Shown here piece by piece: positions 1 through 39,933 of a DNA stretch of 39,933 nt. How positions within the stretch are numbered: the first letter of the stretch is position 1; each line of letters starts with the position of its first letter. The translations under genes and the position numbers were made by a program. The DNA comes from an uncultured Clostridia bacterium (lineage in GTDB: Bacteria; Bacillota; Clostridia; Christensenellales; CAG-1252): positions 1 to 39,933 of the forward strand of contig CALYRM010000010.1 in the NCBI GenBank assembly GCA_945482995.1. The letters run 5' to 3'. The notes beneath the pieces were generated by a model. It saw only the letters and a list, made by a program, of their open reading frames with translations, was not told the origin of the DNA and did not search any database.

Positions 1-10
1 TGTGCTTGTA

Positions 11-78
11 TAGAGATGTCTCCACTGCGGTCGACATGACAATTCGGATGAGATTTCTCGACTGTGCTTGAGAATGAC
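11..78 (+). repeat. Two copies of the covarying hairpin repeat
   Basis: Copy 1 has arms ATGTC (16-20) and GACAT (33-37) around a 12-nt loop. Copy 2 has ATTTCTC (53-59) and GAGAAT (70-75), pairing with one bulged T. Both are preceded by GAG or AGAG and followed by GAC(A/G). Copy 1 is almost identical to the copy at 1431-1452. They belong to the intergenic repeat family described in the findings. Confidence 0.75.
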
Positions 79-92
79 GAACATACAAATCA

Positions 93-180
93 CGCAGTCC
101 ACAACCCGCCTAAAAGGCGGATTTCATCTATCCACTTTTTGACAGCAAACGCTATCAAACCTTGCTCGGAATGACATTAT
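93..180 (-). repeat. Fragment of mini-hairpin (TGAAAT) array plus half hairpin repeat
   Basis: Read on the minus strand, this has the TGAAAT spacer (complement of 121-126), a CCGCC/GGCGG hairpin (106-110 with 116-120) and then the terminal motif GGGTTGTGGACTG. That matches the end of the array at 21225-21340. The bases at 161-177 look like the 3' half of a hairpin repeat, with no recognisable 5' arm. Confidence 0.55.
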
Positions 181-202
181 GGGCAATATAACGCTTGTGT
201 GT

Positions 203-1153
203 TTAATTCTTTGGATTGGTTGAAGTTAGTACTTTTTTGATAAAACCCTTTTCAAGCATTTCTTCTTCGCTCATATAGGGCGGTATATAGTTTTCGCTTT
301 CTCTTTCTTCATAAACTAAGCCTACTTTTTCACAAGCAAGCTTTAAAAGATTTTTTGCCTGTTTAAACGTACGCTGTCCTTGTATTTTTAAACCGACTTC
401 GATTCCCTCATATTTTTTGTCGTCGGTTACTTGGCAATTAGTACCCTCGGGAACTTCATCGGGGGTTAGCGCAACATATTGCCACAATGATTTGCCTCTA
501 ATTACAAATCTTGCAAGTAGTATCCTTGTTTTGTAAATTGAATCGTATTGCCAACTTGTGCGGCATCTTGTGCCTACGTAACTTAATACATAGTTTTTTA
601 ATTCGGAATAATAGTTTTGAGTTTCTTCACTCACAAGCAACAGTTTTGATAGAAAACTTCTTATAGTAGTTTCAGGAACGGTAACGTTCATATTACGGCT
701 TTGCACGTATTCTTGTTGTGGAGTTAAATCCATATTTCTCTCGCAAACCGCTGATGATAGATTAACGTCGTTTGGAGTACCTGCTACTGCATTTTGTACA
801 TTCTCAGTATCATTATTCCCACTTACTACTTTTGTATCAAATGACGGAGTATCGGTATTTTCGGTTTCGCATTGAGAATAATTTTCAACTTCCTTTTGAG
901 AATTATCAACCGACGTGACGTTAGACGCTTCTACGGCGATTTCATCTTCGCTAGCCACCCTATCGATAACGATGTTTTCTTCCTTTGTTTCAGCTACGCC
1001 TTGTTGATTAGCGTCAACACTCGCATTTATTTCGGAAACAACGCTATCTTTTGTCGCAACTTCATTATTTGATTTTTTGTTTTTTTTAGAAAACAAAGCC
1101 TTGAGATTTGCTAAAAACCTGCTAAAGCCCTTTGTTGTATTATTTTCTTTCAT
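203..1153 (-). CDS. Hypothetical protein with acidic linker and a conserved C-terminal domain
   Basis: I cannot name this 316-residue protein. Residues 1-30 are basic (KKNKK). Residues about 30-155 are a low-complexity, Asn/Glu/Val-rich, probably disordered stretch. Residues about 160-285 form the only folded-looking part, with RSFLSKLLL, YYSELKNYVLSY, RTSWQYDSI, ARFVIRGKSLWQYVAL and a Lys-rich QGQRTFKQAKNLL segment. From memory, this pattern (YSELKN, SW, RGKxLxxYxAL, KxxxxxKxAxxLI) recurs in uncharacterised Firmicutes proteins; that is recollection, not a search. There is no signal peptide or membrane segment. The start is supported by AGAGGAA about 8 nt upstream. It is transcribed alone, and I see no convincing promoter in the AT-rich leader. 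Confidence 0.75.
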   Translation of the reverse strand: MKENNTTKGFSRFLANLKALFSKKNKKSNNEVATKDSVVSEINASVDANQQGVAETKEENIVIDRVASEDEIAVEASNVTSVDNSQKEVENYSQCETENTDTPSFDTKVVSGNNDTENVQNAVAGTPNDVNLSSAVCERNMDLTPQQEYVQSRNMNVTVPETTIRSFLSKLLLVSEETQNYYSELKNYVLSYVGTRCRTSWQYDSIYKTRILLARFVIRGKSLWQYVALTPDEVPEGTNCQVTDDKKYEGIEVGLKIQGQRTFKQAKNLLKLACEKVGLVYEERESENYIPPYMSEEEMLEKGFIKKVLTSTNPKN

Positions 1154-1470
1154 TTAGGATTCCTCTTTGTTGTATTTAACCGATAAATTTTTGTTTTAAA
1201 TCATATATGTATACTTAAAACGTTATTATTTTATTATGATAACATTAAAAAATTTAAAATACAAACTATTTTTAACATATTTTTAACAATTTTTGCAAAA
1301 ATAGAAAATTTTAATGAAAAATGATAACATATATTAGTTAAACGAAAGCACAAGGCTAATGCCTTGTGCAATGTGAAATTGGTATTCGAGCTTTTTGTAG
1401 GCTCCGCCAAAAGTCTGTGCTAGTATAGAGATGTCTCCACTGCGGTCGACATGACAATATGGACACGCAG
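1154..1470. other. Intergenic region: AT-rich leader plus composite repeat
   Basis: The part next to the hypothetical gene (1154-1345) is extremely AT-rich, with repeated ATGATAACAT (near 1236 and 1322) and two TTTTTAACA motifs near 1270. The rest is a composite repeat in three parts. First is a hairpin GCACAAGGC/GCCTTGTGC (1348-1369) followed by AATGTGAAATTGG. Next is a CCGCCAAAAGTCTGTGCT module. Last is the covarying hairpin ATGTC (1431-1435)/GACAT (1448-1452). The first hairpin, read on the minus strand, is followed by TTTCGTTT and might weakly terminate the 1471-2754 gene. Confidence 0.6.
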
Positions 1471-2754
1471 TTATTGAGCTTGCGTTAAATAATCTTTTAT
1501 GCTGTGTTCAATATCCGATAAAAAGAAATTTATTATTTCCGAGTCCTTATCGTTGCATCTAACAGCCACGGTAAGCGTCAAATTACCCTTGCAAGAGGTC
1601 ATTGCTAATTGCATATAGGGCTTATATTTAGTTGCGCCGGTCACAAAAGCGTCAAGTAGCTCGGTATCAACCAAGGTGTATAACTCTTCTTTAATTTCAC
1701 CTACGTTACTCATACCCATAAGTGGGTTAGTGTAGCCTATTTTGATTGCAATTTCACTTATGAAGTGCGGAAATATGGTATATGCAAGATTCAAGAGCGG
1801 CAAGCCATATAAACCTAGGTACTTGTCCTTTTTATTCTTTGCTGTCGATAGTTTTACCTTTTCAAGTGTTTCTAATAAGCTTTCCGACTTATTAGGAACA
1901 TCCACCAACATAAAACCTGTATGATTACAATATCCTCCATTTTCGCCGTTATCGGGTATATGTCTTCTCAAGTCAACCATACAGGGAATGGTTATCTTTG
2001 AACTTGGATCTATACCTAAATTATATAATGAATGTATATACAACCCTAAGAACAAATCGTTTAGCGTTGCAGCGTTTTCTTTTCCCTTTGCCTTTAACTG
2101 ACTAACCAATTCTTTGGGTAACCTGAGATAGTGAATTTTGTTTTTATCCTCTTTTGAAGATTTTGTCAAAGGAAATCTATTTTTATTTTCAACGGAACTG
2201 ATATTTTTGTATAATTTTTTTGTAACATTCTTGTCTTCGTCGTTAAATTTGTCGTAAACCTGTCTAAAATCACGCCTACCTGTACGATAAAGTATGGGTA
2301 CGTCCCCGCTTTTCTTTGCATTGTAGTTAGCGAACAACGTTGCTATTATTTTCTTTCCGTCGCCACCGTCAAAGCACATATGATTGAATAAAACGCAAAT
2401 CGCAGTTTGGCTATTAGAATTAACAACCAAAATTTTCATTTGCACGTTTGAATTTGCCTTTATTGTTTGCGTTAAAAATCTATCAACTTCATTTTGAATA
2501 TCCTCGCTCTCTATATAGAAAACTGCATCATCTATATCGTATTTTCTTACAACCCAATACGGCTTTATAAAATTATTGATATATGCTGAATGAAGAATGG
2601 GAACTTGTTCAAACATTTCGCCCACCGCTTCTTTGAAAACATTAAAATCAACGTTGCCTTTATAATAAAATGCCATATGTATCATTCTATCGTAATAATT
2701 TCTAAACAAATATTGCATTTTATCCCACATTTCGGCTTTTATATATTTTTGCAT
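1471..2754 (-). CDS. Stand-alone condensation-domain-like acyltransferase
   Basis: This 427-residue protein resembles the chloramphenicol-acetyltransferase/condensation superfamily (non-ribosomal peptide condensation domains, PapA and alcohol acetyltransferase types). The signature HxxxDG is visible as HMCFDG at residues 125-130, where the His is the expected catalytic base. Residues 24-65 look like the typical opening strand and helix. No adenylation or carrier domain is fused, and no peptide synthetase lies nearby, so the acyl donor and acceptor cannot be read from context. There is no signal peptide. AGGAAAG lies 6 nt before the ATG. The promoter at 2786-2814 is close to consensus with an extended -10, which suggests steady expression as a single-gene unit. 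The fold assignment is fairly secure; the substrate is unknown. Confidence 0.75.
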   Translation of the reverse strand: MQKYIKAEMWDKMQYLFRNYYDRMIHMAFYYKGNVDFNVFKEAVGEMFEQVPILHSAYINNFIKPYWVVRKYDIDDAVFYIESEDIQNEVDRFLTQTIKANSNVQMKILVVNSNSQTAICVLFNHMCFDGGDGKKIIATLFANYNAKKSGDVPILYRTGRRDFRQVYDKFNDEDKNVTKKLYKNISSVENKNRFPLTKSSKEDKNKIHYLRLPKELVSQLKAKGKENAATLNDLFLGLYIHSLYNLGIDPSSKITIPCMVDLRRHIPDNGENGGYCNHTGFMLVDVPNKSESLLETLEKVKLSTAKNKKDKYLGLYGLPLLNLAYTIFPHFISEIAIKIGYTNPLMGMSNVGEIKEELYTLVDTELLDAFVTGATKYKPYMQLAMTSCKGNLTLTVAVRCNDKDSEIINFFLSDIEHSIKDYLTQAQ

Positions 2755-2785
2755 CTTGAACTTTCCTATCTAGTTTGGTATAATT

Positions 2786-2814
2786 ATTATATCAAAGAAA
2801 AAGAAAAAAGACAA
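2786..2814 (-). promoter_or_regulatory. Sigma-A promoter of the condensation-like gene
   Basis: On the minus strand there is -35 TTGTCT (2809-2814), a 17-bp spacer and -10 TATAAT (2786-2791), preceded by TGA as an extended -10. The spacer is an unusual pyrimidine tract made of TTTTTC units. Confidence 0.75.
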
Positions 2815-2841
2815 TGCATTTTAGAGTAGAAATACGTCCTT

Positions 2842-3000
2842 GTTAGTCATTTCGAGCGTAGTCAAAGGATGAGATTCTTCGACTTCGTTACACAACGCTT
2901 GAGAATGACAGTTACTCTATAGGTGAAATGATGAATTCGAATCCGTTACACAACGCTTGAGAATGACAGTTACGCTATGGGTGAAATTATGAATCGGAAT
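2842..3000 (+). repeat. Hairpin repeats with a 58-bp tandem duplication
   Basis: A complete hairpin copy has ATTCT (2874-2878) and AGAAT (2902-2906) around a longer loop that contains CGTT/AACG. Its 3' half and following DNA are duplicated in tandem (2886-2943 and 2944-3000), beginning CGTTACACAACGC, with a few substitutions. A degenerate, oppositely oriented copy precedes it near 2847-2870. The block ends about 40 bp before the DUF2804 gene. Confidence 0.7.
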
Positions 3001-3038
3001 ATAAATGTTAGATAAAATTTTGCAAAAGGAGACGTGCT

Positions 3039-4079
3039 ATGAATAAACAAATTGAAATTACAGAAAGAACAAATCTTCTTGATGACTCAGGCAACGTGAA
3101 CGCTGTCGGTTGGTGTAGGCACTGCTTAGTTAATTACAACAAGGAAAAAATCCCGGAAAAGTTGAGGATTCGCAAAAAGGAATGGGATTTTTATCAAATT
3201 TCCAACGGTACATATATGGTGCAAATTAATTTTGCGAATATTTCCATTGGGGCAGCCGCAACCTTTACTATGCTAAATCTCACCAACGGCGAAAAATATG
3301 ACGCATTCTATATTATTCCGTTTACAAAAAATAGATATGAGTTGACGTCTAAAAATGCAGAAGATCCCTCGATTTTTGAGTTTAAAAAGGGAAATACAAG
3401 ATTATATTTTGAAATCAAAAAGGATTGCCGTATTCTTGAATTCCAAGGAAAATCTAAAGGGAAATATATTGACGCACACTTTGAATGTGAGCATTTAGAA
3501 AACAACGAATCAATTACAATAGTTACTCCTTTTGATATGGCGAAAAATAGATTTTTCTTGACTACAAAATATAACTGTATGCCAACCTCGGGATTTGTCA
3601 AACTCGACAATGAGTTCATTTCCTTTGATAAAAAGAATACATATACAGTTTTGGATTGGGGTCGTGGAGTATGGCCGCATAAAAACTATTGGTACTGGGG
3701 CAACGGAGCAACGGTTATTGACGGCAAAATATTTGGTTTTGAAATCACTTGGGGTATAGGCAATACCGAATCTGCAACCGAAACCTGCATATTCTATGAC
3801 GGCGTTGCACACAAGGTTGGAAGAGTATATCTTGAAAAAGAGCCTAAGGTATCCGGATATATGAACGATTGGATTTTCCGCTCGGACGACAACAGATTTA
3901 ACCTTACAATGAAGCCCTTTTACGATCATTCGAGCGGGGCGTTGGTTTTGGATTTAATTGGAATGAAAACGCATCAAGTTCACGGTTTATTCTCCGGCAC
4001 CGTAACCTTAGACGATGGCAGAGTACTAACGATCAAGGATATGTACGCATTCTGTGAATACGTTGAAAACCTATGGTAA
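3039..4079 (+). CDS. DUF2804 family protein
   Basis: The 346-residue protein matches my recollection of the DUF2804 family. The characteristic core is DWGRGVWPHKNYWYWG near residues 206-221, followed by GFEITWGIGNTESATE. The fold is predicted to be beta-rich and lipocalin or tocopherol-cyclase-like; the biochemical function is unknown. It is soluble, with no signal peptide or membrane segment. The length is normal for the family and the ends look intact. The start is set by AAGGAG about 8 nt before the ATG. It is a single-gene unit pointing away from the condensation-like gene, with repeats between them. I see no clear -35/-10 upstream and no GC-rich terminator downstream. Confidence 0.8.
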   Translation: MNKQIEITERTNLLDDSGNVNAVGWCRHCLVNYNKEKIPEKLRIRKKEWDFYQISNGTYMVQINFANISIGAAATFTMLNLTNGEKYDAFYIIPFTKNRYELTSKNAEDPSIFEFKKGNTRLYFEIKKDCRILEFQGKSKGKYIDAHFECEHLENNESITIVTPFDMAKNRFFLTTKYNCMPTSGFVKLDNEFISFDKKNTYTVLDWGRGVWPHKNYWYWGNGATVIDGKIFGFEITWGIGNTESATETCIFYDGVAHKVGRVYLEKEPKVSGYMNDWIFRSDDNRFNLTMKPFYDHSSGALVLDLIGMKTHQVHGLFSGTVTLDDGRVLTIKDMYAFCEYVENLW

Positions 4080-4373
4080 TTAGTAGGATAGCGTTGACCA
4101 TTCTACAATGAAATTTGTCATAAATGGCAAGTAAAATCTATTTTGGATGAAATTCTCCTTTCAGTCGAGTTATGGATTTTTTTTGATTTTATCGTATAGT
4201 GCATTGCAAACTTGTTACCTATCAACCCAATCATCCACAATTAGCTTAGCTATTCATTCTAATATTGAATAGATTCTTCGACGTTGCTCAGAATGACATT
4301 ATAGATTTGATTCTTCGACTACGCTTCCAGAATGTCGTTATGGATTGCACATTGTACATTGCATATTGAGCAT
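4080..4373. repeat. Intergenic repeats: decayed mini-hairpin array and two covarying hairpins
   Basis: 4105-4172 is a degenerate copy of the mini-hairpin array seen at 21225-21340. TGAAAT, TAAAAT and TGAAAT fall at 4109, 4132 and 4148, the same 23- and 16-bp steps as there, and the array ends in TTATGGA. Two hairpin repeats follow: ATTCT (4273-4277)/AGAAT (4290-4294) and ATTCT (4310-4314)/AGAAT (4329-4333). Next comes the TGCAATGTGCAAT-type module in reverse orientation (4344-4368). No gene is visible here. Confidence 0.65.
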
Positions 4374-4407
4374 AAAAAAATAACCATTCCTTTAACGGAT
4401 GGTTATT
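4374..4407 (-). terminator. Terminator of the FAD oxidoreductase operon
   Basis: On the minus strand there is an 11-bp stem, GGATGGTTATT with AATAACCATTCC (one bulge), and then seven T residues. The stem begins at the last base of the DUF1667 stop codon. Confidence 0.85.
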
Positions 4408-4754
4408 TATTTTATGCGTCTCGTCATATCCATTGTGGATATAAGGTTAATATCGTCGTAAATGTTTTCATAGACAACTTCACCAACTTTTAGTGGCGTA
4501 GTTACGATAATCGTATCTATGATTTTCATTATGTCGTTTAGTTTATCCTTGGGTACGCATTTGTCGGTTTTGACAGGGAGTACGGGGAGTGCAGAAAAAG
4601 AGGTTTTTACAGTTGTCGTCAACATTATTGTTGGGTTCTCAAACTCGCTTATAGCAAAGCGCTCACCCCTTGAACACATTGCGCCGACAGTATTTTTATT
4701 TTCGTTTACTTCTATTTCACAGCCATTCAGGCACATCGTACAAATAATATTCAT
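4407..4754 (-). CDS. DUF1667 family small cysteine protein
   Basis: The 115-residue protein starts with a CxxCxxxC pattern (residues 5, 8 and 12) and another Cys in GAMCSRG, as expected for a bound metal or iron-sulfur cluster. DUF1667 proteins are typically encoded directly after two FAD-dependent oxidoreductases of the glycerol-3-phosphate dehydrogenase (GlpA/GlpB) type, as here. A small redox or electron-transfer subunit is the natural inference; direct function is unproven. It is the last gene of the operon, 1 bp after the preceding stop codon, with AGGAG before its ATG and a strong terminator at its stop. The length is near the family norm. Confidence 0.85.
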   Translation of the reverse strand: MNIICTMCLNGCEIEVNENKNTVGAMCSRGERFAISEFENPTIMLTTTVKTSFSALPVLPVKTDKCVPKDKLNDIMKIIDTIIVTTPLKVGEVVYENIYDDINLISTMDMTRRIK

Positions 4755-4755
4755 A

Positions 4756-5991
4756 TTAATTCTCTCCTACCGTAAATACCACTTCTTTATCTTCGACTGT
4801 CGCAAAGTCCACCATTACTCTTAGCAACCCCGAGGACGGAACGTTTTTATATTGCTTGCAAGTTATCAATTTACCATTATTATGAACTTTTAGCGTCATA
4901 TCCTTCATTTGTTTTGTGGTTTTGAAATAGCAAATTACTCGGTCATGCGTACGAGTTAAATCTATTTTTTGGGGTATTACATATAGGATATTGTCGCCTG
5001 CAATGTTTTCAACTTCGTTTGTTGGGTGATACTTGTATAGCGCAGCATTTTTACCTGCTGTTTCGCCTGTCTCGGAGACATAGTCCGCAAAATCGTTATT
5101 ATGCAAGGCGTTTCCGCACACAAATAAGCCGTCAACGCTTGTCATCATGGTTTGGTCAACCGCAGCGCTCAGTGTCTTTTCGTCAAGAGTCAACCCAAAA
5201 TTCTCGATAAGCCCGATTTCGGGTATTAAGCCAACCGACAAAATCACAGCGTCACACTCTACAATCGTTTTGCTTGCTTCGTCTATTTCACCATTTACAA
5301 CCTTTGCAATCTCTACCGATTCAACTCTGCCACGTCCAATTACCCTAGTTATGGTATGGTTTAGCATTAGCGGAATGTCATAATCATCCAAGCATTTTTT
5401 AACGTTTCGAGTAAGTCCTACTGGAGTTGATTCTTTTTCTAACACACACAACACCTTTGAGCCTTCTATCGTCAATCGTCTTGCCATAATCAAGCCAATA
5501 TCGCCGCTGCCCAAAACTACGCATTTCTTTGTTGGCATTTTACCCAAAACATTTACGTAATACTGGGTTTCGCCCGCTGTAAATATTCCCGACGGTCGAT
5601 CGCCCTGCAAAAAAAATTGCTTTGCAGTACGCTCTCTTGCTCCCGTAGATAAAATAACCGCATTTGCTCTAATAGTGTTTACACCCTTTGAATCAATGTA
5701 TTTTATCACAAAACTTGTGGATTTTTCTATACTCGTCACAAACGCTTTCGTGCGAATTTCAACGCCTAAACGCTCGGAATCTTCTATAAGCTTTTCAAGA
5801 TATTCGGGACCGGTTAGGTTTTCCCTAAACTTAATCAAACCAAAACCTTCGTGTATACACTGTTTGAGTATACCGCCTACATAGTTATCCTTTTCAAGAA
5901 TAAGCACGCTTTTGCCAAGTCGTCTGACTTCTATGGACGCAGACAAACCGCAAACTCCACCACCGATTATAACTACATCAAATTGTTCCAC
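4756..5991 (-). CDS. NAD(P)/FAD-dependent oxidoreductase, GlpB/NADH-oxidase-like
   Basis: The 411-residue flavoprotein has an N-terminal FAD-binding motif, VVIIGGGVCGLSAS, at residues 6-19. The GGILKQCIHEGFG signature at 39-51 is typical of the partner subunit in GlpA-GlpB-DUF1667 operons. A second nucleotide-binding motif, VVLGSGDIGLIMARRL, lies near 160-174 and should bind NAD(P)H. A late CGNALH motif is the usual flavin-contact segment. It probably passes electrons between the dehydrogenase subunit and NAD(P) or quinone; the direction is unknown. The start is a GTG codon at 5991, chosen because AAGGAG lies 8 nt upstream inside the preceding gene. It overlaps that gene by 19 bp, which indicates translational coupling. 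Confidence 0.85.
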   Translation of the reverse strand: MEQFDVVIIGGGVCGLSASIEVRRLGKSVLILEKDNYVGGILKQCIHEGFGLIKFRENLTGPEYLEKLIEDSERLGVEIRTKAFVTSIEKSTSFVIKYIDSKGVNTIRANAVILSTGARERTAKQFFLQGDRPSGIFTAGETQYYVNVLGKMPTKKCVVLGSGDIGLIMARRLTIEGSKVLCVLEKESTPVGLTRNVKKCLDDYDIPLMLNHTITRVIGRGRVESVEIAKVVNGEIDEASKTIVECDAVILSVGLIPEIGLIENFGLTLDEKTLSAAVDQTMMTSVDGLFVCGNALHNNDFADYVSETGETAGKNAALYKYHPTNEVENIAGDNILYVIPQKIDLTRTHDRVICYFKTTKQMKDMTLKVHNNGKLITCKQYKNVPSSGLLRVMVDFATVEDKEVVFTVGEN

Positions 5992-7697
5992 TTGTTATCT
6001 CCTTTTGTGCTTCCGTACACTATCGGGCTGTTTTCGCTCGATTTATTGATGTGTTCAATCGGTATGCCTGTTGTTTTTGATATTATATCAGCAACGATTG
6101 GCGCACAGTGTCCGCCTTGACAACGCCCCATACCTGAGCGCACTCTTCTATTTACGGCGTCAACGGTCGTCGCAGGTATTACCCCTGTCACAGCCTCGAT
6201 TATCTCGCCTTTGCTGACCTCTTCGCAGCCACATACAATGGTACCATAATCGGGATTGTTCTTTATGAACTTCGTGCGTTCTTCGTCGCTCATTTGTTTA
6301 ATCTTAGTAATTCCCTTGCGGTATGGGTTAAAGTTAAAGTTTTCTTTTGCACCGCCAAGCATTTCAATGCTCCACTCGCAAACTTCCTCTGCAATTGCAG
6401 GGGACGCCGTCAAACCGGGCTGTTGCGTTGCACCAATTTCAATAATGTTTTTGGTGAAAAGACCTCTACGAACAACAAAATCTTCTTCGTAGCTGCTCGC
6501 TCTTATTCCCGAAAAATAAGTGATGACGTCTTTTTTCTTGATACTCTCGGAAAGCGTTTTTTGAGCGTCAAACAATTCGTCAACCGTTTTCATATCAGTG
6601 CTATAATCTTCTCTATAAGGAGTTTCTTCATTGGATTGTCCAATCAAGGTATTTCCGTATATCGTATGGAAAACGCCACCGCCACGCGAATGAACCAAAC
6701 TATTATTGTCCTTTTTCAAATAGTCGGACTTGTTCATTGAGGTTGTAACAACCTTATTATTTTTCTTGTCAAGAATAAGTATAGTTCCCTTTCTTGGGTG
6801 AATTGTAAAAGTTCTATCCCCTGCCATTTCGGCGATTTTATCACTAAACACACCCGCAGCGTTGATCACTAATTTTGGATAAACCATTCCCCTATTTGTT
6901 TCTACGCTTTCGATGTGAGCGTCCTTTATAAGCATACCTTCAACTATGGTATTTAACGACAATTCAACGCCGTTATCGACGGCATTTTCAGCAAGCGCTA
7001 GGGTGTATTGATAGGGACAAATTTCGCCGCCCGTTTTTAAATAAAATGCACCTCTATTCCATTTTGGCGCAGTGGGCAACATTTTTAGCAGTTTTCTACG
7101 GCTCAAATATTCGGCTTCTGAATCTAAGGCTTTGGCTTGCACCTTTAGTTTTGGTATTAAGAAACGCTCCCTTGAACTTGAAAATATTATTAGCCTGCCG
7201 GTATGTTTGTAGTCAATGGAAAGTTCCTCGGCAATTCTATCAAACATATCTCTACCTTTTAGGCTGTAGCGATATTTCAATTGATTGGGTTTCAAATCAA
7301 GGTTTACCCTGATGTCGCCGTCGTTTCTTGCAGATTGCCCCAATCCGACGTCGTTTTCTTTGTCAACCATAAGAACGGAGACGTCATATCTTGACAATTC
7401 TCTTGCTACTGCACAGCCTATTGCGCCTGTGCCTATTATCATTACGTCAAAATGCTTGCCGTCAAGGTGAAAATCTCTAAGGCGTGGTTTGTGGTGTTGT
7501 TCAACAAAACCTTTAAGCTGAATATCGTTGATTACGCCTTTGGATTTATCGGTAACTGCCATTTTGCCTATCTTGACGATTTCGTCCCACGTGTCGACCT
7601 CGCCCGACATACGCACACAGCCACAATACTCCTCGACCGTCAGTTCGGGATATAGTTTTTTTATTCTTTTTATTACCGATTGAATTGATTTTCCCAT
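5973..7697 (-). CDS. GlpA/LhgO-like FAD dehydrogenase with N-terminal BON-like and C-terminal BFD [2Fe-2S] domains
   Basis: The 574-residue protein has three parts. Residues 1-65 resemble a BON domain (VRMSGEVDTWDEIVKIG...GVINDIQLKG). Residues 83-470 are a DAO-type FAD oxidoreductase with GTGAIGCAVARELSRY (89-104) and a late GATQQPGLTASPAIAEE motif, as in glycerol-3-phosphate dehydrogenase (GlpA) and L-2-hydroxyglutarate oxidase families. Residues 483-550 are a BFD-like [2Fe-2S] domain with Cys 489, 491, 526 and 531 (CxC...CxxxxC). Likely role: oxidising a 2-hydroxy acid or glycerol-3-phosphate and passing electrons to the next gene's product. No glycerol kinase or facilitator lies nearby, so the substrate is open. 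It is the first gene of the operon, with a consensus promoter 50 bp upstream. Confidence 0.82.
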   Translation of the reverse strand: MGKSIQSVIKRIKKLYPELTVEEYCGCVRMSGEVDTWDEIVKIGKMAVTDKSKGVINDIQLKGFVEQHHKPRLRDFHLDGKHFDVMIIGTGAIGCAVARELSRYDVSVLMVDKENDVGLGQSARNDGDIRVNLDLKPNQLKYRYSLKGRDMFDRIAEELSIDYKHTGRLIIFSSSRERFLIPKLKVQAKALDSEAEYLSRRKLLKMLPTAPKWNRGAFYLKTGGEICPYQYTLALAENAVDNGVELSLNTIVEGMLIKDAHIESVETNRGMVYPKLVINAAGVFSDKIAEMAGDRTFTIHPRKGTILILDKKNNKVVTTSMNKSDYLKKDNNSLVHSRGGGVFHTIYGNTLIGQSNEETPYREDYSTDMKTVDELFDAQKTLSESIKKKDVITYFSGIRASSYEEDFVVRRGLFTKNIIEIGATQQPGLTASPAIAEEVCEWSIEMLGGAKENFNFNPYRKGITKIKQMSDEERTKFIKNNPDYGTIVCGCEEVSKGEIIEAVTGVIPATTVDAVNRRVRSGMGRCQGGHCAPIVADIISKTTGIPIEHINKSSENSPIVYGSTKGDNKWNNLM

Positions 7698-7745
7698 TTA
7701 TTATAAACTCCATTAGGCGGAATTTTCACCTATAATACTAATTTA

Positions 7746-7774
7746 ATTATAATACGCTTTTTGCGTTAAGTCAA
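7746..7774 (-). promoter_or_regulatory. Sigma-A promoter of the FAD oxidoreductase operon
   Basis: On the minus strand there is -35 TTGACT (7769-7774), a 17-bp spacer and -10 TATAAT (7746-7751). This is a near-consensus promoter. Transcription would start about 40 nt before the first gene. Confidence 0.85.
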
Positions 7775-7777
7775 TTA

Positions 7778-7806
7778 TTGAATAGAACAGCATTTGGTAC
7801 TATAAT
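7778..7806 (+). promoter_or_regulatory. Sigma-A promoter of the aro operon
   Basis: -35 TTGAAT (7778-7783), a 17-bp spacer and -10 TATAAT (7801-7806). Its -35 lies only 3 bp from the -35 of the oppositely directed promoter. Confidence 0.75.
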
Positions 7807-8006
7807 ATGTTTTTTTGCGTTTTCACTTGATTTATAATAGTAAAACTATTTATAATATATTATAGTTTGAGTGAATAATACTTAAACATAATGTGCAATG
7901 TACAATTTTGGATATTTTGATTGTGTGGTACGAAAATTACATAATACGTATTTAGTGCTTGTATAAATATTTTTCAAAAAAAAAACGATATAAGGATAAA
8001 GTCAAT

Positions 8007-9047
8007 ATGAATGCAATCGAGGTCAACGTAAAGAATGGATATAAGGTTATTGTTGATAATGGTATTTTCGACAAAATTCCCGAATATGCCCTAACGCTTG
8101 CGGACTATACAACCGTAACAATTGTTTCGGATAGCAATGTCGCGCCACTTTATATTGAAAGATTAAAAAAGGGCTTTTTAAGAGCAAATAAAAGAGTTTT
8201 AACATATGTAATTGAGGCAGGAGAACAAAGCAAAAACCTGTCCAATTATGCAGCCATCCTATCGTTTTTGGCAAACAACGACTTTAAACGTAAAGATTTA
8301 TTGGTAGCCCTAGGCGGTGGTGTAGTCGGCGATCTTACGGGATTTGTGGCAAGCACATATCATAGAGGCGTTGACTTTATTCAAGTTCCAACTACCCTAC
8401 TAGCCGGAATCGACAGTTCAGTTGGGGGCAAAACCGCCGTAGACATTAAAGAAGGTAAAAATTTAGTTGGCGCATTTTATCAGCCTAAAGGGGTATTTTT
8501 CGACATAGAAACGTTAAACACCTTGCCCGAAAAAGAAATGATAAACGGTTTCGGCGAACTTGTGAAATATGGTATTTTAATGGGCGGTACACTTTGGAAA
8601 AACCTACTTTCGGATAACCTATCATTAGAAAACTGTATTGCTGATTCTATTCGCTACAAAGCGGAAATTGTAGAAAAGGACGAATTCGATAATGGCGTTA
8701 GAGCTTTATTGAATTTAGGGCATACCTTAGCCCATTCTGTTGAAAATCTATCGGGTTACACAGTACCGCACGGCTTGGCAGTTGGCTATGGTATAAGAAG
8801 AATTGCAAAAGCTTGTAAGAATAACGGCTTATTGCAAAACTCCGAATACGAACAAATAATCAACGTCCTCGACAAATTTTCCCTTACCTATATAGCACCT
8901 TTTAGCGACAACGCCTTAATACGAGCGAGCGTAAAGGATAAAAAAGCTTTTGCGGATAGCATTAACATAATTGTTATCAACGCAATAGGCAACTGCTCCA
9001 TACAAAAATTTAAGCTCGACAAGTTGGGAGAATTTTTCAATGATTAA
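8007..9047 (+). CDS. aroB: 3-dehydroquinate synthase
   Basis: This enzyme converts DAHP to 3-dehydroquinate, the second step of the shikimate pathway, using NAD+ and a divalent metal. Family motifs are clear: LVALGGGVVGDLTGFVAS, PTTLLAGIDSSVGGKTAVD, GELVKYGIL, and LNLGHTLAHSVE and VPHGLAVGYG, which carry the metal-binding histidines. I chose the ATG at 8007 (346 residues). AAGGA lies about 10 nt upstream, and the homology starts there. An in-frame ATG at 7959 would add 16 Lys-rich residues and has no ribosome site. It is the first gene of a six-gene operon and overlaps aroA by 8 bp. The upstream enzyme, DAHP synthase, is not in the window. Confidence 0.92.
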   Translation: MNAIEVNVKNGYKVIVDNGIFDKIPEYALTLADYTTVTIVSDSNVAPLYIERLKKGFLRANKRVLTYVIEAGEQSKNLSNYAAILSFLANNDFKRKDLLVALGGGVVGDLTGFVASTYHRGVDFIQVPTTLLAGIDSSVGGKTAVDIKEGKNLVGAFYQPKGVFFDIETLNTLPEKEMINGFGELVKYGILMGGTLWKNLLSDNLSLENCIADSIRYKAEIVEKDEFDNGVRALLNLGHTLAHSVENLSGYTVPHGLAVGYGIRRIAKACKNNGLLQNSEYEQIINVLDKFSLTYIAPFSDNALIRASVKDKKAFADSINIIVINAIGNCSIQKFKLDKLGEFFND

Positions 9048-10284
9048 GGTTAGTATGGCCGAGCTTTCGGGAATTATTGACGCCATCCCCTCAAAATCAT
9101 ATGCACATAGAGCGTTGATTTTAGCGGCGCTATGTAACAGTAGCACAACGCTTTTTGGTAAATCGACAGGCGTTGACACCGACGCTACCGTTGGCGTATT
9201 GTCGGCGCTCGGCGCAAATATTCAATCGACTGATTTTGGCTACGTTGTCGAGCCTATAAAAAATTTGAACAATAATATATCTCTCAACGTCAAAGAAAGT
9301 GGAAGTACGTTGAGATTTATCTTGCCCTTGTTATCGGTTTTGGGCATAAGTTGCCATATTGACGGCGAAGGAAGATTGAAAAATCGACCGAATAAGGAAT
9401 TGATTGAAACCCTTTCTATGGCAGGAACGAGTTTCGATAATACCACCTTACCTATTAATATGTCGGGAAAGTTTTCGGCTAAAAGTGTAGCCGTTCGAGC
9501 AGATATAAGCTCGCAATTCGTGTCGGGTTTACTTATGGCAATGCAACTTTTGCCCTATTCCTCAGATATTCACTTGATTGGTGAATTAAAGAGCAAAAAC
9601 TACGTCGATATCACAATTTCGGTTATGGAAGCCTTTGGTGCAAAGGTCACTAAAACCACATACGGATATAGTCTTTGTGGCGGTGGCTATACATCACCCC
9701 AAAAATACACCATTGAGGGCGATTGGTCCAACTCGGCGTTTTGGTTGGTTGCAGGCGCCATTGGAAAGGGTATTACAGTAAACAATTTGAATATAAATTC
9801 TATTCAAGGCGATAGAGAGATAGTTGATATTCTAAAAAAAGCAAATGCTGCGATAACTATTAGCGAAAATTCAGTAAAAGTCGAAAAATCCGATTTGATC
9901 GCTTTTGAATGTGACGCCGAGAATATACCCGACCTAGTGCCTATTCTTTCGGTGTTAGCGTCCTTTGCAAACGGTGAAAGCCTATTGACATCGGTAGAAA
10001 GGTTAAGGTTCAAGGAAAGCGATAGGATTCAAACCACGCTCGATATGCTTTTATCCGCTAACGTAAACGCTTTTTACGACGAATTGGGGATTCATATTAT
10101 AGGCTCGACGCATAAAGCAAACACGATACAAGGCGCTAACGACCATAGAATTGTTATGAGCGGTTGCATTATGGCGACAAATACCGAGGGCGTTACAACT
10201 ATTACCGATGAAAATGCGGTTAATAAGAGTTATCAAGCCTTTTATGAGGATTTTTGTAAATTAGGAGGTATTATTAATGCCTAA
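9040..10284 (+). CDS. aroA: 3-phosphoshikimate 1-carboxyvinyltransferase (EPSP synthase)
   Basis: This enzyme joins phosphoenolpyruvate to shikimate-3-phosphate. At 414 residues it is of normal length. Expected motifs are present: SKSYAHRALILAA (residues 18-30), SGSTLRFILPLLS in place of the enterobacterial GNAGT motif, ISSQFVSGLLMA for shikimate-phosphate binding, RLRFKESDR, and DHRIVMSG near the end. The SGSTLRF form is typical of Firmicutes enzymes. The start is preceded by GGGAG within the aroB end. It overlaps aroB by 8 bp and aroC by 8 bp, so the three are probably translationally coupled. Confidence 0.93.
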   Translation: MIKVSMAELSGIIDAIPSKSYAHRALILAALCNSSTTLFGKSTGVDTDATVGVLSALGANIQSTDFGYVVEPIKNLNNNISLNVKESGSTLRFILPLLSVLGISCHIDGEGRLKNRPNKELIETLSMAGTSFDNTTLPINMSGKFSAKSVAVRADISSQFVSGLLMAMQLLPYSSDIHLIGELKSKNYVDITISVMEAFGAKVTKTTYGYSLCGGGYTSPQKYTIEGDWSNSAFWLVAGAIGKGITVNNLNINSIQGDREIVDILKKANAAITISENSVKVEKSDLIAFECDAENIPDLVPILSVLASFANGESLLTSVERLRFKESDRIQTTLDMLLSANVNAFYDELGIHIIGSTHKANTIQGANDHRIVMSGCIMATNTEGVTTITDENAVNKSYQAFYEDFCKLGGIINA

Positions 10285-11377
10285 GTACGGAAACAAAATC
10301 ACAATGGACGTTTATGGAGAGTCTCACGGCGAATGCGTCGGCGTTGTAATTTCGGGACTTCCATTGGGAATAAAAATAGATTTGGACAGTTTGCAAGCTC
10401 ACACCAACAGACGAAAAGCAACAAACTCGAGCTATTCGACAAAGCGTATCGAACCTGACAAAATTGTTATTAAGGACGGTTTATCCGAAAACGGCACTGT
10501 TGAAAAAGACAAAATCGAATTGATAGTCTACAATACCGCCTACCGAAAAAACGATTACAGCAATTTAAGTTTCACTCCCAGACCATCGCACGCCGATTAC
10601 CCTGCAATGGTAAAGTATGGCGATAAAGTAAGTTTGTCGGGCGGTGGCAAGTATTCGGGAAGACTCACCCTTCCTATTTGCATTGCAGGCGGTATAGCCG
10701 AACAAATTCTAACGCAAAAAGGTATTTTTATATGCTCATATTTGAGCGAAGTTGCAGGAATAAAGGGTGCAAGTTACAAAGATAAAATCCCCACTATTCA
10801 AGAATTATCAAATGCCAAGGCTAATCCATTTTACTTTTTCAAAGACAATATTGAAGCCGTAGAAAAACGCTTTGAAAAAGCAAGGCTAAGTAGAGATAGC
10901 TTGGGCGGAATAATAGAAACGGTGATATACGGCTTACCCGTAGGCGTTGGCGACAGCTTGTTTGACGGCGTTGAAAGCGCCATTTCCAGCGCAGTGTTCG
11001 CTATTCCGGCAGTCAAGGGCGTTGAATTTGGTATCGGCTTTGATTTTGCACTACTAAAAGGAAGTACTGCAAACGACTGCTATTATTACGACAATGGAAT
11101 GGTTAAAACCTATACAAACAACAACGGCGGTATTGTCGGCGGTATGACAAACGGTATGCCTATCACATTGAGAACGGTTGTTAAACCAACTCCAAGCATT
11201 GGTATCGAACAAAAAACCGTTGACCTTAGAACTAAAACAAATACCACTATTACGATTAACGGCAGACATGACGTTTGCATTGCGCCAAGAGCGGCTGCAC
11301 CTATCGAATCGGCGGTTGCTTTCGCGCTTCTAGATATTATTATGCAAGAAGACGCTAAGGGGGATACTAATGAGTAA
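10277..11377 (+). CDS. aroC: Chorismate synthase (divergent)
   Basis: This enzyme converts EPSP to chorismate with reduced FMN. The 366-residue length is normal. The two catalytic histidines are retained, in GESHG (residues 13-17) and RPSHAD. The C-terminal GRHDVCIAPRA block matches the family's GRHDPC...RA. The protein is divergent elsewhere. The usual RRPG segment reads RRKATNSSYSTKR. The usual SG..xGxTTGxPI stretch is replaced by DGLSENGTVEKDKIEL. SxRET reads SGRLT. Context between aroA and pheA leaves little doubt about the role. GGAGG lies 8 nt before the ATG, and both ends overlap neighbours by 8 bp. Confidence 0.9.
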   Translation: MPKYGNKITMDVYGESHGECVGVVISGLPLGIKIDLDSLQAHTNRRKATNSSYSTKRIEPDKIVIKDGLSENGTVEKDKIELIVYNTAYRKNDYSNLSFTPRPSHADYPAMVKYGDKVSLSGGGKYSGRLTLPICIAGGIAEQILTQKGIFICSYLSEVAGIKGASYKDKIPTIQELSNAKANPFYFFKDNIEAVEKRFEKARLSRDSLGGIIETVIYGLPVGVGDSLFDGVESAISSAVFAIPAVKGVEFGIGFDFALLKGSTANDCYYYDNGMVKTYTNNNGGIVGGMTNGMPITLRTVVKPTPSIGIEQKTVDLRTKTNTTITINGRHDVCIAPRAAAPIESAVAFALLDIIMQEDAKGDTNE

Positions 11378-12509
11378 GCTTGATGAATATAGAAACAAAA
11401 TAGACGTTATCGATGATCAAATCACAACTCTATATAAGCAAAGAATGGATTTGGTTAGACAAGTTGTCGAAGCAAAAAAAGAAAATAACGTCCCCACGTT
11501 GGTGCCTGATAGAGAAAGAAGCATTATTAACAGAGTAACGAAAAAAGTTGACGAGCCTTTGAAAATCTATACGAAAAGGTTGTTTGAAACCATTTTTGAA
11601 ACAAGTAAATCCTATCAAACTAAATTTTCAAATAATGATGGCGTTGTAAGATTATTTTTAAATGATTTAGTAAATCAACCACGTTCTTATTTGCCAACCT
11701 CTGCCTCTGTAGTATGTCAAGGAGTAATGGGGAGTTACAGCTCGATAGCGTGCGAAAAAATATTTCCTATTTCGGATATTTCGTATGTAAAAACCTTTGA
11801 AAACGTTTTTGAAGCAGTGGAAAGTGGTCAATCGGAATTTGGAATCTTGCCAATCGAAAACAGCACAGCAGGATCGGTTAATGCCGTATACGACTTAATC
11901 AAAAAGCATAAAGCCTATATAGTCGCAAGCACCACAATAAGCATTAGACACTGTTTGCTTGGAAATGTGGGTGCAACGAAAGACAGTATTACCGAAATCT
12001 ATTCGCATGAACAAGCGATTAGTCAATGCTCGGAATACTTAAAACAATTCACTAACGCCAAAATTATTCCTGTCGCAAATACTGCGGTAGCCGCAAAATC
12101 GGTTGCCACGAGCACAAGAATAGACGTTGCTTCCATTTCGTCAAAAGAGTGCAGTTCGCTCTATGGTTTACACATTATCGACGGCGATATTGCCGACAAT
12201 TCCAACAATTATACGCGCTTTATTTGCATTTCAAAAAAGCCTGTTGTATACGCTAACAGCACGAAAATCAGCCTTATGGCAAACCTTCCCGACGAAGCCG
12301 GTAGCTTATGCAAAGTGTTAAATAGATTCTATGCAGAAGGTATCAACTTGACAAAATTGGAATCCCGTCCGCTCACTAATTCGGTATTTGATTTTGTGTT
12401 CTACTTCGACATTCAAGCCGATATCCACAAGAAAGAGGTTATCGATTTACTTGTAGAATTGTCAAACAGCTATAACTTTACCTTTTTAGGTTCATATATG
12501 GAGATTTAA
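11370..12509 (+). CDS. pheA: Bifunctional chorismate mutase/prephenate dehydratase (P-protein)
   Basis: Residues 1-80 form an AroQ-type chorismate mutase helix bundle (LDEYRNKIDVIDDQITTLYKQRMDLV...VPDRERSII). Residues about 112-285 form prephenate dehydratase (GVMGSYSSIACEKIF, GILPIENSTAGSV, SHEQAISQC, and NYTRF with the catalytic TRF). Residues about 295-379 form an ACT domain (LMANLPDEAGSLCKVL, LTKLESRP). The ACT domain is the usual phenylalanine feedback site in P-proteins. The product makes phenylpyruvate, committing the operon to phenylalanine; no TyrA is present. GGGGG precedes the ATG by 6 nt. The stop overlaps the next start by one base (TAATG). Confidence 0.93.
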   Translation: MSKLDEYRNKIDVIDDQITTLYKQRMDLVRQVVEAKKENNVPTLVPDRERSIINRVTKKVDEPLKIYTKRLFETIFETSKSYQTKFSNNDGVVRLFLNDLVNQPRSYLPTSASVVCQGVMGSYSSIACEKIFPISDISYVKTFENVFEAVESGQSEFGILPIENSTAGSVNAVYDLIKKHKAYIVASTTISIRHCLLGNVGATKDSITEIYSHEQAISQCSEYLKQFTNAKIIPVANTAVAAKSVATSTRIDVASISSKECSSLYGLHIIDGDIADNSNNYTRFICISKKPVVYANSTKISLMANLPDEAGSLCKVLNRFYAEGINLTKLESRPLTNSVFDFVFYFDIQADIHKKEVIDLLVELSNSYNFTFLGSYMEI

Positions 12510-13732
12510 TGAAAGCGTGCTTATTAGGTAAAAAATTAGGACATAGCTACTCGCCCTACATTCATTCACAATTCGGCTATTCATATCAAAACGTGGAGCT
12601 TGACGAAAACGAATTGGAAAACTTTTTGAAAAACAGCGAATTCGACTGCTTTAACGTAACCGTACCCTACAAAAAATCGGTTATGCCCTATCTTAAGCTT
12701 TCCGACCTTGCTAAAAAAATCGGCGCAGTAAACACCGTTGTGAAACGTGACAACGTTTTGTTTGGTTATAATACCGATTATTACGGCTTTCAAAAAATGA
12801 TTGAAGGAAACGGAATAAACGTTGCAAACAAAAAGGTTCTTATTCTTGGAACGGGTGGCGCGAGCGCAGTCGTAAAAACGTATATGACCGATTTTGGCGC
12901 TAACGTTCGAGTTGTAGGAAGAACAAGCGAATACAACTACAATAATCTATATCTTAATTACGACGCCGAAATTATTATAAACACCACCCCCGTGGGTATG
13001 TATCCCGACAATTTGGTTGCACCATTGGATTTATCCCCTTTCAAACACTTAGTGTTCGTGGGCGATTTGATTTATAATCCATACAAAACCGCACTACTTC
13101 TTCAAGCAACCGATTTGGGAATAAAAAACGATAACGGTTTGAGTATGCTTGTTTGGCAAGCTATCAGGGCAGGCTACTTTTTTACAGGCGTCGATTATTC
13201 GGATAAGTACAATAAAATCTATTCAGAATTGTCGCTAAAGGCTAGAAATATAATTCTTATCGGTATGCCGTCATCGGGGAAAAGCACGATTGGAAGACAT
13301 TTGGCTAAGGCACTAGAGAGAAATTTCATTGACCTTGACAAAGAGATAGTAAGGAAAGTTGGCAAGCCTATTCCTGAAATTTTCGAGCAAAACGGTGAAA
13401 AATATTTTAGAAAAGTTGAAAGCGAGCTTTTGTTTGAATTTTCTAAGCTTAGTAATAAGGTAATCGCCTTAGGCGGTGGCGCTTGTATTCAAGAAACAGC
13501 AAAATGGCAGATTAAACAAAATTCGATTGTTGTTTACCTTACAAGAAATAAGATTTCAACTAAGGGTAGACCACTATTACAAAAAGACGGTATAAACGCA
13601 TATAATAAATTGCTAGAAATTAGAGAGCCTATATATAATTCACTCTTTGATATAAAAGTCGAAAATAACAGTTCAATTCAAGCGGTTGTAAACACAATCA
13701 TAGGAGCATTAAATGAAAGTAATGGTAATTAA
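12509..13732 (+). CDS. aroE-aroK: Fused shikimate dehydrogenase-shikimate kinase
   Basis: This single 407-residue reading frame has two enzymes. Residues 1-242 are shikimate dehydrogenase (GHSYSP at 11-16, NVTVPYKK with the catalytic Lys at 49-56, NTD at 88-90, NADP motif LGTGGAS at 113-119, NTTPVGMYP). Residues 247-407 are shikimate kinase (Walker A GMPSSGKST at 252-260, DLD at 275-277, GGGA at 322-325, GRPLL lid Arg at 353-357). The linker is only a few residues. Together they convert 3-dehydroshikimate to shikimate-3-phosphate. No stop codon or frameshift separates the halves. GGAG lies 5 nt before the ATG. The end overlaps aroQ by 20 bp. Confidence 0.93.
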   Translation: MKACLLGKKLGHSYSPYIHSQFGYSYQNVELDENELENFLKNSEFDCFNVTVPYKKSVMPYLKLSDLAKKIGAVNTVVKRDNVLFGYNTDYYGFQKMIEGNGINVANKKVLILGTGGASAVVKTYMTDFGANVRVVGRTSEYNYNNLYLNYDAEIIINTTPVGMYPDNLVAPLDLSPFKHLVFVGDLIYNPYKTALLLQATDLGIKNDNGLSMLVWQAIRAGYFFTGVDYSDKYNKIYSELSLKARNIILIGMPSSGKSTIGRHLAKALERNFIDLDKEIVRKVGKPIPEIFEQNGEKYFRKVESELLFEFSKLSNKVIALGGGACIQETAKWQIKQNSIVVYLTRNKISTKGRPLLQKDGINAYNKLLEIREPIYNSLFDIKVENNSSIQAVVNTIIGALNESNGN

Positions 13733-14150
13733 TGGCGTCAATCTTAATATGTTGGGTATAAGAGAAAAAGACCTTTACGGAGCAAGAGACTTCGCAACAC
13801 TTAAAGCATTTATCAAGGAAGCTGCCGAAGAGTTAGATATCGAAGTTGAACTTTATCAAAGCAATCATGAGGGCGATATCGTAGATAAAATTCAAGCCTG
13901 CTACTTTGATGATGTTGACGGTATCGTTATAAACGCAGGTGCGTATACGCACACAAGTATTGCTATACTTGACGCATTAAAGGCGGTTAGTATTCCAACC
14001 GTTGAAGTACATATAACTGATATAAGTTCAAGAGAAGACTTTAGAAAGATAAGCTATATTTCGCTCTATGCCGAAAAAATGATTAAGGGCAAAGGATTTG
14101 ACGGCTACAAAGAAGCCCTTATGTATTTGAAAGGAAAGTACGGAAAATAA
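13713..14150 (+). CDS. aroQ: Type II 3-dehydroquinate dehydratase
   Basis: This enzyme dehydrates 3-dehydroquinate to 3-dehydroshikimate. The 145-residue length is that of the type II (dodecameric) family. Visible motifs are GVNLNMLGIREKDLYG with the catalytic Tyr, YQSNHEGDIVDKI (family NSNxEGxxxD), INAGAYTHTSIAI (family NPGAYTHTS), and VEVHITDISSREDFR with the conserved His. It is the last gene of the operon and completes the set from DAHP to chorismate and prephenate. It starts inside the aroE-aroK end, with AGGAG 7 nt upstream. The terminator at 14247-14271 follows. Confidence 0.93.
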   Translation: MKVMVINGVNLNMLGIREKDLYGARDFATLKAFIKEAAEELDIEVELYQSNHEGDIVDKIQACYFDDVDGIVINAGAYTHTSIAILDALKAVSIPTVEVHITDISSREDFRKISYISLYAEKMIKGKGFDGYKEALMYLKGKYGK

Positions 14151-14246
14151 AAAAGTGCATAACATTTTTATTTAATGTGCAATGTGCCATTGTGAGTTAA
14201 TTAATTTGTATGGTACTGTAGTTATAAGAGTTTATATAAGAAAAAC

Positions 14247-14271
14247 GCCAATCGTTATGATTGGCTTTTTT
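14247..14271 (+). terminator. Terminator of the aro operon
   Basis: A 7-bp stem, GCCAATC (14247-14253) with GATTGGC (14259-14265), a 5-nt loop, and then six T residues. It lies 97 bp after aroQ. Confidence 0.85.
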
Positions 14272-14460
14272 CAAATAAGCTTAGGCTTATTGTAATGGAT
14301 GGAATAAAACTATAAAATGAATGTTTGTTTTGACTTAACTACGTCATTATTATATACTCTGTTTGTGATAGTTGTGTGATAGTTTTATGTTTTTTGAGAA
14401 AAATCCTTTATAGGTTTTGTGAAAAGAATATATTGAATATTGTATATTCTTTAAAGCGGA

Positions 14461-14719
14461 TTAGATTTCTCGACTTCGCTCGGATTAACAATATGGCATG
14501 AACGTCTATCCGTATGCTTCGCAAAGAGTCTGTGCTTGTAGTGAGATCCCTCGACTACGCTCGGGATGACGATATGGCATAAATGTCTATCCGTGTGCTT
14601 CGCAAAGAGTCGGTGCTTATATAGAGATTTCTCGACTTCGCTCGAAATGACATAATATGGATATTCATTTGATATGAGATTCTTCGACTTCGCTCAGAAT
14701 GACAATATTGCTGGCTCGA
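14461..14719 (+). repeat. Cluster of covarying hairpin repeats with an 81-bp tandem pair
   Basis: Two tandem units (14491-14571 and 14572-14652) share a TCTATCCGT(A/G)TGCTTCGC segment, then AAAGAGTC and a terminal hairpin. The hairpin arms differ: ATCCC (14546-14550)/GGGAT (14563-14567) in the first, ATTTC (14627-14631)/GAAAT (14644-14648) in the second. Another copy has ATTCT (14679-14683)/AGAAT (14696-14700). A decayed copy begins at 14463 and an orphan 3' half lies near 14710-14722. No gene is visible between 14151 and 14831. Confidence 0.8.
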
Positions 14720-14764
14720 AATGACGGTTGGTATAGTCGGAATAACAAAAAAAGTGTATAATGT

Positions 14765-14797
14765 AAAAAGGGTAAACTGTTTCGTTTACCCTTTTTT
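14765..14797 (-). terminator. Terminator of the metallophosphoesterase gene
   Basis: An 8-bp stem, GGGTAAAC (14770-14777) with GTTTACCC (14784-14791), flanked by five A residues and six T residues. It can therefore work in both directions. It lies 35 bp after the minus-strand gene's stop codon. Confidence 0.85.
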
Positions 14798-14831
14798 GTT
14801 TAATCAATTTGATGTTTTTATACTATTTATG

Positions 14832-17800
14832 CTACTTTATTAGTTTTCTCTTTCTTACGATTAAAATCGATGAAAGCACAACTACTGCAACAAACGCTGC
14901 GCAACCAACGGAGATTGCAGCAATTTGTCCTGCCGTCAAAACAGAATTTACAGGATTATTTGTCAATATGATATTATCAACGTCAATAACCTTGCCGTCT
15001 TTTATTGTATAGGTCTTAATTGTCAAGTCGTTTGCATCTGCCGATAAAGACATAAATACAGGTGTTTCGGTAAGCTCTAAATATTTATCTGCTGTCAAAT
15101 ATTGAGCTAACTCTTTGTTAACTGAATCTCTCTTTACAAATACGCTTGAATCTATTGCATCGGAATAAATATAATCATAAAACTTGTCGCCCATTGTGCC
15201 AAGGTTGATATAAATAACTCCGTCTGAATTGACGATTGCGCCTCTTGAATCGGTAGTTGTTTTAATTGCCTTGCCATCTGCACCTATTGTGTTGGTTACT
15301 GAATAGGTGTGATCGTGTCCTTGCAATACTACGTCAACGCCGTACTGAACAAAAATCGGGTTAAGTTGATTTCTCAAGGCAACGACGTCGCTATCGTAAG
15401 CATGCGAGCCTGCTGTAAATAGACCTTTATGCATTCCAACGACAATCCACTTTACTTGTTCATTATTTGAAGCATTTGTCAATACGCTTATCAACCAATT
15501 ATATTGTGCCTCTGACAATGTTCCGTCGGATTTTAGATCGTTGGTATTGAGCATAACGAAGCAAGTATTTACATAAACAAACGAATAGTATTCCAAGTTG
15601 GTTTCATCGTTTGGTATTAATACGTGCTCGGACATTTCATTTTCGCCGTCCTCGTGGTTGCCGGGAACGCCTACAAACGAATTTTGTGACCAAAACTCTT
15701 TTTGTCCTTCGAGCATCCAATAGTATTGATAAATACTTTTGCCGTTGTCAACGTTATCGCCCAAAGTAATAACAAAGGAAGCGTCGGGTACCTTCTCCTT
15801 GCCTAATAACAAGTTTTGAAGTGCGTCGGTATAGTTCTTTTCAATCGAGCCTTGAATATCGGTAATACCCATAATCGTGAAGCTATCGGCATTCTGAGAT
15901 TTTGGCGTTCTGAAAGACCTGACATCCGTCCAACCGCTGTCGTCATTACCTAAGCTATAGTAATATACGGTATCTGGATTTAAGCCTGTGAGTTTGACTG
16001 AATACTTATTGAATACGTCATAGACATAGCTCATATTAAGGTATGCTATACCAAGGTCAATGGTTGGGTATTCATATTCAACGTTTTTCCCTGTTGCCTT
16101 TATCGGTGTAGCATTTTTAACGCCATCGGCACTTGTTGCGAACTTAATGAAACTATCGGGACAAGTATAGTTAAATATGTCAACCGTGATATGCGTTGTC
16201 CATTTAAGTTTGATTTCGCTGTCTGATAATATGCCGTCCTTAGTTACGTTGGAAACTGCAACCTGAGCAGGTAACAATCCGTTATCTGCGCTCGGCACGA
16301 TTTCAACTTTATTCTTGCTGAAACTATGTTCACCATAAACAACTTTATCATTGTATTTGAATTGTAAATGTACTTTTTCGTTGTGCAAAACGCCTTCTTC
16401 GTCCAAATAACCGCCGTCATAGCTCTCGTCTACAGCTAAGGATACAAGAATGTCTTTAGCATAGTTACCAAGGTTTGAACAGAACGCTTTGGTTACGTAC
16501 TTATCAAGCAATTCGCTCTTTAAAACTGTCGATAAATCGGAGTCAAAGTACATAACAAGATAGTTCAATATCAAATCAAAATATTCGTCAAATATCGATT
16601 GAATATTGAAACCTTCAAGGAGCGGTCCTAAAATTGTGCTGTTTAGTAAGGAGTCAACAACTGAAGGAGCATTCTTTGATATTGCGGTTAAAATGTATCT
16701 CAATGAAGAATAGCCGTTTTCATCAAGATAACTCTCTATCACAACGCCGTATTCGTCAACAGCGCCAAATGCGTATTGATTTATCAAACCTCTAACGATA
16801 TTATCAACTGAGAATGCCGATAATTTCAAATCAAAGGCTCTTGTAAAGTCAAAGCCTTGTACACCGCTTTCGGTTAATGTGGCAGTTTTAGAATTATATC
16901 TAATCGGAGAGTCAAGGATAAGATCAAGTTGCGGAACAACGGTATTGTACACCAAGTCAACCAACCATTGTACAAATGTTCCGTCCTCTAATTTAGAGAA
17001 GAATGCAACTAGATTATTTTGGATTTCACTTGGGTTTGTTCCCATCATATGGCCGCCATAAATATCGAAAAGGAGTTGATCCATTTTATATCCGCCAGTG
17101 ACTGTACCATACGAAAAATCAAATTCGCAGAGATAATTAACTAAACTGTTGACAAATGCTACAATGTCGTAGCCTTCTTTTCTATCCTTAGCTAAGCGAG
17201 CATTTCCGTTATCGTCAACGACTATTGGATATAAATCTAATTTTGACAAATCATTGATACCGTCAATAGCAAGTGCGCCAAAGAATGGGTGATCTGCATT
17301 TATTCCGCTCATTGCGCCCGTAATGTTATCGTATAGATTTTCGTTAACCATTCCGCCAATCATGGTAGGAACAAGATTTTTCATCTTGTTTTTGAAATAT
17401 TCAAAATGCTTTGTAGTTTTCTTTGCAACGTTGCTATCGGCTGTAAAGTACTCAACGCTTTCGTCAAGATTGAACACTTGTGTATAAACGTCCTCGGTAT
17501 ATGTTTCGCCTTTACCGCTTGTTTCAAATTCAGCGATTCTATACGCTGCACCTAAGCCTATGGTAGAACCTGTTTCAAAGTCATATATTACGTTGCCGTT
17601 TTGAGAAACGCTATATGCGATATCCGAAGAGTGCATATGTCCTGTGAAAACGTACTTCAAGCCGGCATCCGGCAAAACCTCGATTGCCCTCTTATAATCG
17701 TCATATGTGAACATTGACAGTACGTCGCCTTCCATTGTGAAGTGTGGGACAATGTTGTGGTGGAACATGCCAAGTACCAATTTATCATTGGCAACGTCTG

Positions 17801-18815
17801 TTTTGATTGATTTGCATATCCATCTCAAAATTCTATCTTCAAGATCACCGCTTGTGGTTTCCTCCCAATCTTCTGCGGTAGAGTATACAAACGATTCGTC
17901 ATCATTTAATAGCCCTGCGTTTTCACCTACATATTTTCTTGAGTTGCCGTCAACTGCAACGATTGTAGCGTCGGCACTTCTTGCGATATACGAACAAGCA
18001 CCGTGGCGAACGTATGGATTATAAACAGAATAGTCCTTTGTGTCCTCGCCTATTTCGTGAACATCCTTTGGTGGGTGGACGGTCAAAACGCCTAAATCGT
18101 CATCATACCACTCGTTTGAATTGAAAAAGAACTCTAAATCAAGTTTATCCGATAGCTTGCTTACTTCGCCTGTTCTTGGGTTTACTTCACCGGCTTCGGC
18201 ATAACCAAAGCTCCAATATATATCCATAAACTCTTGGTTATCAACGGTGGGAGTGTATTTAACATAATCGGATAGTAATTTGTCTACTTCCTCGGCACTT
18301 CCGCAAGCGTCGATTTCTTCCTGAGTTGGATAATATCTTTTTGCGCTAGGATTGAATATATCATGATTGCCGGGAACAACCAAAATCTGAAAATCTTCAT
18401 GTTTTGGATCCTGTCTTACCATTTCGGTAATATCCGCAAAAATCTTTGCTAAACCCTCGTGTCCGATTTTTTCGCCGTTAAGAGTTAAGTCGCCCGAAAC
18501 TAACACATATGTAGGCGCGTCCTCTTTGATATTGCCGGCAGTACCCACCATGCTTTCAAACGTTTTTCTAAGAGAAGCACCGCTTTCGCCTAAAAATTTT
18601 GTTTCCGATTCCTTTTTTGCAAGATAAGCCGAAGATTTTTCGTTACTCAATTCCTCGGGATAAAAATGAAGGTCGGTTATGTGCGCAACACGAACCTTAA
18701 CGCCGCCTTCTTCTGCCATCGCAGTTGTATTGTTGAAGCTTAAACCAATTGTTAAGGCGAAAACCGCAACAAATATAGCGCAAACTACCAATGCAAGCAA
18801 GCCATGTTTTTTCAT
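14832..18815 (-). CDS. Surface-anchored double metallophosphoesterase
   Basis: The 1327-residue protein has a Sec signal peptide (residues 1-35, likely cut after TAMA). The first calcineurin-like phosphoesterase spans 42-400 (DLH 48-50, SGD 107-109, GNHD 149-152, FHHN 351-354, GHMH 392-395). A long unassigned middle region spans 400-880. An Fn3-like segment of the purple-acid-phosphatase type follows (about 880-975, ending TVYYYSLGNDDSGWTDVRSFRTP). The second phosphoesterase spans 978-1210 (TDIQ, LGDN, GNHED about 1052, MHKG about 1128, GHDH about 1166). It ends with a membrane helix (1295-1320) and RKRKLIK. Both domains keep metal-ligand motifs, so two extracytoplasmic phosphatase or nucleotidase activities are likely. 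No LPxTG motif is seen. AAGGAG precedes the ATG. It is a single-gene unit with its own promoter and terminator. Confidence 0.85.
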   Translation of the reverse strand: MKKHGLLALVVCAIFVAVFALTIGLSFNNTTAMAEEGGVKVRVAHITDLHFYPEELSNEKSSAYLAKKESETKFLGESGASLRKTFESMVGTAGNIKEDAPTYVLVSGDLTLNGEKIGHEGLAKIFADITEMVRQDPKHEDFQILVVPGNHDIFNPSAKRYYPTQEEIDACGSAEEVDKLLSDYVKYTPTVDNQEFMDIYWSFGYAEAGEVNPRTGEVSKLSDKLDLEFFFNSNEWYDDDLGVLTVHPPKDVHEIGEDTKDYSVYNPYVRHGACSYIARSADATIVAVDGNSRKYVGENAGLLNDDESFVYSTAEDWEETTSGDLEDRILRWICKSIKTDVANDKLVLGMFHHNIVPHFTMEGDVLSMFTYDDYKRAIEVLPDAGLKYVFTGHMHSSDIAYSVSQNGNVIYDFETGSTIGLGAAYRIAEFETSGKGETYTEDVYTQVFNLDESVEYFTADSNVAKKTTKHFEYFKNKMKNLVPTMIGGMVNENLYDNITGAMSGINADHPFFGALAIDGINDLSKLDLYPIVVDDNGNARLAKDRKEGYDIVAFVNSLVNYLCEFDFSYGTVTGGYKMDQLLFDIYGGHMMGTNPSEIQNNLVAFFSKLEDGTFVQWLVDLVYNTVVPQLDLILDSPIRYNSKTATLTESGVQGFDFTRAFDLKLSAFSVDNIVRGLINQYAFGAVDEYGVVIESYLDENGYSSLRYILTAISKNAPSVVDSLLNSTILGPLLEGFNIQSIFDEYFDLILNYLVMYFDSDLSTVLKSELLDKYVTKAFCSNLGNYAKDILVSLAVDESYDGGYLDEEGVLHNEKVHLQFKYNDKVVYGEHSFSKNKVEIVPSADNGLLPAQVAVSNVTKDGILSDSEIKLKWTTHITVDIFNYTCPDSFIKFATSADGVKNATPIKATGKNVEYEYPTIDLGIAYLNMSYVYDVFNKYSVKLTGLNPDTVYYYSLGNDDSGWTDVRSFRTPKSQNADSFTIMGITDIQGSIEKNYTDALQNLLLGKEKVPDASFVITLGDNVDNGKSIYQYYWMLEGQKEFWSQNSFVGVPGNHEDGENEMSEHVLIPNDETNLEYYSFVYVNTCFVMLNTNDLKSDGTLSEAQYNWLISVLTNASNNEQVKWIVVGMHKGLFTAGSHAYDSDVVALRNQLNPIFVQYGVDVVLQGHDHTYSVTNTIGADGKAIKTTTDSRGAIVNSDGVIYINLGTMGDKFYDYIYSDAIDSSVFVKRDSVNKELAQYLTADKYLELTETPVFMSLSADANDLTIKTYTIKDGKVIDVDNIILTNNPVNSVLTAGQIAAISVGCAAFVAVVVLSSILIVRKRKLIK

Positions 18816-18866
18816 TATTTCTCCTTCTTAATATATATTGATATATTAAATATTTTTAATATTAAA

Positions 18867-18895
18867 AGTATATCAAAAATTCGCTATAAAGTCAA
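18867..18895 (-). promoter_or_regulatory. Sigma-A promoter of the metallophosphoesterase gene
   Basis: On the minus strand there is -35 TTGACT (18890-18895), a 17-bp spacer and -10 TATACT (18867-18872) with an upstream TGA. A leader of about 45 nt rich in AATATT inverted repeats follows. Confidence 0.82.
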
Positions 18896-18900
18896 TAGTG

Positions 18901-18936
18901 AAAAAATCCAAAACAAAGAAGTTTTGGATTTTTTTT
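18901..18936 (-). terminator. Terminator downstream of prfB-tsaD
   Basis: A 9-bp stem, ATCCAAAAC (18906-18914) with GTTTTGGAT (18921-18929), flanked by A and T runs. On the minus strand it ends with a T run and closes the tsaD transcript just before the next promoter. Confidence 0.85.
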
Positions 18937-19026
18937 AGTGTCTTTTTAGATAGTAAAAATCTATTATATTTGACTTGTTAATGTTTATTTTACATTTCCT
19001 ATCCGAGTAAAAAAATAATGGGATAA

Positions 19027-19067
19027 TTGCACATTGCACATTCATTAAAGCCTTGTGCTTTAACAAT
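19027..19067 (-). repeat. Hairpin plus TGCAATGTGCAAT module at the tsaD stop
   Basis: On the minus strand, TTAAAGC (19056-19062) and GCTTTAA (19044-19050) form a 7-bp hairpin that starts at the tsaD stop codon. TGAATGTGCAATGTGCAAT follows it. It has the same architecture as the modules at 1348-1383 and 21340-21382. Confidence 0.65.
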
Positions 19068-20094
19068 CAGTTACTAGCGATAGCGTAGCTCTTGCATCAA
19101 GAGTAAGGTCGGAAAACTCTGCTCCGCTTCTTATTTGAACATAGGCTTCGGATGCAATCATTGAAGCGTTATCGGTACAAAGTCTTTTTGATGGATAATA
19201 TACCTTTATGTTATGTGGCGCTGCTTTAAGTGTCAAAGTATCTCTCAACGCTCCGTTAGCGGCAACACCGCCTGCAATTGCTATGATATTGATATTCTCG
19301 CTAAGCGCCAATTCAATTGCGTGGTCTGCTAACATTTCAACGGCAGCCTTTTGGAAAGAGCAAGCAAGATCTGCTTTGTTTATTTCAACGCCCTTTTGCT
19401 CGGCATTATGCACATAGTTTATAACCGCCGTCTTCAATCCGCTATAACTAAAATCAAGCGGATTTTTCATTTTTACATGTGGCATCGGAATTATAGGATT
19501 GCCACTTTTGGCAAGTTTTTCTATTTCGGGACCGCCCGGATATGGTAAGCCTAGTACTCTTGCAACTTTGTCGAAAGCTTCGCCGCAAGCGTCGTCTGCC
19601 GTCGTACCCTTGATTTCAAGATGAGTTTTACTCTTAACCAAGGCAACTGCTGAGTGCCCCCCGCTCACAATCAAACCAACATATGGAGTTTGTAAATCGG
19701 GATGTTCAATGTAGTTGGCTGCGATATGTCCTCTTATATGGTTAATCCCAATAATCGGTTTATTTAAGGCAAAAGCAAGTCCTTTTGCATACGATACACC
19801 AACTAAAAGCGAACCCAATAAGCCTGCGCCCTTAGTTACGGCTATAATATCAACATCATTTAGGGTGATTTTCGCTTTATTTACAGCGTCCTTTACGACT
19901 GCATCAATGCTCAATACGTGATTTCTTGAAGCAATTTCGGGGACAACGCCGCCGTAAAGTCTATGTATTTCAATTTGTGTGGAAATACATTCCCCTAATA
20001 TTTCGCCGTCTCTGAGAATCGCGCAAGCAGTTTCATCGCAAGAACTCTCTATTGCTAATATTGTCAAATTCTCTTTGTTTTGTAGGTTATTCAT
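19060..20094 (-). CDS. tsaD: tRNA N6-adenosine threonylcarbamoyltransferase TsaD
   Basis: TsaD transfers the threonylcarbamoyl group to A37 of ANN-decoding tRNAs, working with TsaB and TsaE (neither is in the window). The 344-residue length is standard. Visible motifs are AIESSCDETACAI near the N-terminus, the metal-binding HxxxH (His 119 and 123 in GINHIRGH), VSGGHS, GEAFDKVARVLGLPYPGGPEIE, and AGGVAANGALR. The reading frame is intact. The ATG overlaps the end of prfB by 8 bp and no strong ribosome site precedes it, so coupling to prfB translation is likely. The stop codon coincides with a repeat hairpin. Confidence 0.95.
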   Translation of the reverse strand: MNNLQNKENLTILAIESSCDETACAILRDGEILGECISTQIEIHRLYGGVVPEIASRNHVLSIDAVVKDAVNKAKITLNDVDIIAVTKGAGLLGSLLVGVSYAKGLAFALNKPIIGINHIRGHIAANYIEHPDLQTPYVGLIVSGGHSAVALVKSKTHLEIKGTTADDACGEAFDKVARVLGLPYPGGPEIEKLAKSGNPIIPMPHVKMKNPLDFSYSGLKTAVINYVHNAEQKGVEINKADLACSFQKAAVEMLADHAIELALSENINIIAIAGGVAANGALRDTLTLKAAPHNIKVYYPSKRLCTDNASMIASEAYVQIRSGAEFSDLTLDARATLSLVTDC

Positions 20095-21211
20095 TTATCG
20101 GTGTCGCCATCCTCTTTAGAAATTCGTCAACAAAGTAATCGAGATCTCCGTCTAAAATATCGTCTACGTTTGTCTTTTTTAAATCAAGTCTTTCGTCTTT
20201 GACTAATGTGTACGGCGAAAGGGTGTATGTTCTGATTTGATTGCCAAAGTCAATTTTTTTGAGTGTGCCTCTAATTTTGCTATCACGCTCAAACTTTTCA
20301 ATTTCCTTTCTTTCAACAAGCTTGGATCTTAGCATTTTCATTGCATATTCGCGGTTTTGAATTTGCGAACGCTCGTTTTGGCATTGGGTAACTATTCCCG
20401 TTGGAATATGTGTTATTCTAACTGCGGAATCGGTACGATTGACGTGTTGACCGCCTGCACCGCCCGATCTAAATGTGTCTATTTTCAACTCCTCGGGTTT
20501 AATTTCAATAGAATCGTCCTCTTCTATTACCGGCATAACTTCAAGTGACAAAAACGAAGTGTGTCTTGCGCCTGCTGCGTTAAAAGGAGAATTTCTAATC
20601 AAGCGGTGAATACCTCTTTCGCTCTTAAAATAGCCGTACACGTAGTCGCCCATAACCTCGAATATTACGTTTTTAATACCCGATTCGTCGTCGGTTGACA
20701 TTTCTACTACCTTGTAGGTAAAGCCCTTTCTTTCGGCGTATCTCGTATACATTCTAAATACCATATTCGCCCAGTCGCTTGAATCGTCACCGCCTGCACC
20801 GGGGTGAATTGTAATGATAGCATTGCAAGCGTCATATTCGCCCGAAAGATACGTCTCTACCCTCATTTTTTCGGCAAGCTTGCTTAACTCTTTATAGTTT
20901 TGCTTAACCTCAGGTATTTCGTCATACTCAGACAAATCCTCTATCATTGTAATTAGCTCGAGATTATCATCAATACCACTAACTAATGTGTTGAAATCGT
21001 TGAGTTTATTAGAAAGCCTCTTGGATTGCTGTAAAACCGTCTTAGCCTTTTTTAAGTCGGACATAAAATTAGGAGTTTCCTGCTCCTTTTGTAGTTCGTT
21101 TAGCTTAGTCTGAAGCTTTTCGGGGTTAATTGCAGAGCCAAGATCTTCGGCAGTCTTTTTTAAAGTATTAAATTTGTTGCGTAGATCTCTCAGAGTATCA
21201 GTTTCTATCAT
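20087..21211 (-). CDS. prfB: Peptide chain release factor 2
   Basis: This release factor recognises UGA and UAA stop codons and triggers peptide release. The 374-residue product has the RF2 tripeptide SPF (IRNSPFNAAGARHTS), which separates it from RF1, and the catalytic GGQ motif (SGGAGGQHVNRTDSAVR). The N-terminal coiled coil is present. The frame is continuous from the ATG, so the programmed +1 frameshift that autoregulates RF2 in many bacteria is absent. I placed the start at 21211 because GAGGTG lies 5 nt upstream. An upstream in-frame TTG at 21250 would translate part of a repeat hairpin. It is first in a two-gene unit with tsaD. Confidence 0.94.
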   Translation of the reverse strand: MIETDTLRDLRNKFNTLKKTAEDLGSAINPEKLQTKLNELQKEQETPNFMSDLKKAKTVLQQSKRLSNKLNDFNTLVSGIDDNLELITMIEDLSEYDEIPEVKQNYKELSKLAEKMRVETYLSGEYDACNAIITIHPGAGGDDSSDWANMVFRMYTRYAERKGFTYKVVEMSTDDESGIKNVIFEVMGDYVYGYFKSERGIHRLIRNSPFNAAGARHTSFLSLEVMPVIEEDDSIEIKPEELKIDTFRSGGAGGQHVNRTDSAVRITHIPTGIVTQCQNERSQIQNREYAMKMLRSKLVERKEIEKFERDSKIRGTLKKIDFGNQIRTYTLSPYTLVKDERLDLKKTNVDDILDGDLDYFVDEFLKRMATPINE

Positions 21212-21224
21212 AAACACCTCGTTC

Positions 21225-21340
21225 GTTGGATAGCATTTGCTATCCAACAATGAAATCCGCCATAAATGGCAGGTGAAATCCCTTTGGGATGAAATCGCTA
21301 TCGCGATGAAATCCGCACATCAGCGGGTTATGGACTGTAG
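21225..21340 (+). repeat. Intact array of five mini-hairpins with TGAAAT spacers
   Basis: The stems in order are GTTGGATAGC/GCTATCCAAC (21225-21248), GCCAT/ATGGC (21259-21270), TCCC/GGGA (21279-21289), TCGC/GCGA (21295-21306) and CCGC/GCGG (21313-21326). TGAAAT occurs between successive hairpins at 21251, 21274, 21290 and 21307. The array ends GGGTTATGGACTG. It sits immediately upstream of the prfB ribosome site. It is the best preserved of four arrays seen in the window. Confidence 0.8.
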
Positions 21341-21455
21341 ATTAAGTGCCTTAGCACTTAATCAAATGTGCAATGTGCAATTGGTTTACGACTGTCCGTG
21401 TGCTTCGCGAAGAGTTAATGAAATATAGAGATTCCGCCACGTTGGTCGACAAGAC
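21340..21455 (+). repeat. Composite repeat: hairpin, TGTGCAAT module, decayed covarying hairpin
   Basis: A 10-bp hairpin GATTAAGTGC/GCACTTAATC (21340-21363, 4-nt loop) leads into AATGTGCAATGTGCAATTGG. The module TTTACGACTGTCCGTGTGC comes next, with CTTCGCGAAG as a perfect palindrome. A decayed copy of the covarying hairpin (21429-21455) closes the block. The module order matches 1348-1456 and 32829-32911. No promoter or terminator is visible between rsmG and prfB. Confidence 0.65.
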
Positions 21456-21469
21456 GAACAAAAGGAATG

Positions 21470-22159
21470 TCATTTTTTTCCTAGTAGTGGTTGATTTTTT
21501 GGCTTGTTTCCGCCGCGTGGATAAGCATTTGGTGTGGGCTTAACCTTGCTTATTATCACAAGAGAACGTTTTAATCCCATAAACTCGTATTTTTCTATTT
21601 TGTCGATTTTTCCGCCTAAAAGTCCTATTGCATATCTTGCCCCGCTTATTTCCTCGTCAATATCGCCACCCTTATAAAGCACAGCTTTTCCGCCAAGTTT
21701 TACCAAAGGCAAAAGATATTCGGATAACGTTACGGTGTTTGCAACGGCTCTTGCCGTTACTGTATCAAAACTTTCTCTATACGCGCCTTTTCCCATATCC
21801 TCGGCACGAATATGCAAGGTATCGAAGTTTAATTGTAGCTCGTTTTTTACTTCGTTTAAAAATTTTATACGCTTTTCTAAGCTATCCGCACACAAAAAAT
21901 TGTTCACGCCCATTATTACAAGCGGAACGGACGGAAAGCCTGCGCCTGCGCCGACGTCAAGGCACTTGCCACTAAAATATGGCAAGCCTATTATACTATC
22001 AGCAAAATGCTTTACCAATACTTCGTCATAGTCGGTTATTGCTGTAAGGTTCATTTTTTCGTTCCATTCCACCAATAACTTATAGTACTTGTCGAGCTTG
22101 GCAATTTGTTCGGCACTTATAGCTATATTAAATTTCTTCAATATCTCACTTATTGTCAT
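21470..22159 (-). CDS. rsmG: 16S rRNA (guanine-N7) methyltransferase RsmG
   Basis: RsmG (formerly GidB) methylates G527 of 16S rRNA using S-adenosylmethionine. The 229-residue protein has the SAM-binding motif CLDVGAGAGFPSVPL (about residues 66-80), the NEKMNLTAITD segment near the N-terminus, and TARAVANTVTLSEYLLP. Its C-terminal tail, TPNAYPRGGNKPKNQPL, is the basic ending typical of Firmicutes members. The reading frame is complete. It is the last gene of the rpmH cluster, 2 bp after mnmG. Its ribosome site is weak, suggesting coupling. Confidence 0.94.
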   Translation of the reverse strand: MTISEILKKFNIAISAEQIAKLDKYYKLLVEWNEKMNLTAITDYDEVLVKHFADSIIGLPYFSGKCLDVGAGAGFPSVPLVIMGVNNFLCADSLEKRIKFLNEVKNELQLNFDTLHIRAEDMGKGAYRESFDTVTARAVANTVTLSEYLLPLVKLGGKAVLYKGGDIDEEISGARYAIGLLGGKIDKIEKYEFMGLKRSLVIISKVKPTPNAYPRGGNKPKNQPLLGKK

Positions 22160-22161
22160 AG

Positions 22162-24015
22162 TTATTTCTTTTTTTTGAGTAACTCTATAATAAGAACGTT
22201 GATATCTGCAGGACTAACTCCGCTGATTCTTCCCGCTTGTCCTAAGGTACGCGGCTTAATTTGCGAAAGTTTTTGTCTTGCTTCAAGCCTTAGATTCACT
22301 ATCTTATTGTAGTCAAGATCCTCTGGAATTATTTGACTTTCCATTTTTTGAGCTTCTTTGATAGCGGCTCTTTCTTTTTTAAGGTAGCCTTGATATTTAA
22401 TTTCAACCGCTACTTCCATTAATATTTCTTCGTCAACACCCTCTAACTCAGGCAAAGGCAATAAATCTTTATAGGTAACGCCATTATGTTTCAAGAGTTC
22501 ACTTGCCTTAATTGAACCAATAATCGGATGTTCGCCTGCCCTTTCAACAATAGCGGAAGCGATATCCGCTTTTACCGAAACGTTGTTCAATAGCTCGGAA
22601 ACTCTTTGCCATTCTTCTTGTTTCTTTGTAAATACCGAATATCTGTAATCGTCAACTAAGCCGAAATCTCTACCTATTTGAGTTAATCTTCTATCTGCGT
22701 TATCTTGTCTTAGAGTCAAACGATACTCGCATCTTGCAGTCATCATTCTGTACGGCTCGTTTGTTCCCCTTGTAACTAAATCATCAATCAAAACGCCAAT
22801 GTAAGCATCCGACCTCGACAAAATAATGGGTTCTTCGTTTGCTAAATACCTTTTGGCGTTGATTCCTGCAATCAAGCCCTGTGCAGCCGCTTCTTCGTAG
22901 CCGCTACTGCCATTGACTTGACCGGCAAAGAATAATCCGTTAATTTTCTTACACTCTAAGCTCGGTTTGAGTTGAAGTGGATCTATGCAATCATACTCTA
23001 TAGCATAGGCATATTTTGCAAATCTACAATGTTCCAAGCCCTTAATGGAATGGTACATTTTTTCTTGAACGTCGCGTGGCATTGAAGAACTTAGTCCTTG
23101 TATGTACATCAAATCACTGTCTGCGCTTTCGGGCTCAACAAATATTTGGTGTCTGGGCTTGTCGTAAAAACGCATAACCTTATCTTCAATAGACGGACAA
23201 TATCTAGGTCCAGTCCCCTTTATTGCTCCGTTATACATTGGCGCTCTATCTATATTTTCTTTAATTATATTGTGCGTCTCCTCGTTTGTATAGGTTAAAT
23301 AGCAAGGAAGTTGCTCAACTAATTTTACCTTGGTAAGGTGCGAAAAACTGTATACGCTATCCTCGCCGTCCTCTTTTTCCATTACCGAAAAATCTATACT
23401 ATCTCTATATATTCTTGCAGGCGTACCCGTCTTGAAACGTCTAAATTCAACGCCCAACGTTTCGAGCTGCTTGCTTAATTTTTCGGAACGTGCAAACTTT
23501 GAAGGCCCCTCAAAATATTCTTCCTCGCCTCTTATTATTCTTGCGTTCATATAGACGCCAGCACAAACAACAACTGCGGTAGTGTCTATTTCTTCGCCCT
23601 TAAATACTACCGAAGAAACCGTACCATCACTAACGTTTACCGATTCAACCTCGCCTATTTCAAGGGTAAGCCTTTCTTGATTATAGATGGTTTCAAGCAT
23701 GCAATCGTGATAAGCCTGCTTGTCGGCTTGACCACGTAGACTTTGTACCGCAGGACCCTTTGTACTATTAAGCATTTTTATTTGCAAAAGGCTTTTATCG
23801 GCATTAACGCCCATTTCACCACCTAGCGCGTCTATTTCACGAACTAAATGTCCTTTGCCCGTACCGCCTATATGCGGATTACAAGGCATATATGCTACAG
23901 TTTCTATTTGTGTAGCGGTTAATAGAACTGTCTTGCCTAATCTTGCGATTGCCAAAGCAGCTTCTACACCTGCGTGTCCCGCTCCTATTACTACTGCATC
24001 AAAAAATCTTTTCAT
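22162..24015 (-). CDS. mnmG: tRNA uridine-5-carboxymethylaminomethyl modification enzyme MnmG
   Basis: MnmG (GidA) is the FAD-containing partner of MnmE; together they modify U34 of several tRNAs. The 617-residue product has the FAD motif VVIGAGHAGVEAALA at residues 8-22, followed by TATQIETVAYMPCNPHIGGTGKGHLVREIDALGGEMG, and TGTPARI. A second Cys-containing catalytic region (PRYCPSIEDK) is also present. A helical C-terminal domain ending in LSQIKPRTLGQAGRISGVSPADINVLII contacts MnmE. The length is standard. It lies 5 bp after mnmE and 2 bp before rsmG, within the conserved cluster. Confidence 0.95.
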   Translation of the reverse strand: MKRFFDAVVIGAGHAGVEAALAIARLGKTVLLTATQIETVAYMPCNPHIGGTGKGHLVREIDALGGEMGVNADKSLLQIKMLNSTKGPAVQSLRGQADKQAYHDCMLETIYNQERLTLEIGEVESVNVSDGTVSSVVFKGEEIDTTAVVVCAGVYMNARIIRGEEEYFEGPSKFARSEKLSKQLETLGVEFRRFKTGTPARIYRDSIDFSVMEKEDGEDSVYSFSHLTKVKLVEQLPCYLTYTNEETHNIIKENIDRAPMYNGAIKGTGPRYCPSIEDKVMRFYDKPRHQIFVEPESADSDLMYIQGLSSSMPRDVQEKMYHSIKGLEHCRFAKYAYAIEYDCIDPLQLKPSLECKKINGLFFAGQVNGSSGYEEAAAQGLIAGINAKRYLANEEPIILSRSDAYIGVLIDDLVTRGTNEPYRMMTARCEYRLTLRQDNADRRLTQIGRDFGLVDDYRYSVFTKKQEEWQRVSELLNNVSVKADIASAIVERAGEHPIIGSIKASELLKHNGVTYKDLLPLPELEGVDEEILMEVAVEIKYQGYLKKERAAIKEAQKMESQIIPEDLDYNKIVNLRLEARQKLSQIKPRTLGQAGRISGVSPADINVLIIELLKKKK

Positions 24016-24020
24016 ATTCT

Positions 24021-25331
24021 CTATTTACCTACACAAAAACGAGAAAAAATATCGTCGATAATCTTTTCCGAGGCAGTGCCGCCGTCGATTTCCAACAAAC
24101 TCTGCAATGCGTCTTTCAAGTCAACAAGCATACAATCATAAGATACGCCCATATTATTCAACACGTTGTTTATACTTTTAAGCGCATTTGCAACAGCATC
24201 GATATGCCTATCAATTGTAAGCATTTCGCCATACATTCTTTTATTGCCAACCTCTTTTATAATGAGTTCTAAAAGTTCGTCAATACCTTCTTTTGTTAAG
24301 GCGGAAACATTTATATAGTTTGGATTACTATTTCCCTTGTCAATTTTATTGTTGACATAATATATTTTACCACGAGCACCCTCTTTTACAAGATCAAGGG
24401 TTGGTTCTTCACCGAGCGCTCCGTCAAGAATATAAAGTATTATATCCGCCTTTTTAACAGCGTTAATCGATCTTTCTATCCCCTTTTGCTCGACGATATC
24501 GTTGCTTTTTCTTATTCCTGCCGTATCTAATAGATTGATTCTAACTCCCTTATAAATAACACTTTCGGCTATTGTATCTCTTGTTGTACCGGGAATATCG
24601 GTAACGATTGCTCTTTCTTCTCTTAAAAACGCATTGAGTATTGACGATTTACCGACGTTGGGCTTGCCAACAAGCGCAACCGATACTCCATTTCTGACCA
24701 TTCTTCCTTGATTTGCGGTTGCAAGCAATTTTTCCAAATTACTTTGAATATCCCTTATAGTTGGAAAAAAGTCTGTATTGATATCGTCTTCCATTTCCTC
24801 GGGGTAGTCAAACCAAGCTTCAAGCATACTTATAACGCTAAGCAACTTATCGGCTATCGGACGAATTCTTTTAGATACGTTGCCCTGCATTACGCTAAAC
24901 GAAGCAGATATTTCGGTTTCACTCTCGGCATTGATGAGCCCCAAAACACCCTCCGCTTCGTCAAGACTGATTTTTCCGTTTAGGAAGGCTCTTCTTGTGA
25001 ACTCACCGTTCCCTGACATTTTTGCGCCGTTTTCTAAAAGAGTATGCAACACCTTTTGAGTAACCGTGACGCCACCATGCAAATGAAATTCTACAAGGTC
25101 CTCTCCTGTATAGGTTTTTGGTGCTTTAAAATATACAAATAAACATTTATCTTTAAAATTTGAACCCGAAAATGTACCTAAATACATGTAGTTGGGCATT
25201 ATCTCTTGGTTTCTTAATTTTTTACACGTAAAAAAACGGAGCGCAACTTCAAGTGCGCCCTCTCCAGACATACGCACGATACTAATCGCTCCGTTTCCGA
25301 TAGGTGTCGAAATCCCTGCAATAATACTCAT
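24021..25331 (-). CDS. mnmE: tRNA modification GTPase MnmE
   Basis: MnmE (TrmE) is the GTPase partner of MnmG in wobble-uridine modification. The 436-residue protein has the N-terminal folate-binding domain ([18 protein letters not shown]). A central G domain follows with GKPNVGKSS (G1), TDIPGTTRD (G2/G3 region), DTAGIR and NKID. The characteristic C-terminal ending is FCVGK (usual FCIGK), whose Cys is functionally important in the family. I set the start at the ATG at 25331, with AGAGG 6 nt upstream. A TTG two codons earlier is an alternative. It lies between jag and mnmG, all on one strand. Confidence 0.95.
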
Positions 25332-25366
25332 CAACAACCTCTTAATTAATTAGGCATAACTTCCGC

Positions 25367-26050
25367 CTAAAATCTTTTTTTCTTTTGTCCGAAAGTGCGA
25401 GTTTTTACTCCCGATTTTTTAAAACTGTTACTTGTTCCGTAAGTAATCTCTTTTTCCTTTGGGATTATACTTACGTAACGGTTAGGATCGTCGCCCTTTG
25501 ATTCGGTAATAACTCTTTCGTCATTTGCCAAAGCCTCATGAATGGATTTTCTATCGATTGTATTCATCGGTTCCAAATCAATCGGTTCACCTTGACGGAC
25601 AACTTTATCAGCCAATCTCTTTGCCAAAGCATGCAAGGTTTCTTGTCTTCTTTGACGATAGCCCTCTACGTCGACATTCAATTTTAATTGGCTCTTTTCA
25701 TTTCTATTCAAATATATGGTGGCTAAATATTGGATTGCAGATAAAACCTCTCCACGATATCCGATTGCAATCGGGCTATCTTTGCCTGCAATCTCACAAT
25801 TCAAGGTATCCTCGGTTTCGGTAACCGTTACCGAGCAATCCAACCCCATAAATCTAATTAAACCCTCTATATATTCGCACAACTCGTCCTTTGGTGTGGC
25901 TTTAATTGTCAATCTTACCTTAGCCTTTGAGAAAAGTCCGCCTTCCCTTATAACATCAATAACAACCTCGTCCCTTTCTACTCCAAGCTGTTCCAAACCA
26001 AGCGCGATTGCGTTCTCTACATTTTTTCCTTCTTTCTCTATAGAAACCAT
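25367..26050 (-). CDS. khpB: RNA-binding protein Jag/KhpB
   Basis: The 227-residue protein has three domains. A Jag_N domain (about 1-50) contains GGLFSKAKVRL. A KH domain (about 60-140) has the GxxG loop as GYRGE. An R3H domain (about 140-205) contains YRQRRQETLHALAKRLADKV and NTIDRKSIHEAL. The family binds RNA and affects cell division and wall synthesis in Gram-positives. It is named for its position next to SpoIIIJ (YidC), as here, where it starts 4 bp after yidC. GAGGTAA within the end of yidC serves as the ribosome site. The basic C-terminal tail (KKSGVKTRTFGQKKKRF) may aid RNA binding. Confidence 0.92.
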   Translation of the reverse strand: MVSIEKEGKNVENAIALGLEQLGVERDEVVIDVIREGGLFSKAKVRLTIKATPKDELCEYIEGLIRFMGLDCSVTVTETEDTLNCEIAGKDSPIAIGYRGEVLSAIQYLATIYLNRNEKSQLKLNVDVEGYRQRRQETLHALAKRLADKVVRQGEPIDLEPMNTIDRKSIHEALANDERVITESKGDDPNRYVSIIPKEKEITYGTSNSFKKSGVKTRTFGQKKKRF

Positions 26051-26054
26051 TTTC

Positions 26055-27233
26055 TTACCTCTTTGCTACTTTTCCGTTCTCCATGGCGTCTTTTTTCTTG
26101 GTGATTAAATTGTAAGTCAAGTTGATAAGCACCGTGATTAACGAGTTGAAAAACATATATATTGTAAAGGCGGCACTATAGAATAAGCTGAAAATACCTA
26201 TCATAATCGGCATAAACCAATTCATCATTCTCATCTGCTTTTCGGTATCAATTGCCTTGCCGTTAGCGTCATATGACTGGGTTTGCGGTGTAGTACCCTT
26301 CATAAGCTTGGTTGAGAGTATAGATAATGCTATTGACAACAACGGCAAAATCAAATATCCGTTCCAATTTTTGATATCAAAGGTTTTTGTCTTATTATAA
26401 GCTTTTTGTGCAGGTCCTAAAAGTGCGTTATATACGTTAGAATTATATTTTGCTCTTATTCTAAAATTAGCATCGGGCAAAGTGGAGTTGAGTTTTCCTA
26501 AGCCTGTACCTACGTAGGTTTCCAACGTGGGAACTACGTCTGCCCAAGAGTCACCCATAAATACGTTTTCTACCCATAGCCATTCCCATTTCTCTACACC
26601 TGTTTCTGTAACAGAATGAGCATTATAAGCTTCCAACATAATTGTATCGATTAAATTATCAACCTCTTCGTCGGTAAACTCGGTTTTACCTTTGTACTGT
26701 TGAACATCGATTCCGTAGCCCTCGATTATGCTAAGAGCAGTCTTGTTTTCTTCCAAAAATAGATTGTCCACCTTATTGTCGATAAGTCCCGTGTCGATAA
26801 CCAACTCTTCATACGAAGTGGTTAAATCGTAAACTATCATTTGGTTCTCGTACTTAACTGCGGCATTAAACCCGGAAAAGACAACGAAGAATATTACCAT
26901 AGTCAACAAGCTCGGTAAACATGGACCAAACGTAGAATATCCGTTTGCCTTGTATAATTCCATTTGCTTGCGTTGCAAAGCTTGTGGATTATCCTTATAC
27001 GCTTCACGCAACTTAGCAAGCGGAGCTTCCATTCGCTTCATTGCACGACTATTTTTGCGTGCAATTCTTTTTTGCCATAAATCTAATGGTGAAACAAGTA
27101 TTTTTAGTAGAATAGTAAAAACTACAACCGTCCAACCAAAGTTGCCGATCCATTGGTATAACAAATATATAAACTTTCCTATCAAGTTTGATAACTCGGG
27201 GCCCGAGGCAAACAACCAATCTAAAGTAACCAT
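26055..27233 (-). CDS. yidC: Membrane protein insertase YidC/SpoIIIJ type, with inserted domain
   Basis: YidC inserts and folds membrane proteins. Conserved membrane segments are visible at about residues 34-50, 107-126, 291-311 and 336-375 (MNWFMPIMIGIF...IYMFFNSLITVL). The KRMEAPLAKLREAYKDNP cytoplasmic helical hairpin also fits the family. At 392 residues it is much longer than typical Gram-positive SpoIIIJ (about 260). The extra is an acidic, soluble-looking insertion at about 128-288. There is no lipoprotein signal. The hydrophilic-groove Arg of SpoIIIJ (ILIRLLILPL) aligns with Lys 44 (ILLKILVSPL). It overlaps yidD by 13 bp. Confidence 0.92.
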   Translation of the reverse strand: MVTLDWLFASGPELSNLIGKFIYLLYQWIGNFGWTVVVFTILLKILVSPLDLWQKRIARKNSRAMKRMEAPLAKLREAYKDNPQALQRKQMELYKANGYSTFGPCLPSLLTMVIFFVVFSGFNAAVKYENQMIVYDLTTSYEELVIDTGLIDNKVDNLFLEENKTALSIIEGYGIDVQQYKGKTEFTDEEVDNLIDTIMLEAYNAHSVTETGVEKWEWLWVENVFMGDSWADVVPTLETYVGTGLGKLNSTLPDANFRIRAKYNSNVYNALLGPAQKAYNKTKTFDIKNWNGYLILPLLSIALSILSTKLMKGTTPQTQSYDANGKAIDTEKQMRMMNWFMPIMIGIFSLFYSAAFTIYMFFNSLITVLINLTYNLITKKKDAMENGKVAKR

Positions 27234-27466
27234 TTTGCCTTTCCTCTATAATTTTCTCTAACAGGATCAAATCCGCCCTTAGCTAATGGATTACACCTTA
27301 AAATCCTAAGCCCGCCTTTTACGCAACCAACGAAAAAACCATACTTTTCTATAGCTTGGTAGGTATACGACGAACAAGTAGGCGTGTAAATACAAGTGGC
27401 AGATATTGCGTTAGAAATATATTTTTTATAAAATCTTAGCAGTACTCTGGCAAGCGCTTTCATCAT
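27221..27466 (-). CDS. yidD: Membrane protein insertion efficiency factor YidD
   Basis: YidD is a small membrane-associated helper of YidC-dependent insertion. The 81-residue protein has the family signature LLRFYKKYISN followed by CIYTPTCSSYTYQAIEKYG. The later GGLRILRCNPLAKGGFDPV motif is also nearly invariant. The two Cys residues in CIYTPTCS are the usual ones. It overlaps rnpA by 4 bp and yidC by 13 bp, which argues for coordinated production of the insertase parts. Confidence 0.94.
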   Translation of the reverse strand: MMKALARVLLRFYKKYISNAISATCIYTPTCSSYTYQAIEKYGFFVGCVKGGLRILRCNPLAKGGFDPVRENYRGKAKWLL

Positions 27467-27792
27467 TTTAACATTCCTGCCTTTTCAAACAACGTTTTTA
27501 TCGACTCCTTTATACAAAGATAGGTGGCTTCGGAGGCAATTGAGTGAGCAACAATAATATACGAATGAAATTCTTTGACCTCTAACAATCTAAAAGCTTC
27601 CCTCATTCTACGACGTACTTTGTTGCGAACAACAGCCTTTCCCACCTTCTTTGCAACGACAAAACCCACCTTATACAATGGATATTTGCCCTCTAAATAT
27701 ACAAGCGTAAACAAATCGTCGCTGACGCACTTGCCATGCTTGTAGATATAATCAAAACTCCGTTGATTGGTTAATCGATACTGTCTTTGCAT
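27463..27792 (-). CDS. rnpA: Ribonuclease P protein component
   Basis: RnpA binds the catalytic RNase P RNA and helps process tRNA 5' ends. The 109-residue product has the basic RNR signature RNKVRRRMREAFR (about residues 54-66). The opening LTNQRSFDYIYKHGK and GFVVAKKVGKAVVRN also fit the family. The length is standard. It follows rpmH after 7 bp, with little ribosome-site sequence, so coupled translation is plausible. Confidence 0.94.
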   Translation of the reverse strand: MQRQYRLTNQRSFDYIYKHGKCVSDDLFTLVYLEGKYPLYKVGFVVAKKVGKAVVRNKVRRRMREAFRLLEVKEFHSYIIVAHSIASEATYLCIKESIKTLFEKAGMLK

Positions 27793-27799
27793 TAAAAAA

Positions 27800-27940
27800 C
27801 TATGCGGAGAGTTTCTTTCTTCCCTTAGCTCTTCTTCTTGCTAAAACGTTTCTGCCACCCTTAGTGGACATTCTTTGACGGAATCCGTGTACCATTGAAC
27901 GGTGTCTTTTCTTTGGTTGATATGTTCTAAACATTGCCAT
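27800..27940 (-). CDS. rpmH: 50S ribosomal protein L34
   Basis: A short reading frame reads [20 protein letters not shown] and continues [20 protein letters not shown] to a basic end (46 residues). This is unmistakably L34, a small basic protein of the large ribosomal subunit. The ATG at 27940 is favoured because GAGG lies 8 nt upstream. The second ATG (27934) would give the more usual 44-residue form. It heads the cluster from a near-consensus promoter at 28003-28031. In most bacteria dnaA is next door on the far side; here it is glmM. Confidence 0.96.
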
Positions 27941-28367
27941 AAATATATCCTCACTTTTATAATTTCAGTTAAAAAATTCTTGCGCCAAACACAAGCCCTT
28001 AAATTATATAATATACAATTGATTTAGTCAACATTTTTTATGATACTTTTTAAATTTTGATTTGTTATGCAATATTTCCTATCCCTCTTTCTTTGAACAA
28101 TATCGAAGAACGTAATCCACGTCGCTAGTTCGAGCCTAGTCCAGAAATCTAACAAAAATCAATGCTTTGACTTTTGAATAAAGAATGAAGTCGCTTCGCT
28201 AATTGTGAATAAAATATCAACTAACACTTTTCGCTTATCAATCACGCAGTCCAAAATTGCACATTGCATATTGCACGTTAAAATTAAGCATTACACGTTG
28301 CAAATTTACTATTTCGTGTTTTGCTTATTTTTATCACGATTACTTGTAAAACTTAATAAAATACAAT
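27941..28367. other. Intergenic region between rpmH and glmM
   Basis: This gap contains the rpmH promoter and leader (27941-28031). A repeat-derived stretch follows (28090-28140). Next is a segment GAATGAAGTCGCTTCG (28184-28199) that recurs inverted after glmM. A TCACGCAGTCCA plus ATTGCACATTGCATATTGCA module lies at 28239-28280. I saw no cluster of DnaA boxes (TTATCCACA or complement), so it does not look like an origin. Confidence 0.55.
28003..28031 (-). promoter_or_regulatory. Sigma-A promoter of the rpmH-rnpA-yidDC cluster
   Basis: On the minus strand there is -35 TTGACT (28026-28031), a 17-bp spacer and -10 TATAAT (28003-28008). It is near consensus, as expected for a ribosomal protein operon. 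Confidence 0.87.
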
Positions 28368-29609
28368 ATGAAATATTTTGGTACTGATGGTATTAGGGAA
28401 TTGTTTAGTGAGAGCTTAGTTGAAAAAGTATATAAAGTCGGATATTCATTTTCAAAAAGTTTCGATGTGATTTTAGTGGCGAAGGACACAAGAGAAAGTG
28501 GCGAAAAATTGGCATTGGCATTTATTTCGGGGGCGATTGCAGGAGGCGCAACCACCGTATATGCAGGAATATTATCGACTCCTGCTCTATCATTCGCGGT
28601 AAGAAACGGCTACTATAAAGGAGGGGCTATGATAACCGCTTCGCACAATCCGTCGGAATACAACGGAATCAAGCTATTTGACGGCGAAGGATATAAACTC
28701 TGCGAAGGCGAATTAAATCTAATCGAAGAAGATTTAGATAAGATTCCGCTAGGGCGATTTTTCTTTTTGCCCCCTATTAGCGACAGACCAAAAGAATTAT
28801 ATCTAGATTTTTTGAGGAATCTATCTAAACCTGAAACTCATTTAAGCGTACTTATCGACTGCGCAAACGGAGCCACGGCGGATATTGCAAAAAAAGCATT
28901 TAGTACCGAGTATTTCTCGCCCACTTTTATCGGAACCGAAGGCATAATTAACGAAAATTGTGGCGTATTCAACGTGGAAAAAGCACGAGATATAAAAAAG
29001 CAAATGGAATTAGATTTAGCCTTTATTTTCGACGGCGACGGCGATAGAATCGTGGTAGTAGACGAAGAAAACGAAATATTGGACGGCGATATTATCCTAT
29101 ATATTTTAGCAAAGTGGCTCTTTGAAAGCGATAAACTCAAAAGGCGTAAGGTAGTTGGAACGGTGTATTCCTCAATCGGCTTGGAAAAAAGTCTTAAAAA
29201 TTTAGAAATCGATTTTGATAGAACAAAGGTTGGAGATAGATTTATTGCCGATGTGTTAAGACGAGAGTTTCTCCCTCTTGGCGGAGAATCTTCGGGACAT
29301 ATTATTTATAATCAAACAACAGGCGACGGCGTAAGAATCGCACTTTTTTTGTCATGGTTATCTTCGATAAAACCCCTTTCAAAAAGAAAGGCGGGATATA
29401 TTTATAGCAAACGAAAAACTTTTGATATCGATTACAATGATAGTTTATATTCTCGCCTAACAAATCTTGAAAAAGAGTTTAACTCTAATCATACCGACTC
29501 AAGGATTCTTGTTAGAAAATCGGGCACCGAACCAAAAATAAGAATTCTAATAGAAAGCGAAAATGAGAAAGAGTTAGAAGAGGGTGTGGACTTGTTGCAA
29601 ATAGTATGA
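28368..29609 (+). CDS. glmM: Phosphoglucosamine mutase
   Basis: GlmM converts glucosamine-6-phosphate to glucosamine-1-phosphate for UDP-GlcNAc and cell-wall synthesis. The 413-residue protein has the start signature KYFGTDGIR. The phosphoserine loop TASHNPS has Ser 92 as the likely phosphorylated residue. The metal-binding loop is FDGDGDRI, the sugar-specificity loop GGESSGH, and the phosphate-binding loop RKSGTEPKIRI. It is somewhat shorter than the usual 440-450, and the usual FGTDGIRG reads FGTDGIRE. No ribosome site is visible; a TAAAAT hexamer lies 5 nt before the ATG. It is a single gene flanked by inverted copies of a short repeat. Confidence 0.9.
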   Translation: MKYFGTDGIRELFSESLVEKVYKVGYSFSKSFDVILVAKDTRESGEKLALAFISGAIAGGATTVYAGILSTPALSFAVRNGYYKGGAMITASHNPSEYNGIKLFDGEGYKLCEGELNLIEEDLDKIPLGRFFFLPPISDRPKELYLDFLRNLSKPETHLSVLIDCANGATADIAKKAFSTEYFSPTFIGTEGIINENCGVFNVEKARDIKKQMELDLAFIFDGDGDRIVVVDEENEILDGDIILYILAKWLFESDKLKRRKVVGTVYSSIGLEKSLKNLEIDFDRTKVGDRFIADVLRREFLPLGGESSGHIIYNQTTGDGVRIALFLSWLSSIKPLSKRKAGYIYSKRKTFDIDYNDSLYSRLTNLEKEFNSNHTDSRILVRKSGTEPKIRILIESENEKELEEGVDLLQIV

Positions 29610-29829
29610 ATTAGTATGTGAAACGTGAAAAGCAGAATGTTCGCCTAAGTAATATTTTGTTCATAATTAACGAAGCGACTTCATTATTCATTCTTCATTC
29701 GTAAGTCTACACATTGACTTACGAATGACAAACATAGATGCTTTCATTGCAACATAATTTTTGTATTTTTTTAGTTTACTTTAATGTTTACTAAGTTTTC
29801 TATTTTTTACAAGAATGACAATTTTATTG
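29610..29829. repeat. Repeats after glmM, including an 11-bp perfect hairpin
   Basis: AACGAAGCGACTTCATTATT (29669-29688) is the inverted counterpart of 28184-28205. It is followed by ATTCGTAAGTC (29697-29707) and GACTTACGAAT (29716-29726), an 11-bp perfect stem with an 8-nt loop. GACA follows, so this looks like a long-armed member of the covarying hairpin family. There is no T-run, so it is not an obvious terminator. Confidence 0.7.
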
Positions 29830-29858
29830 TTGACAATTTAAATAAAGTGTGTGATAAT
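29830..29858 (+). promoter_or_regulatory. Consensus sigma-A promoter of the XRE regulator
   Basis: -35 TTGACA (29830-29835, perfect), a 17-bp spacer and -10 GATAAT (29853-29858) with an extended TGT. It is among the strongest-looking promoters in the window. Confidence 0.88.
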
Positions 29859-29872
29859 ATACACATAAAATT

Positions 29873-29890
29873 TGTAGACGTATGTCTACA
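29873..29890 (+). promoter_or_regulatory. Inverted-repeat operator candidate in the XRE leader
   Basis: TGTAGAC (29873-29879), GTAT, then GTCTACA (29884-29890) make a perfect 7-bp inverted repeat beginning 15 bp after the -10. The position and symmetry suit binding of the dimeric HTH protein encoded 35 bp downstream, which would give autorepression. This is inferred from sequence only. Confidence 0.55.
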
Positions 29891-29924
29891 CAAACTAAAA
29901 AATACTTACACGGAGCATCTAATC

Positions 29925-30128
29925 ATGAAAATTTTAGTTAAAGAGTATCGTAAAGAAGCAGGAATGACCAAAGTAGCACTTGCATCAAAAGTTGGAATTA
30001 CAAGACAGTATTTAGCACAAATCGAAGAAGGTGGCAGTATGCCTACCGTGCCGGTTTTATATCGTATTGCTAAAGTATTTAAATGTACACTTGACGATTT
30101 AGTTCAAGACGACGAACTTGAGAAATAG
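29925..30128 (+). CDS. Small XRE-family helix-turn-helix regulator
   Basis: The 67-residue protein is essentially one HTH_3 domain (MKILVKEYRKEAGMTKVALA, then SKVGITRQYLAQIEEGGSMP, then TVPVLYRIAKVFKCTLDDLV). The recognition helix should be ITRQYLAQIE. The ATG at 29925 is chosen because CGGAG lies about 9 nt upstream. An in-frame ATG at 29784 precedes the promoter and would code for unrelated Phe/Asn-rich sequence. It is a single gene with a consensus promoter, a palindrome in the leader and a terminator. No toxin, restriction enzyme or phage gene is adjacent, so its target is unknown apart from possible self-regulation. Confidence 0.85.
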   Translation: MKILVKEYRKEAGMTKVALASKVGITRQYLAQIEEGGSMPTVPVLYRIAKVFKCTLDDLVQDDELEK

Positions 30129-30140
30129 CGACTTTATGTC

Positions 30141-30171
30141 AACCAATTTTAATTTGGTTGGCATTTTTTTC
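30141..30171 (+). terminator. Terminator of the XRE gene
   Basis: A stem CAACCAA (30141-30147) with TTGGTTG (30155-30161), a 7-nt loop, then GCA and seven T residues. Its 3' arm overlaps a promoter candidate for the next gene. Confidence 0.75.
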
Positions 30172-30187
30172 TAACGCTATTTATCAT
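30159..30187 (+). promoter_or_regulatory. Promoter candidate embedded in the XRE terminator
   Basis: TTGGCA (30159-30164) and TATCAT (30182-30187) each match consensus at five of six bases and are 17 bp apart. Transcription would begin only about 3 nt before the ymfI ATG, so it conflicts with use of the GGGGGAG ribosome site at 30188-30194. Confidence 0.35.
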
Positions 30188-30197
30188 GGGGGAGTTA

Positions 30198-30941
30198 ATG
30201 AAGTATATTGTTATAACAGGAGCTTCAAAAGGAATCGGTAATGCCCTAGCGCACGAACTTTTGAAACACGAAAGATGTGGCGTGGCTCTAACCTACAATA
30301 CCCATAAAAATGAAGCCTTTGCTATTGCTCAAAAATTGACTGAGCAAGGCTTTTTTGTTATTGTCGTAAAAATGGACATCTCAAACGAAGCCGAAGTCAA
30401 GGAAGGGTTTGATTATATATACAAATGTTTTCCGAGAATTGACGTTTTGATTAATAATGCAGGAATTGCGTTAGTTTTGCCTTTCTACGAAACAACGACA
30501 CTTGATTGGAATAGAATTATTAATGTCAATCTTAACGGTGCTTTCTATACAATTAAGCAGGTAATAGACAAAATGAATTCACTCTCTTCGGGTGTTATTT
30601 TGAATATCTCCTCGGTATGGGGCGAAGTTGGCGCCAGCTGCGAAGTGGCATATTCCGCAAGCAAGGCAGGCTTGATTGGTATGACAAAAGCGTTAAGCAA
30701 AGAGTACGACCTATCCATTAAAGCAATAAGCGTGGGCTTTGTCGATACAGATATGAATCGTCATATGACAAAGCAAGATATCGATAACTTCTTACTCGAA
30801 AATAGCGATATTGCGTTTCGATCCCCTATGTATACCGCTTCTAAAATTTTGGAAATAATGGATAGCGAAATACAAAAGGTTGAAAGCGGTTACTACCTAA
30901 ATAACGACAAAAAGGACGACGTAGTAATAAGAATTTGGTAA
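30198..30941 (+). CDS. ymfI: SDR oxidoreductase, YmfI-like EF-P 5-aminopentanone reductase
   Basis: The 247-residue short-chain dehydrogenase has the cofactor motif TGASKGIG (7-14), NNAG (86-89), the catalytic Ser in ISS (137-139), and YxxxK (Tyr 152, Lys 156). The stretch SSVWGEVGASCEVAYSASK around the active site is what I recall as typical of YmfI, which reduces the 5-aminopentanone group on elongation factor P in Bacillus. FabG (3-oxoacyl-ACP reductase) is the alternative, but no fatty-acid genes are nearby. EF-P itself is not in the window. The start at 30198 is set by GGGGGAG immediately upstream; an ATG 12 nt earlier overlaps that site. Confidence 0.75.
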   Translation: MKYIVITGASKGIGNALAHELLKHERCGVALTYNTHKNEAFAIAQKLTEQGFFVIVVKMDISNEAEVKEGFDYIYKCFPRIDVLINNAGIALVLPFYETTTLDWNRIINVNLNGAFYTIKQVIDKMNSLSSGVILNISSVWGEVGASCEVAYSASKAGLIGMTKALSKEYDLSIKAISVGFVDTDMNRHMTKQDIDNFLLENSDIAFRSPMYTASKILEIMDSEIQKVESGYYLNNDKKDDVVIRIW

Positions 30942-31188
30942 AAGCCAATTTACAGAACGAATTAACGACTTTGCTGTCGTGAATTGAAAGCGTTGCTTTC
31001 GTGAATTCTCTTCTATTCGCACTCCATGAATTGAATTGCACTTTATGGTTGTAATTCTTTATGGATTAGAGCCTTCAACTCCGATTAGGAGACAATATGA
31101 TGGTCATCTTTACGTGCGTTTAAAATAAAGCTTTTGCATAAAAAATACCAATTTAACGATATTTTTTACTTCTCTCAAGCATATTTGA
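30942..31188. repeat. Intergenic mini-hairpin array, GAATT-spaced variant
   Basis: Hairpins ACGAC/GTCGT (30965-30980) and GAAAGC/GCTTTC (30986-31000) are separated and followed by GAATT (30981-30985) and GTGAATT (31001-31007). Two further GAATT motifs lie at 31028 and 31033, and TTATGGA ends the array near 31059-31065. It appears to be a variant of the TGAAAT arrays. A very short ATG frame at 31097 follows an AGGAG, but it encodes only eight codons. Confidence 0.5.
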
Positions 31189-31217
31189 TTTACTTTTTAA
31201 AAAATAAGTTCTATAAT
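31189..31217 (+). promoter_or_regulatory. Sigma-A promoter of the SIS-greA operon
   Basis: TTTACT (31189-31194), a 17-bp spacer, then TATAAT (31212-31217), about 45 bp before the SIS-domain gene. Confidence 0.7.
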
Positions 31218-31261
31218 ATTTATACACTTATTTAAAAGCACCCACATTCGGAGGTAAGCTT

Positions 31262-32293
31262 ATGATTATGCAACAAGAATTGGCGTATTGCCCTACGGCA
31301 ATTAATAATGCCTATCTTGCCAATATTGACTTGGTTAAGAAAATTGCAAAAGTCGTTCATGAAAGAAAAATAAAAAACATCACGATTATCGGCAGAGGCT
31401 CGAGTGATAATGCAGGCTTATGCTTTAAATATATCACCGAAATTATTGCAGGTATTCCTGTTGGAACGGCACACCCCTCTGTTACCACAATGTATTCAGC
31501 TGAAGTTGACTATGATAATCATCTAGTAATTGCAATAAGCCAAAGCGGAAGAAGTATCGATACATTAGCTGTATTAGACAACGCCAAAAAGCATAACGCA
31601 TTGACAGTTGCCGTTACTAACGATATCAACTCCCCTCTTGCTAAAAAGGCAAAATATCATTTATTCCTAAATGCAGGTGAAGAAATCGCTCTTGGTGCAA
31701 CAAAGACGTTTGCAGCTGAATTGACCGTGTTGTATATGTTGGCTGCCGCCATTTCTAATAAGCCCGCTTATATGGAACAAATTAAGAATATGCCTGCAAA
31801 GGTTCAAGAGATTTTGGATTTGACTCCCTCTATCAGAAGACTTGCTTATGCGTTAAAGGACAAAAAGGAATTTATCGTTTTAAGCAGAGGCTCAATGCAA
31901 GGCGTCGGCAAGGAATTGGCTTTGAAGTTCAATCAGCTGTGCTATTGTTATTCACAATTCTATTCAATTACCGACTTTATGCACGGACCAATAGCTATGC
32001 TTGACGAAGGCGTTAACGTTATTCTATTAGCGCCCCATGGCGAATGTATAGATAACTATATCGACATTTCGGGAAGAACAAATCTTGTAGGCGCTAATTT
32101 ATATGTTTTGAGCGATACCAAAGAAATTTTGAATTATGCAGAAGAAGGTGTTCAAATGCCTATCTCGGATTTCTTGACATCAACATTTACATATAGTGTG
32201 GCTGTTCACCTACTCAGTATGTACGTTGCCGTTGAAAAGGGTTACGACCCCGACAACCCACGCAACTTAGAAAAAGTAATTATAACGAAATAA
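31262..32293 (+). CDS. SIS-domain aminosugar-phosphate isomerase/deaminase
   Basis: The 343-residue protein matches the C-terminal isomerase half of GlmS, with two SIS domains but no glutaminase domain. Motifs are IIGRGSSDNAG, AISQSGRSIDT (sugar-phosphate loop), ALGATKTFAAELT, and FMHGPIAML, which corresponds to GlmS RHGP. Proteins of this form include glucosamine-6-phosphate deaminase (NagB-II) and related fructosamine enzymes. With glmM about 1.6 kb upstream, a role at the glucosamine-6-phosphate branch is reasonable, but the substrate is not proven. GGAGG lies 7 nt before the ATG. It is co-transcribed with greA, 27 bp downstream. Confidence 0.85.
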   Translation: MIMQQELAYCPTAINNAYLANIDLVKKIAKVVHERKIKNITIIGRGSSDNAGLCFKYITEIIAGIPVGTAHPSVTTMYSAEVDYDNHLVIAISQSGRSIDTLAVLDNAKKHNALTVAVTNDINSPLAKKAKYHLFLNAGEEIALGATKTFAAELTVLYMLAAAISNKPAYMEQIKNMPAKVQEILDLTPSIRRLAYALKDKKEFIVLSRGSMQGVGKELALKFNQLCYCYSQFYSITDFMHGPIAMLDEGVNVILLAPHGECIDNYIDISGRTNLVGANLYVLSDTKEILNYAEEGVQMPISDFLTSTFTYSVAVHLLSMYVAVEKGYDPDNPRNLEKVIITK

Positions 32294-32320
32294 CGTGCTT
32301 AATGCACCTTAGGAGGATAT

Positions 32321-32791
32321 ATGGCAAAACAAACAATAACCAAAGAAGGTTGGAAATCAATTAATGACGAACTTGATTATTTAATTAAAGTTGAACGTCC
32401 GAGAATCGTTCAAGCAATCGCTGTTGCACGTGAACAAGGCGACTTATCCGAAAATGCCGAATATTCTGCTGCAAAAGAACAACAGGGTATCATTGAAGAT
32501 AGAATAGCAAAGTTGCAACACCTACTCGATAACAGCGAAATATTGGTTGATAGTGACGTTGCAAACGACAAGATTTCAATCGGCTGCAAAGTTAAGGTTT
32601 TCGATGTTGATATGAATGAGGAAATAGTTTATTCATTAGTCAATACCGCAGAAGCTGACTTGGATAAGGGTAAAATCAGCATTAGATCAAAACTTGGCGA
32701 AGCTATGCTCGGCAAAAGAGTTGGTGAAACATTTACCATTCACGCTCCATCCGGGAACTATGAATATAAGGTTTTAGAAATCAATAAATAA
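32321..32791 (+). CDS. greA: Transcription elongation factor GreA
   Basis: GreA rescues backtracked RNA polymerase by stimulating cleavage of the nascent RNA. The 156-residue protein has the coiled-coil N-terminal half, including AREQGDLSENAEYSAAKEQQ with the acidic tip residues (GDLSENAEY), and the C-terminal FKBP-like domain ending TIHAPSGNYEYKVLEI. The length is standard. TAGGAGG lies upstream of the ATG. It is the second gene of the SIS-greA unit and is followed by a strong terminator. Confidence 0.95.
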   Translation: MAKQTITKEGWKSINDELDYLIKVERPRIVQAIAVAREQGDLSENAEYSAAKEQQGIIEDRIAKLQHLLDNSEILVDSDVANDKISIGCKVKVFDVDMNEEIVYSLVNTAEADLDKGKISIRSKLGEAMLGKRVGETFTIHAPSGNYEYKVLEINK

Positions 32792-32795
32792 AAAT

Positions 32796-32828
32796 AAAAG
32801 TGACAGTCTAACGACTGTCACTTTTTTT
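32796..32828 (+). terminator. Terminator of greA
   Basis: A 13-bp perfect stem, AAAAGTGACAGTC (32796-32808) with its complement (32813-32825), a TAAC loop, and then a T-run. It is symmetric and possibly bidirectional, serving the converging lipoprotein gene too. Confidence 0.9.
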
Positions 32829-33118
32829 ATGTGCAATTAGTTTACGACTGCTCATGTGTTTTGCAAAGAGGCTGTAATAAGACAGGGGTTTCTCGACTTC
32901 GCTCGACATGACGATTAACAAGGATTAGATCCTCACGACTTCGCTACGCAACGCTTGAGGATGACATTTTTATGAGATCCTTACGACTTCACTCCGTTCC
33001 GCTCAGGATGACAATGCGGATGAGGTTCTTCGACGTTGTTCAGTATGACAATTTGGGTTATTCAGTATGACAATTCGGATTGTTTCAGTATGACAATTTG
33101 GATTGTTTTGGATGACAA
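32829..33118 (+). repeat. Composite repeat and hairpin-repeat cluster between greA and the lipoprotein gene
   Basis: The order is a TGTGCAATTAG module, TTTACGACTG and TTTTGCAAAGAG, then a decayed hairpin (32889-32911). Intact copies follow: ATCCTCA (32929-32935)/TGAGGAT (32956-32962) and ATCCT (32977-32981)/AGGAT (33005-33009). A further decayed copy ends in TTCAGTATGACAATT, whose 3' part is then repeated in tandem at 33039, 33061 and 33084 (22-23-bp steps). No gene is visible. Confidence 0.75.
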
Positions 33119-33154
33119 GGCTAAAATGCGGAACGTTTCAGCCTAATGCACACT

Positions 33155-36100
33155 CTATATGTATTTTTTCCAACTCAACACGGTTAAATCGGTCAAGTTC
33201 TTATAGTACCCAACGTATACCGAATTGATATATACAACCTTTTTATAAAATGCGGTGCCATTTTCTAAATAGTCGGGCTTGGTGACAAGCATTGCGATTA
33301 AACTAATGTTGTCACTCACGTCCTCGCTATAATTGCTCTTACTATAAGAACACAAAAATACCGAATTAGCGGCAGTATAACCCTTTGTTGGATCATACAC
33401 ACCTTTTGAATTAGTTGAATAGGAATTACCTAAATTGTATGATGGTAGTGTCGCTTTAAGCGAAGAGTCCGTTGCTTCATCTAAATTATAGGTCAGCACG
33501 TGGAATAATTCGTGTATCATTATATTTAAAGGCGTACTGTAATATATGCCTCTTAATCTCGTGGTGAACATTGCAAACCATAGGTTATTTACGTTGCTTG
33601 TCAAACCGTAAACTACACTTGACGGTCGTCTTGTAATGGATTCTACTATATATATATTTATCATCGGAGCTGACTGCATTATTTCAAAATAGAGGTTTTT
33701 CGGCAATGATTGAAGCGCGAACTCTAATGAATATAGCATTCTAGTTATTTCATGTACACTTGTAAGCTCATTCATTGCAAAACGCGTTGAATGAGGGTTG
33801 TTTAAATCAGTACCATAATGTACACCTATTTTATAATAATTTGCAAGTTGTTCGGCAAATTCGTCATAAACAATACTTCTAACTTCGGAATTGCTTTGAA
33901 TTTTACCATTTTGTATGGTATAGTTATTTGTTAAAAATATCGATTGCTCGCTTGTAAAAATCGGATAATTTATCGTGCCATCCGCTCCTTTTTTGCCATT
34001 GCTACCATTGTGTTCGCCGTCACCGGATAATCCGCCCAAGCCACCGTCGCCGCCTATACCTGCATTACCGCCTACTATCTGCAACAAGCCATTAATGTTA
34101 CAAACAAAGGTATTAGCAAAGATTGCGAATCCCGAATCTCCACCATAACCGCCGTTACCGCCATTACCCGCAAAGACTCCGTTTGCACTATTTGCGCCCC
34201 TTGTGCCGTCTGTACCGTCCGCCCCACTTCCTGCAACAAGTTTCAAGTTGCCTTTACCTGTTATTTCTATATTATAGGCGTTGATTGCAGTACCGCCGTT
34301 TCTACCACCAATGCCGTCCATTCCGTTTTTGCGAATATAGTCGGTTGCACTTCCGGTTATTTCACCGTCTACCATAAAACCTTCGGAATTTAACTTGTAT
34401 ACCGAAGATGCTATAATTTCGTTGACTCCCACCATTTCTAACGTTACGGTAGCCTCGGGACCAAAATCCACAACGTAATCGCTAAAACCGTCGTTTGCGG
34501 TGATTCCAATATTTTCAAACAAAACATAAACGTAGTCGGTTGTTAAAAAATAAAAGAATAAATCGTAAATTCTATTGTTGATTCCGTCAAATCCACCTAA
34601 TATCTCAATATACTGAACGTCATCGGAGACTATTACGGTAGTGTTATTCGCTTCGGTTGGGAGCGCTCCAAGATCAAGTATTACCGATTTCATGTCGTCA
34701 AATACGTCCGCCTTGTTGTCTATATCCGCCCATTTTGTCGGCTTGATATATTTCACGTTTCCCGAGATTTCAAGCGTAACAGTATTACTCTTTATTCCGT
34801 CGACCGACATTGCATATATCATAACTCGTCCGCTATCCGCCGATGGATTAACGGTAAATACATTGCCCGATATACTCCCTAACTGTTCTCCCATTTCAAA
34901 GTGATAGGTTACGTCCAAAAAACTTGCATTTTCGGGAGTAACCGCAGCGTTAAACGTAACCGTATCATTTGCTTTAAGTTCGGTCGTTTTGTCCGTTGTC
35001 GATATAACTACGCTTTCTACGGGAATGGGAACGATATAAAATGTAATATCCTTTGTGATTTTACCGACAGTAACCGAAACTGTGACTTCAGTTTTTGTTT
35101 CAGACAAACTGACAAACAAAATTTCGTTGCCGTCAAGTACTGCATTCTCTTCACCTTCGATTATTGAATATGTCGCAATCTTTTCTGTAGCATCCAAAGG
35201 AGTGACGTCAATCTCGATTTTTCGTTTTTCGCCAACGCTTACGCTTACACCGTCGTTTACGATAATATCAAAATTTTCAACTTCTATCTCAACTGTTTCA
35301 AAAGCTAAGTTTGCGGTTTTTCCGTCGGCACGAGCTAAAAATACTATTTGCTTGCCAACTTCTTTTGTCGTAACCTTAAAAACGTTGCCATTAAACTCAA
35401 TATATTCTTCACCTTCCAATATCGAAATTTCAACATTTGGATAGGTCGCATTTTGTGGCTTCACCTCGGCATTAAGCGCAACAACCTCGCCATATTTAAC
35501 AAATGGAGAACTGTTTGAAGTAAAACTTATAGATTCAATCGGAGTTTTTATTATTTTTATCGTTATGCTTTGGGTAAGCACTCCTAATTTTGCTTGAATT
35601 TCTATTTCGCCCTCGGGCGCAGTATTGCTTATTCTTAAAACTCCCTGACTATAACTATAATATTCGCTCTCGGGTACTATCAATTCAGCCGTACCTATAG
35701 TGCAATTCGCAGGTGTCACCTCACAAGTGATTTGCGTAGTTTCGCCTCGTTTCAATTCATAGTTTGTAGCGCTTAAATTTAGTGTACGCGGTTGAATGGT
35801 AGATATTTTAACAGTTACTATATTACTTTCCTTGTTCCCTGCGAGCGCTTTGATTTGCAATTCGTCGGTATAATCGGCTTCGTTAGCAATTTTAAGCACA
35901 CCGTCAACTATGCTCGCGATGTTTTCACCCTTTAATATGCTATAAGTTATCGGGACGTCATCTGCATAATGCGGAGAAACCGAAGAAACTAAGTTATATT
36001 CGTCGCCTGCTTTAAGCTCCGGGATTTCCTCTAATACTATTGTTTCAACGGGAGTGCTCGCAACTGTCATAGTAACGCTGTCGGTGATTTCACCAACGGT

Positions 36101-36388
36101 CACTTTTATGGTTACATTAGCGCCAACGATTGCATCCTTGGTAAATAACAACTTATCTTCTTTAATTAAAACCCAATCATAATCTTCTACTATCGAAAAT
36201 TCAAAATCCGATTTGTTTTCGATATTTTTAACTATGGCGTATATATTACATACCGCCCCTCGATATGCTTCGCCCTCAATAACCAATTCAACCGAAGCCT
36301 TATAGCCATCGCATGCAAAAAGAGTTGCCGACACAAGCAACAGCAAAGCTATTATGGTTAATGTTAAAACGAGCCTACTTCTTGTCAT
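33155..36388 (-). CDS. Large Ig-like-repeat lipoprotein with glycine-rich block and zinc-peptidase motif
   Basis: With the ATG at 36388, this is a 1077-residue lipoprotein. It has a hydrophobic signal (1-25) with lipobox LFAC and lipidated Cys 26. About six Ig-like (BIG2-type) repeats of 80-90 residues span 30-560, each with a VxxIxxxxxxxELKxGxxxxLxxxVxPxxA pattern. A segment of unknown fold follows (560-680). A Gly/Asn/Asp-rich block contains GNGGNGGYGGDSG and GGDGGLGGLSGDG (about 685-830). The C-terminal domain has HELFH (959-963) and, about 60 residues on, EDVSDN, which could supply the third zinc ligand. It is probably a surface-attached metallopeptidase; the substrate is unknown. An upstream TTG (36406) is less likely. 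No ribosome site is visible, and TATAAT lies 6 nt before the ATG. Confidence 0.8.
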   Translation of the reverse strand: MTRSRLVLTLTIIALLLLVSATLFACDGYKASVELVIEGEAYRGAVCNIYAIVKNIENKSDFEFSIVEDYDWVLIKEDKLLFTKDAIVGANVTIKVTVGEITDSVTMTVASTPVETIVLEEIPELKAGDEYNLVSSVSPHYADDVPITYSILKGENIASIVDGVLKIANEADYTDELQIKALAGNKESNIVTVKISTIQPRTLNLSATNYELKRGETTQITCEVTPANCTIGTAELIVPESEYYSYSQGVLRISNTAPEGEIEIQAKLGVLTQSITIKIIKTPIESISFTSNSSPFVKYGEVVALNAEVKPQNATYPNVEISILEGEEYIEFNGNVFKVTTKEVGKQIVFLARADGKTANLAFETVEIEVENFDIIVNDGVSVSVGEKRKIEIDVTPLDATEKIATYSIIEGEENAVLDGNEILFVSLSETKTEVTVSVTVGKITKDITFYIVPIPVESVVISTTDKTTELKANDTVTFNAAVTPENASFLDVTYHFEMGEQLGSISGNVFTVNPSADSGRVMIYAMSVDGIKSNTVTLEISGNVKYIKPTKWADIDNKADVFDDMKSVILDLGALPTEANNTTVIVSDDVQYIEILGGFDGINNRIYDLFFYFLTTDYVYVLFENIGITANDGFSDYVVDFGPEATVTLEMVGVNEIIASSVYKLNSEGFMVDGEITGSATDYIRKNGMDGIGGRNGGTAINAYNIEITGKGNLKLVAGSGADGTDGTRGANSANGVFAGNGGNGGYGGDSGFAIFANTFVCNINGLLQIVGGNAGIGGDGGLGGLSGDGEHNGSNGKKGADGTINYPIFTSEQSIFLTNNYTIQNGKIQSNSEVRSIVYDEFAEQLANYYKIGVHYGTDLNNPHSTRFAMNELTSVHEITRMLYSLEFALQSLPKNLYFEIMQSAPMINIYIVESITRRPSSVVYGLTSNVNNLWFAMFTTRLRGIYYSTPLNIMIHELFHVLTYNLDEATDSSLKATLPSYNLGNSYSTNSKGVYDPTKGYTAANSVFLCSYSKSNYSEDVSDNISLIAMLVTKPDYLENGTAFYKKVVYINSVYVGYYKNLTDLTVLSWKKYI

Positions 36389-36406
36389 ACATACATTATA
36401 CAACAA

Positions 36407-36565
36407 ATAAAGAAGATTTTATATTAAATATTTAATAAGGCTGTCATCCTTAAGCGTAGTGCAACGGTCTCGAAATATCTAATCCGCTTTTTTAAAGTGT
36501 ATCGTGCAATCTATATTGTCATTCTATGCAACGTCGAAAAATGACGATGAATATGTCTTGACTTA
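36407..36565 (-). repeat. Decayed hairpin repeats between spoIIE and the lipoprotein gene
   Basis: Two minus-strand copies of the hairpin repeat are recognisable near 36441-36475 and 36517-36545 by ATGACA plus the 5' arm. One or more arm bases no longer pair. No convincing terminator follows spoIIE. Confidence 0.5.
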
Positions 36566-38827
36566 TTATATTCGATTAAATATCTTAATACACAACACCG
36601 TCTTATCGTCCGCGTGACCGACAAACTCTGAGTCGTCTATTATAACGTTCGCTAGTGTATCGGGGTTATTAGTTTTGTTTTGTTCGCTTATTCGGATTAC
36701 TCCGTCAGTACCAATAGAATCGGTTATACCGTCACTATACATTATTATCATATCACCGTTTTTTATCGCTTTACGCTGAACCTTGGGTTTGACTGTTTCC
36801 AATATTCCCAAGGGAAGAGCTCCGCCCTCGATAATATCGTAGGACTCCTTTGATTTGATTACGCTTTCTACTCCGCCGAGCTTAATAAAATCGGCAATTC
36901 CAAGTCGTAAATCGATTACGGCTATATCCAAAGCGGAAAAATTTTCACCGCTCCTTGCGGAAAGTAACTTGTTTATTATCGTCAACACAATACTTTCGTC
37001 AATACCTGCCTTATAAAACGCTTCAACTAACGATATTGCTCTATTACTCGTGTCGTTTGCCTTTTTGCCTGTACCCATTCCGTCACAAATGGCAAATAGT
37101 ACCTTGTCGGGCGATATTTTTATACAAGAATGTGCGTCACCGCAAGCGTTCCCCTCTTTACTACGCTTGGCAATTCCGCTCATCAAGTCAAGTTTTGGAG
37201 CGCTGACATAGGTTAGGTTGATAACTCCGTTTGAATAGGTCTTATCCGACTTTACCATATTACCCAAAAGTTTATTAATTGTTTTGTCTAGTGCCGCTTT
37301 GTTTTCGTCGCACTCTCTAACGGTTATAACCAAGTTTACCAATTCGCCATTTCTATATACGACCGCTTCTGACGCTATCACGTTTTGAGCGGATAAAGCG
37401 TCAATAAGTTCTCTTTCTTTGGCAGAATCAAACGATACCGCTTGCTTAATTTCGTTTGCAAAACCGCAAATCATACCCGATAAACCGTTGATTTGCTCAA
37501 TCATTAAAGTTTTACAAGCGTTTACGCTATCGTTCAACTCCTTTTTTACAATATAATTATCCATCATTTCTTTACAAGAAGTAAGAACTCTTGAACTTTT
37601 TGTGCAATATTCCACTAAAAAAGGAGGCATTTCCATAATGCTGACTCTATTTGATTTGATTGCGTTTTTAATTAGGTCATAAAAAACGGCTGACGTCTCA
37701 GCTGTTAGCATTTTTTCACATTCGCTCTTTTTAGGACAAGTGCTACACATCGAAAAAGCGAGTTGTTTTGCCAAAAACTGTTGATTTTCATCTGGCTCGG
37801 TCAATTCCTCTTTATCACCGTCAAGAATAACCGCCATATCCTTTAACACCGCCGATATTTTATTTAGTCGCTTATATAAATCATAGCGGTTTCGGTTGAC
37901 TAATGTTCTTACAGCGTATCCTCTTTCAACACCGATATTCGATAAATATTTGTTTATCAAACTATTTGGTAAAACAGCAAATACAAGCCCACCCACAAAC
38001 AAAAGAATCGCATTAATATAAGAATAATTTGGGAATAATTTGAACCCAAAGCCTATAATTAAATCCACAGTGGGTAGCACCAAAAAAGAAAAACGGCGAT
38101 AACCTTTTACTAGCAAGAGTAAAACGGCGGACACAGTGCAGAATAAAAAGGCTGCTGTGTTGCCGTCGGATAATAATGCTCCTATGCCTACAATGATTGT
38201 GGCAATACAACCTTTTTCACTATAAAAGTAACTTACAAACACCGCAAAAAATGCAAATATAATACTTGAAAGGTAAATCGTATCTATTTTTAATCTATAT
38301 AGTCCTAGTGAATATACGAGAAGCACCAAAGATAAGGCTATTTGTTCTATACTGATTAATTTGTATTTTAAGCCCTTAATAAACAGAAGATAACATACAA
38401 CAATACAGCAAAGCGTAAACACCGCCGAAACGGCTATGTTTACAAACGCCCAAAGAGCGTTTTCAAGCGATAAGCCGTAGATAAAGAAAAGCGGTAATTC
38501 GCTGATTATCGTATATATCGCAGAAAAAAGCGGCTTAATCTTTTTCTTTAATTTTCTATGTATGGTATATGCCAAAAAGAAGACAAACGCAGGCGACAAG
38601 GCTACAACAACCGTTTGCCAACGAGGATCAAATATCACCATAGATAGCAACAATATGGGCGTCAATATAAGTATATTTTTGCGACAATACACCAACCCTA
38701 CAAATAAAGAAATCGCCAACGTCGAAATTTTACCGAACACCCGCGCATTTGCAAATATTAGAGTTGACAGCGTGATTACTATCCATACTCCTATCTCTTT
38801 TGGCTCTATTTTCAACTTTTTTGTCAT
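36566..38827 (-). CDS. spoIIE: Stage II sporulation protein E (PP2C phosphatase)
   Basis: SpoIIE dephosphorylates SpoIIAA to activate sigma-F in the forespore and takes part in asymmetric septation. The 753-residue protein has the expected layout. Residues about 10-300 are a multi-pass membrane region. Residues about 310-540 are a regulatory region that includes a Cys cluster (MCSTCPKKSEC). The C-terminal PP2C domain has metal-binding DGMGTGKKA, an ARSGENFSALDIAVIDL segment, GALPLGI, and YSDGITDSIG. Its length is near that of Bacillus SpoIIE. It is the last gene of minD-minE-spoIIE; its ATG overlaps the minE stop (TAATG), with AAGGGTG upstream. It is the clearest sign that the organism sporulates. 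Confidence 0.92.
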   Translation of the reverse strand: MTKKLKIEPKEIGVWIVITLSTLIFANARVFGKISTLAISLFVGLVYCRKNILILTPILLLSMVIFDPRWQTVVVALSPAFVFFLAYTIHRKLKKKIKPLFSAIYTIISELPLFFIYGLSLENALWAFVNIAVSAVFTLCCIVVCYLLFIKGLKYKLISIEQIALSLVLLVYSLGLYRLKIDTIYLSSIIFAFFAVFVSYFYSEKGCIATIIVGIGALLSDGNTAAFLFCTVSAVLLLLVKGYRRFSFLVLPTVDLIIGFGFKLFPNYSYINAILLFVGGLVFAVLPNSLINKYLSNIGVERGYAVRTLVNRNRYDLYKRLNKISAVLKDMAVILDGDKEELTEPDENQQFLAKQLAFSMCSTCPKKSECEKMLTAETSAVFYDLIKNAIKSNRVSIMEMPPFLVEYCTKSSRVLTSCKEMMDNYIVKKELNDSVNACKTLMIEQINGLSGMICGFANEIKQAVSFDSAKERELIDALSAQNVIASEAVVYRNGELVNLVITVRECDENKAALDKTINKLLGNMVKSDKTYSNGVINLTYVSAPKLDLMSGIAKRSKEGNACGDAHSCIKISPDKVLFAICDGMGTGKKANDTSNRAISLVEAFYKAGIDESIVLTIINKLLSARSGENFSALDIAVIDLRLGIADFIKLGGVESVIKSKESYDIIEGGALPLGILETVKPKVQRKAIKNGDMIIMYSDGITDSIGTDGVIRISEQNKTNNPDTLANVIIDDSEFVGHADDKTVLCIKIFNRI

Positions 38828-39042
38828 TAATACACCCTTATTGCCTTTGCCTTTATTGTGATGATGTAGCCGTCGTTATCAGTGTCAATCTTAACCAAGA
38901 TTTTTTCATCTTCCAATTCGAAAAAATCCGACAGCATATCAAAGGCTTGACTTTTTATAAGATCCTGCAAGCCTTGTTTACAGTGCAATCGGTCTGTCGT
39001 CAACATATTTTTTATTCTATTATTCAATACAGTATTTTTCAT
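38827..39042 (-). CDS. minE: Cell division topological specificity factor MinE
   Basis: The 71-residue protein has the MinE pattern NRIKNMLTTDR, then a long helix, AFDMLSDFFELEDEKILVKID, and a final beta strand. MinE stimulates the MinD ATPase and drives pole-to-pole movement of the division inhibitor. It is slightly shorter than most MinE proteins (about 80-90), with a short N-terminal membrane-binding segment. Its ATG follows the minD stop with no gap, and AAGGTG in the end of minD is its ribosome site. Sequence similarity alone is moderate; position makes the call. Confidence 0.85.
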   Translation of the reverse strand: MKNTVLNNRIKNMLTTDRLHCKQGLQDLIKSQAFDMLSDFFELEDEKILVKIDTDNDGYIITIKAKAIRVY

Positions 39043-39822
39043 CTACACCTTCTTTAATATTCGTCTTAGTCCCCCCAAAAGCCCTCTAAAATTGTCGGTT
39101 GCATCAAATATCTCGCCACTCCCTACCGAAATATATCTGGCAAGCATTTTTATTGCAAGAGAGTGTTCTTCGTGTCCTAGTCCTGTATAATCCAAAGCGT
39201 GGTCGTCCTCGGGAATACAGCCTATAAGTCGAATTTTGAGAAGATTGGCTATTTCCTCGGGACTTAACATGCTTCCTTCTACGACTAAATCTCCCCTTAC
39301 TCTATTGACAACTAGCGAAGCACGCTTGATTTTCATTTTGTTTAAAACGGATATAACCTTGTCGGCATCTCTAATTGCCGAGGGTGTGGGTGTGGTTACA
39401 ACTATAGCTTCGCTTGCGCTGTCTACCGCCCTTGTAAACCCCTCGTCAAGTCCTGCGGGACAGTCAATTAAAAGGAAATCACTATCTTCCTTTAATTCGA
39501 GCATAACCTTTCTGAAATCTCGTAGCGGTATATCTTCGCCACGAATAGACGGTAAAAGCCTAAGCGATGTGTTAGGGTGCTGTACAAGTGCTTGTGATAA
39601 CCTACATTTGCCCAAGATAACGTCGTTTAAGTCATAAACGACATTCCCTTCAAGACCTAAAACAAGGTCTAAATTATTAAGGGTAATATCGGCGTCAACA
39701 ACAATAACACGAGATTTGTTTTTAGCAAGAGCAAGTCCCAATCCCGCCGTTACCGTAGTTTTCCCGACACCACCTTTACCCGAAGTTATAACTATACATC
39801 GTCCCATAGTAAAAGTATACAT
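39043..39822 (-). CDS. minD: Septum site-determining ATPase MinD
   Basis: MinD is the membrane-binding ATPase that positions the division inhibitor MinC. The 259-residue protein has the deviant Walker A KGGVGKTT followed by VDADITLNNLDLVLGLE, DCPAGLDEGFTRAV and TTPTPSAIRDADKV. The C-terminal amphipathic helix LLGGLRRILKKV is the usual membrane-targeting sequence. The start is uncertain: ATG at 39822, or at 39807 (MGRCIVITSGKGG), which fits the family better. Neither has a clear ribosome site. TATACT lies 6 nt before the inner ATG. minC, if present, lies outside the window. Confidence 0.92.
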   Translation of the reverse strand: MYTFTMGRCIVITSGKGGVGKTTVTAGLGLALAKNKSRVIVVDADITLNNLDLVLGLEGNVVYDLNDVILGKCRLSQALVQHPNTSLRLLPSIRGEDIPLRDFRKVMLELKEDSDFLLIDCPAGLDEGFTRAVDSASEAIVVTTPTPSAIRDADKVISVLNKMKIKRASLVVNRVRGDLVVEGSMLSPEEIANLLKIRLIGCIPEDDHALDYTGLGHEEHSLAIKMLARYISVGSGEIFDATDNFRGLLGGLRRILKKV

Positions 39823-39841
39823 AGTATTGAAAGGGTAGTTT

Positions 39842-39878
39842 TGATAGAAATGATAGAATTATGAAAAATTTGATAGAA
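39842..39878. promoter_or_regulatory. Three TGATAGAA direct repeats upstream of minD
   Basis: TGATAGAA occurs at 39842, 39851 and 39871, spaced 9 and 20 bp apart, about 20-60 bp upstream of minD. On the transcribed side they read TTCTATCA. Such spacing could be a regulator-binding array, or chance in AT-rich DNA. No known binding-site consensus is recognised. Confidence 0.35.
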
Positions 39879-39895
39879 AAAATGCTATTTGCAAT

Positions 39896-39933
39896 CTACA
39901 ATTTAGCGGCGTAGCGATAGGGATTTTCGCTAC
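39896..39933 (+). repeat. Partial intergenic repeat at the window edge
   Basis: GTAGCGA (39911-39917) and TCGCTAC (39927-39933) form a 7-bp hairpin after a CTACAATTTAGCGG stretch. It resembles the mini-hairpin arrays and runs off the end of the window. Confidence 0.45.

Follow-up and report, generated by a model that had tools for sequence, protein, structure and literature searches.

Between the genes of the window, by which we mean the whole 39,933-nucleotide stretch of DNA from an uncultured Clostridia bacterium analysed here, lie short hairpins whose two arms change from copy to copy and yet remain complementary, and the question is what keeps them matched. Our preferred answer, at a probability of roughly 0.5, is that the repeat belongs with the CGTC-tagged REPs, in a variant layout, as a palindromic DNA element that is not autonomous and that an enzyme acting in trans would copy in the form of a folded single strand. 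The genome to which the window belongs (G000) is a 94% complete draft whose 163 contigs add up to 2.12 Mb; it encodes a SpoIIE-like protein, and its host is probably a sporulating member of the Bacillota.

Copies of the repeat and covariation of their arms

Read from its tag, the unit has the layout TGTC-AT NNY-GA-S-C-GNA-G-T-S'-GA-R NN AT-CTC, in which the tag may also be CGTC (YGTC in general). A pattern that left the arms and both S bases free (the strict form) found 170 copies in the genome and none in the control. Of 99 hairpins of this genome in another set, sought by tag and arms, 85 had a 5-bp stem around a 12-nt centre. TGTC or CGTC forms the foot of the hairpin in the window copies and in the genome matches, and most copies anchored on the loop end in GACA or GACG on the opposite strand (below, the reading strand), although that search demanded no tag. 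Arm position 5 is A-T in 55 and position 4 is T-A in 69 of 77 loop-anchored copies, and the 3-nt tail is CTC in 56 and CTA in 27 of 87.

The arms that a sequence-only reading of the window had listed, at 16, 1431, 2874, 4273, 4310, 14546, 14627, 14679, 29697, 32929 and 32977, are all present (Table 1), but the single centre it had placed between them is not shared: only four places in the window (14470, 14632, 14684 and 32893) have TCGACTTCGCTC exactly and one more has it with one mismatch, and most of the listed copies have other centres, namely TCCACTGCGGTC (16 and 1431), TCGACGTTGCTC (4273), TCGACTACGCTC (14546) or longer ones (2874, 4310, 32929 and 32977). There are also mispaired copies that it had passed over, at 14465, at 32888 and near 33024, the last with arms GTTCT/AGTAT. 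At 33040-33115 there is a run of three to four approximate copies of TTCAGTATGACAATTCGGATTG, each comprising the right half only, with arm 2 and the tag and no matching arm 1; these look like decayed units. Directly upstream of the repeat cluster lies a run of co-directional genes (7959-14150) that includes EPSP synthase, a shikimate kinase fused to the N-terminal domain of shikimate dehydrogenase, and dehydroquinase II. No Rfam family matches the repeat in the window, where a Gut-1 RNA elsewhere (RF01706, 21248-21317, plus strand, 52.2 bits against a cut-off of 50) alone passes.

Table 1. Repeat units and composite repeats in the window
Feature	Coordinates	Strand	Remarks
Hairpin unit TGTC ATGTC GACCGCAGTGGA GACAT	16..41	-	Inner pair C-G, not G-C
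Hairpin unit TGTC ATGTC GACCGCAGTGGA GACAT	1431..1456	-	
Unit with arms ATTCT/AGAAT, longer centre	2874..2910	-	By inspection
Hairpin unit TGTC ATTCT GAGCAACGTCGA AGAAT	4273..4298	-	
Unit with arms ATTCT/AGAAT, centre of 14 nt, degenerate tag	4310..4337	-	By inspection
Mispaired unit, reading-strand arms ATTTC/GGATT, AACA at the tag position	14465..14490	-	3/5 pairs
Composite repeat of ~97 bp, backbone plus copy A hairpin	14474..14570	.	Many sites in G000, ~83-95% identity
Two 81-bp tandem units, 14491-14571 and 14572-14652	14491..14652	.	Identity 68/81
Hairpin unit, copy A of the 81-bp pair, CGTC ATCCC GAGCGTAGTCGA GGGAT	14546..14571	-	Separate genome-wide subfamily
Hairpin unit, copy B of the 81-bp pair, TGTC ATTTC GAGCGAAGTCGA GAAAT	14627..14652	-	5/5 arm pairs
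Hairpin unit TGTC ATTCT GAGCGAAGTCGA AGAAT	14679..14704	-	
Perfect 11-bp stem ATTCGTAAGTC / GACTTACGAAT, 8-nt loop	29697..29730	-	GACA tag present, GA..GA centre absent; by inspection
Mispaired unit GTTTC/GACAT around TCGACTTCGCTC	32888..32913	-	
Unit with 7-bp stem ATCCTCA/TGAGGAT, long centre	32929..32966	-	By inspection
Unit with arms ATCCT/AGGAT, long centre	32977..33013	-	By inspection

The claim that the arms covary was confirmed, far above chance, in this genome, in a sister species and in other phyla. The 44 copies of TCGACTTCGCTC in the genome (24 on one strand and 20 on the other; none in the reversed control) were anchored on the centre only, which leaves both arms free; 190 of their 220 arm cells are Watson-Crick pairs, against 140.6 +/- 5.8 (maximum 164) in 10,000 shuffles that permuted arm 2 among copies. 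With centre variants added, 341 of 385 cells are paired (shuffle 249, maximum 270), and a shift of arm 2 by one, two or three bases leaves at most 124 of 385 paired. When all 741 column pairs are ordered by APC-corrected mutual information, the first three places go to the three inner arm pairs, in G000, in the sister species, in other phyla and in the combined set alike; stem positions 4 and 5, the AT beside the tag, hardly vary and carry little information on covariation. A pattern with free arms paired at 211 of 222 cells among the 74 G000 matches listed (shuffle 127). In the sister species (G004; the set includes three copies of G007) 171 of 185 cells are paired (shuffle 144.5, maximum 164), and its stems are mainly ATGTT/AACAT around the same centre, so that two species of one genus do not have the same set of stems. 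G007, a related species, has its own spacer and stem type, with tandem ATCCT/AGGAT units 46 bp apart (L242, C10:1-2000). Across phyla, with arm 1 unanchored, the two variable positions pair in 161 of 170 cases (shuffle 86, maximum 109). Paired, variable arms around a near-constant centre are thus a robust property of the repeat.

The tandem 81-bp pair had been put forward as the clearest case of compensatory change. Its arms do differ and still pair, but the hairpin block differs at four arm bases and also in the centre (TAC/TTC), as do the last base and 7 upstream bases, and copy A with its upstream sequence matches many sites in the genome at about 83-95%, in a subfamily whose stem is mostly GTCCC/GGGAT. 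Because of these further differences the pair does not represent two clean compensatory mutations and, judged by its sequence relatives, is better seen as members of two different subfamilies side by side. A single upstream backbone is combined with several centres and with the stems ATCCC, GTCCC, ATTTC and ATGTC, which are paired in nearly all cases.

Such covariation could be inherited, if a few matched stem types had each arisen once and then spread by duplication and ectopic recombination, with neither selection nor an enzyme at work today. All 32 pairs of neighbouring units in the genome are head to tail and none head to head, large composite repeats recur there, and several mispaired copies resemble chimeras or single mutants of established types, all of which such a history would produce. 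The same pairs, however, covary elsewhere with other stem types and centres, and among the matches listed the stem type and the inner pair of the centre (S-S') assort rather freely; we find this explanation improbable as a whole, although simple tandem duplication, given the head-to-tail neighbours, may be part of the spread in this genome.

The structured centre and a proposed working strand

The region between the arms, first taken as a plain loop, is structured, with G·A mismatches, a covarying pair and a GNA triloop. The GA..GA centre is present in 278 of 311 hairpins sought by tag and arms alone and in none of the reversed-sequence controls, a proportion that is partly biased by the fetching of most loci with a word containing GA..GA; among Flavobacterium loci fetched by gene order it is present in 24 of 26. 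Two tandem G·A mismatches beside the stem and a bulged T are kept in most copies. A fourth variable pair covaries within the apparent loop, since S and S' pair as G-C or as C-G: among the 74 G000 matches listed, 46 are G-C, 27 are C-G and 1 is mismatched (shuffle mean 39.5, maximum 53), and in the same 74 the middle base of GNA is T in 29, A in 28, C in 16 and G in 1. In all 125 matches listed, the tag strand has a pyrimidine at the innermost position of the stem. One Flavobacterium genome (G146) carries 178 copies of a shorter form, TGTCATNNNGASGAASGANNNAT, and among the 100 matches listed the arms pair at 297 of 300 cells and the inner pair in 100 of 100 (C-G 53, G-C 47).

The sequence-only reading had set a selected hairpin against arm-templated repair, in which template switching in a replicating hairpin copies the mutations of one arm into the other without any function. 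Repair of this kind would explain covariation without selection, and it fits a single backbone that carries many combinations of stem type and centre. It should also, however, have erased features that most copies keep, the bulged T and the pair of G-A mismatches; nor would it account for the invariable pyrimidine at the innermost position, where any pair would do, and it would have to operate on arms of just 5 bp while mismatched chimeras such as ATTTC/GACAT persist. Since the conserved mismatches should have been removed, we regard repair as quite unlikely to be the main cause, and the part of the earlier alternative that is supported is a single strand that forms a hairpin. Two half-sites of a dimer that binds duplex DNA were ruled out as a description of the arms, as the half-sites vary yet stay complementary.

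A polarity can be proposed for this single strand, in which the working form would be one folded DNA strand, the one that starts with 5'-TGTC or 5'-CGTC. It would consist of a 5-bp stem (AT and three free pairs), the two G-A mismatches, one or two further pairs with the bulged T, and the GNA triloop; GNA loops on G-C stems are known as extraordinarily stable DNA mini-hairpins (PMC4686876). A candidate enzyme, which like those of REP and IS200 ends would probably be HUH-like, would act in trans on the single-stranded hairpin; it would recognise the tag at the 5' end together with the mismatches and the apex, and tolerate any stem sequence that pairs. Whole hairpins would be the units that spread or that replace other copies, and those whose arms no longer match would stop spreading, which in this proposal is the reason for the covariation. 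The predicted stability of the hairpins counts against the folded-DNA-strand model: nearest-neighbour DNA folding gives single hairpins only -1.1 to -3.0 kcal/mol, no better than shuffles, with parameters that may not credit tandem G-A mismatches or GNA loops.

Genomic context, spread and the search for a mobiliser

The units are mostly intergenic (in G000, 6 of 79 lie inside ORFs of at least 90 aa), and gaps between co-directional or convergent genes hold them more often than divergent gaps. This placement would suit an RNA function, in which the hairpin is transcribed, for instance as a stabiliser or processing site at mRNA 3' ends, and its arms stay paired through selection on the RNA. Transcription has been favoured for REPs by Di Nocera et al. 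(PMC3733652), and mismatches at arm position 5 are mostly G·T on the reading strand (63 against 3); the same mismatches are C-A on the tag strand and so are the one point against the polarity proposed above, and the bias seems to come largely from a few expanded subfamilies. The units show no orientation preference, however, with 60 lying with transcription and 69 against it in co-directional gaps (simple ORF calls), and at arm positions 1-4 G·T (G-U in an RNA) is not in excess over C·A on the reading strand (28 and 35, p = 0.45), which leaves both strands without a sign of G·U tolerance there; these two observations favour the folded-DNA-strand model. RNA fold energies are likewise no better than those of shuffles, the GNA apex is a mini-hairpin of DNA type, and the strong patchiness between congeners is ill suited to a housekeeping role; an RNA function is in our judgement unlikely. 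Replication-strand bias by local GC skew, a weak test, was not significant in G000 (p = 0.14) or G004 (p = 1).

Many units sit at contig or locus ends, with 34 of the 79 lacking a flanking gene on one side (for example on contigs C15, C35, C50, C60 and C106), which suggests that the repeats break the assembly and that the copy number may be underestimated. At four sites (C11:36551, C18:26169, C60:10945 and C72:1839; L017, L020, L035 and L036) an upstream palindrome, GACAGC-RGR-GCTGTC, is followed by AATTCACC, and the units joined to it have CACCC or CACCT as arm 1 and are mispaired.

One intergenic site allowed orthologous positions to be compared. With L071:3200-5600 as the query, 109 of 121 Flavobacterium genomes gave some match, and many species have a head-to-head dimer of ~100 bp with a similar spacer at this site. 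The terminal hairpins differ, among them TCATCCTGAGCGAAGTCGAAGGA, TCATTCTGAGGAACGAAGAAT, TCATTTCGACGAAGGAGAAAT and TCATTCCGAGGAACGAGGAAT; some species have remnants or nothing, and in L255 two stem types are joined in one chimeric right end. Among the G146 matches listed, the two ends are identical in 25 dimers and different in 5, and because each hairpin of the latter still pairs within itself, the pairing constraint is local to the hairpin. To judge from these alignments, whole hairpins appear to have been exchanged at the site, by recombination or insertion. No case of a clean insertion alongside an empty site came to light, which counts against the folded-DNA-strand model; the Flavobacterium species that lack the element have diverged too far for boundaries to be drawn, and synteny with the congeners of G000 is likewise too diverged for a comparison with empty sites.

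The strict repeat is rare and patchy, with species-specific expansions: four congeners (G001, G002, G003 and G005) have 0, 1, 0 and 0 strict copies against 170 in G000, and none was found in 248 other sampled genomes of the phylum. At least 119 stretches of GTDB genomes nonetheless contain a 21-base word, TCGACTTCGCTCRGRATGACA, and they come from at least 13 phyla, namely Patescibacteria, Bacteroidota, Eremiobacterota, Verrucomicrobiota, Planctomycetota, Chloroflexota, Bacillota, Pseudomonadota, Acidobacteriota, Armatimonadota, Fibrobacterota, Spirochaetota and Ignavibacteriota, where the phylum names are taken from record titles and many of the records are metagenome bins, so that single cases may be misbinned, although isolates are included. 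Dimers in other phyla are head to head in 26 cases, head to tail in 9 and tail to tail in 2. Phages are an unlikely vehicle: among 2.9 million viral contigs only 23 stretches contain the form with the 12-nt centre.

A RAYT/Y1 transposase, for which the sequence-only reading had proposed a search as a check, did not emerge. The genome has no match to the RAYT model NF047646 at E 0.001, in an assembly that is 94% complete, and its only Y1 gene is a plain IS200-type TnpA (144.6 bits with NF033573, and 26 bits with the RAYT model against a cut-off of 80) with no such hairpin in the 7 kb around it; that no mobiliser was found here also weighs against the folded-DNA-strand model. This tnpA lies at L043 3608-4072 (contig C31; NCBIfam), and within 2 kb of it an ORF at 5671-6261 is likely, from our reading of its sequence, a serine recombinase.

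The repeat could still be part of a classical REP system whose driver is a RAYT encoded by these genomes or close to them; it shares the geometry of such systems (5' tetranucleotide, imperfect hairpin and strand polarity), and a RAYT-like match at E 0.001 is present in 36 of the 49 genomes searched, which were mostly repeat-bearing. But RAYTs are missing not only from G000 but also from G084 and G077, with 39 and 16 copies of the repeat, and 123 of 249 genomes of the phylum have RAYT-like genes, none of them together with the strict repeat. The flanks of some 45 RAYT-like genes were inspected, and on this basis linkage was rejected: the repeat is absent from them apart from two cases, one unit more than 1 kb away in L184 and a CGTC-1-like hairpin ~0.9 kb from a Chloroflexi gene. 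In other repeat-bearing genomes the RAYT genes mostly have their own, unrelated inverted repeats nearby. A RAYT-driven system is thus largely refuted and, to our mind, highly improbable.

Comparison with known systems

A literature search for the literal repeat sequences gave no match, and the sequence-only reading had known of similar repeats with no described function. A close kind has in fact been described, the CGTC-tagged REP superfamily, which includes Neisseria dRS3 and Rickettsia RPE-4 and RPE-6 (Di Nocera, De Gregorio and Rocco, 2013; PMC3733652); that part of the statement which concerns function stands, as neither a function nor a mobiliser has become known for these REPs since their description.

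The end hairpins of IS200/IS605 elements are, like the repeat, short single-stranded hairpins with a 5' guide tetranucleotide, but the repeat has no adjacent tnpA, and the sole IS200-type gene of the genome has no such hairpin nearby. With GTAG REPs and REPINs, the partners of TnpA_REP, it has in common strand polarity, dimers, occurrence as populations of similar copies, and an imperfect hairpin with a 5' tetranucleotide at its foot; it differs in its YGTC tag, in the lack of a RAYT in G000 and in the lack of linkage between RAYT genes and the repeat. The substrates of TnpA_REP are recognized by a 5' tetranucleotide and irregular hairpin features on one strand of ssDNA (PMC8266576), and the repeat resembles them in tetranucleotide, irregular hairpin and strand specificity.

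The CGTC-tagged REPs come closest. They have an unpaired CGTC (or TGTC or CCTC) tag at one end, a stem of 8-9 bp that starts with complementary AT, a loop of 4-5 nt and a 3-nt tail that mostly fits CCA; head-to-head dimers predominate, head-to-tail ones are negligible, and no transposase genes are associated with them (PMC3733652). The unpaired tag, the AT at the start of the stem, complementary changes between copies, a short unpaired tail, the mostly intergenic location and the lack of an associated transposase are common to both, as are head-to-head dimers in most other repeat-bearing genomes, though not in G000, where the order is head to tail. In contrast, the stem here is 5 bp around a structured GA..GA centre of 9-12 nt, the tail is mostly CTC or CTA, and many of the phyla are absent from the published list. 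Since tag, AT start, compensatory stem changes, 3-nt tail, the dimers of other genomes and the lack of a transposase match while stem and loop lengths and tail sequence do not, the repeat is, as far as sequence and layout can tell, a new variant of the CGTC-tagged REP kind and not a plain member. The independence of CGTC repeats from transposase genes reported by Di Nocera et al. (PMC3733652) is repeated and widened here.

The structured apex extends the likeness. In CGTCATTCCCGC-NNNN-GCGGGAAT repeats, which we take to be of dRS3 type, the 4-nt loop was left free and 188 of 197 loops begin with GNA (the contigs are redundant), so that a GNA apex is common to our repeat and to the CGTC kind. 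We tentatively suggest, as an idea that is more doubtful than the variant itself, that all CGTC-type repeats (dRS3, RPE and the GA..GA form) may share YGTC, a covarying stem and a C-GNA apex and may be copied by one widespread enzyme acting on ssDNA hairpins, not a linked RAYT; this, if true, would explain why the same 21-base word is met in at least 13 phyla.

For annotation, the element accounts for an intergenic word often met in metagenome assemblies and for the frequent contig breaks that fall on it in G000. The single-strand signature (tag, G·A mismatches, free stem and GNA apex) predicts which mutations should matter and offers a direct substrate with which to find the protein that reads it, and it links repeats that had seemed separate, those of Neisseria (dRS3), of gut Clostridia and of Flavobacterium.
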